Shown: positions 1-64,000 of the stretch, piece after piece | How the letters are laid out: each line of letters starts with the position of its first letter | Position numbering within the stretch: the first letter of the stretch is position 1 | Assembly: GCF_001056295.1 (NCBI RefSeq) | Contig: NZ_JVMD01000015.1 | Span: forward strand, 124,001-188,000 | Direction of reading: 5' to 3' | Length of the DNA: 64,000 nt | Origin: Corynebacterium halotolerans | Lineage (GTDB): Bacteria; Actinomycetota; Actinomycetes; Mycobacteriales; Mycobacteriaceae | The notes under the pieces: model-generated | The model's input: only the letters and a program-made list of their open reading frames with translations | Databases searched by the model: none | Told to the model about the DNA's origin: nothing | Made by a program: the position numbers and the translations under genes

Positions 1-333
1 GTAGGGGAGGGGCGCTGCGGGGCGGGGACGTTGCGGGAGTTGGCTGGGAATCTCGGAAGGCGAACCGGGGAATTTGGGCAGGCGGACAGCCGAGCGAAGA
101 GCGTGCATGAGGCGCGCTAAATCGAACGAGGAATCGATATCCGTGTCGGCGCTCGAAAATGCAACGATGGGTGCAGTGTGTGTGTGGGGGTAATGGCCTT
201 TCTGGCATGCAACGTTGGTAAAACGTGTGCGGGAAGCGCGATGTGGGCGGCCGCTTTGTCGGGTTCATATGAGATCGAAAAATAGTTCGGGTTTCGGCTG
301 GCCATCGTCGTGAAGCTCCGTGATGATGGGGGC
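1..333. other. Left-edge region without a recognised gene
   Basis: No convincing reading frame starts here. Long frames on the minus strand run into the following gene and look like high-GC shadows. The right end (about 240-300) is relatively A+T rich and may hold the promoter of the DUF222 gene. A copy of the dispersed GCTTNACGACG motif (reverse orientation) lies at 306-316, just before the next gene. Confidence 0.5.
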
Positions 334-2019
334 ATGACCGGACCAGCGGGATGTGCCACGGACCTCCTCGCCGCCATCGCCACCATCGGCGAGGCGGTCG
401 AGGTGGCGACCGGTGGGTGGGACCGGCTGGATCGGCAGCAGGTCGACGACGCGTACGCGGCCCTGGAGCGGGCCCGCAAGAGGATGGCCATCATCGACGC
501 GGAGTTCATGAAGGTGCTTCGGACGCATCACCATGTGCCGGATCGGGCGGTGGCGAAAAGGTTCGCGGAGTGCGCGAACACGTCGCGCGCCGAGGGTCGC
601 CGGCGTGCCGCGGCGCACCATCGGCTGCATCAGTGGGAGCCCCAGTACGATTCCTCCACCAATCCCGAGTACATGCCCGCGGTGCGGGAGAAGGTAGAAC
701 AGGGAGTCATCGGCGCCGACGCCGTGGAGAAGATCGACCGGGCGATTCGCTCCATGCCATTCAAAATCCAGGCGGAACTCACCGAAAAGGCCGATCCCCA
801 CATCGCCGAATTGGTGGAGAAGATCCGCGTCGATGACCTCGATCAGCTCGGGACGATGCTGCGCGCGCTGTTCGGGATCGATGACCCGTACACCGACGAG
901 GATCGCAAGCGGAACCGTTCGATCCGCGTGGGCAAGCAGGGCCACGAAGGCATGAGCAAGATCTACGGCCATCTCACGCCGCATCTGGCCGCGCTGTTCA
1001 AGAGGCTCGCCGCCGATCATGGGCGCCCCGGTGGTTTGCTTGACGACGCCGCGGATGACCTGCGCACACCTTCCCAGCGCCTTCACGACGCCGTGGAATC
1101 CGCGCTGGCCGCGGGGTTCGGTCGCGGCGCCGACCCGACCGGTGGTGAAGGGTGGGGTTCGGATCCGGACGGTGGAGCACCCGAGGGTGGTGTGGACTCC
1201 GCGGGAGGTTCTCGGCCGCAAAATGACGAGGACCCCGACGTGGACCCTTGCCCGGGAGATGGCATGGCGCCCGAGGGCGGTGGCAGGCCCGAGGATGATT
1301 CCCCGTTGGGTCGCGGTGGCGCGGTCGTCGATCCGAGCTTCGGTGCGGATTCCGATACGTGCTACGGGATCTCCGACCGTGACGGCGGGCGGACGCACAA
1401 GCGGAAGCGTGGTCGTCTGGCGCCGGCGCGGGGGACGACCTCGATCGTCGCGGTAACCACGTTGGCGGAGCTGCTGGCGCTCAACGGAACTGCGTCAACT
1501 GACACGAACGTGCAGATGACGGTGGCCGATGCCGTCGAGCGTTGCGATGCTCGCAACCTGTTCCTCCAGGTTCTCGATTTCCGGGGCCGGACCCTGTACT
1601 TCGGGCGGTCGCGGAGGCTCGGATCGATGGATCAGTACCTCGCCCTCTTCGGAGAGGAGGGGATGAGCTCGGCACCGATGTCCTCGGCGCCGGCGGCGTC
1701 GTGCCACATGCACCACATCCAGGGCTGGAAGTTCGGCGGCAAGACCGATCTGCCGAACTTCACGTTCGTCGACCCCGGCACCCACGCGAACACCGACGAC
1801 TCGAGGACCGACCCCGACAAGTGGTGGTCCCGCCCGGGTAATGGCACGGAGGAACCCCGGGTCGTGTGGGATCCACCGAGATCCATGGACCCCGAGCGCA
1901 ATCCGGCCGAAAACGAGCATCCGGCGGGGTGGTGCAATCCCGGCCGGGTGATTCGCAGGGAGAATCGCAGGCGAGAGCGGCGCCCCGACCCCGAAGGCGA
2001 TGCGCTCGACGTGTCCTGA
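334..2019 (+). CDS. DUF222 / HNH endonuclease-like protein (13E12 type)
   Basis: The protein has 561 residues with a helical DUF222 region in the first half, a low-complexity Gly/Asp/Pro-rich linker (about 240-350) and a C-terminal HNH motif. The HNH core is CHMHHIQGWKFGGKT near residues 456-470, followed by LPNF, which fits a metal-dependent nuclease fold. Such proteins are multicopy in actinobacteria, and their role is not established. I prefer ATG 334, preceded by a GGGGG run, over GTG 310. GTG 310 lies inside a dispersed repeat motif and has no Shine-Dalgarno sequence. It stands alone; the next gene begins about 105 bases downstream. Confidence 0.8.
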   Translation: MTGPAGCATDLLAAIATIGEAVEVATGGWDRLDRQQVDDAYAALERARKRMAIIDAEFMKVLRTHHHVPDRAVAKRFAECANTSRAEGRRRAAAHHRLHQWEPQYDSSTNPEYMPAVREKVEQGVIGADAVEKIDRAIRSMPFKIQAELTEKADPHIAELVEKIRVDDLDQLGTMLRALFGIDDPYTDEDRKRNRSIRVGKQGHEGMSKIYGHLTPHLAALFKRLAADHGRPGGLLDDAADDLRTPSQRLHDAVESALAAGFGRGADPTGGEGWGSDPDGGAPEGGVDSAGGSRPQNDEDPDVDPCPGDGMAPEGGGRPEDDSPLGRGGAVVDPSFGADSDTCYGISDRDGGRTHKRKRGRLAPARGTTSIVAVTTLAELLALNGTASTDTNVQMTVADAVERCDARNLFLQVLDFRGRTLYFGRSRRLGSMDQYLALFGEEGMSSAPMSSAPAASCHMHHIQGWKFGGKTDLPNFTFVDPGTHANTDDSRTDPDKWWSRPGNGTEEPRVVWDPPRSMDPERNPAENEHPAGWCNPGRVIRRENRRRERRPDPEGDALDVS

Positions 2020-2053
2020 TGCCGCCGTCTAGTACCCCGGTATGACCCGGCAA

Positions 2054-2097
2054 CGCCAAATCGACCTGCGGAAACCATCCCGTGGGGCGATTTGGCG
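2054..2097. promoter_or_regulatory. 10-bp perfect inverted repeat upstream of ABC exporter
   Basis: CGCCAAATCG (2054-2063) and its exact complement CGATTTGGCG (2088-2097) flank a 24-base spacer, ending 27 bases before the ATPase start codon. It could be an operator or a leader hairpin. No adjacent regulator gene was seen to name its binder. Confidence 0.45.
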
Positions 2098-2124
2098 CAC
2101 CCGCATTTCGATGACCATGGGGTC

Positions 2125-2868
2125 ATGTTCGAAATCAGGAATCTCACCAAGTCCTACGGCCGCAACCGGATCGTGGAGGACCTCACCTTCAACGTCCCGG
2201 ACGGCGCCGTCACCGGCTTCCTCGGCCCCAACGGCTCCGGCAAGTCGACGACCATGCGCTGCATGCTCGGCCTCGACCGCATCGACCGCGGCGAAGCACT
2301 CGTCGACGGCCGCCCCCTGTCCGGCTACCGGGCCCCCGCCCGCGTCGTCGGCGCCATGCTCGACGCCGGCTGGATGAACCCCAAGCTCACCGCACGCGGG
2401 CACCTCCGCTCCGTCGCCCGATCCGCCGCGATCGACGACACCCGCGTCGGCGAATGCCTCTCGCTCGTCGGCCTGGAGTCCGTCGCGGGCAAGCGCATCG
2501 GCGGATTCTCGCTCGGCATGAAGCAGCGGCTCGGGCTCGCCACGGCGATGCTCGGCGACCCGTCGCACCTCGTGCTCGACGAACCCGTCAACGGCCTCGA
2601 CCCAGACGGCATCCGCTGGATCCGCCGCTCCATCCGCGCCTTCGCCGACGAAGGCCGCTCCGTCCTCGTCTCCTCCCACCTCCTGTCCGAGATGGAAGTC
2701 ACCGCCGATCGGCTGGTGATCATCGGCAAGGGCCGGTTGATCGGGGAGTGGGACAAGGAAGAGCTTCTCGACGGCCACGACAACCTCGAAGAGGCCTACT
2801 GGGAGGTCGCCTCCCGGCACGCGGAGTACGGCAGCGACGGCGGTTATCCCGGAAGGGCCGCGGCGTAG
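2125..2868 (+). CDS. ABC transporter ATP-binding protein
   Basis: A 247-residue cytoplasmic ATPase that powers the permease encoded next. Walker A is GPNGSGKST (near residue 36), the signature is FSLGMKQRLG, and Walker B with the catalytic Glu is HLVLDEPVNGLD. The Q-loop is not distinct. The layout matches CcmA/drug-exporter type subunits of the kind paired with ABC-2 permeases. ATG 2125 begins at MFEIRNLTKSYG, where the family normally starts. An in-frame TTG at 2092 would add residues unlike the family. The substrate cannot be deduced. Confidence 0.88.
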   Translation: MFEIRNLTKSYGRNRIVEDLTFNVPDGAVTGFLGPNGSGKSTTMRCMLGLDRIDRGEALVDGRPLSGYRAPARVVGAMLDAGWMNPKLTARGHLRSVARSAAIDDTRVGECLSLVGLESVAGKRIGGFSLGMKQRLGLATAMLGDPSHLVLDEPVNGLDPDGIRWIRRSIRAFADEGRSVLVSSHLLSEMEVTADRLVIIGKGRLIGEWDKEELLDGHDNLEEAYWEVASRHAEYGSDGGYPGRAAA

Positions 2869-2968
2869 GTCATCGCCGAAGAGACCGGCCCTCCCCGGAC
2901 CCAGCTCGGCGCCGCCCTCCGACCACCGCGACCCGCGCGGCAACCACCACAACTTCAGGAGAAACACA

Positions 2969-3889
2969 ATGAGCACCTCGACTACGAACACAGCGACCAC
3001 CGACAACGCGGCCACCAACACCCCGGCCACCGGCAACACGGCCACCAACACCCCGGCCTCCGGCAGCACGACTGCGAACACAGCCACCGCCGGCGAGACG
3101 ACCACGAATAACTCGAGCACCGCGCCCCCGACGTTCGCCGTGCAGCCCGCACCCGTCCCCGGTGCGCTCAACCTGCTCGGCTCCGAACTCGGCCGGATGT
3201 TGAACCTGCGGTCGACCTGGGGATACGTCATCTCGATGCTCGCGTTCACCGTCGGCCTGCCCGTGATGGCGTGGCTGACCACGCGCGGCGATGCGACGAC
3301 TTTCCGCTATGAACCGACGTTCGACCAGGTGCTGGTCAGCGCGGACATCGTGGTGATCCTCGCCATGATCTTCGCCGCCGCCGGCTCCGCCTCCGAGATC
3401 TCCGGGCGCAGGGTCGCATTCGGGTACCTCACGGCGAACAGCCGCCCCGGCGTGCACGTCGCCCGGATGGCCGCGCAGCTGATCATCGTCGCCGCCACGG
3501 TCATCGCCGGATTCGCCATCGCCGCCGGTTTCCTCGCGGCGGTCGGGGTCCTCGTCCCCGAGAAGTTCGCCCTCGCCGCCGGCATGGTCGGCATGATGCT
3601 CCTGTGGACCGCCATCGGCTCGGCCGTCGGCATGCTCGTCCCCGTCACCGCCGTTGCGGTGGGCCTGCCGATCGCATGGATTATGGTCATCGAGATGGCC
3701 GTCAGCCAGGTGCCCGTCGAGTTCTTCCAGACCCTCAGCAAGTACCTGCCGTGGATCGCGTCGCGACAGCTCACCGGCATGATGGACACCGGCATCTCCG
3801 GCACCCACGCCGGACTGGTCCTCGCGGCCTGGGCCATCGCGGTCATCGGCGGCGGCCTCGTCGCCGCCTCCCGCCGCGACGTGAAGTAG
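2969..3889 (+). CDS. ABC transporter permease with Thr/Asn-rich N-terminus
   Basis: A 306-residue membrane protein, 100 bases downstream of its ATPase and preceded by an AGGAG ribosome site. About six hydrophobic segments occupy residues 83-300, consistent with an ABC-2 type export permease. Residues 2-48 are an unusual low-complexity stretch of Thr, Asn, Ala and Gly built from repeats such as NTPATGNTATNTPASG. It is probably disordered and cytoplasmic. The DNA there is itself repeated, so the length may vary between strains. The exported substrate is unknown; peptide or drug export would be the usual guess. Confidence 0.8.
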   Translation: MSTSTTNTATTDNAATNTPATGNTATNTPASGSTTANTATAGETTTNNSSTAPPTFAVQPAPVPGALNLLGSELGRMLNLRSTWGYVISMLAFTVGLPVMAWLTTRGDATTFRYEPTFDQVLVSADIVVILAMIFAAAGSASEISGRRVAFGYLTANSRPGVHVARMAAQLIIVAATVIAGFAIAAGFLAAVGVLVPEKFALAAGMVGMMLLWTAIGSAVGMLVPVTAVAVGLPIAWIMVIEMAVSQVPVEFFQTLSKYLPWIASRQLTGMMDTGISGTHAGLVLAAWAIAVIGGGLVAASRRDVK

Positions 3890-4033
3890 ATCCCCGTGGA
3901 TTTGCTCCCCGTGAAGTAGGACTCGTGTAGTGGGCCCCGCGGCGCAGCAAGTCCCGGATCAAGTCCAGCATCAAGCCCCACCACGCAGCAGATCCAGCAG
4001 TGCAGCAGTTCGAAAAACCGGCTGCTTTCCGAC

Positions 4034-4066
4034 GGCGCGGCCGCTACCCCAGCGGCCGCGCCTTTT
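4034..4066 (+). terminator. Rho-independent terminator after the ABC exporter
   Basis: A perfect 12-bp stem, GGCGCGGCCGCT (4034-4045) with AGCGGCCGCGCC (4051-4062), has a 5-base loop and a following TTTT. It serves the rightward ABC operon. The stem overlaps the stop codon (4044-4046) of the convergent gene. Confidence 0.85.
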
Positions 4067-4763
4067 CGATGTCGGCGATCCTCGCCATCCGCTCGTCGTC
4101 GCCGCCGCGCACGATCACCGCCGCACCCCCCACGGACCACGCCGCGAGCACCGAACGGATCCATTCTTCCGCGGTCGGGCCCCCGGCCCAGCCGGCCGAA
4201 ATGACGCGCGCGCCGTCGTCCAGGCCCGCCTCCGCGGCGACCTCTTTCGCGCGGGCGGCGAGCTCGGCGGGCGTGAGGTCGTCGAGAAGCACCTGGCCCT
4301 CATCCGGGCCCATGCCGATGTAGCCGTCCGGATGCAGCCGGACCTCCGGGCCGAAATCGATGACGCCCGGGGGAATCTCCCCGCCCGTTTCGACGACGCC
4401 GCGGCCGAAGACGTCATCGGTGACGGCGGCGAGGTAGGCGTCGGGGAACTTCTCCTCCCACTCGGAAAGCTTGCCGACGGTGGTGAACACCACCAGGGGA
4501 TCCTCGCTCGAAAGCTCGATGCCCGCGCGTTCGGCGCCCGCGACGATGCACGCCGCCTGCCAGATCGGGGGCAGGTCGATCCACGCGGAATCGCCCGGAT
4601 CGAGGTCGAACTCGTCGTGGAGCATGTTGCCGATCTTCGACGCCCAGTTGTCCAGCGTGATGGCGCTCAAATCGGTGCGGCCACCTGTGGTTTCGTCGTA
4701 GCAGGTGAGACGGGGGACGGAAGGGTCGTCGGACAGGAGTTCCTTGAGCAGTTCCACGCCCAC
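4044..4763 (-). CDS. TIGR03089 family protein
   Basis: A 239-residue protein beginning MGVELLKELLSDDPSVPRLT. It matches the actinobacterial TIGR03089 family, which resembles the N-terminal half of AMP-forming acyl-adenylate enzymes but lacks a complete catalytic domain. Visible family features are the CYDETTGGRTDLSAITLDNWA segment split around residues 20-40 and the ACIVAGAERAGIEL region. The function is unknown. It is single-gene and convergent with the ABC operon, and its stop lies in the terminator stem. The upstream gene on the same strand is only about 30 bases away, so co-transcription is possible. Confidence 0.8.
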   Translation of the reverse strand: MGVELLKELLSDDPSVPRLTCYDETTGGRTDLSAITLDNWASKIGNMLHDEFDLDPGDSAWIDLPPIWQAACIVAGAERAGIELSSEDPLVVFTTVGKLSEWEEKFPDAYLAAVTDDVFGRGVVETGGEIPPGVIDFGPEVRLHPDGYIGMGPDEGQVLLDDLTPAELAARAKEVAAEAGLDDGARVISAGWAGGPTAEEWIRSVLAAWSVGGAAVIVRGGDDERMARIADIEKARPLG

Positions 4764-4797
4764 AAGGGTAGCGGCGAAAGCGGAGCGGGTGGCGCGG

Positions 4798-5736
4798 TTA
4801 CCCCAGCAGCAGCGCGATGACCAGGACCACCGGCACGCACGCCAACGTGGTGACGACCGCGGAGTCCCTGGCCTGCACCGTGCCCCGCCCGAAACGCGAC
4901 GAGAACGTGTAGACGTTCTGCGCCGTCGGCAGCGCCGCGATGACCACCGCCGCCAGCAGCGCGTGGCCCTCCATCCCCAGCAGCACCGACGCGATGAACC
5001 ACGCGGCCAGCGGCTGCCCGAGGTTTTTCAGCACCGACGACACGACGATCGCCCGCCGCGGCGCGGTGCCCTTCCGCAGCACCGCCGTCCCATGCAACCC
5101 GATGCCGAACGCCAGCAGAGCCATGGGCACGGCGGCCTGGCCGAGCAGGCCGATGGGAGAGGCCAGCACCGTCGGCAAGCCATCCGGCAGCGCCCCGGCC
5201 GCCAGGCCCAGCGCGGCGCCGACGAAGATGGGGTTCTTCAGGGGCGTCATCAGGGTGCGCCGGATGTCCAGGCGCCCGTGCCGCGACGTCAGGATGTCCA
5301 GCACCGTGAGGCAGACCGGCGCGTAGAACGCGATCTGGAAGATCAGCGCCGGCACGACCGCGGTGGCGTCGTGGAGGACGGCGGTGGCGATGGGGATGCC
5401 CAGGTTGGCGACGTTGTTGTAGCTCGACGACATCGCGCCGACGACGCGCTCCGGCCCCCGCTGGCCGACGAGCGGTTTGGCCAGCAGCAGGTACACGGCG
5501 GCGACCGTCAGCGCCGAACCCGCCGCCACCGCGAACGCCTGCCCCAGCGCCGCCCCCGCATCGGAACGGGCCAGGGTGTGCAGCAGCATGCAGGGCATGG
5601 CCACCCAGTAGACGACCATGTTAAGCGCGAAGCCGCCGTTCTTGCCCAGCACGCCGCCGCGGCCGACGAGCCAGCCGATGAAGATGATCAGCGCCACCGA
5701 GCCGAAGCCGGTGAGGATCTGCATCAGGTCGGGCAT
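4798..5736 (-). CDS. AEC family transporter
   Basis: A 312-residue integral membrane protein with about ten hydrophobic segments in two five-helix halves, as in the auxin efflux carrier (AEC) family. It begins MPDLMQILTGFGSVALIIFIGWLVG and includes the conserved SYNNVANLGIPIA and NPIFVGAALGL stretches (around residues 140 and 200). Bacterial members export or exchange organic acids such as malate, but the substrate here is not predictable. An AAAGGCCCCC-like ribosome site precedes the ATG. It reads leftward toward the TIGR03089 gene. Confidence 0.85.
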   Translation of the reverse strand: MPDLMQILTGFGSVALIIFIGWLVGRGGVLGKNGGFALNMVVYWVAMPCMLLHTLARSDAGAALGQAFAVAAGSALTVAAVYLLLAKPLVGQRGPERVVGAMSSSYNNVANLGIPIATAVLHDATAVVPALIFQIAFYAPVCLTVLDILTSRHGRLDIRRTLMTPLKNPIFVGAALGLAAGALPDGLPTVLASPIGLLGQAAVPMALLAFGIGLHGTAVLRKGTAPRRAIVVSSVLKNLGQPLAAWFIASVLLGMEGHALLAAVVIAALPTAQNVYTFSSRFGRGTVQARDSAVVTTLACVPVVLVIALLLG

Positions 5737-5802
5737 GGGGGCCTTTCGGGAGCGGGGACGGGGTGGCGGGGGATGGGTCGTGTGGGGCGGCCGGGCATCA
5801 GA

Positions 5803-5850
5803 AAACGGACCCGGCCACTTCCCGTCGGGGAAGCGGAACCGGGTCCGTTT
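5803..5850 (-). terminator. Terminator of the rpsR ribosomal operon
   Basis: AAACGGACCCGG (5803-5814) pairs perfectly with CCGGGTCCGTTT (5839-5850). A second inner stem of the CTTCCC/GGGAAG type sits in the loop. It lies about 95 bases past rpsR on the minus strand and has A/T ends on both sides. It could act in both directions. Confidence 0.75.
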
Positions 5851-5943
5851 ACGCTGTCATCGCATGTTCATCGTCATGCGGCCAGCGCTTGAATCAGCCT
5901 TGCGGCGGGTGTTCGATTGATCGGCTCCCGCCGACCAGCCGAC

Positions 5944-6195
5944 TTAGCGGCTGGTGAACGGCAGGAGGGCCATCTCGCGGGCGTTCTTGACCGCGGTGGC
6001 GACCTGGCGCTGCTGCTGGGGGGTCAGGCCGGTCACGCGACGGGAGCGGATCTTGCCCCGGTCGGAGATGAACTGACGCAGCAGGTTGATGTCCTTGTAA
6101 TCGACCTTCTCAACGCCGGCGGCCTTGAGCGGGTTCTTCTTCGGGCGGCGGGACTGCTCCATCCGCGCCTTCTTGTTGCCGTGGTTGCGCTTCAT
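5944..6195 (-). CDS. rpsR: 30S ribosomal protein S18 (zinc-independent paralogue)
   Basis: S18, 83 residues, of the small-subunit platform near the mRNA exit. The sequence starts [20 protein letters not shown] and contains the family core [19 protein letters not shown] and [20 protein letters not shown] (about residues 31-70). It has no cysteines, unlike zinc-ribbon (C+) S18 forms. It is the last gene of the leftward rpmB-rpmG-rpsN-rpsR unit, 15 bases after rpsN. In mycobacteria the equivalent C- set is induced by zinc starvation through Zur. I saw no clear Zur box here. Confidence 0.96.
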
Positions 6196-6210
6196 GTGAG
6201 TGTCTCCCTC

Positions 6211-6516
6211 TTACCAGCTGGACTTACGGACGCCCGGGAGCTCGCCACGGTGGGCCATCTCACGGACGCGGACGCGGGACAGACCGAACTTGCGCAGGTA
6301 ACCACGCGGGCGGCCGTCGGCGGCGTCACGGTTGCGGACGCGGACCGGGGAGGCGTCGCGCGGCTGACGGTTCAGCTCGTACTGCGCCTCGGCACGATCC
6401 TCGTCGGAGGTGTTCGGGGACTTGATGATGGCCTTGAGCTCAGCGCGACGCTCGGCGTAGCGGGCGACGATCTCCTTGCGCTGCTCGTTCTTGGCGATCT
6501 TGGACTTCTTGGCCAT
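6211..6516 (-). CDS. rpsN: 30S ribosomal protein S14 (long, zinc-independent form)
   Basis: S14, 101 residues, in the 30S head. This is the long C- type, with no CxxC pairs and the C-terminal signature [21 protein letters not shown] (last 25 residues, conserved Gly-Leu-x-Lys-x-Ser end). It sits 3 bases downstream of rpmG and 15 bases upstream of rpsR, so translation is probably coupled. Short zinc-binding S14 forms are about 61 residues and carry four Cys, so this is clearly the other class. Confidence 0.96.
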
Positions 6517-6519
6517 GAG

Positions 6520-6684
6520 TTAGCGCTCCTCGCGGAATTCGACGTGCTTGCGGGCGATCGGATCGTACTTCTTCAGCGTGATGCGATCCGGGTTGTTCCG
6601 CTTGTTCTTCCGCGTGACGTACGTGTAACCCGTACCCGCGGTCGACTTCAGCTTGATGATGGGACGAATGTCATTACGTGCCAT
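6520..6684 (-). CDS. rpmG: 50S ribosomal protein L33 (zinc-independent)
   Basis: A 54-residue L33 read from ATG 6684: [19 protein letters not shown], then [20 protein letters not shown], ending [11 protein letters not shown]. It lacks the four cysteines of C+ L33. The gene directly abuts rpmB (stop 6685) and ends 3 bases before rpsN. It is too short for many gene callers but matches the family end to end. Confidence 0.95.
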
Positions 6685-6921
6685 TTAGATCTTCTCCCCA
6701 CGGGCGCGGATCTGGGCCACGACGGCCTCGATCCCGAGCTTGTCGATGGTCTTGAGACCCTTCGGGGACACCGTCAGGGTGATGGTGCGCCCCTCGGAGG
6801 CGAGGTAGAACTTCTTGCGCTGCACGTTGGGGTTCCAACGGCGTGAGGTGCGCCGGTGCGAGTGGGAGACGGTCTTGCCGAAGCTCGGCTTCCGTCCCGT
6901 GACCTGGCAAATCGCCGACAT
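6685..6921 (-). CDS. rpmB: 50S ribosomal protein L28
   Basis: L28, 78 residues: [20 protein letters not shown] at the start, then [14 protein letters not shown] and the [14 protein letters not shown] core. It has a single Cys at residue 5 and no CxxC pairs, so it is the C- type. It is first in the leftward ribosomal unit. The start is ATG 6921; longer in-frame extensions are unlike the family. The preceding 514-base gap must hold its promoter. A TAGGGT hexamer reading leftward at 7149-7144 is a candidate -10. Confidence 0.95.
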
Positions 6922-7435
6922 GGGCTTTCCTTTGCTTCCTGGCCGCCCATCAGCCGGCTGCGAGGCGCCGCACCGGTCCAGAATCGCCGCTTCCCCTCCT
7001 GCTCGTGGTGCCGGCGGATCTGCCGGGCGGTACGTGCGTGAACACTGCTCAGGTGCTCGGAGGGGGAGTGCTCTTCTGTTCCGGGGCGCCGTCGTGCCAG
7101 GGCACTGGGCGTCAAACGAATAAACAGACAACAGCGAGGGTCTACCCTACAGGCCGCCCCCGCCGGATTCCTAATCGCCTGGGAGCACGCCCATTTGCCG
7201 CGGGTGCGGCGCCGGCCCCGGCCCACGCGTTTTTCCTTATGGGCGGCCGCGGGTGTAGGGTGCTAGAGGTTCATCGCCGATTCAGCGGCGATGTTGCACG
7301 CATACGAACCCAACTCGGGCACGATCCGGGCTCCGGCGCGATCCACGTTCCGCGGCGAATCATACGTCGTGAAGCGAAAATCCGCCCACGCCGCCCGGAA
7401 GCGACCCGTAGTTCAATCCTGAGGGAATCGAAAGC
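6922..7435. promoter_or_regulatory. Divergent promoter/leader region between rpmB and rpmE2
   Basis: This 514-base gap contains no credible gene. Two TAGGGT hexamers, leftward at 7149-7144 and rightward at 7256-7261, resemble corynebacterial -10 elements and would give leaders of about 215 and 170 bases. A perfect 8-bp hairpin, CATCGCCG / CGGCGATG (7272-7279 with 7286-7293), lies near the 5-prime end of the rpmE2 leader. A GCTTNACGACG motif copy is at 7365-7375. Confidence 0.5.
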
Positions 7436-7705
7436 ATGAAGAAGGACATCCACCCCGACTACCACCCGGTGGTCTTCCAGGATGCGGGCACGGGCACTCA
7501 GTTCCTGACCCGTTCCACCGCCACTTCTGGCCGCACCGTCCAGTGGGAGGACGGCAATGAGTACCCGCTCATCGTCGTCGACGTGACCTCCGAGTCGCAC
7601 CCGTTCTGGACCGGCGCCCAGCGTGTCATGGACACCGCCGGCCGCGTCGAGAAGTTCCAGCGCCGTTACGGCAACCGCGTTCCGCGCCGTTCCAAGAAGA
7701 ACTAA
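7436..7705 (+). CDS. rpmE2: 50S ribosomal protein L31, type B
   Basis: Type B L31, 89 residues, of the large subunit at the inter-subunit bridge. The start is [20 protein letters not shown], with the type B features [22 protein letters not shown] and SHPFWTG (around residues 24-60). It has no zinc-binding CxxC, as expected for type B. It is preceded by a leader of about 170 bases with a hairpin and lies 18 bases upstream of rpmF, with an AAGGAGGG site between them. Confidence 0.96.
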
Positions 7706-7723
7706 GAAGGAGGGTAAACCCAA

Positions 7724-7897
7724 ATGGCAGTTCCCAAGCGCCGCATGTCGCGGGCCAATACCCGCGCCCGCCGTTCCCAGTGGAAGGCCGACAATGTCGC
7801 CCTCCAGGAGGTCAAGATCGACGGCCAGGTGCACATGGTGCCCCGCCGCCTGGTCAAGGCCGCCCAGCTCGGCCTGATCGACGTCAAACAGTTCTAG
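7724..7897 (+). CDS. rpmF: 50S ribosomal protein L32
   Basis: A 57-residue protein beginning [20 protein letters not shown], the universal L32 start, and ending with [15 protein letters not shown] and a short tail. It has none of the four C-terminal cysteines of zinc-binding L32. An AAGGAGGG Shine-Dalgarno sequence is 8-12 bases before ATG 7724. It forms an operon with rpmE2 and is followed within 25 bases by a strong terminator. Confidence 0.95.
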
Positions 7898-7921
7898 GAC
7901 GTCCGCAGGCTTCATCGCCGC

Positions 7922-7960
7922 AAGACCCGCTCCCCGCACCGGGGGAGCGGGTCTTCGGTC
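7922..7960 (+). terminator. Terminator of rpmE2-rpmF
   Basis: AAGACCCGCTCCCC (7922-7935) pairs with GGGGAGCGGGTCTT (about 7942-7955), a 14-bp stem followed by a T-containing tail (CGGTCTTTCG). It separates the ribosomal unit from mprA. Confidence 0.85.
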
Positions 7961-8015
7961 TTTCGGGGGCTTCCCGAGCATGTCCGGCACATGTCCCGGG
8001 CCACTTCCGGCGTTG

Positions 8016-8033
8016 CTCTCAGCGCCGGCTCAG
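8016..8033 (+). promoter_or_regulatory. Direct repeat resembling an MprA box, upstream of mprA
   Basis: CTCTCAG (8016-8022), four bases, then GGCTCAG (8027-8033): two half-sites one helical turn (11 bases) apart, 22 bases before mprA. Mycobacterial MprA binds a pair of loosely conserved 8-bp direct repeats. The same arrangement recurs upstream of pepD (10464-10481). Confidence 0.6.
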
Positions 8034-8055
8034 ACGTTCACGGCACAATGGGCGC

Positions 8056-8748
8056 ATGAAGATTTTGGTGGTTGACGACGACCAGGCCGTGCGCGAATCG
8101 CTGCGGAGGTCGCTGACGTTCAACGGGTACACGGTGGATCTGGCCGAGGATGGCGAGCAGGCGCTGGCGAAGATCTCGTCGGACCGGCCCGACCTGGCGA
8201 TCCTCGACGTGATGATGCCCAAGCTCGACGGCCTCGACGTGTGCCGCCGCCTGCGCAGCGAGGGCGATGACCTGCCGGTGCTGATGCTCACCGCCCGCGA
8301 CTCCGTGTCCGAGCGCGTGTCCGGCCTCGACGCGGGCGCCGACGATTACCTGCCCAAGCCCTTCGCGCTGGAGGAGCTGCTGGCCCGCGTGCGTTCCCTG
8401 CTGCGCCGCGCCGCGCTGGAGCCCACCACGACGCAGGATCCGGTCGCCCTGAAGTTCGAGGACCTCAGCCTCGACCCCGACACCCGCGAGGTGTTCCGCG
8501 GCGACCGCGCCATCAGCCTGACCCGCACGGAGTTCGCGCTGCTCGAGCTGCTGATGAACAACCCGCGGCGCGTCCTGTCGCGCACCTCCATCCTCGAGGA
8601 CGTGTGGGGCTACGACTTCCCGACCTCCGGCAATGCTCTGGAGGTGTACATCGGGTACCTGCGCCGCAAGACGGAGGCGGAGGGCGAGTCGCGTCTGATC
8701 CACACCGTCCGCGGCGTCGGCTACGTCCTGCGGGAGACCGCGCCGTGA
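8056..8748 (+). CDS. mprA: Two-component response regulator MprA
   Basis: OmpR/PhoB-type regulator of 230 residues. The receiver domain (1-118) has the acidic pocket VDDD (7-9), phospho-acceptor Asp51 in LAILDVMMP, Thr79 and Lys101. The winged-helix DNA-binding domain (about 130-228) ends VRGVGYVLR. In mycobacteria MprA with MprB answers envelope stress and controls pepD and sigma factors. Here too the kinase and pepD follow directly. ATG 8056 starts exactly at MKILVVDDD; the longer upstream frame is not family-like. The paired repeats at 8016-8033 suggest autoregulation. Confidence 0.93.
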
Positions 8749-10394
8749 TTCTGCGCCGTTCCCGCGGCGCCCGGGATGCCGCGCCCGCGGATCCGCTTCA
8801 CGACGCCGACCGCGCCCCCGAGGGCGCCCACGCGTCGCCCACGCCGGGCGCCGGGGAGACGGCGGAGGCCGGGGCGGAATCGTCGTGGCCGAGCTTTTCG
8901 TGGCCGGGCGGCAGGAACGGCAGGAACGGCAAGCCGGCCAAGGGCGGGAAGAAGGGCGACGCGTCGGCCGCCATCGACGGCGAGGAATTCGACCGCGCCT
9001 TCAACTCGGGTTTCGGCCACCGGATGTCGCTGCGCTGGCGGCTGACGCTGCTCACCGCGCTGATCGTGGCCGCGTCGGTCGGTCTGATGACGCTCGCGGC
9101 GTTCGTCACCGTGCAGGCGACCCTGTACCGCGAGGTCGACGAGAACCTGAAGACGCAGGCGACGCAGCTGCTCAATTCGCCCTACGCGTCGGAGTTCGCC
9201 ATCGAGCCCATCGTGACCGCGGATTCGCTGAAGATCCTCAACCCGGACCTCGACGCGATGTTCTTCGCCCGCGGCAGCGTCACCGGCCGCGGCGGCACCA
9301 TCAACATCGGCGGCCCGGAGTGGGCGGTGATCAGCGGCAACCGCACCGAGTCGCTGCGCACCGACGAGTTCAGCAACAAGCGGATCTACGCGATCCACGA
9401 CCCGTCGGGTGCGACGCTGGTGCTGGCCAACAGCCTCGAGTCCACCAACACCGTGCTGCGGTCGCTGGGCGGGGTGCTGTTCGTGATCTCCGCGATCGGC
9501 GTGTTCTTCGCCGCGGCGGCGGGCATCACCGTGGCCACGGCCGGCCTGCGCCAGGTGGCGCGGCTGCGGCGGGCGGCCGATCGGATCGCCGAGACAGATG
9601 AGCTGCGGCCCATCCCCGTGCACGGGCAGGATGAGCTGGCGCGGTTCACGCGGTCGTTCAACGAGATGCTCGCGGCGCTGCAGGCGTCGCGGATCAAACA
9701 GGCGGAGCTCGTCGCCGACGCCGGACACGAGTTGAAGACGCCGCTGACGTCGCTGCGCACGAACGTGGAGCTGCTGATGATGGCGTCGCGTTCCGGCGCG
9801 GCGATTTCGGCGAAGGACCGCGAGGAACTGGAGTCGGACGTCATCGCCCAGATCGAGGAGCTGTCGACCCTCGTCGGCGACCTCGTCGACCTCGCCCGCG
9901 AGGATGGCCCGCAGCAGGTGATCGAGGAGGTCGACGTCGTGGACGTCATCGAGACTTCCCTCGAGCGCGTCGAGAGGCGCCGCCCGGACGTGACGTTCAT
10001 TCTGAAGCTCAACCCGTGGTTCCTGTTCGGCGATCCCGCGGCGCTGGGGCGCGCGGTGCTCAACCTCATGGACAACGCCGCGAAGTGGTCCCCGGAGGAC
10101 GGCACGGTGCGCATCGAGCTGCGCCCGGTCGGCGACGATCTGGTCGAGCTCACCGTCGCGGATTCCGGCCCCGGCATCCCCGAGGACAAGCGCGCCAAGG
10201 TGTTCGACCGCTTCTACCGGGCCATCCAGTCCCGGTCGATGCCGGGTTCCGGTCTGGGCCTGGCCATCGTCAAGCAGGTCATCGCCCGCCACGGCGGCAC
10301 CATCGCGGTGGAGGATTCCGATGACGGCGGCGCCCTGATGCGCGTCCGGCTGCCCGGATCGGCCACCCGAAATGGGGAGCCGGCCGTCGGGTGA
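8745..10394 (+). CDS. mprB: Sensor histidine kinase MprB
   Basis: A 549-residue kinase whose GTG start overlaps the mprA stop by four bases (GTGA). TM1 is near 101-123 and TM2 near 242-268, with an extracytoplasmic sensor of about 120 residues between them. HAMP follows, to about 317. The phospho-acceptor is His328 in [15 protein letters not shown], then the N box LMDNAAKWS and G boxes VADSGPGIP and GSGLGLAIV. MprB acts with MprA and, in mycobacteria, is restrained by DnaK. Odd feature: residues 1-95 form a long Gly/Lys/Ala-rich cytoplasmic extension. A start near residue 94 (ATG) would give a more usual length. Confidence 0.9.
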
Positions 10395-10463
10395 GGGCCA
10401 TAGGCTCCCATTGGAAAAAGTTGTCCACCGATGTGGTCAACTTCATCGACGCCACGCAGTAGG

Positions 10464-10481
10464 CTCTCAGTGTCCTGTCAG
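10464..10481 (+). promoter_or_regulatory. Direct repeat resembling an MprA box, upstream of pepD
   Basis: CTCTCAG (10464-10470), TGTC, then CTGTCAG (10475-10481), with 11-base periodicity, 12 bases before pepD ATG 10493. It matches the layout at 8016-8033, so mprA and pepD probably share control by phosphorylated MprA (inference). Confidence 0.6.
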
Positions 10482-10492
10482 ATCGAAAAGGC

Positions 10493-11953
10493 ATGGTTGT
10501 CCGCATGACTAACGACCAATCCCGATGGAGCAATGGGGCCGGCGACAACGGCCGCCCCGGGGGTTTTGAACGGCACGCGTCCGCATCGGAGTCCCACGGC
10601 GGCGACCCGGGGTGGGGCGCCCAGCCCACCGCGGGATTCGGGGCGCAGGGAGCGGGCGGCACCGGCGCCGGCCCGTACGGCGCCGGCGGAACCGGGGGCC
10701 ACGGAGCGGGCCAGCGCTACGGAGCCGGCCATGACTCTTCCCCGCACGACTCCTCCCCGTACGGCTCTCCGGCGGGCGGACCCGGGTCCGGCGCCGACTC
10801 CTTCGGGCAGGCCCCGGCCACCGGTGACGGCGGGCCGGGCGACGACGGCGGGAACGGCCGCGCGAAGAAGGCCAAGAGCATCGGGGCCCTCGGCATCGCG
10901 GCCCTCATGCTCGGTTCGGCCGCGGTCGGCGGCGCCACCGCGGCGATCATCACCAGCGGGGCCGTGGGCTCCCCGGGTGGATCGAACGTGACCAACGCGC
11001 TGGATCGGCCCGGGAACGCCCGCTCCGAGCCGGCGCCGAAGGGCTCGATCGAGGCCGCGGCGCAGGCCGCACTCGACAGCGTCGTGTCCATCCAGGTGGC
11101 CACGGAACGCGGCACGGCGTCCGGGTCGGGCTCGGTGCTGTCCTCCGATGGTCTCGTGCTGACCAACCAGCACGTCGTCGCCGGCGCCGAGGAGCCGGGC
11201 GCCCGCATGACCGTGGTGCTCAACAACGGCACCACGCACGCCGCCGAGTACGTGGCCGGCCACCGCCCCAGCGACATCGCGGTGATCCGCGTCAAGGACG
11301 TCAACGATCTGCGCCCGATCACCCTCGGCGACTCGTCGAAGGTGTCCGTCGGCCAGCAAGTCGTCGCCGTCGGTTCGCCCCTGGGCCTGGCGTCGACGGT
11401 GACCTCCGGCATCGTCTCCGCGATCAACCGCCCGGTGGGCGTGTCGTCGGCGGGCGGCGAGTCCACGGTTCTCGACGCCATCCAGACCGACGCGGCCATC
11501 AACCCCGGCAATTCGGGCGGTGCCCTGGTGGACCTGGACGGCAATCTCATCGGCGTGCCCAGCGTCATCGCCTCGAACACCGGCGGCGAGAAGGCCGGCA
11601 ACATCGGCCTCGGTTTCGCCATCCCGGTGAACCAGGCCCGCCGCATCGCGGACGCGCTCATCAAGGACGGTTCGGTGAAGATGCCGGCCATCAACGCCTC
11701 GATCGACACCCGCTCCCAGCTGCCCGGGGCGTTGGTCGGAGACGTCACGCCCGGGGGTGCGGCGGAGCGAGGGGGCTTGCGGCCCGGGGATTTGATCGTG
11801 AAAGTGGATGATCGCAGGGTCGACTCCGGTGTCGCCCTGATCGCCGCGATCCGGTCGCGAGCGGTCGGGGATACTGTCAAACTGACCGTGACGGACGAAG
11901 ACGGGCGCGGAGAGCGCACGGTCGACGTCACGTTGGAGGCGGCCCCGGAGTGA
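10493..11953 (+). CDS. pepD: HtrA-like serine protease PepD
   Basis: Membrane-anchored HtrA/DegP-type protease of 486 residues. The cytoplasmic N-terminus (1-128) is a disordered Gly/Ser/Pro-rich region. One membrane helix follows at about 128-158, then a trypsin-like domain with His227 (TNQHVVAG), Asp261 (PSDIAVIRV) and Ser341 (NPGNSGGAL), and a PDZ domain (about 395-480). Such enzymes degrade misfolded envelope proteins, and in mycobacteria PepD is an MprAB target and modulates SigE signalling. ATG 10493 and ATG 10505 are both possible, with the same frame. Confidence 0.93.
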   Translation: MVVRMTNDQSRWSNGAGDNGRPGGFERHASASESHGGDPGWGAQPTAGFGAQGAGGTGAGPYGAGGTGGHGAGQRYGAGHDSSPHDSSPYGSPAGGPGSGADSFGQAPATGDGGPGDDGGNGRAKKAKSIGALGIAALMLGSAAVGGATAAIITSGAVGSPGGSNVTNALDRPGNARSEPAPKGSIEAAAQAALDSVVSIQVATERGTASGSGSVLSSDGLVLTNQHVVAGAEEPGARMTVVLNNGTTHAAEYVAGHRPSDIAVIRVKDVNDLRPITLGDSSKVSVGQQVVAVGSPLGLASTVTSGIVSAINRPVGVSSAGGESTVLDAIQTDAAINPGNSGGALVDLDGNLIGVPSVIASNTGGEKAGNIGLGFAIPVNQARRIADALIKDGSVKMPAINASIDTRSQLPGALVGDVTPGGAAERGGLRPGDLIVKVDDRRVDSGVALIAAIRSRAVGDTVKLTVTDEDGRGERTVDVTLEAAPE

Positions 11954-12026
11954 TGCCGGGATGATCCGGCGTCCTCGCGGATGATCCGCGACCGTTTGGC
12001 GACTGATATGCGACAAGGAATGCGAC

Positions 12027-12608
12027 ATGGGTGATTTGGACGGCGCCGGACGCTTCGACGGTGAGGGCCTGGAATCCGATCTCGAGCCGGATGACGACAA
12101 TCTCGAGGCCATCGAGCGGGAGATCGCGGCGGCGGCGCAGACGCGCCGTGCGCTGGTGGTGCTGGTCGGCGATCGCGCGTCGGATGACGAGCGCACCGGC
12201 GAGTTGATGGTGGAGCTGCTCGAGGAGGACGGTTACCGCGTCGACGCGGTGGTCACGTCCCCGTCGGAGAAGCGCGAGGTGCGCATGGCGCTGGAGACCG
12301 CCGTCGTCGGCGGCGCGGATCTGGTGGTCACGGTCGGTGGCGTGGGCGTTGGCCCGCGCGACCTGGTCCCGGAGGCGACGCGCAAGGTCCTGGATCGCCG
12401 TCTCGGCGGCATCGAGCAGGCGCTGCGCGCGTCGGGCCTCGCCGCCGGTTCGACGGAGGCGGGCCTGTCCCGCGGGTTGGCCGGCGTGTCCGGTTCGACC
12501 GTGGTGGTCAACCTCGCCGACAGCCGCGCCGCGGTGCGCGACGGCATGGCCACGTTGGGCCCGCTGGTGTCGCACGTCATCGAAGATCTGGGCCGGTGGC
12601 GGGTGTGA
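12027..12608 (+). CDS. MogA/MoaB-type molybdopterin-binding protein (atypical motif)
   Basis: A 193-residue MogA/MoaB fold protein with an extra acidic N-terminus of about 45 residues. It lies where mycobacteria have moaB2, after pepD. Family enzymes bind or adenylate molybdopterin through TxGGTG and RDxTPE. Here the stretch reads VTVGGVGVGPRDLVPEA, so the first Gly-rich loop has lost its Thr residues (GGVG) and the TPE has become VPE, although the Asp remains. Reduced or altered catalysis is possible. The stop overlaps the next GTG start by three bases. Confidence 0.85.
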   Translation: MGDLDGAGRFDGEGLESDLEPDDDNLEAIEREIAAAAQTRRALVVLVGDRASDDERTGELMVELLEEDGYRVDAVVTSPSEKREVRMALETAVVGGADLVVTVGGVGVGPRDLVPEATRKVLDRRLGGIEQALRASGLAAGSTEAGLSRGLAGVSGSTVVVNLADSRAAVRDGMATLGPLVSHVIEDLGRWRV

Positions 12609-12886
12609 CCGCCGCCGGGGGGAATGCTTCCGGGCCGGGGGAGCCCGGAGGTTCGGGGGAGCCGGCGGATTCGGGGGAGTCGGATTCGGGGGAGGCCGCG
12701 AACCGCAAGGATGGCGGTGCTTCACGACGCCGCCGTCCCCGGCGCAGGGCCGGCGCCCCTCCCGCGGCGTTCACCCGCAAGAAGTCGAAGCCGGAAAGCG
12801 GGAACCCCCCACCGGAGTCCCCGGATGACGTCCGGGGTTTCGATGAGGGGTTCTGGCGCGGCGAGATGCCGCCGCATTGGGGCTGA
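12605..12886 (+). CDS. Small conserved basic protein of unknown function
   Basis: A protein of about 93 residues, translationally coupled to the MogA-like gene (GTGA overlap at 12605-12608); GTG 12596 is an alternative. It is low complexity, first Gly/Ser/Glu-rich, then an Arg-rich patch (SRRRRPRRR), ending GFDEGFWRGEMPPHWG. The C-terminal FW...PPHWG pattern looks constrained, which argues for a real gene rather than a shadow. No domain is recognised. It is convergent with mscL. Confidence 0.55.
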   Translation: MTAAGGNASGPGEPGGSGEPADSGESDSGEAANRKDGGASRRRRPRRRAGAPPAAFTRKKSKPESGNPPPESPDDVRGFDEGFWRGEMPPHWG

Positions 12887-12940
12887 GCCCGTTTCACGGG
12901 TCCGCGGGGAGTCGGAGGGAGCGGAGGGAGTCTGCGCGCC

Positions 12941-13405
12941 CTATGCCCGGTGCGCGCCGCCGTCGCTCACGTCTCCGTCGATGTTCTTGTTCAGTTGGGC
13001 GTCCGGGGTGCCGGTCTGGCGGGCCAGCAGGTCGCGGATCTCGGTGAGCAGGTCGGCCTCGGTGACCTCTTCCTCGGCCGCGGTCTCCAGCTTGGCCTCG
13101 CGCATCTTGTTGAACTTGTTCATCGGGGCGACGATGACGAAGTACACGACGGCGGCGACGAGCAGGAAGTTGATGGCCGCCGAAATGACGGAGCCGAAGT
13201 CCAGGAAGGTGTTTTCCTTGGCGGACAGGATGCGGAAGCCGAGGCCGTCCGCGGCGTCCGTGCCGCCGACGGCGTTGATCAGGGGTTGAAGAAGATTCTC
13301 GGTGAAGGCGGTGACGATGGACGTGAACGCGGAACCGATGACGACGCCGACCGCGAGGTCGATGACGTTGCCGCGCATGATGAATTCCTTGAATCCCGCA
13401 AGCAT
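12941..13405 (-). CDS. mscL: Large-conductance mechanosensitive channel MscL
   Basis: A 154-residue pentameric tension-gated channel that vents solutes on hypo-osmotic shock. It starts MLAGFKEFIMRGNVIDLAVG with TM1 (GVVIGSAFTSIVTAF, residues 16-38), an extracytoplasmic loop, TM2 (SVISAAINFLLVAAVVYFVI, about 75-97) and the cytoplasmic helix MNKFNKMREAK. ATG 13405 fits the family start, with GAAGGGAAA before it. Longer upstream in-frame extensions are not credible. The tail after about 130 is more variable and acidic. Confidence 0.95.
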   Translation of the reverse strand: MLAGFKEFIMRGNVIDLAVGVVIGSAFTSIVTAFTENLLQPLINAVGGTDAADGLGFRILSAKENTFLDFGSVISAAINFLLVAAVVYFVIVAPMNKFNKMREAKLETAAEEEVTEADLLTEIRDLLARQTGTPDAQLNKNIDGDVSDGGAHRA

Positions 13406-13763
13406 GATTGTTTCCCTTCGTAGCGGAAGCCTGACGATTCCAAAGTAATCGGTCATCACCGGACGTGCACCGAGGAGGGGTGAGCGTCGCATACCCCCCG
13501 GTTGAATCGGTTGGCGCCACCAGTGTTTTCGGAGATTGCTCCTGGGCGTTTGCGGCCCTCGGCGGCCCGCGTTTCCGTCGCTTCCCTGCATTTCCGAAAT
13601 GCCCGATTGAATTGGATAATGCCCGTTTACTGTCGAGTATCTGCGCATGTCATAAGGCTTGGCGCTTCATTCATACATGTAACGGCGTGTGGGAAATCGT
13701 CCGTACGCGGTCATCCGGGCACCGGTGTGCGGTTCGTGTATTGGCCGTCGTCGTTCGCGCGAG
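13406..13763. other. Intergenic region upstream of mscL, no gene seen
   Basis: This 358-base gap between the SAF-domain gene and mscL (both leftward) is less G+C rich than its surroundings. It contains a perfect palindrome, GCATTTC-C-GAAATGC, at 13588-13602, a candidate operator. No frame here looks like a protein. Confidence 0.5.
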
Positions 13764-14438
13764 TCACCTGGACAGCACGAGCGTCAGCGGGAGGTCGAGG
13801 CCCGCGGACGCGACGGTCGCCGCCGCTCCCGGCGGCAGGGCGAGCAGCACCACGCCGTCGTCGTCGGCGAGCACCACCCGCGCCCCGTTGGCCACGGGCC
13901 GGGCCGACCCGGCCTCCGGCCCCGGCGCGAGCACGTCCACGACGTCGCCCGTGCGCAGCATCTGCGTCAGCCCGGAATCCCGCGGGGATACGGCGACGAT
14001 GCGCGCGTCGTCCATGCCGGTCAGCGCCTCCGCCAGAGCCATGCCGGCGAAGCGGGGTTCGGTGAGGATCTCCCCGCGCGCCAATGGTCCGGCCGGAGCC
14101 GAGCCTATGACGTCGCCGACGTCGGCTATCGCCCGATCGGGGAGCAGCTCGGCGGGTATCGCCGCCACTTCCACGTCGGTCTCGGTCAGCGGTGCTCCGG
14201 CCTCGACGTCCTTCGCCGCGACTACGGCCGGCACGGTTCCGGCGTCGGGCGCGGCCAGGTCCCGCACGGCGATCGTCGCCGCGAGCAGAGCCAGAGCCAG
14301 CGCGATCGCCCGCCGGCGCCTGCGCGGCGGGAACTTCCGCGCCCACGCCGAGCCCCCGAACGCCGCCCTCGAGGCGCCGGAGCTTTCCCGGGTTTTCGTC
14401 CCCTCCCGCGTTCCAGTCCGGTCACTCGATACCCTCAT
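13764..14438 (-). CDS. SAF domain-containing (CpaB/RcpC-like) membrane protein
   Basis: A 224-residue protein with a basic cytoplasmic N-terminus, one membrane helix (about 45-62, RRRRAIALALALLAATIAV) and a SAF domain (about 68-130: VVAAKDVEAGAPLTETDVEV, then GRxxxGPLARGEILTEPRF). A second globular part ends LPLTLVLSR. SAF/CpaB proteins are associated with Flp pilus assembly or polysaccharide binding, but no pilus genes are nearby. It lies downstream of the cyclo-ligase. ATG 14438 is preceded by a tandem array of Shine-Dalgarno-like repeats. Confidence 0.8.
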   Translation of the reverse strand: MRVSSDRTGTREGTKTRESSGASRAAFGGSAWARKFPPRRRRRAIALALALLAATIAVRDLAAPDAGTVPAVVAAKDVEAGAPLTETDVEVAAIPAELLPDRAIADVGDVIGSAPAGPLARGEILTEPRFAGMALAEALTGMDDARIVAVSPRDSGLTQMLRTGDVVDVLAPGPEAGSARPVANGARVVLADDDGVVLLALPPGAAATVASAGLDLPLTLVLSR

Positions 14439-14480
14439 TCCGTCCCCCTCATGCCATCCCCCTCATGCCGTCCCCCTCAT
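14439..14480 (-). repeat. Three tandem 14-bp repeats each carrying ATG and GAGGGGG
   Basis: Read leftward, the unit ATGAGGGGGAYGGM repeats three times (14480-14467, 14466-14453, 14452-14439) and runs into the ATGAGGG start of the SAF-domain gene. Each unit holds a ribosome-site-like GAGGGGG and an ATG, but 14 is not a multiple of 3, so the ATGs fall in different frames. Unit number could alter spacing or start choice. Confidence 0.7.
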
Positions 14481-14655
14481 CCCGCGCCGCATGGCGCGTC
14501 CGAAACTTCCGCCGTCACCGCATTGGACGCGCGCGGCGGGCGATCGGTTCCATCGGATTCCGGCGGGGGCACCCCACGGTGAACCGGGGAAGCCGCGCAG
14601 TCGCCCGGGAAAGAGGCTCGGAACGGGGCAGGCGACTGAGAACCGGGGGAACGGT

Positions 14656-15357
14656 TCAGGCGCCGGGGGGGATCAGCTCTTCGGCGGTGATTATGGCGTC
14701 GACGGGGAGGTCGTGGGCGTCGTGCGGCACGGCGCCGACCACCTCGTTCGGGTGCAGGATCACCGCGACGCGGCCCGTGGCGTGGGCGAGGCTGCGGTCG
14801 TAGTAGCCGGCGCCGCGGCCCATCCGCATCCCCGACCGGTCGGCGGCGACGCCGGGGACGAGGACGATCCCCGCATCGGCGATGGCGGTGGGCCCGAGCC
14901 TCGGCCCGGCGGGTTCCGACAGTCCGTACTTGCCCGGCTGCAGGGATCCCCGCCACGGCCCCCGCGCGTATTCCGCCCACTGCAGCGCGGCCGGCGGCCC
15001 CGGCGGGCACACCGGCAGGAGCAGGCGCACCGGAGGCATGCCATCGACCTCCGCCAGGGCATCGAGCAGCTGATCCGGCGCCAGCGACGTCGCCCCCGGT
15101 TCGGCGTCGACAGGGACGTGGGCGGCGATGGTCAGCGGCGAATCCCCGGCATCGCGGTTCGACGCGATCCATTCCACGACGCGCTCGGCGAGGCGGGCGT
15201 CGGCGGCCGCCCTGCGCTCCGGGGCGGATGCCGATCGGGCGCCGAGCAATGAGCGTCGCAAAGCACCCTTCGCCGACGCTCCCGCCGACGCTCCCGCCGC
15301 CGGCCCCGCCGCGGCGCCGCCCGCGCCCCCGTACCCGCCATCCAGCCCGTTTCCCAT
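14656..15357 (-). CDS. 5-formyltetrahydrofolate cyclo-ligase
   Basis: Converts 5-formyl-THF to 5,10-methenyl-THF with ATP in one-carbon metabolism. The protein has 233 residues. After a Gly/Ala-rich N-terminal stretch, KGALRRSLLGAR is the usual beginning of the fold, and the nucleotide/folate motif is GMRMGRGAGYYDRSL (around 175-190), diagnostic for the family. It ends PVDAIITAEELIPPG. The start is chosen at ATG 15357; true translation may begin later within the Ala-rich stretch. It is divergent from galU across about 60 bases, as in mycobacteria (Rv0992c/galU). Confidence 0.92.
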   Translation of the reverse strand: MGNGLDGGYGGAGGAAAGPAAGASAGASAKGALRRSLLGARSASAPERRAAADARLAERVVEWIASNRDAGDSPLTIAAHVPVDAEPGATSLAPDQLLDALAEVDGMPPVRLLLPVCPPGPPAALQWAEYARGPWRGSLQPGKYGLSEPAGPRLGPTAIADAGIVLVPGVAADRSGMRMGRGAGYYDRSLAHATGRVAVILHPNEVVGAVPHDAHDLPVDAIITAEELIPPGA

Positions 15358-15419
15358 GTGCGCGACACTACCGCCGGGCTTCCCCGGACGCGGCCCGGAC
15401 AGTCGGTAGGGTGGCCCGC

Positions 15420-16415
15420 ATGACCATTCCGCACGACGCCCCCGACAACGCCGGACGCGGCGCCACCGGACGCAACGCCGCACGCACGGTGATCGTCCCC
15501 GCCGCCGGCATGGGCACCAGGTTCCTGCCGGCCACGAAGACCGTGCCGAAGGAGCTGCTGCCGGTGGTGGACACCCCCGGCATCGAGATGATCGCCGAAG
15601 AGGCCGCCGCCGCCGGCGCCGACCGCCTCGCCGTGGTCACCGCGCCCAGCAAGGACGGCGTGCTCGGGCACTTCAAGCCCCGCCCGGACCTGGAGGAGAC
15701 GCTGCGCGAGCGCGGCAAGGACGGCATCGCCGACAAGGTCAACCGCGCCCCCGAGGTCATCGCGGTGCGCGGCGTCGTCCAGGAAAAGCCCCTGGGCCTG
15801 GGCCATGCGGTGCTCGTCGCCGAGGAGCTGCTCGACGACGACGAGGACGCCGTCGCCGTCATGCTCCCCGATGACCTGGTGCTGCCGGTCGGCGTGATGG
15901 AGCGCATGGCCGCCGTCCGCGCGGAGTACGGCGGCTCGGTGCTGTGCGCCCTGGAGCTGCCGCGCGAGGACGTGTTCAACTACGGAGTCTTCGACATCGA
16001 GGAGCCCGCCGAGGGCGCCGATGGCGAGGCCGCGGCCTCCGACGTCAAGCGCGTGCGCGGGATGGTGGAGAAGCCGTCGCCGGAGGAGGCGCCGTCGACG
16101 TTCGTCGCCGTGGGCCGCTACCTGCTCGACCGCGCGATCTTCGATGCTTTGCGACGCATCGACCGCGGCAAGGGCGGCGAGTACCAGCTGACCGACGCCA
16201 TCGAGCTGCTGATCCGCGAAGGCCACCCGGTGCACATCGTCATCCACGACGGCTTCCGCCATGACCTGGGCAACCCCGGCGGCTTCATCAAGGCGTGCGT
16301 CGACTTCGGCCTGCGCCACCCCTCCTACGGCAAGTCGCTGCGCAGCTACCTCGAGCGCCGCCTGCCGCAGGGCGACTCGCCGGACTTCTGCGACGAGGCA
16401 GCCGGGGAGGCCTGA
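15420..16415 (+). CDS. galU: UTP-glucose-1-phosphate uridylyltransferase GalU
   Basis: Makes UDP-glucose for trehalose, glycan and cell-wall synthesis. The protein has 331 residues. The nucleotidyltransferase signature VIVPAAGMGTRFLPATKTVPKE (split; near 23-44) includes the catalytic Lys, followed by ELLPVVDTPGIEMI. Further motifs are LPDDLV, GKGGEYQLTDAI and HDLGNPGGFIKA. ATG 15420 is chosen over an upstream in-frame extension that would overlap the divergent gene. The stop overlaps the next ATG by one base (TGATG), so glp is co-translated. Confidence 0.96.
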   Translation: MTIPHDAPDNAGRGATGRNAARTVIVPAAGMGTRFLPATKTVPKELLPVVDTPGIEMIAEEAAAAGADRLAVVTAPSKDGVLGHFKPRPDLEETLRERGKDGIADKVNRAPEVIAVRGVVQEKPLGLGHAVLVAEELLDDDEDAVAVMLPDDLVLPVGVMERMAAVRAEYGGSVLCALELPREDVFNYGVFDIEEPAEGADGEAAASDVKRVRGMVEKPSPEEAPSTFVAVGRYLLDRAIFDALRRIDRGKGGEYQLTDAIELLIREGHPVHIVIHDGFRHDLGNPGGFIKACVDFGLRHPSYGKSLRSYLERRLPQGDSPDFCDEAAGEA

Positions 16416-17665
16416 TGCGGTCGGTCGAGGAGCAGCTCGCGGCGATCACCGCGAACGCGGCGATGCCCGCCCCCGTGCGGATCGCCATCTCGGAGTCGCT
16501 GGGACTGCTCTGCGCCGAAGACGTCGTGGCGGAGACGCCGCTGCCCGGGTTCGTGCAATCCGCCATCGACGGCTACGCCGTCCGGGCCGTCGACGTCCGC
16601 GGCGAGTCGGGCGAGACCCTCGCGGAATTCGACGAGGTGACCCTGCCCGTCGTCGGCGAGGTCTCCGCCGGGTCGCACCACCCGATGCGCCTGCAACCCA
16701 AGCAGGCCGTCCGCGTGCACACCGGCGCACCGTTGCCGACCCTGGCCGACGCCGTGCTGCCCCTCGACTGGTCCGACCGTGGCGAGCGCCGCGTCACCGC
16801 CCTGCGCGCCGTGAAGTCGGGCGACTTCATCCGCCGCGTCGGCGACGACATCCAGCCCGGCGACGTCGCGGTGTCCGCCGGTTCCGTGATCTCCCCGGCG
16901 CAGGTGGGACTTCTCGCCGCCGTCGGCCGGTCGAAGGTGCTGGTGCACCCCCGGCCGCGCATGTCCGTGGTGTCCATCGGCGCCGAACTCGTCGACGTCG
17001 ACCGCGACCCCGGCCTGGGGCAGGTCTTCGACGTCAACTCCTACGCCCTGGCCGCCGCCGGCCGCGACGCCGGCGCAGAGGTGCATCGCGTGGGCATCGC
17101 CGCCGGCGAGCCGCGCCGCATCCGCGAGATCATCGAGGGTCAGCTGATCAAGTCCGAGCTGCTGGTCATCACCGGCGCCGTCGGCGGTGCGGCGGGCGAC
17201 GAAGTGCGGCGCGTGCTCGCCGAGATGGGCGAGATCGACGTCGAGCGCGTGGCCATGCACCCCGGCTCGGTGCAGGGCTTCGGACTGCTCGGCGACGAGC
17301 GCATCCCCACGTTCCTGCTGCCGTCCAACCCGGTGTCGGCGCTGGTGGTGTTCGAGGTGATGGTGCGGCCGCTGATCCGCATCGCCCTGGGCAAGGGCAA
17401 CCCCCGCCGCCGCACCGTCGCGGCCCGCGCCATCGCACCGGTCGATTCGGTGGCCGGCCGCCGTGGCCTGATCCGCGGCCAGCTGATGCGCGACCGGGAA
17501 ACCTCCGAGTACCTGGTCCAGCCCTTCGGCGGCGCCACCGGCGCGCAGGCCCACCTGCTGGCGGGCCTGGCCGAGGCCAACTGCCTGGTGGTCGTGCCCG
17601 ATGACGTCACGCACGTGCGCCCGGGCGACATCGTCGACGTCCTCTTCCTGGCGCGGCAGGCGTAG
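16415..17665 (+). CDS. glp: Gephyrin-like molybdotransferase Glp (MoeA family)
   Basis: A 416-residue MoeA-fold protein: MRSVEEQLAAITANA start, SAIDGYAVRA (MoeA N-terminal), HTGAPLPTLADAVLPLDW and the C-terminal beta-barrel (about 345-415). At the catalytic loop the usual TGGVSVGDYD-type sequence is replaced by ITGAVGGAAGDEV, suggesting loss of molybdotransferase chemistry. In C. glutamicum the Glp paralogue binds FtsZ and the membrane receptor GlpR to coordinate division and polar growth. The order galU-glp-rimJ-glpR here supports that identity rather than a housekeeping MoeA. It probably acts at the septum. Confidence 0.85.
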   Translation: MRSVEEQLAAITANAAMPAPVRIAISESLGLLCAEDVVAETPLPGFVQSAIDGYAVRAVDVRGESGETLAEFDEVTLPVVGEVSAGSHHPMRLQPKQAVRVHTGAPLPTLADAVLPLDWSDRGERRVTALRAVKSGDFIRRVGDDIQPGDVAVSAGSVISPAQVGLLAAVGRSKVLVHPRPRMSVVSIGAELVDVDRDPGLGQVFDVNSYALAAAGRDAGAEVHRVGIAAGEPRRIREIIEGQLIKSELLVITGAVGGAAGDEVRRVLAEMGEIDVERVAMHPGSVQGFGLLGDERIPTFLLPSNPVSALVVFEVMVRPLIRIALGKGNPRRRTVAARAIAPVDSVAGRRGLIRGQLMRDRETSEYLVQPFGGATGAQAHLLAGLAEANCLVVVPDDVTHVRPGDIVDVLFLARQA

Positions 17666-17707
17666 CGGTCCACGCGGGCCGTCGTGAAGCGGGGTTCGGG
17701 GGAAAAC

Positions 17708-18454
17708 ATGGAGATGCGTTCGCAGCGCCTGATCACGCGCGCCGGGGTCGTGCGGCTGCGGCCGTTGCGGCGGTCGGACCTGGATGATTGGCGGGCGGCG
17801 CGGCTCGCCGACGAGGCGGTGCTGCGGGCCGTCGAGCCCACCGGCGACGACGACTGGGTGAAGGCAAGTTCGTCGAAGGCGTACCGGAAGATGGTGCGCG
17901 GCGCGCGGGCGGCGGCGTCGGACGGGCATGCCGCCACCGCCGCGATCGAGCTGGAGGGGCGGTTCGCCGGGCAGATGACGCTCGGCGCGATCCGGCCCTT
18001 CCCCGTGGCCACGTGCTGGGCGGGGTACTGGGTCGCGTCGGAGCATTGGGGCGGGGGAGTCGCCACCGCGGCGCTGGCCCTGGCCTGCGATCACGCCACG
18101 GCGCTGGGCATGCACCGCATCGAGGCGACGGTGCTGGCCGACAACGCGGCTTCGCGAAAGGTGCTGGAGCGCTGCGGTTTCCGGGAGGTCGGCGTCGTGC
18201 GCGAGGCCTTCCACATCGACGGCGCGTGGCGCGACCATCTGCTGCTGGAGCGGCTGGAGTCGCAGGGCTGCGCCGTCGACGCGCTCGTCGCGGAGGGGGC
18301 GGTGCGGAGGCTGCGCGGGGAAGAAGGCGGGGAAGAAGACGAGGCCGAAGCCGAATCCGAAGCCGGAGCCGATGCCGGGGTTGCCGGCGACGGTGCTGCG
18401 GGTCACGGTGAAAGCGGGGCCGACGGGGCAAGCGGGGCCGACGGGGTCGGCTGA
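17708..18454 (+). CDS. rimJ: RimJ/RimL-type GNAT N-acetyltransferase
   Basis: A 248-residue GNAT enzyme related to those that acetylate N-termini of ribosomal proteins, using acetyl-CoA. Visible motifs are LITRAGVVRLRPLRRSDLDDW (N-terminal, split), GYWVASEHWGGGVATAALALA (CoA loop, around 105-125) and ASRKVLERCGFREVGVVREA. Residues after about 195 form an acidic, Gly/Ala-rich tail not typical of the family. I choose ATG 17708, preceded by GGGGGAAAAC. GTG 17684 lies inside a GCTTNACGACG-type motif and lacks a ribosome site. It is within the galU-glp-glpR cluster. Confidence 0.88.
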   Translation: MEMRSQRLITRAGVVRLRPLRRSDLDDWRAARLADEAVLRAVEPTGDDDWVKASSSKAYRKMVRGARAAASDGHAATAAIELEGRFAGQMTLGAIRPFPVATCWAGYWVASEHWGGGVATAALALACDHATALGMHRIEATVLADNAASRKVLERCGFREVGVVREAFHIDGAWRDHLLLERLESQGCAVDALVAEGAVRRLRGEEGGEEDEAEAESEAGADAGVAGDGAAGHGESGADGASGADGVG

Positions 18455-18664
18455 GCCCGGCGTGAGATCCCCGGAAGGGGACCCTGAAACGCACCCGAAT
18501 GCCCGCAACCTGCCAGGTGGCCCCCGCAATTCGGGGCGCCGCCGGTTCGGCGTGGCGGGGCCGAAACGGTGCTCACGGGCGTTAACGTTGGGCGAAACCC
18601 ATGCCGGGTCGGGGAAGGGCCTGCGGCACCGGGGACGTTTCCGACGACAGGAGGGACCCCTATC

Positions 18665-20089
18665 ATGTCCAGCTCTCTGCTCCTCGTGCTCATCGTCGTG
18701 GTGTGGCTGTTCGTGCTCGCGCCGTTGGTGGTGAACACCAGGCAGCCCATCCGCCGCACGTCCGAGGCCCTCGGCCGTACCCGCCTTCTCCACCAGGGCG
18801 GCGAGACGGTGGCCACCAAGCGAAGGCGGCCGACGCTGACCGAGCGCGACGTGCGCAAGCCCGGCGAGGAGGTCGACGAGTCGCTGGAGACCGTCGACGC
18901 CGAGCTCGATGATCTCCCGACGGCCGGCGCCACCGCGGTGCGGGGCCGTGCGGGGCGTGGGCGGGATGATCTGGACGACGACATCCTCATCGATGACCCC
19001 GAAGATGCCGCCGCCGATGCTGCGGCTGCCGATGGCGATGCCGCGGCTGAGCGGGCCGACCGTGGCGCCGATGGGTCCGGCGATGGTGCGCGGATCGAGG
19101 ACGACGCCGAGGCCGTGCCCGCGGTCGTCGAGGGCGACGTCGTCTATGAGCTGGAGGCCGGTGCCTCCGAGCGGGATTCCGAGCGGGATGGGGCCGGGGA
19201 GCCGGAGACCACGAAGGGCGCGGAGGCCGGCGTTTCCGTCGCGGGCGCGGAGCAGGGCGCGGACACGAAGCTTGACGACGCCGACGCGGTCGCGGAGGAG
19301 CCCGCCGGCCGCGGTGCCGTCGCCTACGCGGCCGCCGGGGAGACCCGCGCGTACCTGACGCCGGAGGATTTCCTGGTGGTCGACGACGAGACCGCCGCGG
19401 AGGAAGCCGCGGCCGCCCCGTACGCCGATGCGGAGGGCTCCGGCGACGGCGCCGACGGCGCCCTGATCGACGACGCCGAGGGTGCGGACGCCGGCTCCGA
19501 TGCCGCTGCCCGCTACGCCGATGCGGACCCGGCCCACGACTACGACGACGATGCCTTCGGGGACCCGCGCGGCCACCGCGGCGCGGACGACGGGTACGAC
19601 GAGCTCGACGACTTCGACGACACCCTCACCGACGACGACCTCGCCTTCGCCGAGCGTCGCCGCGGCCGGGGCGGATTCGATCCCGTGTCCGATGCCCGCT
19701 ACGCCGAAACCCGGTTCGCGCGCCGGCGCCGCAGCGTGGGCGTCCTGGCCGCGTTCATCGTCGTCGGCGCCGCCCTGGGCTTCTTCATCGGCGGGTGGAC
19801 GTGGTGGCTGCCGCTGGCCGGCGCGGGCCTGCTGGTGCTGTACCTGGTGTACCTGCGCCGCACGGTCATCGCGGAGAACGAGCTGCGGGCGCGCCGCATC
19901 CGCCGCATGAAGATGGCGCGGCTGGGCGTCCGCAATTCCGAGGACGAGGAGCTCGGCATCCCCGAGCGTCTGCGCCGCCCCGGCGCGGTCGTGGTCGAAC
20001 TCGACGACGAGGACCCGGATTTCGCCGATCTCCCGTACTCGACGTACGAGTCCCCGGAGGAGGACATCCGACGGGCCGCAGGCCAGTGA
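18665..20089 (+). CDS. glpR: Glp receptor GlpR (SepX-like divisome membrane protein)
   Basis: A 474-residue membrane protein starting MSSSLLLVLIVVVWLFVLAP (TM1, 3-21) followed by the conserved VVNTRQPIRRTSEALGRTR. Residues about 80-340 are a long, very acidic Ala/Asp/Gly-rich region. Two membrane helices (about 358-400) precede a basic and then acidic cytoplasmic tail with YSTYESPEEDIRRA. This matches GlpR of C. glutamicum, the membrane receptor of Glp, and SepX of Streptomyces. An AGGAGGG site is about 10 bases before ATG 18665. Confidence 0.85.
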   Translation: MSSSLLLVLIVVVWLFVLAPLVVNTRQPIRRTSEALGRTRLLHQGGETVATKRRRPTLTERDVRKPGEEVDESLETVDAELDDLPTAGATAVRGRAGRGRDDLDDDILIDDPEDAAADAAAADGDAAAERADRGADGSGDGARIEDDAEAVPAVVEGDVVYELEAGASERDSERDGAGEPETTKGAEAGVSVAGAEQGADTKLDDADAVAEEPAGRGAVAYAAAGETRAYLTPEDFLVVDDETAAEEAAAAPYADAEGSGDGADGALIDDAEGADAGSDAAARYADADPAHDYDDDAFGDPRGHRGADDGYDELDDFDDTLTDDDLAFAERRRGRGGFDPVSDARYAETRFARRRRSVGVLAAFIVVGAALGFFIGGWTWWLPLAGAGLLVLYLVYLRRTVIAENELRARRIRRMKMARLGVRNSEDEELGIPERLRRPGAVVVELDDEDPDFADLPYSTYESPEEDIRRAAGQ

Positions 20090-20188
20090 CCTGCTGATTT
20101 TGGCCCCCGGGGCGGGGCTGTTAAAGTTGCTTTCGTCGCAGACGGGGTGCCGGTACCTTCGCCGGAATCCGGTGCTCCGTAGGCGCGA

Positions 20189-20261
20189 GGGGCTATAGCG
20201 CAGTTGGTAGCGCGTCTCGTTCGCATCGAGAAGGTCAGGGGTTCGATTCCCCTTAGCTCCA
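20189..20261 (+). tRNA. tRNA-Ala, anticodon CGC
   Basis: The 73-nt cloverleaf has acceptor GGGGCTA/TAGCTCC, D arm GCGC...GCGC, anticodon stem TCTCG/CGAGA with loop TTCGCAT (anticodon CGC, reading GCG), T arm AGGGG-TTCGATT-CCCCT and discriminator A. The acceptor contains the G3-U70 wobble pair that identifies alanine tRNAs. The CCA end is not encoded. Confidence 0.95.
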
Positions 20262-20356
20262 CGCTCGACACCCGGGTGTCAGCGACAAGGGTTCTTCCGA
20301 AGGGGTTCGGGAGGGCCCTTTTTCGCGTTCCGGGCGTCCCGGCTATCCTTCTTGCC

Positions 20357-20761
20357 ATGGACCGACCCGCCGTATTCGATGGAGCGTTGCTCGTGCTCCG
20401 CCTCATCTTGGGCGTCATTTTCATTGCGCACGGGTGGGACAAGATCTTCATCACCGGCGTCGATGCGACGACCGGGTATTTCGTCACCGCGGGCATCCCG
20501 CAGGCGGAGATGACCGTGTGGCTGGTGGCCATCACCGAACTGGTCGGCGGGGCGCTGCTGATCCTGGGTCTGTTGGCCCCGGTCGTGGCGGTGGTGCTCG
20601 TGGTGACCATGCTGGGCGCCCTGTGGGCGGTGCACCTGGGCAACGGCCTGTTCGTGCGCGATGATGGCGCGGAGCTGGTGCTCTCGCTCATTGGCGGCCT
20701 GATCATCGTGTGGGCGTTCGGCGCGGGGCGGGCCAGCCTCGACCGGATGTTCACCAGGTAG
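20357..20761 (+). CDS. DoxX family membrane protein
   Basis: A 134-residue protein with four hydrophobic helices (about 8-30, 50-73, 76-95, 105-125) and the DoxX-type motif LRLILGVIFIAHGWDKIF near the N-terminus. Family members include quinone-linked or thiosulfate-related membrane proteins and mycobacterial DoxX, which works with SodA and SseA. The exact role here is not deducible. ATG 20357 is the natural start; the upstream in-frame extension crosses the tRNA gene. It lies 13 bases before the zinc-finger protein gene, so they are probably one operon. Confidence 0.85.
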   Translation: MDRPAVFDGALLVLRLILGVIFIAHGWDKIFITGVDATTGYFVTAGIPQAEMTVWLVAITELVGGALLILGLLAPVVAVVLVVTMLGALWAVHLGNGLFVRDDGAELVLSLIGGLIIVWAFGAGRASLDRMFTR

Positions 20762-20774
20762 GCGGGGAGCGGGC

Positions 20775-21587
20775 ATGGATTGCGAGGACGTTCGCGCCGC
20801 ATTGTCGGCGCGGTTGGACGGGGAGCCCTCGGGCGTCGACGACGACGTCGTCGACGCGCACCTCGACGCCTGCGACGAGTGCCGTGCGTGGTTCGAGAAG
20901 GCCGTCGCCCTCAACCGTTCGCTGCACATGGGGCCGGCGGGGGAGCGCGCCGCCGCCGGTGCGGGCCCCGCGGGCCCGGGTGCGGGGCCGTCGCTTCCCG
21001 ACGCCGCCGACATGGCCGCCTTGTCGGAGCGCATCTTGTCCACGGTGGAGCCGGAGCGGCGCCGCCGGGAGCGGACGTGGTTGTTCGTCGCGGGTTCCGC
21101 GCGTGTGCTGCTCGTTCTGCTCGGCGTCCTGCATCTCGCGTGGGGCGTGCAGCTGCTCCTGGGGGCGGGCGGGGCCATGAACCAGGTGGCGCTGGATTCC
21201 GGCGGGCAACTCGGCGGCACGCTCGGGGATGAAGCCGCTGCCGCGGCGGCCGCCCTGGACGACATCATCGCCCCGACCATCGATGCCGCGGCGATCCGCC
21301 TGGCCTTCGCCGTGGGCATGTTCTGGGCGGCGTGGCGGCCGCGCGCGGCGATGGGCATGACGCCCGTCTACGGGGCGGCGGCGATGTTCTCCATCGGCTT
21401 CGCCACCCGCGATCTGGTGCTGGGCACCCTCGGCGTCGCCGACGTCGCGGGGCTGGCGCTCATGGCGCTGTCCGCCGTCGCCCTCGGCCTGGTGTGGCTG
21501 GGCGGGTACACCCCGTCGGCGATGGCGCAGGCGTGGCGCGCGGCGGCCGGTCGCCCGGTGCGGGGCCTGCCCGGCGAGTTCGACTGA
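20775..21587 (+). CDS. Zinc-finger (zf-HC2) membrane protein, anti-sigma-factor-like
   Basis: A 270-residue protein. The N-terminal zf-HC2 module is MDCEDVRAALSARLDGE followed by HLDACDECRAWF (HxxxCxxC at about 33-40), which in anti-sigma factors binds zinc and the cognate sigma. About five hydrophobic segments follow (from residue 100), unlike the single helix of a classical anti-sigma factor. No sigma gene is adjacent, so a regulatory role is an inference. It is co-oriented with doxX and convergent with pmt. Confidence 0.75.
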   Translation: MDCEDVRAALSARLDGEPSGVDDDVVDAHLDACDECRAWFEKAVALNRSLHMGPAGERAAAGAGPAGPGAGPSLPDAADMAALSERILSTVEPERRRRERTWLFVAGSARVLLVLLGVLHLAWGVQLLLGAGGAMNQVALDSGGQLGGTLGDEAAAAAAALDDIIAPTIDAAAIRLAFAVGMFWAAWRPRAAMGMTPVYGAAAMFSIGFATRDLVLGTLGVADVAGLALMALSAVALGLVWLGGYTPSAMAQAWRAAAGRPVRGLPGEFD

Positions 21588-21602
21588 GAGACCGGGCACG
21601 GC

Positions 21603-21630
21603 GCAGGGCGGGGCCGTCGTAAAGCCCTGC
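21603..21630. terminator. Stem-loop between convergent zinc-finger gene and pmt
   Basis: GCAGGGC (21603-21609) pairs with GCCCTGC (21624-21630) across a 14-base loop that contains a motif copy, CGTCGTAAAGC. There is no T tract, so terminator function is tentative. Confidence 0.4.
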
Positions 21631-21664
21631 GGTTCCGCGGTTCGGCTTCAGACGGGGCGTTCCG

Positions 21665-23326
21665 CTACCGCCAGCTCGGCAGCCAGAGGCGCATCTCGAA
21701 GGTCTCCGTCGGCAGGGGGATGCCCGTCATGATGGGCAGCCAGAAGACGAACGCGGCCACGACGACGGCCAGGTACGCGGCGACGACCGCGATGCCCGCG
21801 TGCCCTCCCCGGGGCCGCCAGCGGGCCACGTCGCCGGCGATGATCGCGATCGCCATGAGCACGAACGGGATCAGCGGAGTGGCGTAGAAGAAGTACATCT
21901 GCCGGTCGTAGGCGATCAGCCACGGCACCCACGACGCCAGGAAGCCGACGGCGGGCAGGGCGAACCGGCCGTCGCGGCGGAGGATCCACCGGTACAGCGC
22001 CCACAGCATGACGGGCACCAGCAGCCACCAGATCGGCGGGGTGCCGAAGAGCATCAGCCAGCCCTTGCATTCCCGGCCGCCCAGGCACGTGGTGTCGTTG
22101 GAGTAGTACAGCATCGGCCGACCGGACCATATCCACTGCCACGGCTTGGATTCCCACGGGTGCTCGTGGCCGCCGGAGGTGGTCAGCGACCCGTGGAATT
22201 CGAGGACGCCGCGCTGGTAGTGCAGCCAGTTCTGCACGGCTTCGGGCAGCCGGTCGGTGCCGGGGATGCCGGTGTCGCGCTGGGCGGCGGGCAGATGCCG
22301 GTACACCGACGTCTCCTCCGCGAACCACGATCGCCACGACAGCAGGTACACCGCCAGCGGGACGGCCACCAGATGTCCGAGCGCGGGCAGGGTGTCGCGG
22401 ACCAGTGCCCCGAGCGTCGGCTTTCCGACGCCCGCCCGGCGCCTGTCCACCAGATCGCAGAACACGCTCAACAGCCCGAACGCCGCGATGTAATACAGGC
22501 CCGACCATTTCACGCCGAGCGCCAGGCCGAGCATGACGCCGGCCGTGAACCGCCACCAGCGCCAGGGCAGGGGCGGACCGAGGGCGTCGTCAAGCGGCCG
22601 CGGAACTTCCGCGAGCCGGCGCGCCACCCGGTCCCGGTCCACCGTCAGCGCCCAGGCGGCGCCGAGGACGAAGGCGGTCTGGATGATGTCGAGCATCCCC
22701 ACCCGGGAGGACACGAACAGCACGCCGTCGGCGATGGCCAGCACGCCGGCGACCGCCGCGGCCAACGTCGAACCGGACAGGCGGCGGGTGATGTCCATGA
22801 TCGCCAGCACCACCAGCACGCCGCAGACCGCCGACATGAACCGCCAGCCCAGGGGCGTGTAGCCGAAGAGCCACTCGCCGAAGGCGATGACCTGCTTCGC
22901 CACCGGCGGGTGCACCACCAGCCCGAAGCCCGGGTTGTCCTCGATGCCGCCGAGCAGCGGATCGCCCGTGGAGCGGAGGATCTGCCACGCCTGCGGGACG
23001 TAGTGCTTCTCGTCGAAGACCGGGGTGCCCTTGTCGGTGGGGAAGCCCAGCCCGACGAACCGCGTGATCGCCGCGAACAGCGCGAGGACCCCGAAGACCT
23101 GGGTGTCCCACGGCGTCCACCGCACGGGCACGCGCGGCTGCGGCGCGGGCCGCGGGGACTTGACGGCGCGGGCCCGGACCAGGCGGCGAAGCTTGCCGCC
23201 GGACGCGGGGACCGGCACCGAATCCACCGACGCGGGCGGCGTGTGCGTCGTCGCCGCCGGAACTTCCCACGAAGCCGAATCGGGTTCGGCGCCGTCGGTT
23301 CTCGGCTCGTGGGGAGGCTGGGTCAC
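21665..23326 (-). CDS. pmt: Protein O-mannosyltransferase Pmt
   Basis: Transfers mannose from polyprenyl-phosphate-mannose to secreted proteins (GT39). The protein has 553 residues and about ten to eleven membrane helices. The catalytic acidic pair is in FDEKHYVPQAW (about residue 105), followed by HPPVAKQVIAFGEWLFGYTPLGWR, split over residues 140-165. The C-terminal half includes FFYATPLIPF. I place the start at GTG 23326 (MTQPPHEP), since upstream in-frame codons begin with TTG and are not family-like. Pmt beside divergent rsmI is the mycobacterial arrangement too (Rv1002c/Rv1003). Confidence 0.92.
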   Translation of the reverse strand: MTQPPHEPRTDGAEPDSASWEVPAATTHTPPASVDSVPVPASGGKLRRLVRARAVKSPRPAPQPRVPVRWTPWDTQVFGVLALFAAITRFVGLGFPTDKGTPVFDEKHYVPQAWQILRSTGDPLLGGIEDNPGFGLVVHPPVAKQVIAFGEWLFGYTPLGWRFMSAVCGVLVVLAIMDITRRLSGSTLAAAVAGVLAIADGVLFVSSRVGMLDIIQTAFVLGAAWALTVDRDRVARRLAEVPRPLDDALGPPLPWRWWRFTAGVMLGLALGVKWSGLYYIAAFGLLSVFCDLVDRRRAGVGKPTLGALVRDTLPALGHLVAVPLAVYLLSWRSWFAEETSVYRHLPAAQRDTGIPGTDRLPEAVQNWLHYQRGVLEFHGSLTTSGGHEHPWESKPWQWIWSGRPMLYYSNDTTCLGGRECKGWLMLFGTPPIWWLLVPVMLWALYRWILRRDGRFALPAVGFLASWVPWLIAYDRQMYFFYATPLIPFVLMAIAIIAGDVARWRPRGGHAGIAVVAAYLAVVVAAFVFWLPIMTGIPLPTETFEMRLWLPSWR

Positions 23327-23364
23327 GACCACGATGATAGGCAAGGGCCGTTAGGATCGCGTCC

Positions 23365-24324
23365 ATGGCTTCCAACGGCGACAGTGACCGCACTCCGATG
23401 GACGACTCCCGGGAGGGCGCCGGCTGGGACGCCGCCCGCACCGGGGGGAGGGTCCTCCGGCCGGGCATCACCCTGGCCGCCACGCCGCTGGGCAACATCG
23501 GCGACGCCACCGATCGCCTGCGCGCCGCACTCAGCGAAGCCGACGTCATCGCCGCCGAGGACACCCGCCGCGCCCGCCAGCTGGCGTCGGCGCTGGGCGT
23601 GGAGATCCGCGGGCGGGTCGTCTCCAATTTCGACCACAACGAGGAGCAGCGGATCGCGCAGCTTCTCGACGCCGCCCGCTCCGGGCACCGCGTGCTCGTG
23701 GTCACCGACGCCGGCATGCCGGTGGTGTCGGACCCCGGCCTGGCCGTCGTCGCCGCCGCCCACGACGCGGACCTGCCCGTGACGTGCCTGCCCGGGCCGT
23801 CGGCGGTGACCACCGCGCTGGCGCTGTCGGGGCTGAAGGTCGGGCGCTTCATCTTCGACGGGTTCGCCCCGCGCAAGCAGGGCGCCCGCCGCGAATGGCT
23901 GCAGTCGCTGGCCGCCGAGCAGCGAGCCTGCTGCTTCTTCGAATCGCCCCACCGCCTGGCGGCGACGCTGGCCGAGGCCGCGGACATCCTCGGCGGGGAC
24001 AGGCGCGTGGCCGTGTGCCGCGAGCTGACCAAGATGTACGAGGAAACCCGCCGCGGCACCCTCGAGGAGCTCGCCGGATGGGCGGGCGAGGGCGTGCGCG
24101 GCGAGATCACGGTCGTGCTCGAGGGCGCCGGCGTGACCAGCGCTCCGGTCAACCCGGAGGACCTGGTCGAGGAGGTGGAGTTCCGCGTCGCCGGCGGAGA
24201 CCGCCTGAAGGACGCCTGCCGTTCGGTCGCGGGCACCGCCGGGTTGGTGAAGCACCGCGAGTTGTACCAGGCTGTGCTCGACGCCCGGGCCGAGCGGGAT
24301 CCGGACGAGGACGTCGGAAAGTGA
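23365..24324 (+). CDS. rsmI: 16S rRNA (cytidine-1402-2-prime-O) methyltransferase RsmI
   Basis: SAM-dependent methyltransferase that 2-prime-O-methylates C1402 in the 30S decoding centre. The protein has 319 residues. After a polar N-terminus of about 30 residues come ITLAATPLGNIGDATDRL, EDTRRARQLASALG, VVTDAGMPVVSDPG and LPGPSAVTTALALSGL, all family landmarks. The KDACRSVAGTAGLVKHRELY C-terminal part is typical too. It is monocistronic and divergent from pmt. A GCCCGC/GCGGGC stem-loop just after the stop (about 24330-24350) may terminate it. Confidence 0.95.
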   Translation: MASNGDSDRTPMDDSREGAGWDAARTGGRVLRPGITLAATPLGNIGDATDRLRAALSEADVIAAEDTRRARQLASALGVEIRGRVVSNFDHNEEQRIAQLLDAARSGHRVLVVTDAGMPVVSDPGLAVVAAAHDADLPVTCLPGPSAVTTALALSGLKVGRFIFDGFAPRKQGARREWLQSLAAEQRACCFFESPHRLAATLAEAADILGGDRRVAVCRELTKMYEETRRGTLEELAGWAGEGVRGEITVVLEGAGVTSAPVNPEDLVEEVEFRVAGGDRLKDACRSVAGTAGLVKHRELYQAVLDARAERDPDEDVGK

Positions 24325-24526
24325 CCGGGCCGCCCGCGAAACCGGCGGGCGCGGGGATTTCGGCCAATATTGTTAACCAATCGTGATTTGCATTTACCGG
24401 GCCCCCGCGTGACCAGTGGCAATGGTGAAGTTGCGGCGGCGTTCGCGGGCGCCAAATCTGGGAAATTCCTGAGATGAATGTCAGTTACGTTTGAAATCGC
24501 AGGTCACGGCCCGCCATGGTGGTTAC

Positions 24527-26434
24527 ATGACCACCTCTGACCGTGAACATGGACAACCGCACGAAAGAGATCCGCACGAAAGAGAAGGACTCGAAGGGCC
24601 GGACGGCGGATCCTCCGGGTCCGCCGCCGGAGGCACCTACCACGGCGACGGCTTCGGCGACGCCGCGGGCGTGGCCACGGGCGAGGTCATCCCGCCGCCG
24701 GCCATCGCCGACCACGACCTCCCGGGGGAGAAGTCGTCGGGACGCGCCGGCTCCGGCATCGACCTGGCGGTGACCCTCCCGGCGGTGGGCCTGATCCTCG
24801 CCGTCGTCGCGTGGGGCCTGCTCAAGCCGGAACACTTCGCCAACTTCGCCGAGACGTCGCTGACGTGGGTCGTGGCGAACACCGGTTGGCTGTTCGTGCT
24901 CGCCGGCACGGTTTTCGTGTTCTTCATCGTCGGCATCGCGCTGTCGAAGTTCGGGCACATCCGCCTCGGCGGCGATGCCGAGAAGCCGGAGTTCTCCACG
25001 GTCAGCTGGATCGCGATGATGTTCGCCGCCGGCATGGGCATCGGCCTGATGTTCTACGGCGTCACCGAGCCGCTGACGTTCTACCGCAACGGCGTGCCGG
25101 GGCATGAGCGGCACGAGGTCGGCACCGCCATGGCCACGACGATGTTCCACTGGACGCTCCACCCGTGGGCCGTCTACGCCATCGTCGGCCTGTCCATCGC
25201 CTACGGCACCTACCGCCTCGGCCGCCGCCAGTTGATCTCGGCGGCGTTCATCCCGCTGATCGGCGTCCGCAACGCCGAGGGCGTCGTCGGCAAGCTCATC
25301 GACGTGCTGGCCATCTTCGCCACGGTCTTCGGCACCGCCGCCTCGCTGGGCCTCGGCGTCCTGCAGATCACCGCCGGCATGGAATACACGGGGCTGGTGT
25401 CCAACCCGGGCACGTGGCTGATGCTGGGCGTCGTCATCGTCCTGGGGCTGGCGTTCCTCGTCTCCGCGCTGTCCGGCGTGAACAAGGGCATCCAGTACAT
25501 CTCCAACTTCAACATGATGGCCGCGCTCGTCCTGGCGGTGTTCGTGCTCGTCGCCGGCCCGACCGTCGTCATCCTCAACTCCATCCCAACGGCCGCGGGC
25601 TCGTACCTGGCGCAGTTCTTCGAGATGGCGGCGCGCACCGGCGCCTCCGCAGACGGCACCGCCGGGGAGTGGCTGTCCACCTGGACGATCTTCTACTGGG
25701 CCTGGTGGATTTCGTGGTCCCCGTTCGTCGGCATGTTCCTGGCCCGCATTTCGCGCGGGCGCACGATCCGCGAGTTCGTGTTCTCCGTCGTGCTCGTGCC
25801 GTCGATCGTGTCCCTGGTGTGGTTCTCCATCTTCGGCGGCTCCGCCATCGAGTTCGAGCGGATCGGCCAGTCCATCTGGGGCGACGGCAGCGCCGAGGGC
25901 CAGCTGTTCGCGCTGCTGGGCGATCTGCCGGGCGGCTCGATCGCCGCGTACGTGGCGATGATCCTGCTGGCGACGTTCTTCATCACCTCCGCCGACTCCG
26001 CGTCGACGGTGATGGGCACCATGAGCCAGAACGGCCGCCTCACGGCCGCGCGCCCCGTCACCGCCATGTGGGGCATTTCCACGGCGCTCATCGCCGTCGT
26101 GCTGCTGCTCACCGGCGGCGAGGACGCGCTGTCGAACCTCCAGTCGGTGACCATCCTGGCGGCGAGCCCGTTCCTGCTCGTGGTCATCGCCCTGATGTTC
26201 GCGCTGGTGAAGGGTCTGTCGGATGACCCGCTGTACCTCGATGAGCGGGAGCAGCGCCGCTTCGCGCTGAAGCTCGCCCGCGAACGCCGCATCGCCGCGG
26301 CCGCCGAGGGGCGCCGGGTCCCGCGCCCGGGCCGGAACCCCAAGCAGGGCAAGGGCGGCAAGGAAGGCAAGGGCGGCAAGCTCGGGAAGTCCGGCAAGTC
26401 CGGCAAGGCCCGCGCCGGGGCGCCCGAAAAGTGA
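24527..26434 (+). CDS. BCCT family osmolyte transporter (first of pair)
   Basis: Sodium-coupled betaine/choline/carnitine transporter of 635 residues with 12 expected helices. Diagnostic motifs are [20 protein letters not shown] (glycine stretch, near 170-190), the Trp substrate box [16 protein letters not shown] (about 390-405) and SRGRTIREF. The N-terminus (1-75) is hydrophilic. The C-terminus after about 575 is strongly basic, with a Lys/Gly repeat tail ([19 protein letters not shown]). BetP of C. glutamicum senses hyperosmotic stress through a basic C-terminal helix, so osmosensing is likely here (inference). ATG 24527 is chosen. Confidence 0.92.
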
Positions 26435-26471
26435 CCGCGAAGTGACGCGACAGGCGACGCAGGGAGAAATC

Positions 26472-28181
<1,710 letters not shown>

Positions 28182-28343
28182 CGAGTGTGCGCCGGAGGCC
28201 CCCTTTCCACACGCTCGCGGGGGTCTGGGGGCCTGGGGGACTCGGCGTCTTGGGGACTCGGGGGCGGCGGCTCTTGATCACGGAATGTCGCCGGCCCGGC
28301 ACCGGGTTATCGTGTGCGCATCCGTCGTGAACAGGGGGGGCGC

Positions 28344-28769
28344 ATGAATCGATCGAAGGGCTACGTCGGCATCGCCGGCATGGTCGCCGCGGCGCTGGCG
28401 TTCGTCACGCTGATCATGATGCTCCCCGTCTTGATCGGGTACACCTTCTACCCCGAGTCGCTGAATTGGTTCTCCGGGTGGATCTGCGCGGCCGGCGATT
28501 CAACGGTGGTGTCCATCCGCCACCACTGGGGCACCGACGATGGCGGGATGGCGATGTCCTTCCGCACGTATTGCCGCGACGCCGCCGGCGGGGAGACCGA
28601 GGTGGCCCGGTACCGGATTCTCGGGGCCCTCGTCGCGATGGCCGCGGCGTGTGCGGCCGTGATCGTCGGGGCGTTCATCGCGTGGCTGGTGGCGAAGGCG
28701 CGGGCGGAGCACCGCTCGGCGTCGCGGGTCGATGACCGGGCGCCGGAACCCCGGTGGGAGCTCCGCTAG
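28344..28769 (+). CDS. Small two-helix membrane protein, unknown
   Basis: A 141-residue protein with two hydrophobic helices (about 8-35 and 92-118) and between them a loop of about 55 residues bearing three Cys (ICAAGD, YCRDAAG), probably outside the cell. The N-terminus is MNRSKGYVGIAGMVAAALAF. A GGGGGG ribosome site precedes ATG 28344. I recognise no family. Its stop codon shares three bases with the stop of pabB on the other strand (CTAG at 28766-28769). Confidence 0.65.
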   Translation: MNRSKGYVGIAGMVAAALAFVTLIMMLPVLIGYTFYPESLNWFSGWICAAGDSTVVSIRHHWGTDDGGMAMSFRTYCRDAAGGETEVARYRILGALVAMAAACAAVIVGAFIAWLVAKARAEHRSASRVDDRAPEPRWELR

Positions 28770-30130
28770 GCGCCGTCCAGCAGGGGCGCGGCCTTGGCCA
28801 TGATCTCGTTCCATTCCTTGGCGGGGTCGGAGTCGATGGTGATTCCGCCGCCCACCCCGGCCTCGACGGTGATGGCGGTGCCCGCGGTGATCGAGGCGTC
28901 CGTAGTGCCCGTCATTTCCGCGGTGCCCCGGGCGCCCGTCGTGCCCGCGGGGTTTCCGGCTCCGGCACGCCCCTGGTCGGGGCCGCCGTCGTCGCAAAGC
29001 ATGCCGCCCGGGCCCCGGAACTCGGCCGTGCGGATGGCGACGTTCAGTTCCAGCCGATCGCCGACCGCCGCGCCGACGCCGCCGCAGTGCACGCCGCGCG
29101 GCTCGGGCTCCCACCGCGAAATGAGCTCCGCCGCGCGGATTTTCGGTGTGCCGGTCACGGACGCGGGCGGGAAGCAGGCGTCGATGAGGTCGGCGTGGGG
29201 AGTGCCGTCGGGAAGCGTCGCGGTGACCTCGGAAACCAGGTGCCACACGCCGGGCGCGGGCCGCACCGCCAGCAGATCGGTGACGCGCACGCCGCCGGTC
29301 ACCGCGACGCGGCCGAGGTCGTGGCGCACGAGGTCGACGATCATGATGTTCTCCGCGATGTCCTTGCGCGACGCCGCCAGCTCCGCCGGATCGGCGGTCG
29401 CGGGCACCGTCCCCTTGATCGGCGATTCGCGCACCGTTGCGCCGTCGCGCACCAGGAACTCCTCGGGGCTCAGGCTCGCGACGACGACATCGCGCCCGTC
29501 GGCGTCGATGCCCGCGAGGAACGCCGCCCGCACCGGCTCATGCTTGACGACGCGACGGGCCCACCACGCGGCAGCGGCCCCCACCGTCGGGTTCGGGGTG
29601 GTGCCTTCGTCGACCGCTGCGGCGACCTTCCCGTGGAACCGCGTGGACAGGCACGCCTGGTAGACGTCCCCGGCGCGGATGGAATCGAGGCAATCGAGCA
29701 CGCCGCGCTCGTGGGCGGCGCGGGCGGCGGGGGTGCCGTGATCCCAGTCGATCCGGGGATCATCGGGCAGGCCGATGCGGGCGGCGGCGGTGAGCAGGTC
29801 CGGCAACTTCCCGGCCAGCTCCGCCGACGCGCCGGGCGCCGCGGACCAGGTGCCCGGTTCGTCGTAAAAGAGGACGTCCCGCGTCTGCGCCGAAAACGCC
29901 GGCCCGGAGTACGGCGACCACCCGAAACACCACGGCTCGGGGTCGGTCGAAGTGAGGGGCGATGGGGCGTCGTCAAGCGAAAAAGCCGACGCCGCGCCGC
30001 CCGCGACGGGACGCGGCGCGCAATCCACCGCGACCACCGCAGCATGCCCGAACCAGTCGCCGACCAACGCCGCCGGCCGGTGGCCGAGGGCGACGAGATG
30101 GGCGACCAACTGCGCGGGCGTGGGATTCAC
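28766..30130 (-). CDS. pabB: Aminodeoxychorismate synthase component I PabB
   Basis: Chorismate-utilising enzyme of folate synthesis: with a glutamine amidotransferase it forms 4-amino-4-deoxychorismate. The protein has 454 residues. The chorismate-binding C-terminal domain shows SLSPEEFLV, SPIKGTVP, EHxxIVDLVRHDLGRV-type IMIVDLVRHDLGRV and FPPASVTGTPKIRAAELIS, the family hallmark. A Gly/Ala/Thr-rich insertion occurs near residues 370-415, an unusual low-complexity segment before the C-terminus. I choose GTG 30130 (VNPTPAQLVAHL); a longer frame to 30187 exists. Confidence 0.88.
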   Translation of the reverse strand: MNPTPAQLVAHLVALGHRPAALVGDWFGHAAVVAVDCAPRPVAGGAASAFSLDDAPSPLTSTDPEPWCFGWSPYSGPAFSAQTRDVLFYDEPGTWSAAPGASAELAGKLPDLLTAAARIGLPDDPRIDWDHGTPAARAAHERGVLDCLDSIRAGDVYQACLSTRFHGKVAAAVDEGTTPNPTVGAAAAWWARRVVKHEPVRAAFLAGIDADGRDVVVASLSPEEFLVRDGATVRESPIKGTVPATADPAELAASRKDIAENIMIVDLVRHDLGRVAVTGGVRVTDLLAVRPAPGVWHLVSEVTATLPDGTPHADLIDACFPPASVTGTPKIRAAELISRWEPEPRGVHCGGVGAAVGDRLELNVAIRTAEFRGPGGMLCDDGGPDQGRAGAGNPAGTTGARGTAEMTGTTDASITAGTAITVEAGVGGGITIDSDPAKEWNEIMAKAAPLLDGA

Positions 30131-30202
30131 GCCGATGATCGTAGCCGGGGGCCGGCGGGCGTCGGCGCGCGCCCGAGACCGGTCCACGGAAAGTGGCGGC
30201 GA

Positions 30203-30700
30203 TCAGCCGAGCAGATCCTGCGGCGCCACGCCATGGTCGTTGGCGACGGACGGATCGGCGCCCCGGGCCAGCAGAAATGCGGTGACGGCCGCGTCGGGCT
30301 CGAACGTCATCGCGGCGCGCCACAGCGGGGTGTTGCCCCACCCGTCGCGTGGATCGATGGCGGCGCCCGCGTCGAGGAGGAGCCCGGCGCAGGTGACGTC
30401 GTCCTCCAGCGCCGCGAAGTGCAGCGCCCGGAAGTCCCGGCCATCCGAAGCATCGACGTCGGCGCCCCGTTCGATCAGGCCCGCGACGAGATCGGGGCGA
30501 CCGCGGGTGACGGCGTTCATCAGGAGGGTGCGCCCGTCCCGGTCGACGCAATCGACCCCGTGGGCGGCGGCGAACTCGTCGAGCATGGCGGCCAGTACGG
30601 GGGAAGCGGTGGCCTCCGCGTCTTCCCGGGCCCCCGGGCCGGGGTCGGACATGAGCAGGGAGAGGAAAACCTCGTAATCGACGGGCTTCTGGTCGGACAT
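30203..30700 (-). CDS. Ankyrin repeat protein
   Basis: A 165-residue cytoplasmic protein starting [20 protein letters not shown]. Three ankyrin repeats are visible (about 52-84, 85-118, 119-155), including [31 protein letters not shown] (split), [24 protein letters not shown] and [11 protein letters not shown]. It probably mediates protein-protein contact; in some actinobacteria small ankyrin proteins accompany catalase, but none is nearby. It is leftward, upstream of pabB by about 70 bases, and divergent from metG. Confidence 0.82.
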
Positions 30701-30905
30701 GCGCGGTAGCTCCCGGTGTCGTCGGCGGCCTCGTGCGGTGCGCGGGGCGAACCGGGACATCGTCGCACGGCAACCGCCCTCTCCGCCACGGGTCCCGCCG
30801 CCGACGGTGCCCCCGCGAGAGACGGTGTGCACGGGGCCGCCGACCGTGGCTCCGCCCCGCCCACACTGCGCGAAGCCATCCGGGCCATGGTTTAACCTGA
30901 AAGGC

Positions 30906-32759
30906 ATGTCTCGCATCCTCACCGCCGTCGCCTGGCCGTACGCCAACGGCCCCCGCCACATCGGGCACGTCGCCGGGTTCGGCGTCCCGTCCGACGTCTT
31001 CGCCCGCTACCAGCGCATGGCGGGCAACGAGGTGCTGATGGTCTCCGGCACCGACGAGCACGGCACCCCGCTGCTGGTGCAGGCGGAGAAGGAGGGCGTC
31101 ACCGTCCAGGAGCTCGCCGACCGGTACAACCGGCAGATCGTCGAGGACCTCGCCGGCCTGGGGCTGTCCTACGACCTGTTCACCCGCACCACCACCCGCA
31201 ACCATTACGCGGTGGTGCAGGAGCTGTTCCGCGGACTGCACGACAACGGCTACATGGTCAAGCAGACGACCATGGGCGCCATTTCGCCGTCGACGGGACG
31301 CACCCTGCCGGACCGCTACATCGAGGGCACGTGCCCCATCTGCGGCGCGTCCGGCGCCCGCGGCGACCAGTGCGACAACTGCGGCAACCAGCTCGACCCG
31401 GCCGACCTCATCGATCCGGTGTCGAAGATCAACGGCGAGACCCCGAAGTTCGTCGAGACCGAGCATTTCCTCCTCGACCTCCCCGCCATCGCGGAGTCGC
31501 TGGCGGAGTGGCTGCGCGCCCGCGAGGACTGGCGCCCGAACGTGCTGAAGTTCTCGCTCAACCTCCTCGAGGACATCCGCCCGCGCGCCATGACCCGCGA
31601 CATCGACTGGGGCGTGCCCATCCCGCTCGACGGCTGGTCGGATGACAAGGCGAAGAAGCTGTACGTGTGGTTCGACGCCGTCGTCGGCTACCTGTCGGCG
31701 TCCATCGAGTGGGCGCACCGCATCGGCCGCCCGGACGCGTGGCGCGAATTCTGGAACGTCGGCGGCGGCGAGGACGGCGCGGGTGCCGAGTCCTTCTACT
31801 TCATGGGCAAGGACAACATCACCTTCCACTCGCAGATCTGGCCGGCGGAGCTGCTGGGCTACGCGGGCAAGGGCTCGCGCGGCGGCGAGGCGGGGGAGCT
31901 GGGCGATCTGGCGCTGCCGACGGAGGTCGTGTCGTCGGAGTACCTGACCATGTCGGGCTCGAAGTTCTCGTCGTCGAAGGGCGTGGTCATCTACGTCAAG
32001 GACTTCCTCGCCGAGTTCGGCCCCGACCCGCTGCGCTACTTCATCGCGGTGGCCGGCCCGGAGAACCAGGACACCGACTTCACGTGGGACGAGTTCGTCC
32101 GCCGCGTGAACAACGAGCTGGCCAATGGCTGGGGCAACCTGGTCAACCGCACCGTGTCCATGGCACACAAGAATTTCGGCGAGGTCCCGCAGCCGGGCAC
32201 TTTGCTTGACGACGACGCCGCGCTCCTCGATTTGGCGGCCCGCACTTTCGACGAAGCCGGGCGGGCGCTCGCCGCGTCCCGTTTCCGCGCCGCGGTGACG
32301 GCCGCGATGCACGTCGTGGGCGAGGCGAACGCGTACATCGCGGCGCAGGAGCCGTGGAAGCTGGCGAAGGACGAGTCGCAGCGCGAGCGTCTGGCCACCG
32401 TGCTGTGGACGGCGCTGCAGGTGGTGTCGGACTGCAACACCATGCTGACCCCGTTCCTGCCGGCGTCGGCGCAGAAGGTCCACGAAACCCTGGGCCGTGA
32501 GGGGACGTGGTCGGCGATGCCTGAGATCCGCGAGGTCGCCGACGACATGCCGGTCGAGCCGGTGGGCGTGGGCCTGCCGGAGGCGGGTCGGACGTACCCG
32601 GTGATCATGGGCGACTATGCGTCGCAGCAGGCGACGTGGGGCCGCGTGGAGATGGTGCCGGGGACGGCGCTGTCGAAGCCGAAGCCGCTGTTCGCGAAGC
32701 TCGATCCGGAGTTGGCCGAGACCGGCCCGGAGTGGGCGCCGGTGAACCCGGAGCAGTAA
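30906..32759 (+). CDS. metG: Methionyl-tRNA synthetase
   Basis: Charges tRNA-Met. The protein has 617 residues. The class I HIGH motif is [14 protein letters not shown] (around 18-31). The zinc-knuckle region is [18 protein letters not shown] (about 143-160, four Cys). The KMSKS equivalent is [11 protein letters not shown] (about 349-359). The anticodon-binding helical domain follows, without a C-terminal tRNA-binding appendix. Start ATG 30906 gives [20 protein letters not shown]. It is conserved next to tatD, rpf2 and ksgA, but here the iron island intervenes. A near-perfect 68-bp palindrome lies about 95 bases past its stop. Confidence 0.97.
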
Positions 32760-32852
32760 GGGCCGAGTCGACTCGGCCACGGACGGCGTCGGTCAATCCG
32801 TTGATCCCGCGGCTCCAGCCAGATCGGCACGGCCGGCGGCGCCTCACCGAGC

Positions 32853-32920
32853 CAGATGCGCCAGGTCCGTGCAGATGCACCCGTTGCAACGGGCGCATCT
32901 GCACGGACCTGGCGCATCTG
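32853..32920. repeat. 68-bp near-perfect palindrome between convergent genes
   Basis: Bases 32853-32886 pair with 32887-32920 with one mismatch (A32879 against C32894). The outer 26 bases of each arm are exact complements, and the centre is the perfect CCCGTTGCAACGGG. Each arm carries CAGATGC twice. With no T tract it is not a classical terminator, though it could fold as a very stable hairpin in transcripts from either gene. It may be a mobile or recombinogenic element. Confidence 0.9.
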
Positions 32921-32952
32921 CGTGTGGGGGAGGGGGGAGGGGCCGTCGGCGA

Positions 32953-33858
32953 CTACTGACTGCGGCCGTAGGGGTTTCCGCCGGAAGGTCCCGGCGTGGG
33001 GCCGCCCCCGTCGTTCCCGTTGCCGGCGCCGCCCGCATCTCCCGCACGACCTGCACCGCCTGCGCCGCCCGCATCTCCGGTACCACTGGCGTCACCGGCA
33101 CCACGGCCACCGGAGCCCCGGCCGAAGAATCCGGCGGTGCCCTTCAATCCGCTCTTGCCCATCTCGCCCAAGTTGCTCATGGTCTCCGGGTCGAAGGCCT
33201 TGTTGACGATGCCGAGTGCGCGGCTGGTCAGCTCCTCCGCCTGCGCCTTGCGTTCCAGCCGCAGTGCGGCGAGGCGCTCATCTTCCAGCAGCTTCTGCTT
33301 CGCGGCGCGCTCCTGCTCGGCGGCCTTCCGCTCGGCGGCGCGGAGCTTCTCGGACGACCGCAGCTCGCGCAGCCGTTGCCGCTCGACCGACTGGGGGCTT
33401 GGGACGTGCCACGAATCGGGGCCGATCTTCATCACGTAGAGCATCAGCCACACCGTCGGGATCAGCAGCAACAGCACCACTGGCAGCGACGACCCGGCAA
33501 TCGAACCCCAGACGATGGCGCCCGCGGCGGCCCCGACCGTCGTCAAGCCCAGGAGCCCCAACCGGGTCTTCTTGCCGTGCCGGTAGGCGGCGTCGATCTC
33601 CTCGCCGGCGTAGAGCTTCGCCGGCGCCTGCCCGGGGAGGCCGCTCACGCGGGAGGCGGGGAGGTCGTCGAAAAGCGGCACCAGTTCGGCGCCCGTCCGG
33701 GCGCAGGCAACCTGGCTGACGCGCTCGTCGTACTCGTCGATGGTCAGGCGGCCCTCGGAGAATGCGCGGCCGAGACTGGCCATCGCAGCTTCGCGCTCGG
33801 CGTCGCTGATGCGGTAGCCGGCGCCGTCTCCCGTGGGGTTTCCGTGGTAGGCCGTCAT
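32953..33858 (-). CDS. DUF1707 (SHOCT-like) domain membrane protein
   Basis: A 301-residue protein. Residues about 13-65 are a DUF1707 domain (RISDAEREAAMASLGRAFSEG then RLTIDEYDERV). Two membrane helices follow near 95-140, then a charged Arg/Glu/Lys/Ala coiled-coil region (about 155-215) and a Gly/Ala/Asp-rich tail. DUF1707 proteins are actinobacterial, and their role is unclear. ATG 33858 (MTAYHGNP) is chosen; the longer frame overlaps the divergent siderophore gene. A DtxR-like box 78 bases upstream could also affect it. Confidence 0.8.
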   Translation of the reverse strand: MTAYHGNPTGDGAGYRISDAEREAAMASLGRAFSEGRLTIDEYDERVSQVACARTGAELVPLFDDLPASRVSGLPGQAPAKLYAGEEIDAAYRHGKKTRLGLLGLTTVGAAAGAIVWGSIAGSSLPVVLLLLIPTVWLMLYVMKIGPDSWHVPSPQSVERQRLRELRSSEKLRAAERKAAEQERAAKQKLLEDERLAALRLERKAQAEELTSRALGIVNKAFDPETMSNLGEMGKSGLKGTAGFFGRGSGGRGAGDASGTGDAGGAGGAGRAGDAGGAGNGNDGGGPTPGPSGGNPYGRSQ

Positions 33859-33935
33859 GATGGCGAGCTTAGTGCACCCGGCGACGGCCATCCCGGGCAT
33901 GGCCAGGAGCGTTGGGAAGAAAAGCGTCAGACAGG

Positions 33936-33954
33936 AAAGCCAAGCCTTACCTTG
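33936..33954 (+). promoter_or_regulatory. DtxR-like iron box upstream of siderophore-interacting protein
   Basis: AAAGCCAAGCCTTACCTTG matches 15 of 19 positions of the DtxR/IdeR consensus TWAGGTWAGSCTWACCTWA, with a complete right half-site. A TATTGT (33957-33962) right after it could be the -10 for the operon starting at 34061. Iron-dependent repression is expected. Confidence 0.75.
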
Positions 33955-34060
33955 GGTATTGTGGTGATCCATTGGTGCCCGCGCCCGCGGTGCACCAGAC
34001 GATGACCCTGGCTCGCATCCGGGAAAAGCCCCGGTGGGGAACCGGGAAGAAAGGCGCATC

Positions 34061-35119
34061 ATGAACCCGACAGAACCCCGCGCATCCACGGTGGTGCTCG
34101 ATCCCGAGGAGCGAACGGCGCTCGAGGCGATCCTGAACGACCCGGCGCATCGGGCCGGCCTGGAGCAGCGCACATGGACGCTCACCGGCATCTCCGATCG
34201 CGCCGAAGGGCTGGTTCGGATCTCCGGAACGTTGTCCGGCGACGATGTTCTCGTGGGCTGGGACGGTCCGAACGTCGCCGTGCGCCTCGCCGTGCCCGTG
34301 GCCTCCCCAGAAATCGCGGGGGCTGCCGCGATCACTGGCGCGGGCACCGACAACCCGGGAACAGGCGCCGACGACCCGGGCGCGGGCGACGGTGAGCCGG
34401 GCGCGGGGCTGGCGACCTCTTCGAGGGTGTACACGGTCGCGGGCTTCGATGCGGCGCAACGGCGCATGGACATCGATGTCGTCCGGCACGCGGACCCGTC
34501 GCCGATGATGACCTGGCTGGCGGGGGCGCGCCCCGGCGACACCATCGTGGTCACCGGCCCGCGGGGCCATCAGCTGCCGGTGCCGGGCGAGCCGCGCCAT
34601 TTCCTCGCCGATTCCAGTGGGCTCCCCGCGTTGGCGGGGATTCTCGCGGGTACCGCGCGCGGCGGTTCCCGCGACCACGTGGTCGTTGCCGCACCGGAGG
34701 ACCACGTCGACCTGTTCATCGCCGAGCTCGCCGCCTATGGGGCCGAGATCGGCGCGGACGTGGATCTGGTGGTCGTGGATCCGTCCGCCGCCGGTGCCTC
34801 CGGTGCCTCCGCTGCCTCCGCTGACTCCGACGACGAGCCCGCAGCCGGACCCCTGAGCGCGGTGTTCCGTTCGCTCGACGTGCCTGCGGGAGCAAGCGTG
34901 TGGGCGGCGGGCGAAAGAGATGACATCCGGGCGATCCGGGCCCGCTGCCGCGACGAACTCGGGTTGCCGCGCGAACGGATGCGCCTGTCCGGTTACTGGC
35001 GCCGGGGGTCGTCGGCGACCATGGCGGACCTGAACCGTCTGCGGCGCATGCGGGAACTGCTCGCCGCCGGCAAGGGTTTCGACGCCGCGGACGACCTCGA
35101 CCTCGACGTGGAGGGCTAA
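34061..35119 (+). CDS. Siderophore-interacting FAD-binding protein (ViuB-like)
   Basis: Flavin reductase-type protein of 352 residues that likely removes iron from imported ferric siderophores. The flavin motif RVYTVAGFDAAQRRMDIDVV lies near 125-145 (RxYT) after a low-complexity Gly/Asp/Pro insertion (about 90-120). Further signs are GDTIVVTGPRG, FLADSSGLPALAGIL and the C-terminal W-A-x-GE (VWAAGERDDIRAIR) and GYWRRG motifs. AGAAAGG precedes ATG 34061. It heads an operon with the ECF genes (gap of 4 bases) and is probably repressed by DtxR through 33936-33954. Confidence 0.9.
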   Translation: MNPTEPRASTVVLDPEERTALEAILNDPAHRAGLEQRTWTLTGISDRAEGLVRISGTLSGDDVLVGWDGPNVAVRLAVPVASPEIAGAAAITGAGTDNPGTGADDPGAGDGEPGAGLATSSRVYTVAGFDAAQRRMDIDVVRHADPSPMMTWLAGARPGDTIVVTGPRGHQLPVPGEPRHFLADSSGLPALAGILAGTARGGSRDHVVVAAPEDHVDLFIAELAAYGAEIGADVDLVVVDPSAAGASGASAASADSDDEPAAGPLSAVFRSLDVPAGASVWAAGERDDIRAIRARCRDELGLPRERMRLSGYWRRGSSATMADLNRLRRMRELLAAGKGFDAADDLDLDVEG

Positions 35120-35123
35120 GTTC

Positions 35124-35780
35124 ATGAGGGAAACGATCGCCCCGGCGTCCCGCTCGCGGGCCGCCCATTCTCGCTTGACGACGCGCTCGCTGCTGGCATG
35201 TGCGGTCCTGGGCGCCTTCACCGCGGTGCTCATCCATCTCTCGCGGTTCCTCGGGTTGGCGTTGGCCGCGGGCGCCCCGTGGTTGAGCTTCCCCGCTCCG
35301 TTGCCGTGGTTCCTGGTCATCATCGCGGCGGCGTTGCTCGTGCAGCGCAGCGGGGCGGCGTTGCTGACGTCGTTCATCGGCGCGGTGATCGGCGTCGGCG
35401 CGTTGTCCCTCTGCGGCGGCATCGTCGTCGAGATCGTGTTTTTCGTCGCGCGGAAGCTGGGCGCGGCGCCCGCCCGCGTCACCGCCGCAGAGCGTGCCCG
35501 GCTGCCGCGCAGCTCACTGGTCATCGCGCTGATCTCCGGCGTCCTCGTCGCGGCGATGATGTTCGGGTTCATGTTCCTGTACAAGGAGTTCCTCCTCATC
35601 CCCGCCGAACTGAAGATCGCCGCCGCGGCCGTGCGCGTGGCCTTGGGGCTGTTGTACGGGTGGCTGGCGTACGTGCTGGTCAACGCGCTGCTTCGGGTGG
35701 GTGTGGATCCGCAGGGCGTCGTCGGGCATGACTGGGACGGCGATCCGGCGGAGGCGGACGATGCCCCGGTCGGCAGATAG
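35124..35780 (+). CDS. ECF transporter substrate-binding (S) component, substrate unassigned
   Basis: A 218-residue membrane protein with about five to six helices. The start is MRETIAPASRSRAAHSRLTT, then hydrophobic segments at about 23-46, 60-72, 76-100, 128-150 and 160-185. The segment WFLVIIAAALLVQRSGAALL resembles YkoE/MptD-type S components. It lies between a siderophore reductase and the ECF ATPase gene, so it would confer specificity, perhaps for an iron chelate (inference from context). It overlaps the ATPase gene by 20 bases. Confidence 0.7.
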   Translation: MRETIAPASRSRAAHSRLTTRSLLACAVLGAFTAVLIHLSRFLGLALAAGAPWLSFPAPLPWFLVIIAAALLVQRSGAALLTSFIGAVIGVGALSLCGGIVVEIVFFVARKLGAAPARVTAAERARLPRSSLVIALISGVLVAAMMFGFMFLYKEFLLIPAELKIAAAAVRVALGLLYGWLAYVLVNALLRVGVDPQGVVGHDWDGDPAEADDAPVGR

Positions 35781-37344
35781 CCGCGCGGACGCGCCGCGGA
35801 CGGCGAATGCCGGCTCCGCCGCGGTCTCGATCCGCGGTTTGCGGGTCGGGTACCCGGGCGGCCGCACCGTCTTCGGCGGCCTCGACGTCGACTTCGCGGC
35901 GGGGACGTACACGCTGGTGTCGGGGCCCACGGGCAGTGGTAAGAGCACTCTCGCCCTGGCCTGCGCGGGACACCTCGAAGGGGCGCGGGTGCATGGTTCG
36001 GTTTCGGTCGGGGGCCGTCGGTTGGCGGACGTGTCCCCCGCCGACCGAGGAGGCATCGTCGCCGCGGTGTGGCAGCATCCGGAACGGCAATTGTGCGCGT
36101 CCGGGGTGCTCGACGAGGTCCGCGCGCCCTTCGACTACCGCCTGATCCCGGCCCCCGAGGGCGACCGCGGAGCCCTGGACCTGCTCGCCGCGACGCGCCT
36201 GGGCCACCTCCCGCACCGGGCGAGCCCGTTCGCGATTTCCGGCGGTGAACAGCAGCGGCTCGCCCTGGCCGCGTCGCTGGCGCCCGGCGCGCCGGTCATC
36301 GTCCTCGACGAGGTCACCTCCCAGCTCGACGACGCCGCCGCCTCGGCGTTCTCGCGGACCATCCGGGGGTTGGGCGACGTCACGGTCATCGCCATCGACC
36401 ACCGGGCGGATGCGCATCTTCCCCACGCAGACCGGGTCATCGTCCTCGACCATGACGGGAGCATCGCGTTGGATGGCGCCCCGGCGGACGTGTACGCCGG
36501 CGCGGCGGACGAGTGCGCGCGCCTCGGGGTGCGGATTCCGGCGGCGTTCGCGGCCGGGGTCCCGGGCGACGTCCATGGCGTCGCCGGGCCGGATGCCTCC
36601 GGTTCGAACATCCCCGCGCCGGTGACTCCCGAGCCGGCGATGACAGGCCTGGAGGTGCGGGGCCTCACCGTCCGCAGGCACGGGCGCACGGTGCTCGACG
36701 ACGTCGCTTTCACGCTTCCGAAAGGCGCCGTCGCCGTGATCACCGGTGGCAACGGTTCGGGCAAGACCACGTTGCTCGACGCCATCGCGGGCAAGCGGCG
36801 CGGGACATCGGGGACGATTCTCCCCGCTCGGCGGGCCCGCATCCGCGCCGGGATCGGGTATTCGCCGCAGCGGGGAGCGGACCTCATGTTCGCGGGCACG
36901 GTGCACGACGAGCTCGCGGGCGCGTTGGCGGCGGGAGGTCGCCGGCCTTCGCGCGTCGCGGCCGTGCGGGGCGGTCCCCGGAGCGAACCCGCCGGCGCCG
37001 GCGCCGCCAGTGACATCGACGGGATCCTGCGCCGCGCGGGGCTTTCCGGGACCGGTCAGCGCCACCCCCTGACTCTTTCCGGGGGCCAGCGGCAGCGCCT
37101 GTCGGTGGCGGCGGCGGTGGCGGGCCGGCCCCGCGTGCTGCTCCTCGACGAGCCCACCAGCGCCCAGGACGCCGACGGTCTGCGGCGGGTCCGCGACCTC
37201 ATCGCCGATGGGGCCGACGATCGGGTGACGCTCATTTCGACTCATGATGCGCAACTTGCGGAGGCCGTCGCCACGCACCGCATTCGGCTTGACGACGGCC
37301 GGGCGGTCTGCGCCGAGGTGCCGCGGAATCGGGGCGCCGCATGA
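35761..37344 (+). CDS. ECF-type ABC ATPase with two fused nucleotide-binding domains
   Basis: A 527-residue fusion of the two ECF ATPases (A and A-prime). Domain 1 (about 18-250) has Walker A GPTGSGKST, signature AISGGEQQRLALA and Walker B VIVLDEVTSQLD. Domain 2 (about 295-525) has [22 protein letters not shown] and VLLLDEPTSAQD. It powers the S and T components encoded on either side, with overlapping genes (20 bases with the S gene, 4 with the T gene), so subunit stoichiometry is probably coupled. The start ATG 35761 lies inside the S gene. Confidence 0.88.
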   Translation: MPRSADSRADAPRTANAGSAAVSIRGLRVGYPGGRTVFGGLDVDFAAGTYTLVSGPTGSGKSTLALACAGHLEGARVHGSVSVGGRRLADVSPADRGGIVAAVWQHPERQLCASGVLDEVRAPFDYRLIPAPEGDRGALDLLAATRLGHLPHRASPFAISGGEQQRLALAASLAPGAPVIVLDEVTSQLDDAAASAFSRTIRGLGDVTVIAIDHRADAHLPHADRVIVLDHDGSIALDGAPADVYAGAADECARLGVRIPAAFAAGVPGDVHGVAGPDASGSNIPAPVTPEPAMTGLEVRGLTVRRHGRTVLDDVAFTLPKGAVAVITGGNGSGKTTLLDAIAGKRRGTSGTILPARRARIRAGIGYSPQRGADLMFAGTVHDELAGALAAGGRRPSRVAAVRGGPRSEPAGAGAASDIDGILRRAGLSGTGQRHPLTLSGGQRQRLSVAAAVAGRPRVLLLDEPTSAQDADGLRRVRDLIADGADDRVTLISTHDAQLAEAVATHRIRLDDGRAVCAEVPRNRGAA

Positions 37345-38222
37345 TCCGCGCCCCGCATTCTCTCCTGTTGGCGCTGTTTCCCGTTCCGGCGATCCTGCTG
37401 TCCCTGGCCGCGGACGGGCATTCCTATCCCGTCGTGTGCGCCGTCGCCGCCGTCGCGGCCGTCACGGTATTCCGGCCGCGCGACGGGCTGGTGCTGGGTG
37501 CGATCACCGTGGGCATCGCCGCGTTGGTGTTCTTCGCGTTCCTGCCGTGGATCCCGGGTGATCCCGGTGGGGTGCCGTCCTCCCCGGGCGTCGCGGCAGC
37601 ACCGGGGCCCACGGTCCTCGGAGTCACCGCGGACCGTGCGCTCGCGGCGTCGATGCTGGCGTCGCGGCTGGCGGCGATGGCCGTTCTGTCGGCCGCCCCG
37701 TTGCCGTTCCTGCGGTGGCGCGAGATGCGCGACACGATGATCGCCCGGTTCCGGGTGCCCTACCGGGTCGTCGACGTCGTCGGCGTCGGCGGGGTTTTCG
37801 CCCGCATCCTCTCCGACGACCTTGCGACGGCGGCGATGCGGGCCAGGTTGAACTCGCGGGGCCGGCGGTGGATCACGCCGCGCATCGTCGTGCCGGTGCT
37901 CGTCGCGTCGTTCCGGCATGCGGACGACCTGGCCCTGGCACTCGAGTCACGGGGATTCGGGGCCGGGCCGACCCGCACGGTGCGGGTACGACCGGCCCTT
38001 CCGGCCCGCCGATTGGGGACTGTTGCTCGGGGTGTGGGCTGCGTCGGTCGGGGCGTACGCCCTGGTCTGAGGGGCCCGCGGACGGCCGGGACCATCGGGG
38101 GAGAATCCCGCCGGTCGCGGTTCGACGCCCCGGGGGGGCGCCGCCGCGTTCAGTCCGTCTGCCGTCCCCCGGCCAGCGCCCACCCGGTCGCGGCCTCCCG
38201 CAGATCCCAGAACCGGCGGTAG
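37341..38222 (+). CDS. ECF transporter T (transmembrane) component, apparently frameshifted at the 3-prime end
   Basis: EcfT-like coupling protein, 293 residues as read. Helices occupy the first 110 residues. The coupling region has AALxSRG-type signatures AAMRARLNSRG and LALESRGFGAG. After VRVRP (about 38000) the reading frame becomes Arg-rich and unlike the family. The +1 frame instead encodes RPFRPADWGLLLGVWAASVG and then AYALV, a proper final helix, ending at TGA 38068-38070. So the true end is probably 38070, with one extra base around 37985-38000 (mutation or sequencing error). As read, the tail overlaps the convergent gene by 73 bases. Confidence 0.75.
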   Translation: MIRAPHSLLLALFPVPAILLSLAADGHSYPVVCAVAAVAAVTVFRPRDGLVLGAITVGIAALVFFAFLPWIPGDPGGVPSSPGVAAAPGPTVLGVTADRALAASMLASRLAAMAVLSAAPLPFLRWREMRDTMIARFRVPYRVVDVVGVGGVFARILSDDLATAAMRARLNSRGRRWITPRIVVPVLVASFRHADDLALALESRGFGAGPTRTVRVRPALPARRLGTVARGVGCVGRGVRPGLRGPRTAGTIGGESRRSRFDAPGGRRRVQSVCRPPASAHPVAASRRSQNRR

Positions 38223-39976
38223 GCGCCGCCGGCTGCGTACAGGGCATCGTGGGTGCCCCGCTCGGCGACGCGGCCGTCCTCGCCGAGGACGATGATCTGG
38301 TCCGCGGTGCGCACGGTGTCGAGCTTGTGCGCGACGACGATGAACGTCGACGTCGCACGCAGCTTTTCGACGCTGGCCAGGATGTTCGCCTCGTTTTCCG
38401 CGTCGAGTGCGCTGGTCGCCTCGTCGAAAAGCACGATGGGCGAATTCTTCAGCAGCGCCCGGGCGATGGACACGCGCTGGCGCTCGCCGCCGGAGAGCGA
38501 GCGCCCGCCTTCGCCGACCCGGGTCGACCAGCCGGCGGGGAGCCTGTCGGCGATGGAGGTGACGCCGGCGAGGTCGGCGGCCTCGCGGACTTCGGCGTCG
38601 GTGGCGTCGCGGCGGCCGACGCGGATGTTCTCCTCCAACGTCTCGTCGAAGAGGTACACGTCCTGGAAGACCATCGACAGCTGCGCCATCAACTGCTCGG
38701 TGGTCTGGTCGCGGACGTCGGCGCCGCCGACCCGGACCGTCCCGGAATCGACGTCCCACCACCGGGAGATCAACCGCTCGATGGTGGTCTTGCCCGACCC
38801 CGAGGGGCCGACGAGGGCGGTCATCGTCCCCGGCGCGGCGGTGAAATCGATGTTGCGCAGCACCATGTGGTCGGGGGAGTAGCCGAAGGACACGTCGTCG
38901 AATTCGACCGTGCCCGGCGCGGTCAGCTCCGCCGGGGCCGCGGGTTCGGGCAGCACGGGTTCGCGGATGATGCGGTTCGCCTCGTCGATCGGGGCGCGGC
39001 CCATTTCGATGCCGACGAACGCCTGGCCCAGTTCCTCCAGGATGCGGGTGAACCGCAGCGCGAGGCCGATGAAGGCCATCGTCTCGATCGGGCCCATCGT
39101 GCCGTCGACGGCGAGCGATGCCGCGACGGTGATGATGGTGACCGCCACCGCCTGCACGATCATGCCGTTGAGGAGAATGGCGACCAGGCTCAGCCACAGC
39201 TCGCGGCGGCGCGCCCGGCCGTCCTCCGCGGCGGCGGCGTCGAGCGGGCGGAAGTCGCCCGCGCGGCCGGCCGCCCGCAGCGCCGGCTGGCACCCGGCGT
39301 ATTCGACGATCCTGGACGCGAGTTCCCGTTCCGCGGGGCGGGCCCGTTCACCGGCGATGCGCTTGACGGACTGGGCCAGGACCAGGATGGCCATGGTCAG
39401 GGGCGCGGCGATGGTGAGGATCAGCCCCAGGCGCGGGCTCCAGAACCACGTGCCCGCGACGATCGTGAGCAGTGCCACGGCATTGCCGAGCGCCGTGGTC
39501 ATGATGTGCGCGAATGCGGCGCCGGCCTTCATGAAGCCGTCCGACACCAGATGGGACAGGCCTCCGGTGCGTTCGGGCCGGAACCAGCCCAGCGGCAGGC
39601 CCGACAACGCGCGACCGATGGCCTTGTGGGCGGTGCGCATGAAGGCGAGCGTCGACACGTACCCGATGCGCTGGCCCAGGTAGCGGAACACGGCCCCCAG
39701 GGCGGCGAACGCGAGGAGGACGCAGAGCCACCCGCCGACGCCGAGGCCCCACGCGGGGGCTCCGGTGCTCATCGACAGGGCCGCCGGCAGCAGCGCCAGC
39801 AGCGAGGCGCCGTCCACCAGCCCCGAAAGGACGGTGAACAGGATCGACTTGCGCAGCAGCGCCCGCCCCTCGGGGCCGAACAGGTCCGCGCTCGTCTTCA
39901 GCAGCAGCGGGTCCTTCAGCACCGCCAGCGGCGATGTCGTGGACGGTGCCTGGTCACGTTCGATGGCGTCAGACAT
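38150..39976 (-). CDS. Exporter-fold ABC transporter, second half (IrtB/YbtQ-like)
   Basis: A 608-residue half-transporter with a six-helix membrane domain (about 40-320) fused to an ATPase: Walker A GPSGSGKTT, signature SLSGGERQRVSIA and Walker B IVLFDEATSALD. It is the partner of the preceding gene, which overlaps it by 8 bases, so they probably form a heterodimer. IrtAB and YbtPQ have exporter topology yet import ferric siderophores, and the neighbourhood (siderophore reductase, DtxR boxes) favours that over drug export. Direction of transport is inferred. Confidence 0.82.
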   Translation of the reverse strand: MSDAIERDQAPSTTSPLAVLKDPLLLKTSADLFGPEGRALLRKSILFTVLSGLVDGASLLALLPAALSMSTGAPAWGLGVGGWLCVLLAFAALGAVFRYLGQRIGYVSTLAFMRTAHKAIGRALSGLPLGWFRPERTGGLSHLVSDGFMKAGAAFAHIMTTALGNAVALLTIVAGTWFWSPRLGLILTIAAPLTMAILVLAQSVKRIAGERARPAERELASRIVEYAGCQPALRAAGRAGDFRPLDAAAAEDGRARRRELWLSLVAILLNGMIVQAVAVTIITVAASLAVDGTMGPIETMAFIGLALRFTRILEELGQAFVGIEMGRAPIDEANRIIREPVLPEPAAPAELTAPGTVEFDDVSFGYSPDHMVLRNIDFTAAPGTMTALVGPSGSGKTTIERLISRWWDVDSGTVRVGGADVRDQTTEQLMAQLSMVFQDVYLFDETLEENIRVGRRDATDAEVREAADLAGVTSIADRLPAGWSTRVGEGGRSLSGGERQRVSIARALLKNSPIVLFDEATSALDAENEANILASVEKLRATSTFIVVAHKLDTVRTADQIIVLGEDGRVAERGTHDALYAAGGAYRRFWDLREAATGWALAGGRQTD

Positions 39977-41921
39977 GGGTCGAGTCCTTTCCGTCGTGCC
40001 CGCCGTCGGTGCGGCGGCGGTGCGGCGCCGAGCCCATCAGCGCGGCGATGGATTGCTCCGAGACTTCATCGCCCGCGAGGATCGCGGACACTTCGCCGTC
40101 GACGAGGTGCACGACCTGGTCGGCGCCCCGCACGGATTCGGGCTTGTGGCCGATGACCAGGACCGTGCGACCCGCGGCCAGGCGATTGAGCGCGGCCTGG
40201 ATGTCGGCCTCGCAGTCGGGGTCGGTCGATGCCGTCGCCTCGTCGAGGACGAGGATCGGGGTGTCGGCGACGAGGGCGCGCGCGATGGCGATGCGCTGGC
40301 ACTGGCCGCCGGACAGGTTCGCGTCGTCGCCGATGACCGTGTCCAGGCCGTCGGGGAGGGCGAGGATCTCGTCGGCGATGCGGGCGTCGCGGGCGGCGCG
40401 GAGGATGGTCGCGTCGTCGGCGTCCGGGCGGGCCAGCGCGATGTTGTCGCGGATGCTGATCCGCGGCAGCTGCGGATCCTGCAGGACGAACGACACCTTG
40501 GCGTACAGCTGCTCGGGCGACATTTCGCGGATGTCGGTGCCGCCGATGCGGACGCTGCCGGAGTCGGGGTCCTGGAATCGCGCGACCATGGTGGCCAGCG
40601 TCGATTTGCCGGAGCCGGAGGGGCCGACCAGCGCGGTGACGGTGCCGGAGTCCAGGCGCAGCGTCACGCCGGACAGCGCGCGGACGTCGCCGTAGAAGAA
40701 CGTCACGTCGTCGAATTCGACGGTGAGCCCGGCGGCGGAGTCGGGTTCGGCAGGCGTCTCGGCGGATTCGGCCCCGGCACCGACCGCTGCATCGGCTTCG
40801 GCCGCCGCGGCCGTGCCCTTCCGCTCCGCCAGCTCCGGCCCCTCGAGCATGTCCGTGATGCGCAGCGCCGCGTGGCCGGCGAGCTGGTGCGACCACGTCG
40901 TGTTGGCGATGATCTGGATGGATCCGGGCACCACCAGCGCGATGAGCGTCGTCGTAAGCGCCTCCGCGGGGGTCACGGCGCCCGCGCCGACCAGCGCCGC
41001 GCCGCCGGCGACGTTGATGGCGAGTATGACGGGGATGGCGATGGCGGATTCGCCGAACGCCGAGATGCGCAGCATGGGGCTGACCCACGCCCAGTAGAAG
41101 TCGCCGAAGGTCGACGATGCGTCGAGGAACCTCCGGTGGGCTTCGCCGGTGCGGCCGAATGCCTTCACCACGGTGATGCCGTCGGCGAATTCCACCGCCG
41201 TCGACGACACCACGCCCAGGCGGGTGTCCATTTCGGCCGTTTTCTCGCCCATGCCGCGCATGGTCAGCGCCATGATCCCGGCGTAGATGGGCAGCGTCGA
41301 CAGCGCCAGCAGCGCCAGCCGCCAGTCGACGGTGACGGCGTAGCCGATGAGCATCAGCGGGGTGATCGCCGCCACCGTGGTTTCCACGGGCGCATGGGCC
41401 ACGAGCTGGTGCAGGGTGCGCGTGTCATCCTGGACCGCCTTGCGGATCTGCCCCGAGGTGGAGTCGGTGAACCAGGACAGCGGCGCCCGGGAGATGCGCT
41501 CGAGGATCCGGTCGCGCAGCATCGCGGTGAGCTTCAGGTCCGCGAAGTGGGTCAGGGCCAGGGCGAGGGCCAGCAGGCCGAGCTGCCCCAGGAACGTTGC
41601 CAGCAAGAACGTGACGATCGGCTTCACCTCCTCCTGCGCCGGCGACGTCCCCGCGCCGTGCGCCGCCAAGAGCATGTCGCCGAGCCGCACGAGGGCGACG
41701 TAGGGCGCGATGGAGAGCATCGCCGACGCCGCGCCGAGGATCCTGCCAGCCAGGAGCGTGCCCTTGATCGGCGCGAGCAGCGCGCCGAGCGCCTTGCCGC
41801 CGGCGATGTTCTTCTCCTTCGCGTCGGCGCCGATGTTCCCGGTGGGGTCGTCGGGGCCGGGTGGCGGTGCGGGCTTTTCGACGTCGGGCGCGGACGTGCG
41901 CGCCCGGGTCATTTTGGTCAT
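39969..41921 (-). CDS. Exporter-fold ABC transporter, first half (IrtA/YbtP-like)
   Basis: A 650-residue half-transporter. The cytoplasmic N-terminus is followed by six helices (about 50-345), an Ala/Glu-rich linker with TAAAAEADAAVGAG (about 370-400), and an ATPase with GPSGSGKST, LSGGQCQRIAIARAL (Cys where Arg is usual) and ILVLDEATAS. IrtA of mycobacteria carries a fused siderophore-interacting domain. Here that activity is a separate gene (34061-35119). I choose ATG 41921, with AGAAAGGA before it; ATG 41939, overlapping a small upstream frame, is the alternative. A DtxR-controlled promoter is at 42159-42187. Confidence 0.82.
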   Translation of the reverse strand: MTKMTRARTSAPDVEKPAPPPGPDDPTGNIGADAKEKNIAGGKALGALLAPIKGTLLAGRILGAASAMLSIAPYVALVRLGDMLLAAHGAGTSPAQEEVKPIVTFLLATFLGQLGLLALALALTHFADLKLTAMLRDRILERISRAPLSWFTDSTSGQIRKAVQDDTRTLHQLVAHAPVETTVAAITPLMLIGYAVTVDWRLALLALSTLPIYAGIMALTMRGMGEKTAEMDTRLGVVSSTAVEFADGITVVKAFGRTGEAHRRFLDASSTFGDFYWAWVSPMLRISAFGESAIAIPVILAINVAGGAALVGAGAVTPAEALTTTLIALVVPGSIQIIANTTWSHQLAGHAALRITDMLEGPELAERKGTAAAAEADAAVGAGAESAETPAEPDSAAGLTVEFDDVTFFYGDVRALSGVTLRLDSGTVTALVGPSGSGKSTLATMVARFQDPDSGSVRIGGTDIREMSPEQLYAKVSFVLQDPQLPRISIRDNIALARPDADDATILRAARDARIADEILALPDGLDTVIGDDANLSGGQCQRIAIARALVADTPILVLDEATASTDPDCEADIQAALNRLAAGRTVLVIGHKPESVRGADQVVHLVDGEVSAILAGDEVSEQSIAALMGSAPHRRRTDGGHDGKDSTHV

Positions 41922-41935
41922 GCTTCGTTCCTTTC

Positions 41936-42127
41936 TCATGCCGCGGCGGCGTCGCCGGGGTCCTCCGGAAAGGTCCGGGCCGCCGCGCGGCTGATTCGGG
42001 GTGGTTCAGATCGATGGGGTGGTTCAGGTCGAGGGGTGGTCGGCGCAGTCGGTGATGAGTTCGTCGTCGCCGTAGCCGTAGCCGTAGCCGTCGCCATTGC
42101 CGTTGCGGTTGCCGATGACGGCCGCAC
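41936..42127 (-). CDS. Possible leader peptide of the IrtAB-like operon
   Basis: A 63-codon frame from GTG 42127 whose TGA overlaps the ATG at 41939 (ATGA), inside the long leader of the ABC operon. The N-terminal half is an Ala-Thr repeat (MATATATATATT) encoded by hexanucleotide units of the GCNACG type (42067-42116). The rest is Pro/Arg-rich. No family is recognised. It may be a coupled leader peptide or only a repeat tract without function. Confidence 0.25.
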   Translation of the reverse strand: MRPSSATATAMATATATATATTNSSPTAPTTPRPEPPHRSEPPRISRAAARTFPEDPGDAAAA

Positions 42128-42264
42128 CGTGGCCGTCTGTCGGGGTGCGGGATTTATGCGGATAAGGTGAGGTAACCATAACGTAAAGGCATTAGGCCGG
42201 GCATTGTCGTGGCGGTGCCGGCCGCTTCGCCCACCCCCGTCCGCCGCCCCTAGACTTGGGCCCC
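41940..42264. other. Gap between IrtAB-like operon and tatD
   Basis: A 325-base stretch holding the divergent control region: a leftward promoter with DtxR-like box at 42159-42187, a leader of about 230 bases toward the ABC operon with a (CGTAGC)n-like hexanucleotide tract at 42067-42116, and presumably the tatD promoter. Apart from the doubtful leader frame at 41936-42127, no gene is seen. Confidence 0.5.
42159..42187 (-). promoter_or_regulatory. Promoter with DtxR-like box filling its spacer
   Basis: Read leftward, TTTACG (42187-42182) and TATCCG (42164-42159) stand 17 bases apart as -35 and -10. The 19-mer at 42163-42181 (TTATGGTTACCTCACCTTA on this strand) matches 14 of 19 positions of the DtxR consensus and occupies the spacer, the ideal place for repression. 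It would control the ABC pair ending at 38150. Confidence 0.65.
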
Positions 42265-43104
42265 ATGGGAAAGAGAAAACGCCCCGTCGCCGAGCCCGCC
42301 CCGTACGTTGCGCCGTTGTTCGACGCGCACACGCACCTCGCGTCGTGCGGCGCGCGCGATGCGGAGTCGGTCGCCGAGCTGATGGACCGCGCGATGGCCG
42401 CTGGCGTCGCCGGCGTCTGCACCATCGGCGACGGCCTGGCGGAAACGGAGCTGGCGGTCGCGGCGTCGCGGTCGCATCCGCGCGTCTGGGCGGCTGCGGC
42501 GATCCATCCGACGCGCGCGTCCGAGCTTGACGACGCCGCCCGGGCGAGGCTCACCGAGATGGCCTCGGAGGAGCGGGTCGTGGCCATCGGGGAAACCGGC
42601 CTGGACGAGTATTGGATCGGGAAGATGGACGACTGTGCGCCGCTGGACGTGCAGATCGAGGCCCTGCACTGGCACATGGAGCTGGCGCGGTCCGCGGGCA
42701 AGCCGCTGATGATCCACAACCGCGAGGCGGACGACAACCTGATGCGCGAGCTCGACGGGTTCGATGGCACGGTGATCCTCCATTGCTTCAGCTCGCCGAT
42801 CGCCGTGGCACGCGAAGCCCTGGAACGGGGTTACGTGCTGTCGTTCACCGGGAACGTGACCTTCAAGCGCAACTCCGACCTGCGCCTGGCGGTGGAGGAG
42901 GCGCCCGTCGAGCAGCTGCTGGTGGAGACCGATGCGCCGTACATGACGGCCGAGCCGTACCGCGGCGCGCGCAACGAGCCGACGTTCGTCGGCTGGCAGG
43001 CGCGATGCATGGCCGAGGTCCGGGGCATCCCCGCCGAGGAAATGGCCGCCCGGCTCACCGCCAATGCGGAGCGGATCTACGGCATCGAGGTCCCGGCCCT
43101 GTAG
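42265..43104 (+). CDS. tatD: TatD family metal-dependent hydrolase
   Basis: Metal-dependent DNase/hydrolase of 279 residues, a TIM-barrel amidohydrolase-like fold. Metal ligands are visible in FDAHTHLASCG (HxH, about 20-24), AIGETGLDEYW (Glu), KPLMIHNREADDN and TVILHCFSS (His), and VETDAPYMTAEPYRG (Asp, about 227). It is conserved beside rpf2 and ksgA in mycolic-acid bacteria (Rv1008 context). ATG 42265 is preferred to TTG 42256. About 160 bases of leader separate it from the DtxR-type promoter, which reads the other way. Confidence 0.93.
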   Translation: MGKRKRPVAEPAPYVAPLFDAHTHLASCGARDAESVAELMDRAMAAGVAGVCTIGDGLAETELAVAASRSHPRVWAAAAIHPTRASELDDAARARLTEMASEERVVAIGETGLDEYWIGKMDDCAPLDVQIEALHWHMELARSAGKPLMIHNREADDNLMRELDGFDGTVILHCFSSPIAVAREALERGYVLSFTGNVTFKRNSDLRLAVEEAPVEQLLVETDAPYMTAEPYRGARNEPTFVGWQARCMAEVRGIPAEEMAARLTANAERIYGIEVPAL

Positions 43105-44478
<1,374 letters not shown>

Positions 44479-45465
44479 GTGGATGATGTCCGCCTGCTCG
44501 GGCCGGTCGAGGTGCGGCAGCTGGCCGCCGAACTGGACCTGACGCCGACGAAGAAGCTCGGCCAGAATTTCGTCCACGACCCGAACACGGTGCGGCGCAT
44601 CATCGCCGCCGCCGACCTGTCGCCCGACGACTACCCGGTCGAGGTCGGCCCCGGCCTGGGATCTCTGACCCTCGGCCTGCTCGAGCACTGCGGGCGCGCG
44701 GCGGCCGTCGAAATCGACCCGCGCCTGGCGGCCCGCCTGCCCGAGACGGTGGCGGAGTTCGCGCCGGGGCGGCCGCTGAACCTGGTGCTCAAGGACGCGC
44801 TGACGGTGACGCGGGACGACATCGTCGGCACGCAGGCCCTTGCCGCGGGCGAGGGCGACGGCGCCGGTGGCAACGGTGAAGGCGCCGGCAGTCACGGCGA
44901 GGGCGACGGCGCCGGCGTCGCGGAGTTTCCCGAGCCGACGGCGCTGGTGGCGAACCTGCCGTACAACGTTTCGGTGCCCGTGCTGCTGCACATGCTGAAG
45001 GAGTTCCCGTCGATCCGGCGTGTGCTGGTGATGGTGCAGCTCGAGGTCGCCGAACGCCTGGCCGCCGAGCCGGGCTCGAAGATCTACGGCGTGCCCAGCG
45101 TGAAGGCCGCGTTCCACGGCAAGGTTCGTCGCGCCGGGACGATCGGCCCGAACGTGTTCTGGCCCGTGCCGAAGGTCGACTCCGGGCTGGTGCGCATCGA
45201 CGTCTTCGGCGTTCCCGGGCCCGGGGGCGAGCCGTCGCCGGCGGGGGAGGCGCCGTGGCCCGTCACCGACGAGTCGCGTGCGAAGGTGTGGCCGCTCATC
45301 GACGCCGCGTTCGCCCAGCGCCGGAAGACCCTGCGCGCGGCACTGTCCGGCGTGTACGGGTCGGGTGCGGCGGCGGAGGAGGCGCTCGTGGCGGCGGGAA
45401 TCGACCCGAAGCAGCGCGGCGAGAAGCTGGGCGTGGCCGATTTCGTCAGGCTCGCCGGGCTCTGA
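44479..45465 (+). CDS. ksgA: 16S rRNA dimethyladenosine transferase KsgA (RsmA)
   Basis: Dimethylates A1518 and A1519 of 16S rRNA using SAM. The protein has 328 residues. Motifs are [28 protein letters not shown] (SAM), AVEIDPRLA and [11 protein letters not shown] (catalytic NLPY). Odd: an inserted Gly/Glu/Asp/Ala-rich repeat, [20 protein letters not shown], near residues 130-152 sits just before the NLPY motif and makes the protein longer than usual. GTG 44479 immediately follows the rpf2 stop, so translation is probably coupled. In related genomes ispE follows; here about 10 kb intervenes. Confidence 0.95.
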
Positions 45466-45674
45466 TCCCGTCTCCCACGCGGGTTGCGGCGAGGCCGGAT
45501 GACGTCGTTAAGCAAGGGCAATTATGCATTCAGGATGCATCTATAAGGCTTGCGTAAGCCCGGAATGAAAGGCTGGCCTGCCTTGAAGGTGCTGGTCACG
45601 GCGCGTAGCGTCGCGAGTGTCAGATACGCGGAGAACCTTGCACTCGCTTCCCGGCCCTGAAGGAGCCCCTCATC

Positions 45675-45953
45675 ATGTCCAGCGTCACCAAGATTTCCTC
45701 CTGTACGACCACTTCCTGCGCCTACAACAACGACGGCTGCACCGCCTTCGCGGTCAACGTCGGCGGCGACGGCGCCGCCGCCTGCACCACTTTCGCGACG
45801 ATCGACCTGCGCGCCGGCCTGTCCGGTGCGGAGGCCCAGGTGGGGGCGTGCAAGCGCCTCGACTGCACCCACAACGAGAACCTCATGTGCGGGCTGGCCG
45901 ACATCTCGGTCAGCGGTGAAACCGCGCAGTGCGACAACTACCAGGCCCGCTGA
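45675..45953 (+). CDS. DUF1540 Cys-rich protein, two repeats
   Basis: A 92-residue small protein with two DUF1540 units: SSCTTTSCAYNNDGCTAFAV (about 8-28) and GACKRLDCTHNENLMCGLAD (about 58-77), each Cys-x4-Cys-x6-Cys-like, plus Cys36 and Cys87. Family members are presumed metal-binding, and their role is not known. GAAGGAG precedes ATG 45675 by about 12 bases. It is monocistronic, ended by the stem-loop at 46010-46040. It is flanked by copies of a 13-mer, GTCAGATACGCGG. Confidence 0.85.
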   Translation: MSSVTKISSCTTTSCAYNNDGCTAFAVNVGGDGAAACTTFATIDLRAGLSGAEAQVGACKRLDCTHNENLMCGLADISVSGETAQCDNYQAR

Positions 45954-46009
45954 CGGCGGACCGGCGGCTGGCCGCGGCAGCGGTCCTTAAGCCGCCCGAA
46001 CGAAAAGAG

Positions 46010-46040
46010 GCGCGCGGAACCCCACCGGGGTTCCGCGCGC
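46010..46040. terminator. Bidirectional terminator between DUF1540 and DUF2470 genes
   Basis: GCGCGCGGAACCCC (46010-46023) pairs perfectly with GGGGTTCCGCGCGC (46027-46040) around a 3-base loop, with AAAAG before and CTCGGCTTTCG after. It is well placed to end both convergent genes. Confidence 0.85.
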
Positions 46041-46056
46041 TCCTCGGCTTTCGGCG

Positions 46057-46869
46057 TCAGATACGCGGTGACGCGTGCCGTGCCGAGGTCCGGGCGGCGA
46101 GAGCGGCGACGGCCCCCGCCAAGTCATCGAGAGTGTGAACCGGCTCCGGGAAATTGACGAAAACGCTGGTCAGGCGGTTGTGGTGCATCGTCGCCAGCGT
46201 GATTCCCGCGGGGTCGACGTCGGCGATCCACGGTGCAAAGCCGGGCGTCGCCTGGACGGCGGCGGCCGCCACCCGCTCGCGGATCTCGAACTCGGAGCAC
46301 GGGAAGCCGGGGACGCGCTCGACCAGGACATCGGAGAGCAGCGCCGACAGATGGTCGGGCGTCAGGCGGCCGACGATGTCGCGGGCGTCGAACTCGTGGT
46401 CCGCGAACGGGCGATGCGCCGTGGTCGCCGCGGCGGTGATCGCGCGCGGGTCGAGGGTGGCCACCCCGCAGGGGCCGTGGAGGAGCACCTTGTCCAGCTC
46501 GACGACGCCGATCACGCACGATTCGGGCACGTGTCCGAACGGGGCCGTGGCGTCGGCGGTGGCGGCAGAGGTGCCGTCCGCGGCATCGAGCCAGGTCACG
46601 CGCCCGAGGCCGTGGAGGCTCGCGACGGTGATGTCGATGAACAGCTCGGGCGCCTTCTTCGTGCCGTCGAGCCGGACCTCGGCGTCGCCGACGAATTCGG
46701 CGTCGGCGGCGGGGCACATGACCAGCAGGCGGCCGCGCTCGTCCACGCGGTGGGCGAGCGCCGGGATGATGGCGGTCGGATCCACGCGGAAGGGGGCCAG
46801 GGTCAGTGCGCCGGCTCCGCCGAGGATGCGGCTGCCGAGGCTCGTGCTGTACTCCGTGCGTTCGTCCAT
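46057..46869 (-). CDS. DUF2470 domain protein, probably iron/heme related
   Basis: A 270-residue protein. The C-terminal third contains a DUF2470-type module (about 170-260: HLSALLSDVLVERVPGFPCS, then ITLATMHHNRLTSVFVNFPEPV). The N-terminal part resembles a flavin-reductase-like split barrel (LLVMCPAADAEFVGDAEVRL). DUF2470 occurs at the end of HugZ-type heme-utilisation proteins. A DtxR-like box only 17 bases before the ATG supports an iron-regulated role. A GGGAG ribosome site is present. The substrate is not predictable. Confidence 0.78.
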   Translation of the reverse strand: MDERTEYSTSLGSRILGGAGALTLAPFRVDPTAIIPALAHRVDERGRLLVMCPAADAEFVGDAEVRLDGTKKAPELFIDITVASLHGLGRVTWLDAADGTSAATADATAPFGHVPESCVIGVVELDKVLLHGPCGVATLDPRAITAAATTAHRPFADHEFDARDIVGRLTPDHLSALLSDVLVERVPGFPCSEFEIRERVAAAAVQATPGFAPWIADVDPAGITLATMHHNRLTSVFVNFPEPVHTLDDLAGAVAALAARTSARHASPRI

Positions 46870-46885
46870 TCAAATCTCCCAAACT

Positions 46886-46904
46886 GTAGGCGAGGGTAGC
46901 CTAA
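46886..46904 (-). promoter_or_regulatory. DtxR-like iron box upstream of the DUF2470 gene
   Basis: GTAGGCGAGGGTAGCCTAA agrees with 14 of 19 positions of the DtxR consensus, including the TAGG and CCTAA ends. It lies 17 bases upstream of the start codon and overlaps a plausible leftward -10 (TACAGT), as expected for iron-dependent repression. Confidence 0.7.
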
Positions 46905-47140
46905 GCAAGTAGCGCCAGGGTGTCAATACAAGTGGGGGTGGGGGAGTGCCGGCGTCCGCCCCGCGCGCGCCCGCCGGTTCGGGCCGGGTGGGCAGGTGGT
47001 TGCGCGCGGGCATGGGCTTTACGACGCCCACCGCCCCCATCGAACGGTGCCTTTCGGAAAAGGCGGTCGTGATCAGGCACGTTCGAATGGGCGGCCGGAG
47101 TTTCAGTCGGTCGATCCGGAGTGCGTCATAGCTTGTGGCC

Positions 47141-47998
47141 ATGACTTTCACGAACGAAAATTTCACGGGCCACCACGTCAGCTTCGAGGGGGACCATGCC
47201 GCCATCGAAGATCGCGCCGCCTTCGACGACCCCGCGGCGGGCAGAGGATTGATCGGCGCCGACGTCGACCTCGAATTCCATGCGGACGAACGGCCCCTGT
47301 GCGACGTCCACGACATCGTCGACGAAATGCGCCCCGACCTGCCCAACCTCGCCGAGATTTCGCGATCCGCCGATGGCACGCGGGTCACTCTCCGGGCGGA
47401 TGCGGGTGAGACGCTGGTGTTCGCCGTCGAGGTCATCGAACGCGGTCACCGCCATGGCCGCCGCGCCGTCGGTCTCGGGTGGCGGGTGGAGGCGTCGGAT
47501 GCGGCCGGCGGACCGGTGCCCATCCCGTTCAGGGGGAATCCCAAAATCGCGAAAACGGCCGACGACGTGCGCCGGATCGTGAGCCGGATGTTCTCGCGCT
47601 GGGTGGGCGACGACATGCGACGGGCCCGTGCACGCCGTAGGTCACTGTTGAAGCGGATGACGCGGGAGAACCGGAGTCGGGCGATTCAGCGGCTCGAGGA
47701 GCTGCACCTTTCCCTGCGAAGCGGCGACCGCGAGACCCACCGCGGTTCCGTGGAGAGGGGATACTGGTACATCGGATTCGATGACCCGGGCGAGGCGTTC
47801 GGCGTACTGTCCTGCCGTGAGGGCGGCCGGAACGTGCTCCGCGCCGTCTGGCTGGATCTGACCGGCTGCGAAGATTCGGTGAACGATCTCCGGTCGTGCC
47901 CGATCGAGAGCATCGACGCCGCCGAAATCATCGGCGAAGACGCGGCCGACGCGATCATCGAATGGGACGACGAAACCTATCTCCAGTGGGCGGTGTGA
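47141..47998 (+). CDS. Hypothetical protein, unrecognised
   Basis: A 285-residue soluble protein, MTFTNENFTGHHVSFEGDHA at the start. Its N-terminal 130 residues look beta-rich with many acidic residues. A basic helical stretch (about 150-175, RRARARRRSLLKRMTRENRS) precedes a C-terminal part with RGYWYIGFDDPGEAFGVLSC and ADAIIEWDDETYLQWAV. I recognise no domain. GTG 47135 is an alternative start, and neither has a strong ribosome site. Codon use is like its neighbours. It stands alone between the DUF2470 and Nudix genes. Confidence 0.6.
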   Translation: MTFTNENFTGHHVSFEGDHAAIEDRAAFDDPAAGRGLIGADVDLEFHADERPLCDVHDIVDEMRPDLPNLAEISRSADGTRVTLRADAGETLVFAVEVIERGHRHGRRAVGLGWRVEASDAAGGPVPIPFRGNPKIAKTADDVRRIVSRMFSRWVGDDMRRARARRRSLLKRMTRENRSRAIQRLEELHLSLRSGDRETHRGSVERGYWYIGFDDPGEAFGVLSCREGGRNVLRAVWLDLTGCEDSVNDLRSCPIESIDAAEIIGEDAADAIIEWDDETYLQWAV

Positions 47999-48083
47999 CC
48001 GGGACGGGGCATCTGACCGGCGGTTTTTCGGCCGGTGGGAGGCGAGGAGCGGTCCCGCGGGGGATCGGCGAACGCCGTGGGGA

Positions 48084-48557
48084 CTACAGTCCCAGCACGC
48101 GGCCGACGTGCCACGCCAGCGGCAGCTCCGCGAGCTGTTCGCGGGTGGCCCACAAGTGATCGGAGTGCTCGCGGGTCAGGGCGACGTCGGCGGCGTCGTC
48201 AAGCTCGACGGCCTCGAAGGTGACGATGTGGTACCGGAAATCCCCGCCCTTGGTGTCCGGGTTCGACCAGTGCGCGACCTCGGCGCCGAGCGTGGCCTTC
48301 AGTCCCGTCTCCTCGTTGAGCTCGCGCAATGCGGCATCCGCCGGCTCCTCGCCCCGCTCGCTTTTGCCGCCCGGCAGATCCCACTGGTCCCCCAGGTAGC
48401 CCCCGGTGGCCCGGCGCAGCACCAGCAGGCGGTCGCCCCGGCGCACCAGGACGTTGCAGACCCAGCCATCGGCGACCGGCCATTCCGACAGCGCGGCCGT
48501 GCCCGCCGGTTCGCGGCGGCTGGTGGCCGGTTCGTCGTGATGGCTGTCGTCGATCAT
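48084..48557 (-). CDS. Nudix hydrolase (MutT-like)
   Basis: A 157-residue Nudix enzyme, hydrolysing a nucleoside diphosphate linked to another moiety. The Nudix box GGKSERGEEPADAALRELNEETG (split; about 64-86, pattern Gx5Ex7REUxEExGU) is complete, with Glu residues for Mg2+. It starts MIDDSHHDEPATSRREPAGT. The substrate cannot be told; MutT-like pyrophosphohydrolases sanitising dNTPs are one option. It is convergent with the hypothetical gene and divergent from the sugar importer. Confidence 0.9.
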   Translation of the reverse strand: MIDDSHHDEPATSRREPAGTAALSEWPVADGWVCNVLVRRGDRLLVLRRATGGYLGDQWDLPGGKSERGEEPADAALRELNEETGLKATLGAEVAHWSNPDTKGGDFRYHIVTFEAVELDDAADVALTREHSDHLWATREQLAELPLAWHVGRVLGL

Positions 48558-48711
48558 GAGGAAATCTTAGATCCGCCCCCACCCGGCTACGCAATTCGCC
48601 GGGCCCGCCCGGCTGCGCAATCCGCGCACCGGCCGCGCCGGTCGCACCGGCCGCACCCGCCGCGCCGGTCGTTCGCGGTGCGCCGCTCATAACCTTCCCG
48701 TAACGTTCTCG

Positions 48712-48738
48712 TTGCAAAAACAGTGATCGTCGTATACT
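48712..48738 (+). promoter_or_regulatory. Promoter of the sugar importer operon
   Basis: TATACT (48733-48738) is an excellent -10, with TTGCAA (48712-48717) as -35 at a short 15-base spacing, in an A+T-rich patch ahead of the binding-protein gene. An AGGAG at 48767-48771 serves ATG 48784. Confidence 0.6.
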
Positions 48739-48783
48739 GAGAAGCGGCTTATCAAATCCCCTACATGAGGAGCTGATGGAACC

Positions 48784-50232
48784 ATGACGGCTTCGCAAGG
48801 AAGATCCCCGACGGGGGATCGTGAAGGGCGGGGCCGCGGGCTCCGTCCGCGAACTGCGTGGAAGAAAAAGACCGTCGCCCTGCTCGCCGCCCTGACCATC
48901 GGTGCACCGGTGCTCGCGGCATGCGGGAACGAGGAAGCCGGCCCCACGGTGCTGCGGTTCATGGGGCCCGCCGACGGCGTCGACCAATACACCGCAGCAG
49001 CGAAGAAGTGCTCCGAGCAGGCGGGCGGGCGCTACACCATCCAATACGACGTATCCGCCAAGCAGACCGATGACCAGCGGCTCCAGCTCGCGCGCCGCAT
49101 CGTCGGCGGCGATGACTCGTTCGACATCATGGGCCTCGACGTCACCTGGACCGCCGAGTTCGCCGAAGCGGGCTGGGCGGTCGAGTTCCCCGGGGACGTC
49201 GCCAAGCGGGTCCAGGACGGCACGCTGTCCGGCCCGATGGAAACGGCCACGTGGAACGACAAGGTGTACGGCGCTCCGCTGAACACGAACACGCAGCTCA
49301 TGTGGTACCGCAAGTCGCTGATGCCCAAGGGCCCTGACGGGCAGCCGCAGCCGCCGAAGACGTGGGAGGAAATCGCCGCGCTCGGCGCCAAGCACGCCGA
49401 AGAGGGCAAGCCGTCCTACATCGGCGTGCAGGCCGCGCAGTACGAGGGCGTCGTCGTGTGGTTCAACTCGATGCTCGAAGCCGCCGGCGGATCCATCGTC
49501 GACGAAACCGGCCGCGTGGCCACCATCAACCAGGGCGACGCCGCCAAGCGCGCTCTGGCCGCCATGAAGGCCGTGGCCACCGCCAAGGGCGCCGACCCGT
49601 CGACCTCGCAGCTCGACGAGAACATGGCGCGCCTGGCATTCGACCGCGGCGCCGCGTTCATGCAGGTCAACTACCCGTTCGTGTACGCGGGCCTGAAGGA
49701 GAAGGCCGACGGCGGCGACGCCCGCGCCAAGGAGGCCTTCGACGACCTCGGCTGGACCGTCTACCCCGGCATGGAGGCCGACAAGCCGTCCAAGGCGACC
49801 ATCGGCGGCCTGAACATCGCCGTGCCGTCGACGTCGAAGAACAAGGACCTGGCGTTCGAGGCCATCGAGTGCCTGCGCAACGAGGAAAACCAGCTGCACA
49901 ACGCACTCACCGGCGGCCTGCCCCCGACGCTGACCAAGCTCTACACCGAGGCGACCGACGAGTTCATCGCGGAGTACCCCTTCTACAAGGAGATCTTCGA
50001 GTCGCTGAACACCCTCGACCCGGCGGACCTGGGGCCCGAGGAGCAGAGCCTGCTCCCGGACAAGCGCCGCGTGTCCGTCGCCGTCCGCCCGGCCTCGCCG
50101 GCGTATCAGTCCGTGTCGATTCTGCTGGCGTCGCGCCTGAGCCCGCCCGCGTCGATCGACCCCGAGTCGCTCGTCCCCGAGTTGGCGGATGAGATCGACC
50201 GGGCCATCAAGTCCGAAGGGTTGGTGCCGTGA
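48784..50232 (+). CDS. ABC sugar transporter substrate-binding lipoprotein (LpqY/TusE-like)
   Basis: A 482-residue solute-binding lipoprotein: charged N-terminus, hydrophobic stretch and lipobox LAAC with Cys47, so lipidated and membrane-anchored outside. The rest is a cluster 1 carbohydrate-binding fold (TSxxFDIMGLDVTWTAEFAEAG, KVYGAPLNTNTQLMWYRKSL, FDRGAAFMQVNYPF). Gene order binding protein-permease-permease-ATPase equals lpqY-sugA-sugB-sugC (trehalose recycling in mycobacteria) and TusE-F-G-K of C. glutamicum, so trehalose is the likely substrate (inference). The stop overlaps the next start by one base. Confidence 0.88.
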   Translation: MTASQGRSPTGDREGRGRGLRPRTAWKKKTVALLAALTIGAPVLAACGNEEAGPTVLRFMGPADGVDQYTAAAKKCSEQAGGRYTIQYDVSAKQTDDQRLQLARRIVGGDDSFDIMGLDVTWTAEFAEAGWAVEFPGDVAKRVQDGTLSGPMETATWNDKVYGAPLNTNTQLMWYRKSLMPKGPDGQPQPPKTWEEIAALGAKHAEEGKPSYIGVQAAQYEGVVVWFNSMLEAAGGSIVDETGRVATINQGDAAKRALAAMKAVATAKGADPSTSQLDENMARLAFDRGAAFMQVNYPFVYAGLKEKADGGDARAKEAFDDLGWTVYPGMEADKPSKATIGGLNIAVPSTSKNKDLAFEAIECLRNEENQLHNALTGGLPPTLTKLYTEATDEFIAEYPFYKEIFESLNTLDPADLGPEEQSLLPDKRRVSVAVRPASPAYQSVSILLASRLSPPASIDPESLVPELADEIDRAIKSEGLVP

Positions 50233-51296
50233 TGAGTGGCCCCGTCAATGACCCCGTGCGCGACCGCGACCCCGGCCGGGATTCCGGCATGGGCGGCGGC
50301 CGCGCGACGTCGGCCGACGCCGGCGGTTCCCCGGCGGTGACCGTCGACGGCGCCGACCAGTCGACGTCGATCGCGCCGCACAAGTCGGCCGACGCGTCGA
50401 ACCGCAAGGCCAAGCAGAAGTACTCCGACGGCCGCAAGGCCGAGCGCCGCCTGGGCATGATGCTCGTCGCCCCGGCGGTCATCCTGATGCTGGCGGTGAC
50501 GGCGTACCCGATCATCTACGCCGTGTGGCTGTCGATGCAGCGCTACGACCTGCGTTTCCCGGCCGACCGCGAGTTCGTCGGCCTGGACAACTACGCCGCG
50601 GTGCTGACGTCGAGCTACTGGTGGGAGTCGCTGTGGGTGACCGTGGTGATCACGGTGATCTCGGTGATCTTCGAGTTCGTGCTCGGCCTGGCCATCGCGA
50701 TGATCATGCACCGGGCGATCTTCGGCCGCGGCGTGATCCGCACGGTGGTGCTGGTGCCGTACGGCATCGTGACCGTCGCCGCCGCGTACTCGTGGAACTA
50801 CGCCTGGACGCCGGGCACCGGCTACCTGGCCAATTTGCTTCCCGACGGGTCGGCGCCGCTGACCGAGCAGTGGCCGTCGATCTTCATCATCATCCTCGCC
50901 GAGGTGTGGAAGACGACGCCGTTCATGGCGCTGCTGCTCCTGGCGGGCCTGGCGCTGGTGCCGGACGACGTGCTGAAGGCCGCGGCGCTGGACGGCGCGG
51001 GTTTCTGGCAGCGGCTGTTCAAGATCACGCTGCCGCTGATGAAGCCCTCGATCGTCGTGGCGCTGCTGTTCCGCACGCTGGATGCGTTCCGCGTGTTCGA
51101 CAACATCTACATTCTGACCAAGGGCAACAACGGCACCGGCTCGGTGTCGATCCTCGGCTACAACAACCTGTTCATGGCGTTCAACCTGGGCATCGGCTCC
51201 GCGATTTCGGTGCTGATCTTCCTGTGCGTCGCCATCATCGCATTCATCTTCGTCAAGGGGCTCGGCGCGTCCACCCCCGGCAGCGGGAAGGAGTGA
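50232..51296 (+). CDS. ABC sugar transporter permease (SugA/TusF-like)
   Basis: MalF-type permease of 354 residues with a polar N-terminal tail (1-70, Gly/Asp/Ala/Ser-rich) and six helices from about 75. The EAA coupling loop is DDVLKAAALDGAGFWQRLFKITLPLMKP (split; around 250-278). It pairs with the following MalG-type permease. ATG 50232 overlaps the previous TGA (TGATG), giving coupled translation; the codon before, GTG, is an alternative. Confidence 0.92.
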   Translation: MSGPVNDPVRDRDPGRDSGMGGGRATSADAGGSPAVTVDGADQSTSIAPHKSADASNRKAKQKYSDGRKAERRLGMMLVAPAVILMLAVTAYPIIYAVWLSMQRYDLRFPADREFVGLDNYAAVLTSSYWWESLWVTVVITVISVIFEFVLGLAIAMIMHRAIFGRGVIRTVVLVPYGIVTVAAAYSWNYAWTPGTGYLANLLPDGSAPLTEQWPSIFIIILAEVWKTTPFMALLLLAGLALVPDDVLKAAALDGAGFWQRLFKITLPLMKPSIVVALLFRTLDAFRVFDNIYILTKGNNGTGSVSILGYNNLFMAFNLGIGSAISVLIFLCVAIIAFIFVKGLGASTPGSGKE

Positions 51297-51302
51297 TCAG
51301 CC

Positions 51303-52136
51303 ATGCAGCAAGGAACCGGCAAGGAAAAGGCGCTGTGGACCATCGCGCTCGTTCTCGTCGTCTTGTACGCGCTCGTGCCCGTGGCCTGGATCGCGTCATT
51401 GTCGTTCAAGACCACGCCCACCCTCCATGACGGGCATTTCATCCCGCGTGAGTGGACGCTGGACAACTACAAGGGGATCTTCCAGACCTCGGAGTTCACG
51501 CGGGCGCTGATCAACTCGATCGGCATCGGGTTGATCACCACGCTGATCGCCGTCGTCGTCGGCACGATGGCGGCCTACGCCATCGCCCGCCTGACGTTCC
51601 CCGGCAAGTCCCTGATTCTCGGCGTTTCGCTGCTCATCGCGATGTTCCCGCAGGTGTCGCTGGTCAGCCCGCTGTTCGACATCGAGCGCAAGCTCGGCCT
51701 GTTCGACACGTGGCCCGGCCTGATCCTGCCGTACATCACGTTCGCGCTGCCGATGGCCATCTTCATCCTGTCGTCCTTCTTCAAGGAGATCCCGTGGGAG
51801 CTGGAGAAGGCCGCGCAGATGGACGGCGCGACGCCGTTCCAGGCGTTCCGCAAGGTGGTGGCCCCGCTGGCCATCCCGGGCATCGTCACCGCGGCGATCC
51901 TGGTGTTCATCTTCGCGTGGAACGACTTCCTGTTGGCGGTGTCGCTGACCTCCACGGAGGCTTCGCGCACCGCTCCGGCCGCGATGGCCAACTTCACGGG
52001 TTCGTCCCAGTTCGAGGAGCCGACGGGGTCGATCGCGGCGGCGGCGATCGTCATCACCATCCCGATCATCATCTTCGTAGTCATTTTCCAGCGTCGCATC
52101 GTGGCCGGCCTGACCTCCGGCGCAGTGAAGGGATAG
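51303..52136 (+). CDS. ABC sugar transporter permease (SugB/TusG-like)
   Basis: MalG-type permease of 277 residues with six helices, starting [20 protein letters not shown]. The EAA loop is [20 protein letters not shown] followed by [10 protein letters not shown] (about 162-190). It forms the membrane channel with the preceding permease. GGAAGGAG upstream gives a good ribosome site, 6 bases after the previous stop. The next gene (ATPase) begins 7 bases after its stop. Confidence 0.93.
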
Positions 52137-52142
52137 CAAGTC

Positions 52143-53318
52143 ATGGCCGAAATCGAACTCAAGCACGTTTCGAAGAAGTTCCCCGACGGCGCGGTGGGCG
52201 TCGACGACGCGAACCTGCACATCAAGGACGGCGAATTCATCATCCTCGTCGGCCCGTCGGGTTGCGGTAAGTCGACGACGCTGAACATGATCGCCGGGTT
52301 GGAGGACATCACCGACGGCGACCTGCTCATCGGCGGCGAGCGCGTCAACGACGTGGCGCCGAAGGACCGCGACATCGCCATGGTGTTCCAGTCCTACGCC
52401 CTTTACCCGCACATGACGGTCCGCGAGAACATCGAGTTCCCGTTGAAGCTGGCGAAGACGCCGAAGGCGGAGATCGACGAGAAGGTGGCCTTCGCGTCGA
52501 AGGTCCTGGACCTCGACCCGTACCTGGACCGCAAGCCGTCGAACCTGTCGGGCGGTCAGCGCCAGCGCGTGGCCATGGGCCGTGCGATCGTGCGCCGCCC
52601 GAAGGTGTTCCTCATGGACGAGCCGCTGTCGAACCTGGACGCGAAGCTGCGCGTGCAGATGCGCGCGGAGATCTCCCGCCTGCAGGACCGCCTGGGCGTC
52701 ACCACGGTGTACGTCACGCACGACCAGACCGAGGCGATGACCCTCGGCGATCGCGTGGTGGTCATGAAGGGCGGCGTCATCCAGCAGGTCGGCGAGCCGC
52801 AGGAGCTCTACGATCGCCCGCGGAACCTGTTCATCGCCGGCTTCATCGGCTCGCCGTCGATGAACTTCACCCCCGGCCGGATCAACGGCGGGGTGGTGTC
52901 GACGGGTCTCGGCGACATCCCGCTTTCCGACGACCTCCGCGCCAAGCTCGGCGATGCCTCGGATCGCTCCGTGATCGTGGGCCTGCGCCCGGAGGCGTTC
53001 GAGGACGCCAATCTCGTCGAGGAGGGGCAGCGCGCCAAGGGCGTGGTCACCGAAGTCGACGTCGACGTCCTCGAGTCGATGGGCTCGGACAAGTTCGCGC
53101 ACTTCGCCGCCCCGCAGACCGGGGAGCGCGGCGCCGGCGGCGTCGCCTCGTCGGCGGCGGCCGCCGATGCCGGGCTCGACGACAAGGCCACGGGCACCAT
53201 GGTCGCCCGCCTGTCCGCCGAGTCGCCCGTGCGGCGCGGCGAGAAGGCGGCGCTGTGGTTCGACCCCGCGAAGATCGTGGTCTTCGACTCGGAGAGCGGA
53301 GAGAACCTGGGTCTGTAG
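52143..53318 (+). CDS. ABC sugar transporter ATPase (SugC/TusK/MsmX-like)
   Basis: A 391-residue MalK-type ATPase: Walker [10 protein letters not shown] (about 38-46), Q-loop [16 protein letters not shown], signature [16 protein letters not shown], Walker [17 protein letters not shown] and switch His in [15 protein letters not shown]. The C-terminal TOBE/OB regulatory domain (about 240-390) contains an Ala/Gly-rich insertion ([13 protein letters not shown]). It energises the two permeases. The operon ends at the stem-loop 53386-53422. Confidence 0.94.
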
Positions 53319-53385
53319 GGATTGATCCCGGGGGTTCTGGACCCGGGAACCCGGTGACCGGTGGCCCCGGAACCCGAACCCCGCG

Positions 53386-53422
53386 CCGGCCGCCGGCCCG
53401 ATTCAGTCGGGCTGGCGGCCGG
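53386..53422. terminator. Bidirectional terminator between sugC-like and ParB-fold genes
   Basis: CCGGCCGCCGGCCCGA (53386-53401) pairs with TCGGGCTGGCGGCCGG (53407-53422), 16 bp with one G-T pair and a 5-base loop, followed by TTTCG. Its right arm lies inside the last codons of the convergent ParB-fold gene. Confidence 0.8.
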
Positions 53423-54251
53423 TTTCGCGTACCTGCTCGAAGACCTCGTCGGTCCATTCGTGGCGGCGGATCAGGCGGTAGCGTTCGGCGGCGATCCAGA
53501 CGTAGAGCTCGGCGTCGGTGTGGTTGGGGGCCAGCCCGATGGAGCGCGCGGCGGCGACCACGGGCTCGTATTCGGTGGTGAACCAGCGGTCGGCGATGTC
53601 GTCGCGGCCGAAGAAGGTGCGTTCGGCCTGCATGGCGCGAAAGCCCCAGGCCTCGACGTTTTCGGCGAGTTCGGCGTATTTCCACGGGTTGGGCAGGACG
53701 ATCTTCGCGGCCCGTTCGTCCGTCAGGGGCACGCGGGACAGGAAGATGCGGCGGTGGTCCTTCAGCACCAGGTCGCGGTTGGATTCGATGCCGTCGGCGT
53801 CGACCTTGGTCAGGATTTCGGTGACGTAGGCGTCGATGGTGGGGTTGCCGCGGTTGCGGGCGATGGAGACGCGGTGGTGGCCGTCGACGACGAAGTACAT
53901 GCCGCCGACCTTGCGCAGCCGCACGGGCGGCACGGTCTCGCCGCGGCGCTGGGCGGCGTTGAGGCGGGCCCACCGTTCGCGGGAGATGGACGTGGTGGGG
54001 CGGAAGTCGCGGTCGAATTGGCCGGTGCGGTCGACCGACCCGACGATGGACTCCACGGGGACGTCGACGAGCCCGAGTTCGCGGCGGCCGGTTTCGCCGA
54101 GTGCGGCGACCACTTCGTCGTAGGGCAGGACCTGCGTGATGTCGTCGGGCTGCCGGCGCAGGCGGGAGACGGCCCTGCTCAGTCGGGCGCGGCGGCGGGC
54201 GCGGGAGAAGTCGGCCTGCGCGTCGGCGTCGGGGAATCCGGTGTCGGCCAT
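53403..54251 (-). CDS. ParB/Srx-fold protein of unknown role
   Basis: A 282-residue protein. The ParB/sulfiredoxin-like core (about 65-150) shows VPVESIVGSVDRTGQFDRDF, PPVRLRKVGGMYFVVDGHHR and VSIARNRG, where DGHHR is the family nucleotide-binding motif. No helix-turn-helix of chromosomal ParB is evident, so a partition role is not supported. ATG 54251 is two bases after the metallophosphatase stop, giving coupled translation. A longer in-frame start would overlap that gene. Confidence 0.8.
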   Translation of the reverse strand: MADTGFPDADAQADFSRARRRARLSRAVSRLRRQPDDITQVLPYDEVVAALGETGRRELGLVDVPVESIVGSVDRTGQFDRDFRPTTSISRERWARLNAAQRRGETVPPVRLRKVGGMYFVVDGHHRVSIARNRGNPTIDAYVTEILTKVDADGIESNRDLVLKDHRRIFLSRVPLTDERAAKIVLPNPWKYAELAENVEAWGFRAMQAERTFFGRDDIADRWFTTEYEPVVAAARSIGLAPNHTDAELYVWIAAERYRLIRRHEWTDEVFEQVRETGRQPD

Positions 54252-54253
54252 GG

Positions 54254-55003
54254 TCAGCGTCCTTTCAGGATCAATTCCGCGCGCGGGGCGGTGCGCGGCG
54301 GGTGGATGCGGGTGAGCGTCCACCCGACGGTGTTGACGACGAGTGTGCCGGTGCCGGGGTCATCGCGCCCATCGTCGGCGGGCAGCGCGGTCACGCACCG
54401 CTCCGCCCCGTGCGGGTGCACGTGGCCGTGGAGGTGCAGCGCGGGCCGCAGCTTGTCCACCAGCATGTCGACGGCCGGCAGCGCGCGGTGGACATCGTCG
54501 TCGGCGGGGGCGCCCGGGGTGCCGGGGGCGTGGGTGAGCAGGACGTCGGCGCCTGCGCGGCGGGCTTTGCGCAGTACGCGCCGGGCGCGGCGCATGGCCT
54601 GCGCGTCGGTCCATTGGTTGGGGCCGGAGGAGTAGCGCCCGCAGCCGCCCAGCCCCGCGATGCGCAGGCCCGCGACCTCCACGACGTCGCGGTCGGCGGC
54701 CCACGCCCCCTCGGGGCCGGGCCAGGTGTCGTGGCGGCCGGCGCGCACCCAGCCGGCGGGGGACAGCGTGAATCCCTCCAGCGAGGGGTCGTGGTTTCCG
54801 GGCACCATCACGCAGGGCACGTCGAAGGCGTCGGCGACGGCGGTGACGTAGGCGAAGTCGAGGTCGCCGGCGGACAGCAGCACGTCCGGCCGGTCGTCGG
54901 GTCCGAAGTCGACGCCCCCGGGGATGGTCAGCGCGGGGCGTTCCTCGTCGGCTATGGCGAGGATGGTCACGGGCCCCGGTGCTTTGCGACGTTGCTGTTC
55001 CAT
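54254..55003 (-). CDS. Metallophosphoesterase family protein
   Basis: A 249-residue calcineurin-like phosphoesterase. Metal-site motifs are VLLSAGDLDFAYV (GD, about 42), MVPGNHDPSLEGF (GNHD, about 68), LLTHAPGTPG (H) and LHLHGHVHPHG (GHxH, about 185). The usual first motif DxH is replaced by ILAIADEERP, as in a subfamily of actinobacterial members. The substrate is unknown. It is translationally linked to the ParB-fold gene, suggesting a shared function (inference). Confidence 0.85.
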   Translation of the reverse strand: MEQQRRKAPGPVTILAIADEERPALTIPGGVDFGPDDRPDVLLSAGDLDFAYVTAVADAFDVPCVMVPGNHDPSLEGFTLSPAGWVRAGRHDTWPGPEGAWAADRDVVEVAGLRIAGLGGCGRYSSGPNQWTDAQAMRRARRVLRKARRAGADVLLTHAPGTPGAPADDDVHRALPAVDMLVDKLRPALHLHGHVHPHGAERCVTALPADDGRDDPGTGTLVVNTVGWTLTRIHPPRTAPRAELILKGR

Positions 55004-55207
55004 CGGTTTCGACCGTATGCCAAGCGGCGGCGGGAGTCACGGGCGTGGCCGGGTGTTCGAAGGCCGCCGCCGAAGTCCGGCCGGAGAATCCGGGCGGTTT
55101 CCTAGGGTGACGGCATCAGCCGCCGGACGGTGGATCCGGCGGATGTCGCCGAGTCGCGAAATGAAGCCGAGTCTCGAAATCAAGCCGAGTCGCAAGGAGA
55201 TGCCGCC

Positions 55208-55672
55208 ATGAACCCGATCGCCACGCCAACCGTCGCAAAGCTCCCGGTCGCGCCGGGCACGGTGCCCGCCGCCCCGGCCGCCGCGCCGCCCGCCGAGATC
55301 CCCGACGTGTGGGAGATGCCGAACCGGGGATCGGGGTGGTGCGACTGCGGCGAGGACCACGACGTCGACCGCGACCTGGTGCGGTACATGATCGGCCGGG
55401 CGCTCGGCCGCGGCGCGAACGGGCGCGAGACCATCACCCATCCCGAGGTCTGCCGGGTGATCATGGACATGTGGTGCTACGTGGAGGTGTGCCGATTCTT
55501 CCACGACGCCGTCGACCGCGCGGCCACCGCCATGCACGGGACCGTGGAGCCCGAGTACCCGATGGAGGTGGGGGAGCGGATCATCGCGTACTTCGCCAAG
55601 ACGTGGAACGGCTGCCCGGAGGAGCTGTGCGGCGGCGGTTTCGGCTGGGAAGGCGAGGTCGGGGAGGCATAG
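55208..55672 (+). CDS. Hypothetical Cys-rich protein
   Basis: A 154-residue protein with a Pro/Ala-rich N-terminus (MNPIATPTVAKLPVAPGTVP), then WCDCGEDHDVD (about 44), MDMWCYVEVCRFFHDAV and NGCPEELCGGGFGW near the end. Six or seven Cys and several His could bind metal. I recognise no family. A strong AAGGAG at about 55194-55199 supports ATG 55208. The upstream 18-bp tandem repeats (about 55148-55195) would be partly translated if a start at 55130 were used. It lies 22 bases upstream of ispE, so they may be cotranscribed. Confidence 0.6.
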   Translation: MNPIATPTVAKLPVAPGTVPAAPAAAPPAEIPDVWEMPNRGSGWCDCGEDHDVDRDLVRYMIGRALGRGANGRETITHPEVCRVIMDMWCYVEVCRFFHDAVDRAATAMHGTVEPEYPMEVGERIIAYFAKTWNGCPEELCGGGFGWEGEVGEA

Positions 55673-55694
55673 CCGCCGGGTAGACTCGGACGGC

Positions 55695-56693
55695 GTGAAC
55701 CCGTCCAGCCCCCAGAATCCGCCGTCCCCGCCCACCGCCCCGACCGGGGCGGTTCCGGGCGAGCGCGCCCCGCTGACCGTCGCGGCGACCGCGCACGCGA
55801 AGGTCAACCTGCACCTCGGATGCGGCGACGTGCGCGGCGACGGCTTCCACGAGCTGGTCACGGTCTTCCAGTCCCTGTCGCTGCCGACCACCGTCACGCT
55901 GACGGAGGTGCGCGACGGCGATGCGGCGGGGCACGTCGCGGGACTCACGGTGTCCGGCGACTCGGCGGCGCACGTGCCCACCGACGAATCCAACCTCGCG
56001 TGGCGCGCGGTGATCGCCGCCGTGGAGGCGGCGGAGTCGAAGGTGCCGCGGGTGGCGTCGATCCACATCGACAAGGCCATCCCCGTTGCAGGCGGCATGG
56101 CCGGCGGTTCGGCGGATGCGGCGGCGGCCCTGGTGGCGGCGCGCGAATTCTTCGAGCTGCCCCTCAACGACGGCGACCTGGCGTCGCTGGCCGCCGAACT
56201 CGGCTCCGACGTGCCGTTCTGCCTCCTCGGCGGCACGGCGCTGGGCACCGGGCGCGGCGAGAACCTGGCGCCGATCCTCGTGCGCGGCGAGTACCACTGG
56301 ACGTTGGCGCTGGCCAAGGGCGGCCTGTCCACCCCGGAGGTGTTCCGCACCATCGACCGGTTGCGCGAGGAACGCGACGTGCCCCGCGCGGCCGCGCCCG
56401 ATGAGCTGATGAAGGCGCTGGCCTCGGGCTCTCCCGATGAGCTGGCCAAGCACTTGGCCAACGATCTGCAGCCGGCCGCGATCTCGCTCAAGCCGGAGCT
56501 GCGCACCACCCTGCGCGCCGGGCTCGACGGCGGCGCGCTGGCCGGGATCGTCTCCGGCTCGGGCCCGACGACGGCGTTCCTGTGCCGCGACCGCGAGCAC
56601 GCCCTCGACGTCGCGGCGCATCTGGCCACGTCCGGCACCTGCGCCGCGACGCTCACGGCTTCCGGCCCGGCACCGGGAGCCCGCCTGGTCTGA
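55695..56693 (+). CDS. ispE: 4-diphosphocytidyl-2-C-methyl-D-erythritol kinase IspE
   Basis: Non-mevalonate isoprenoid pathway kinase of 332 residues. The GHMP-kinase fold shows AHAKVNLHLGCGDVRGDGFH (Lys36), the ATP loop IPVAGGMAGGSADAAAALVA (about 131-150) and catalytic Asp in AELGSDVPFCLLGG (about 171), with the GSGPT third motif (IVSGSGPTTAF). A Pro/Ser-rich N-terminal extension of about 25 residues precedes the domain, and GTG 55695 is the start. It normally follows ksgA in this group and here is displaced by an accessory block. It is followed by the ABC-F gene, as is usual. Confidence 0.94.
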   Translation: MNPSSPQNPPSPPTAPTGAVPGERAPLTVAATAHAKVNLHLGCGDVRGDGFHELVTVFQSLSLPTTVTLTEVRDGDAAGHVAGLTVSGDSAAHVPTDESNLAWRAVIAAVEAAESKVPRVASIHIDKAIPVAGGMAGGSADAAAALVAAREFFELPLNDGDLASLAAELGSDVPFCLLGGTALGTGRGENLAPILVRGEYHWTLALAKGGLSTPEVFRTIDRLREERDVPRAAAPDELMKALASGSPDELAKHLANDLQPAAISLKPELRTTLRAGLDGGALAGIVSGSGPTTAFLCRDREHALDVAAHLATSGTCAATLTASGPAPGARLV

Positions 56694-56823
56694 GCGGCAA
56701 CCCCGCCGGCCGGGCCGACATCCGCGGTCACCGACTGATCACCTACCGTTCAACCGCACCCGTCACCGCACACCGATCGACCCGCACCAACCACAACCCC
56801 ACCGAGGAGTTCGAGAAGCCGCA

Positions 56824-58710
56824 ATGGCGAACCTGATCAATCTGGAGAACGTCAGCAAGACCTTCGGCCTGAAGACCCTGCTCGACGGCGTCAGCCTGGG
56901 CATCCAGACCGGGGACCGCATCGGCGTCGTCGGCCTGAACGGCGGCGGCAAGTCGACGCTGCTGAAGATCCTCGCGGGCGTCGAACCCGCCGACTCGGGG
57001 CGCGTCTCGCGGAACAACGACCTGGCGATGGCGCACGTCACGCAGGGCGCGGAGCTGGATCCGGGGGCGACGATCTTCGAGACGGTCATCGCCCCGCTGG
57101 GCGTCGCGGAGCACGAGTGGGCGGGCGACGCGAAGATCCGCAACGTCCTCGACGGGCTGGGCCTCAACGACCTGGGGCTGGACACGAAGGTGGGGGAGCT
57201 CTCCGGCGGCGAGCGGCGTCGCGTGAACCTCGGCGCGGCGCTGGTGCAGGACCTGGACCTGCTGATCCTCGACGAGCCGACCAACCACCTCGACATCGAG
57301 GGCGTGCAGTGGCTGGCTGATCACGTCATGTCGCGCCGCTCGGCGCTGGTGGTGGTCACGCACGATCGCTGGTTCCTGGACACCGTGGCCACGAAGACGT
57401 GGGAAGTCCACGATGGGCAGGTCGATTTCTACGACGGCGGCTACAACGACTGGACCTTCGCCCGCGCCGAGCGCGCCCGGCAGGCCGATGCCGCGGAGGC
57501 GCGCCGCCGGAACCTCGCGCGCAAGGAGCTGGCGTGGCTGCGCCGCGGCGCCCCCGCGCGCACGTCGAAGCCGCGCTACCGCATCGAGGCCGCCGAGGCG
57601 CTCATCTCCGACGTCCCCGCGCCGCGCGACAGCGTGGAGCTGATGGCGTTTTCCAAGCGCCGGCAGGGCAAGGTCGTCGTGGAGCTCGAGGACGCCACGC
57701 TCTCGGCGCCCGATGGTCGTGAGCTGGTGCGCGATCTGACGTGGCGCCTGGCGCCCGGCGAGCGCATCGGCCTGGTCGGCGTCAACGGTTCCGGCAAGAC
57801 CACGCTGCTGCGCGCGCTGGCCGGCGCGCATCCGCTCGACGAAGGCCGCCGCATCGAGGGCAAGACGGTGCGCCTGGGCTGGCTGCGCCAGGAACTCGAC
57901 GATCTGCCCCTGGACATGCGGGTCCTCGACGCCATCGAGGACGTGGCCACCTACATCGAGTTCGGTGACAAGCAACTGTCGGCGTCGCAGTTGGCGGAGC
58001 GCCTGGGCTTCTCGCCGAAGCGCCAGCGCACCCCGATCGGCGATCTTTCCGGTGGCGAGCGCCGCCGGCTGCAGCTGACGCGCGTGCTCATGGCCGAGCC
58101 GAATCTGCTGCTCCTGGATGAGCCGACGAACGACCTGGACATCGACACCCTCCAGGAGCTGGAGGATCTGCTGGACAACTGGCCGGGCACGCTGGTGGTC
58201 ATTTCGCACGACCGCTATCTGGTCGAGCGCGTCTGCGATTCCACGTGGGCGTTGTTCGGCGATGGCGGCCTGACCAACCTGCCGGGCGGCATCGACGAGT
58301 ACCTGCGCCGCCGCCGGGCGCTGGCCGCGGCGGGAGTGGGCGGGGCGGCGCCGTCGCGCGATGCGTCGGGGCCCGCTTCTTCGCTTGACGACGGCCCGTC
58401 GTCCGCGTCCGCGGCCGAAGTGGCCGGCGGCGGGGGAGCCGGTGCGGCGGGCGCGGCGGCGCCGGCGAAGACGCTGTCGTCGCAGGAGGAGCGCGAGCTG
58501 CGCAAGGAGATGAACAAGCTCGAGCGCCAGATGGCGAAGCTGGACCAGAAGGAGTCGGCGCTCCACGACGAGATGGCGAAGATTTCCGAGGACGTCGCCA
58601 ATCTCGACACCGCCCGCCTGGCCGAGATCGACCGGGATCTCACGGCGCTGCGCGAGGAGCGCGAGGAGATCGAAATGCGGTGGATGGAAGTGGGCGAGGA
58701 GCTGGAGTAG
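56824..58710 (+). CDS. ABC-F family ATPase (Uup/EttA-like)
   Basis: A 628-residue soluble protein with two ATPase domains and no membrane segments. Domain 1 (1-245) has GLNGGGKST, LSGGERRRVNLG and LLILDEPTNHLD. Domain 2 (about 285-505) has GVNGSGKTT, LSGGERRRLQLT and LLLLDEPTNDLD. A linker lies between them, and a C-terminal Lys/Glu coiled coil spans about 555-628 after an Ala/Gly/Ser-rich spacer. ABC-F proteins act on ribosomes in translation or antibiotic protection. Which subtype this is cannot be settled here. CGAGGAG precedes ATG 56824. Confidence 0.92.
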   Translation: MANLINLENVSKTFGLKTLLDGVSLGIQTGDRIGVVGLNGGGKSTLLKILAGVEPADSGRVSRNNDLAMAHVTQGAELDPGATIFETVIAPLGVAEHEWAGDAKIRNVLDGLGLNDLGLDTKVGELSGGERRRVNLGAALVQDLDLLILDEPTNHLDIEGVQWLADHVMSRRSALVVVTHDRWFLDTVATKTWEVHDGQVDFYDGGYNDWTFARAERARQADAAEARRRNLARKELAWLRRGAPARTSKPRYRIEAAEALISDVPAPRDSVELMAFSKRRQGKVVVELEDATLSAPDGRELVRDLTWRLAPGERIGLVGVNGSGKTTLLRALAGAHPLDEGRRIEGKTVRLGWLRQELDDLPLDMRVLDAIEDVATYIEFGDKQLSASQLAERLGFSPKRQRTPIGDLSGGERRRLQLTRVLMAEPNLLLLDEPTNDLDIDTLQELEDLLDNWPGTLVVISHDRYLVERVCDSTWALFGDGGLTNLPGGIDEYLRRRRALAAAGVGGAAPSRDASGPASSLDDGPSSASAAEVAGGGGAGAAGAAAPAKTLSSQEERELRKEMNKLERQMAKLDQKESALHDEMAKISEDVANLDTARLAEIDRDLTALREEREEIEMRWMEVGEELE

Positions 58711-58822
58711 TTCCCTCTCGCAACGCCAACCCCAACCCCGGCCCCAACACGGCTCCGGCACCGGCCCCGGCCCGAACGCAGGACTGGGCGCCGGGGTCGG
58801 GATCGGGGTGAGGGCCGCGCGG

Positions 58823-60331
58823 CTACCCGACCGTGCGCACCTTCAGGAAATCGGCGCATTCCAGCACCGACTTGGCCACGCCGCCGGTCTTCGCGAACTG
58901 CGTCCACACCGCCTGCATGGCCCTGCGATCGCGCCGGACATCGGTCCACATCTGCCCCTCGATGAGGACGGAATCGCGCCATGCGTTCTCGTCGCCAAGC
59001 AGAAGCGGCAAGTCGCAGGTGTGCGCGGAACGGTACGGGGCGCTCGTGGCGCCCCACGTCAGCATGTAGTGCAACGCGGAACCGCCGGCGGCGACCCACT
59101 TCTTCGCAAGCTCCGCGGACTCCGAGTAGGTGGTCTTCGTGTAGTGGCGCACGGCCGCCTCGAACAGGGCCCCGCCGACGACGGGGAGCTTGCGCAGGCG
59201 CTCGACCTCCGGGTCGCCGTTGAAGAACAGGGACGCCTCGCGCGGGGTGTGGCCCGCCATGATGTCGATGTCGGGGGCGACGGCGGCGACGGCGGCGTCG
59301 AAAAGCGATTCCTCCGGCAGCGGCGCAGCACCGTAGCGCACGCCGAAGGGCATGGCCTTGCCGTTCTTGAACGGCTCCCCGGCCTTGGCGGCGCGCGCCT
59401 CCGCCGCGGCGAAGTCCTCCTCGGAGGTGCCCGGGTCGATGGGGCCGAGCGCCTCGAGCATCGCGTCGTACATCGGGGCGCGGCCGCCCAGGAACCCGAA
59501 CGGCAGCGACTGCAGGATCGCGCGGCGGAACGGGGGACGGTACGGCTCGCCGTCGGCGCCCCGCCCGCCGCCGCGCAGCTTCTCCGCTCCTGCGGCGACG
59601 ATGAGCGACAGGACCAGCTCGGCGCCCGCGGACTGGCCGAACATGGTGATCTGCTCGGGATCGCCGCCGAACGCGGCGATGTTGGCGCGGATCCACTCCA
59701 CGCCCGCCTGAATGTCCATCAGGCCGAGGTTGGCGGGAGGGACGCCCTCGGCGCGATCATCGCCGCCGCCGAGGAAACCGTAGGCGCCCAGGCGGAATGT
59801 GATGGACGCGACGATGACGTTGTTCTCCGCCGCCATCTGCGACGGATTGAAGCGCTCCAGGTCGCCGCCGCCGGAAACGTTCGCGCCGCCGTGGATCCAC
59901 ACCATCACGGGCAGCTTCGCGTTCGCCGGGGTGCCGTCGGGGACGGTGACGGCGATGTGCTGGCAGTGCTCGTCGTGGTGGCGGGGCCGCGCATGCGGGG
60001 CGATCTTCTTGCCGGCCTCGGACGGGCGCTGCGGGCACGTCGGCCCCGGCTCGTCCGCGACGATGACGCCGCCGCCGGGCAGCTCCCCGAGGAGCTGCGG
60101 CGGCCGGTGCCGGTTCGCGTGGGCATAGGGGATGCCGATCGCCCGGAGCACGTGCTGATCGCGCGTCTCGGCGGCGGGTTCCCGGAACCCCTGGATTACC
60201 CCGGCCGGGGCGTACCAGCGCGGGGCCCCGGCGGAAGGCGCCGGGTGCCCTTGCCGGTCATCCCCGGACTCCGGGGTGGGGCGGGTGATCGTAACGTCGT
60301 CGGGTCGCTGCTCCGGGTCAATTGCGGTCAT
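58823..60331 (-). CDS. Carboxylesterase type B
   Basis: A 502-residue alpha/beta hydrolase of the carboxylesterase/lipase class. The oxyanion region is LPVMVWIHGGANVSGGG, the nucleophile elbow TMFGQSAGAELV (Ser234), with downstream Glu and His partners less clear. NVIVASITFRLGAYGFLGGG and NLGLMDIQAGVEWIRANIAAFGG (split) are typical. The start MTAIDPEQRP at ATG 60331 is preferred; the longer frame overlaps the CAP gene. The physiological ester is unknown. It is convergent with the ABC-F gene and has no signal peptide. Confidence 0.9.
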   Translation of the reverse strand: MTAIDPEQRPDDVTITRPTPESGDDRQGHPAPSAGAPRWYAPAGVIQGFREPAAETRDQHVLRAIGIPYAHANRHRPPQLLGELPGGGVIVADEPGPTCPQRPSEAGKKIAPHARPRHHDEHCQHIAVTVPDGTPANAKLPVMVWIHGGANVSGGGDLERFNPSQMAAENNVIVASITFRLGAYGFLGGGDDRAEGVPPANLGLMDIQAGVEWIRANIAAFGGDPEQITMFGQSAGAELVLSLIVAAGAEKLRGGGRGADGEPYRPPFRRAILQSLPFGFLGGRAPMYDAMLEALGPIDPGTSEEDFAAAEARAAKAGEPFKNGKAMPFGVRYGAAPLPEESLFDAAVAAVAPDIDIMAGHTPREASLFFNGDPEVERLRKLPVVGGALFEAAVRHYTKTTYSESAELAKKWVAAGGSALHYMLTWGATSAPYRSAHTCDLPLLLGDENAWRDSVLIEGQMWTDVRRDRRAMQAVWTQFAKTGGVAKSVLECADFLKVRTVG

Positions 60332-60381
60332 GCCGCAATGTTGCCACGTCCACGGTTTTCCCGCGGGGTGGCTCGCCGGAA

Positions 60382-60939
60382 TCAGCGCAGGAAGCGCTGC
60401 GTCACGTAGTAGGTGCCCTCGCCGTCGGTGGCGATGCCGATGCCCTCGGTGGCATAGTCGCCGATCATGTTCCGGTAGTGGCCGGGGGAGTTGCGCCAGG
60501 CCTTGACGGCGTCGCCGGCGGAGCCTCCTTGGGTCATGAAGACGTTCTCGCCGTGGTAGCGGCCGGTGGTCTGGCCGGTGTCGTGGTGCATCTTGCCGTC
60601 GCGGACCTGCTGTTCCGACCACTTGGCGGCCTCATCGGCGAGCTTCTGGTCCCACTTCAGCGGTGCCTTGCCGGCGGCCTTGCGGATCTCGTTCGTTTCA
60701 TCGTGGAGCTTGCGCAGCTCGTCGGTGGACGGCTGGTCGGAGGACGGCTCGCCCGGCTTGTCGGGGGAGGGGGCGGCGGTCGACGTCGCGGTCGTGGTCG
60801 GGCGGTCGGTCGACGGGGCGCCGGGGCGGTCGAGAGAGGAGGAGCCGAAGTCGAGGGCGCCCGCGGTGGCGGCGCCGAAGAGCATCGGGACGGTGATGGC
60901 CGCGGTGGCGGCGATGACCTTCAAGCGGGAACGATTCAT
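60382..60939 (-). CDS. Secreted CAP (SCP/YkwD-like) domain protein
   Basis: A 185-residue exported protein. The signal peptide is MNRSRLKVIAATAAITVPML through about residue 28 (AxA-like TAGALD). A Ser/Thr/Pro-rich linker (30-72) precedes the CAP domain (about 73-185) with NEIRKAAGKAPLKWDQKLAD, HHDTGQTTGRYHGENVFMTQ and WRNSPGHYRNMI (His/Glu surface site). CAP proteins are extracellular; the bacterial role is unclear. It is followed by the esterase gene with a 50-base gap, and an inverted repeat at 61018-61048 lies upstream. Confidence 0.9.
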   Translation of the reverse strand: MNRSRLKVIAATAAITVPMLFGAATAGALDFGSSSLDRPGAPSTDRPTTTATSTAAPSPDKPGEPSSDQPSTDELRKLHDETNEIRKAAGKAPLKWDQKLADEAAKWSEQQVRDGKMHHDTGQTTGRYHGENVFMTQGGSAGDAVKAWRNSPGHYRNMIGDYATEGIGIATDGEGTYYVTQRFLR

Positions 60940-61017
60940 ACGTGTACCTTTCGGGACGTGCAGGGTTTTGGAATGAACTGCGCGGCACAGTATAAGTGCG
61001 CGATCATCGCGGGCGTC

Positions 61018-61048
61018 GTGAAAACCATGAATTTTTCGGGGTTTTCAC
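61018..61048. promoter_or_regulatory. 9-bp inverted repeat upstream of the CAP gene
   Basis: GTGAAAACC (61018-61026) and GGTTTTCAC (61040-61048) are exact complements across a 13-base A/T-rich loop. It lies between the leftward hydrolase (66 bases past its stop) and the CAP gene. It could be a terminator of the former or an operator of the latter. Confidence 0.45.
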
Positions 61049-61113
61049 GCCTGATTCGGAAACTCCCCGGTCAGCGGGCAGGGGGCGTCGCCGAAGGCCC
61101 TGCGGGCTCGTCC

Positions 61114-61878
61114 TCACGCCTCCGGCAGGTAGGGCTCGACCCATGTCCGGATCAGATCCGCGGCGCGCTGCGGGGCACCCGGCCGGACCAGGAGGTGGTC
61201 CGCCTTGTCCAGGCTCAGCAGGGACTTGGGGTACCGGGCGACGAGGAAGATCTTCTGCGCGCTGTCGATGCCGACGGTCTGGTCGGTCGGGGAGTGGAGC
61301 AGCAGCAGTGGCTTGCGCAGCTTGTGGATGTACGTCTCCGGGTTGATGTCGGCGAGGATCTCCAGGAACTCGCGCGAGATCGGGATGTCGCGGCCGGCGA
61401 TGGACAGCATCTGGGTGCCGTGGGCGTCGATCTCGCCGATGGCGTCGGCGAAATGGAAGATCGAGTGCGCCGGGTCGAACGGCGCGCCGATGGTGGCGAC
61501 CGCCTTGACCTTCGGCATCCGCTGGCCCGCCAGGATCGCCGCCGCGCCGCCGAGCGAGTGGCCCATCAGCAGCGACGGCGCGGTGTACTCGGCGTCCATG
61601 AACTCGTAGGCGGCGACGAGGTCGTCGACGTTGGTCAGGAAGGTCGTGTCGGCGAAGTTCCCGCCGGATTCGCCCAGCCCCGTGAAGTCGAAGCGCAGGC
61701 ACGCGATGCCCTGTTTCGCGAGCGCCCGGCACGTCCGCGCCGCCCCGGGCACCTTCCTGCTGCAGGTGAAGCAGTGCGCGAACAACGCCCACGCGCGGGG
61801 TTCGCCGTCGGGCAGATCGATGGTTGCGGCGATGGTTTCGCCGGTGGATCCGGTGAAGGTGACGTTCTTGCTGGCCAT
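61114..61878 (-). CDS. Alpha/beta hydrolase (OsmC-linked type)
   Basis: A 254-residue alpha/beta hydrolase starting MASKNVTFTGSTGETIAATI. The oxyanion part is ALFAHCFTCSRKVPGAARTC (about 32-50) and the nucleophile elbow LLMGHSLGGAAAI (Ser about 107). Asp in LLLLHSPTDQTVGID (about 210) and His in LDKADHLLV complete the triad. The AHCFTCSRxxxAARTCRAL stretch is typical of hydrolases that are often fused to OsmC-like peroxidase domains. No OsmC part is present here. It is divergent from the TetR gene, so regulation by that protein is possible (inference). Confidence 0.9.
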   Translation of the reverse strand: MASKNVTFTGSTGETIAATIDLPDGEPRAWALFAHCFTCSRKVPGAARTCRALAKQGIACLRFDFTGLGESGGNFADTTFLTNVDDLVAAYEFMDAEYTAPSLLMGHSLGGAAAILAGQRMPKVKAVATIGAPFDPAHSIFHFADAIGEIDAHGTQMLSIAGRDIPISREFLEILADINPETYIHKLRKPLLLLHSPTDQTVGIDSAQKIFLVARYPKSLLSLDKADHLLVRPGAPQRAADLIRTWVEPYLPEA

Positions 61879-62101
61879 GTAACCGGAGGGTACGCGCGCG
61901 GCGGCATTCGGGCCGTATCGCGTCCGCGGCGCCAAACCGGCGGGGTATAGTGACGTTTTGGGTTGGGACGTCGTCAAGCGATGGAAAACCGCAGGCCGAC
62001 GGCATGCCGCGCCCGCCGCGGAACCCGCCGCGCCCACCCGCGCACGAGCCCGCCCCCGCGCACGCGCACGCGCCCGCGGGACGCCGCCGAGAGGAGACGC
62101 C

Positions 62102-62689
62102 ATGCCGAAGATCACCGGCCCCACCGTCGTGGAGCACCGGGCGGCGCAGCACCGCGCGCTCCTCGACGCCGCCGAGCGGCTGATCGGGGAATCCGGCGGC
62201 GACGTGCCCACGCTCACCGAGGTCGCCGAGGCCATGGGCCTGGCGCGGTCGAGCGTGTACCTGTACGTGAAGTCGCGGAAGGACCTGGTGGTCCAGCTGC
62301 TGCTGGACATCATCCCGAACTGGACCGGCGGCATCGCCGACGCGATGGACGCCGCGGGTGACGACCCGCTGGCCCGCCTGGAGGTCTACGTCGACGAGAC
62401 GTTCCGACTGTTCGCGAAAGGCGACCACGGCCAGCTGATGGTCGCCGCCAAGCAGGTCCCGGAGGCGTTCATGGATCCGCGGGTGCAGGAGGCCCACAAC
62501 GCGCTGGTGCCGACGCTGCACGGGCTGCTGCGCGAGACCGGCGGTCCCGTCGCCGTCGCCGCGCTGCCCATCCTCGACGTCGCCGCCCAGCGCGGCGCGG
62601 AACTGGTCGCCTCCGGCCGGGCCGACGAGGGCGAGATTCGCGAGGGCCTGCGCCGCATGCTCCGCGGCGTGGTCTCCGATGGCAGCTGA
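62102..62689 (+). CDS. TetR family transcriptional regulator
   Basis: A 195-residue repressor-type regulator. The N-terminal helix-turn-helix (about 15-62) is RALLDAAERLIGESGGDVPT followed by LTEVAEAMGLARSSVYLYVK. The C-terminal ligand domain has no recognised specificity. ATG 62102 follows AGAGGAGACGCC. A TATAGT at 61946-61951 may be its -10. It faces the alpha/beta hydrolase (divergent, 223-base gap) and overlaps the DUF454 gene by 11 bases, so either could be its target. Confidence 0.88.
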   Translation: MPKITGPTVVEHRAAQHRALLDAAERLIGESGGDVPTLTEVAEAMGLARSSVYLYVKSRKDLVVQLLLDIIPNWTGGIADAMDAAGDDPLARLEVYVDETFRLFAKGDHGQLMVAAKQVPEAFMDPRVQEAHNALVPTLHGLLRETGGPVAVAALPILDVAAQRGAELVASGRADEGEIREGLRRMLRGVVSDGS

Positions 62690-63101
62690 ACCCGTCCCGC
62701 GGCCGGTGAAGTCGCGGGCGATGCGCTGGGGGCTCATCGGCGCGGGCCTGGCCAGCCTGGTCCTCGGCGCGGTCGGTGCGGTGCTGCCGCTGCTGCCGAC
62801 GACGCCGTTTCTGCTGTTGTCCGCGCTGTGCTTCGCCAGGGCCTCGGACCGGCTGCTGGCGTATCTGCTGGGCCACCGGGTCTTCGGCGCCTACCTGCAC
62901 CAGTACTACTCCGGCCGGATGAGCCTGCCGTACAAGGTGCAGACGCTCGCGCTGATGTGGACGGGCCTCGGCGTGTCGGCGTGGCTGATCGGAAAGACCT
63001 GGCCGTGGGTGGTGTTCGCGGTGATCGGCACGGGAGTGAGCATCCACATTCTGACGCTCGGGCGGAGGAACCCGCCGGGCGGCGGCGTCGGGGTGCGGTA
63101 A
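62679..63101 (+). CDS. YbaN family (DUF454) inner membrane protein
   Basis: A 140-residue membrane protein with helices at about 16-40, 45-60, 85-103 and 105-125. The DUF454/YbaN signature is GAVGAVLPLLPTTPFLLLSA with CFARASDRLLAYLLGHRVFG (about 29-70). The function is unknown. It is translationally coupled to the TetR gene (11-base overlap), so they are one transcript, and precedes the MntR-like regulator by 10 bases. Confidence 0.88.
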   Translation: MAAEPVPRPVKSRAMRWGLIGAGLASLVLGAVGAVLPLLPTTPFLLLSALCFARASDRLLAYLLGHRVFGAYLHQYYSGRMSLPYKVQTLALMWTGLGVSAWLIGKTWPWVVFAVIGTGVSIHILTLGRRNPPGGGVGVR

Positions 63102-63111
63102 CGTTCCCGGC

Positions 63112-63954
63112 ATGCCAGAGTCCGCGTCCGAGCAGGAGAATCGGCCCGCGCCGGGTGCCCCGGCCGAGGGCTTGGCGACGCCCGCCGCCGCAGGTTCGCC
63201 CGCATTGTCCGAGCTTTCGCCGAATTTCCAGAACTACCTCAAGGCCATGTGGACGCTCCAGGAGTGGAGCGACGAACCGGTCTCGCCGACCGCGCTGGCC
63301 GCGCGCGTCGGGGTGAAGTTGCCCACGGCCTCCGACGCCGTGCGCAAACTCGGGCGGCTGGGGCTCGTCGACTACGAACGCTACGGCTCGGTGTCGCTGA
63401 CCGAGGACGGCCGGCGCCTGGCGCTGGAGATGGTGCGGCGGCACCGGCTGATCGAGACGTTCCTCGTGGAGATGCTCGGCTACCGCTGGGACCAGGTCCA
63501 CGACGAGGCGGAATCGCTCGAGCACGCGGTGTCGGGGTTCATGATCGACCGCATCGACGACAGGCTCGGCCACCCCGACCGAGACCCCCACGGCGACCCG
63601 ATCCCGCGCGCGGGCGATGAGCCGTCGCTGCCCGGGGTCGTGGTGCTCACCGGGATCGAGCCGGGGTGCCGCGTGCGGGTCGAGCGCATCTCCGACGAGG
63701 ACCCCGAGCTGCTGCAGTTCTTCGCCGGCCACGGCATCGGCGTAGGCGTGGACCTGGAGCTGCGGCCCGGGGCGCCGTTCTCGGATTCCGTCGAGGTCGC
63801 CGTGATCGGCGGCGGAGACGGCGAAGGCTACGGGGCCGGAGAGGGTTATGGGGCAGGGGACGGCGAAGGCGCCGGTGGCGGCGCGGCCCCCGCCGGCTCT
63901 CTGCCGTTGGGCCGCACCGCCACCGACGCCATCTGGGTCACGCCGTGCGGCTGA
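63112..63954 (+). CDS. Metal-dependent regulator, DtxR/MntR family
   Basis: A 280-residue DNA-binding protein. After a 30-residue Ala/Pro/Glu-rich N-terminus, the winged helix (about 40-100) contains NYLKAMWTLQEW, PTALAARVGVKLPTASDAVR and KLGRLGLVDYERYGSVSLT. The dimerisation/metal domain (about 105-175) has RRHRLIETFLVEMLGY and HDEAESLEHAVSGFMIDRID. A FeoA/SH3-like C-terminus follows with a Gly-rich insertion (GEGYGAGEGYGAGDGEG, about 240-256). Family members repress iron or manganese uptake genes. The longer N-terminus and HDEAE site suit MntR more than DtxR, but which metal is unsettled. Confidence 0.85.
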   Translation: MPESASEQENRPAPGAPAEGLATPAAAGSPALSELSPNFQNYLKAMWTLQEWSDEPVSPTALAARVGVKLPTASDAVRKLGRLGLVDYERYGSVSLTEDGRRLALEMVRRHRLIETFLVEMLGYRWDQVHDEAESLEHAVSGFMIDRIDDRLGHPDRDPHGDPIPRAGDEPSLPGVVVLTGIEPGCRVRVERISDEDPELLQFFAGHGIGVGVDLELRPGAPFSDSVEVAVIGGGDGEGYGAGEGYGAGDGEGAGGGAAPAGSLPLGRTATDAIWVTPCG

Positions 63955-64000
63955 GCGCCCGCGCCCGTCGCGAGCGCGCCCGCGTGTACAGGTGCGCGGC

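Follow-up and report, generated by a model that had tools for sequence, protein, structure and literature searches.

Described MprAB systems and the genes of the locus

In mycobacteria, MprA recognizes an 8-bp direct repeat. Both M. tuberculosis and C. glutamicum have the gene order mprA-mprB-pepD-moa (PMC6975037). Mycobacterial MprAB is also known to control sigB and sigE (PMC10027907). The corresponding system of C. glutamicum is MprAB (CgtSR2). Gel shifts demonstrated that its MprA binds the mprA promoter and the htrA (pepD) promoter, the latter only when phosphorylated (PMC12113857), and RNA-seq located a promoter directly upstream of htrA within the operon (PMC6975037). The mprA promoter was found to be positively autoregulated, and the activity of the htrA promoter was stated to be MprAB-dependent; htrA expression was higher in an mprAB mutant, vancomycin lowered the mprA and mprB messages, and overexpression of mprA lowered several targets (PMC12113857). 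The same study proposed TKTTAAGAAM, the only corynebacterial MprA motif that we found in print in a survey for which subscription papers were mostly outside the scope (PMC12113857).

The window, that is the whole 64-kb stretch of DNA analyzed here, belongs to a genome whose closest named relative is Corynebacterium xerosis NBRC 16721 (97% for MprA). Its mprA gene (8056..8748, + strand) encodes an OmpR-type response regulator of 230 amino acids (Pfam Response_reg and Trans_reg_C) and is followed on the same strand by mprB (8745..10394, GTG start as read), coding for a sensor kinase with HAMP, HisKA and HATPase domains (Pfam), and by the htrA-like pepD (10505..11953, start corrected as described below), coding for a membrane-anchored trypsin-like protease with a PDZ domain (Pfam Trypsin_2 and PDZ). 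A moaB-like gene for a molybdopterin-binding protein (12027..12608, + strand; Pfam MoCF_biosynth) completes the order mprA-mprB-pepD-moa, after which an MscL frame lies on the opposite strand. No MprA model was among the best 25 NCBIfam families for the regulator, all of which scored below their cut-offs; the name mprA was assigned because the protein shares 74-82% identity with its matches in other genera and because of the gene order. The region before mprA (5944-7897) contains ribosomal protein genes for S18, S14 and type B L31 (NCBIfam) and further frames that resemble L28 and L32 by eye; these genes are possibly zinc-independent paralogues.

The repeat pair and its putative promoter module

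Two direct repeats are present on the + strand, namely, CTCTCAGCGCCGGCTCAG at 8016-8033 upstream of mprA and CTCTCAGTGTCCTGTCAG at 10464-10481 upstream of pepD. The half-sites are TCTCAG (8017-8022) and GCTCAG (8028-8033) in the predicted mprA operator, and TCTCAG (10465-10470) and TGTCAG (10476-10481) in the predicted pepD operator. Their period is 11 bp in both boxes, and an earlier note on this DNA had given the positions and the identical 11-base spacing exactly. The pattern CTCTCAGN4SNSTCAG has two matches in the window compared with 0.01 expected by chance, and none of 100 shuffled windows contained two. The genome-wide search that the note had proposed was carried out with the slightly wider pattern CTSTCAGN4SNSTCAG, for which the mprA and pepD boxes are the sole two matches in the 3,154,822 bases of the genome; the reversed control gave none. 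A possible third half-site, ACGCAG (10454..10459, + strand), precedes the pepD box at a distance of 11 bp, and the same ACGCAG occurs in the related loci L093 and L129.

Both boxes are followed after 10 nt by a -10-like hexamer with a presumed promoter function. These hexamers are CACAAT (8044..8049, + strand), 6 nt before the ATG of mprA, and CATGGT (10492..10497, + strand), 7 nt before ATG 10505. The alternative pepD start, ATG 10493, overlaps CATGGT, and the closest relative, L093, has CAAGGT instead and hence lacks the equivalent ATG. Since ATG 10493 lies within the -10 and is absent from L093, whereas ATG 10505 is kept in four relatives (L093, L129, L095 and L096), the predicted pepD start is ATG 10505, which replaces ATG 10493. 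The repeats had been reported to lie 12-22 bases from the start codons; the 22 nt at mprA stand, but the pepD figure was based on ATG 10493, and the distance from ATG 10505 is 23 nt. The two promoters therefore have near-equal geometry and share the layout box, 10 nt, CANNNT, 6-7 nt, ATG. The -10 hexamers fall within the 5-8 nt before the start codon by which leaderless promoters were defined, and leaderless mprA and pepD messages are predicted. The longer module TCTCAG-N5-TCTCAG-N10-CANNNT contains both boxes, each with one mismatch in the window.

PhoB-type activators bind head-to-tail half-sites with an 11-bp period that end 10 nt before the -10. At the pho-box promoters of PhoB, 7-bp direct repeats separated by 4-bp gaps replace the -35 at about 10 nt before the -10; regulator, signal and half-site differ from those of the window boxes, and the likeness is one of mechanism, not of membership. 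A C-terminal stretch of 18 residues, which we take to be the DNA-reading helix, is nearly invariant among 134 aligned MprA sequences. Given this stretch, the PhoB-like layout, and the MprA binding and internal htrA promoter of C. glutamicum, it is likely that both boxes are MprA operators through which mprAB and an internal pepD promoter are activated. Two DNA-binding domains of (phosphorylated) MprA would be arranged head to tail with the 11-bp spacing of the half-sites, at a site that ends 10 nt upstream of the -10 and occupies the place of the -35. There, MprA would take over the role of the -35 contact in the recruitment of RNA polymerase, driving a leaderless mprAB message in positive autoregulation. 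From the internal promoter, it would also drive a leaderless pepD message, resulting in more envelope protease under stress. MprA binding in the window species, activation and the leaderless starts are what we infer from these data. The suggestion that pepD has its own promoter inside the operon is supported by the -10-like hexamer after its box and by the internal htrA promoter of C. glutamicum (PMC6975037). That system would resemble the locus studied here also in the binding of MprA at the mprA and htrA promoters, and differs from it in the published motif, a wide regulon and a partly repressing role (PMC12113857).

Such a role may also be considered here: MprA could repress one or both promoters from the same boxes, for example by covering the pepD promoter in unstressed cells, which is the main rival reading but one that we regard as unlikely. 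It would agree with the elevated htrA expression in the C. glutamicum mprAB mutant and with the decrease of several bound genes on mprA overexpression (PMC12113857), as well as with a TAGGCT hexamer (10460-10465) that could serve as a -10 with the box downstream. The lowering of the mprA and mprB messages by vancomycin in C. glutamicum (PMC12113857) likewise counts against activation. However, the box keeps a constant N10 distance to the -10 and lies where a -35 would be, which is an activator position, and positive autoregulation of mprA and MprAB-dependent htrA promoter activity have been reported for C. glutamicum (PMC12113857). TAGGCT was rejected as the pepD -10, as it is not kept in L129.

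Conservation outside Corynebacterium and possible further targets

A whole-genome search for the exact module, covering 151 genomes of the family, identified 125 matches, distributed over 85 genomes, and none for the reversed control. Of these matches, 48 are at mprA, 39 or 40 nt before its start, and 74 are at the pepD position, on the same strand and 2.1-3.1 kb downstream of the mprA start, an assignment made by distance and not by confirming pepD singly. The other three lie elsewhere, one of them, in G137, preceding a leaderless-looking long frame. The module without mismatch was found in none of the 11 Corynebacterium genomes of this sample, the window's own included.

A sample of 38 loci from 30 other genera, 36 with a usable pepD region, gave a similar pair of sites. 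Repeats scoring at least 10 of 12 were detected upstream of mprA in 26 of the 38 loci (0.4% of shuffled sequences), the best-scoring place beginning between -41 and -39 in about 33 loci, and upstream of pepD in 31 of the 36. CANNNT follows at N10 in 24 of these 31 pepD sites and at N13 in one, and a -10-like hexamer is found at the mprA place in 36 of the 38 loci. Most pepD genes of the other genera are not leaderless, which counts against the proposed reading: a -10 stands immediately ahead of an in-frame start at 10 of 36 loci.

Among 16 of 80 loci that were picked by name and inspected at up to one mismatch, 13 have the repeat upstream of mprA, including five mycobacteria, two Nocardioides, Goodfellowiella and a Pseudonocardiales MAG, and of the 12 in which pepD was matched, 8 have it upstream of that gene. 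In the two Nocardioides it is located 60-63 nt before the first matched MprA residue, the start not being settled. Within this set, the repeat is absent at mprA from C. pacaense, Dietzia cinnamea and Pseudonocardia kunmingensis, and at pepD from Gordonia aichiensis, D. cinnamea, C. pacaense and the Pseudonocardiales MAG. Named mycobacteria, a Nocardia and Rhodococcoides fascians possess it at both genes; together with most of the 38 loci from other genera, they argue for the MprA circuit on mprA and pepD that the earlier note had suggested. The mycobacterial system has the same gene order (PMC6975037) and TCTCAG-N5-TCTCAG upstream of mprA in all five named loci and, at up to one mismatch, of pepD in all five. 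In contrast, its pepD start is further from the -10 than in the window, and its mprAB and pepD are also SigE-dependent (PMC10027907 and PMC6975037), whereas the window promoters have no SigE-like site.

Profiles built from other genera recover both sites. A profile of 33 mprA sites assigns 27.8 to position 8016, compared with 9.4 for the next place in the window and 14.8 for the best of 15 Markov controls, and gives the pepD site only 6.3, which is below the Markov controls. A profile of 31 pepD sites, used without a Markov control, assigns 24.7 to position 10464, 20.5 to 8016 and 7.8 to the next place. Each predicted site is supported by data that exclude the window genome, which in the case of pepD come solely from the profile of pepD sites. 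By all comparative tests, the repeats are a real pair of putative operators.

These data also bear on who binds the boxes. Direct-repeat sites are common to OmpR-type regulators and more regulator-like matches exist in the genome (14 candidates at first inspection), so that another regulator of this type might be the main binder. We consider this very unlikely, as 122 of the 125 exact module matches are at the mprAB-pepD locus, as expected of a self-regulating system, and MprA of C. glutamicum binds the mprA and htrA promoters (PMC12113857). Slightly less probable still is that the repeat forms part of an alternative sigma factor promoter and is not a regulator operator, although its spacing to the -10 is fixed and mycobacterial mprAB are also under SigE (PMC10027907). 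An 11-bp repeat with 2-4 in-phase copies better fits tandem protein domains, and the SigE-like motif GGAACN15-19SGTT is absent near the mprA and pepD boxes, with 6 matches in the window against 4.2 expected. A SigE-type promoter was thus rejected, GGAAC and SGTT being found at neither promoter. The probability that the likeness of the two repeats is due to chance is negligible: the mprA box is missing in most corynebacteria sampled, but only 0.01 matches are expected in the window, there are none elsewhere in the genome and none for the reversed control in 151 genomes, the other-genera profiles score high, and conservation already contradicts it.

Possible further targets were collected from the exact and one-mismatch searches, the latter of which gave one reversed-control match (G147). 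Outside the mprA and main pepD positions, 20 places were taken, with G136:C4:310083 left out. In four loci of other genera (L305, L306, L317 and L318), the repeat with one mismatch allowed precedes a SigB gene (NCBIfam SigB, above cut-off); L311 resembles them, its frame being unconfirmed. In the four sigB loci, the box is intact, the -10 part is imperfect, and GGAAC, presumably a SigE-like -35, follows shortly after. In L302, L303 and L304, also of other genera, a one-mismatch repeat with a shared GGCAGAGT end is located 5' of the gene for a DsbA-like thioredoxin-fold protein (Pfam), a possible further MprA target. The nearest SigB (L322) and DsbA-like (L324) matches of the window genome have no repeat scoring at least 9 of 12 at locus positions 700-1500. 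At two mismatches, the full module has one added site in the window genome, in L251 around 1500-1535, between frames that by eye resemble ctaC and an asnB-like amidotransferase. This site was rejected as a target: its -10 part fits poorly, and sites of such quality may arise by chance.

The mprA and pepD sites within Corynebacterium

At E 1e-70, 96 other genomes of the genus have an MprA match (97 of 121 including G000). After removal of G074, G108 and G115, 93 regions were used, which together with G191 and G174 make 95 Corynebacterium loci; 94 have 120 nt upstream of mprA, and 84, with pepD within 1 kb of mprB, are usable at pepD. Sites were anchored on the -10 and the start codon, because choosing the longest CAG chain misplaced the operator in some loci.

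The orthologous upstream regions, which the earlier note had named as a test, give a divided answer. At pepD, the core is kept: CAG is found exactly 10 nt before the leaderless -10 in 51 of 84 loci (47 of 69 after removal of near-duplicates), other offsets from 4 to 16 having 0-5 loci each, and a second [CT]AG lies 11 bp further upstream in 33 of 84. At mprA, CAG is at N10 from the -10 in only 4 of 95 loci (L093, L112, L118 and L129), two of which are those most closely related to this C. xerosis-like genome, and the repeat scores at least 10 in only 3 of 94; a -10-like hexamer is present at the mprA place in 85 of 95. In a comparison of all 64 triplets, based on 61 non-redundant pepD regions of the remainder of the genus, CAG had the highest rank for recurrence both at 11 bp (107 pairs, against an average of 17.6 at other distances) and at 22 bp (51). 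The same test in 73 non-redundant mprA regions of this group gave a weak signal (CTG, 9 versus 2.0; CAG, 7 versus 1.6). Counted along the longest in-phase chain, CAG occurs at pepD in 3-4 copies in 29 of 84 loci, in two copies in 51 and in one in 4, some chains not being promoter-proximal. L095 and L096 have TCTTAA-N5-GCTTAA where the window has the mprA box, which looks like drift. A reversed repeat, CTG-N8-CTG, is located about 67-68 nt before mprA in L089, L091, L092, L120, L121, L122 and L124; in all of these except L124, pepD is 1.5-1.8 kb from mprB.

Even with one mismatch allowed, the published motif TKTTAAGAAM does not occur in the window regions 7926-8055 and 10395-10504. Across Corynebacterium, its frequency modestly exceeds that in shuffled sequences: it was found in 8 of 94 mprA regions, against a shuffled mean of 2.2 (largest of 20 shuffles, 6), and in 7 of 84 pepD regions, against 2.6 (largest, 7). 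The 11-bp CAG repeat appears to fit corynebacterial pepD promoters better than this motif, the C. glutamicum promoters not being singled out by name; this is a lead, not a refutation. Tentatively, the MprA circuit may exist in two forms in Corynebacterium, an ancestral one with matching operators in the C. xerosis group and another in most other species, in which feedback was rewired and output kept, the real operator being the CAG core and not TKTTAAGAAM. If so, most other corynebacteria would have lost or moved the mprA operator and kept the pepD operator, often lengthened to 3-4 in-phase half-sites, and the CAG core serving as operator in corynebacteria would have an 11-bp period and stop 10 nt before the -10.

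An MprA circuit acting on itself and on a protease, both of which it probably controls, is largely of a known kind; the analysis adds a corrected pepD start and a sharper module. For MprA, which regulates the response to envelope stress in mycobacteria and corynebacteria, it gives a precise putative operator with fixed spacing, the strict form of which is almost confined to the mprAB-pepD locus, and this pattern allows the sole corynebacterial MprA motif found in print to be tested, as well as the supposed loss of the self-control site in most corynebacteria. Such a loss, if true, would change the switching of the stress response.
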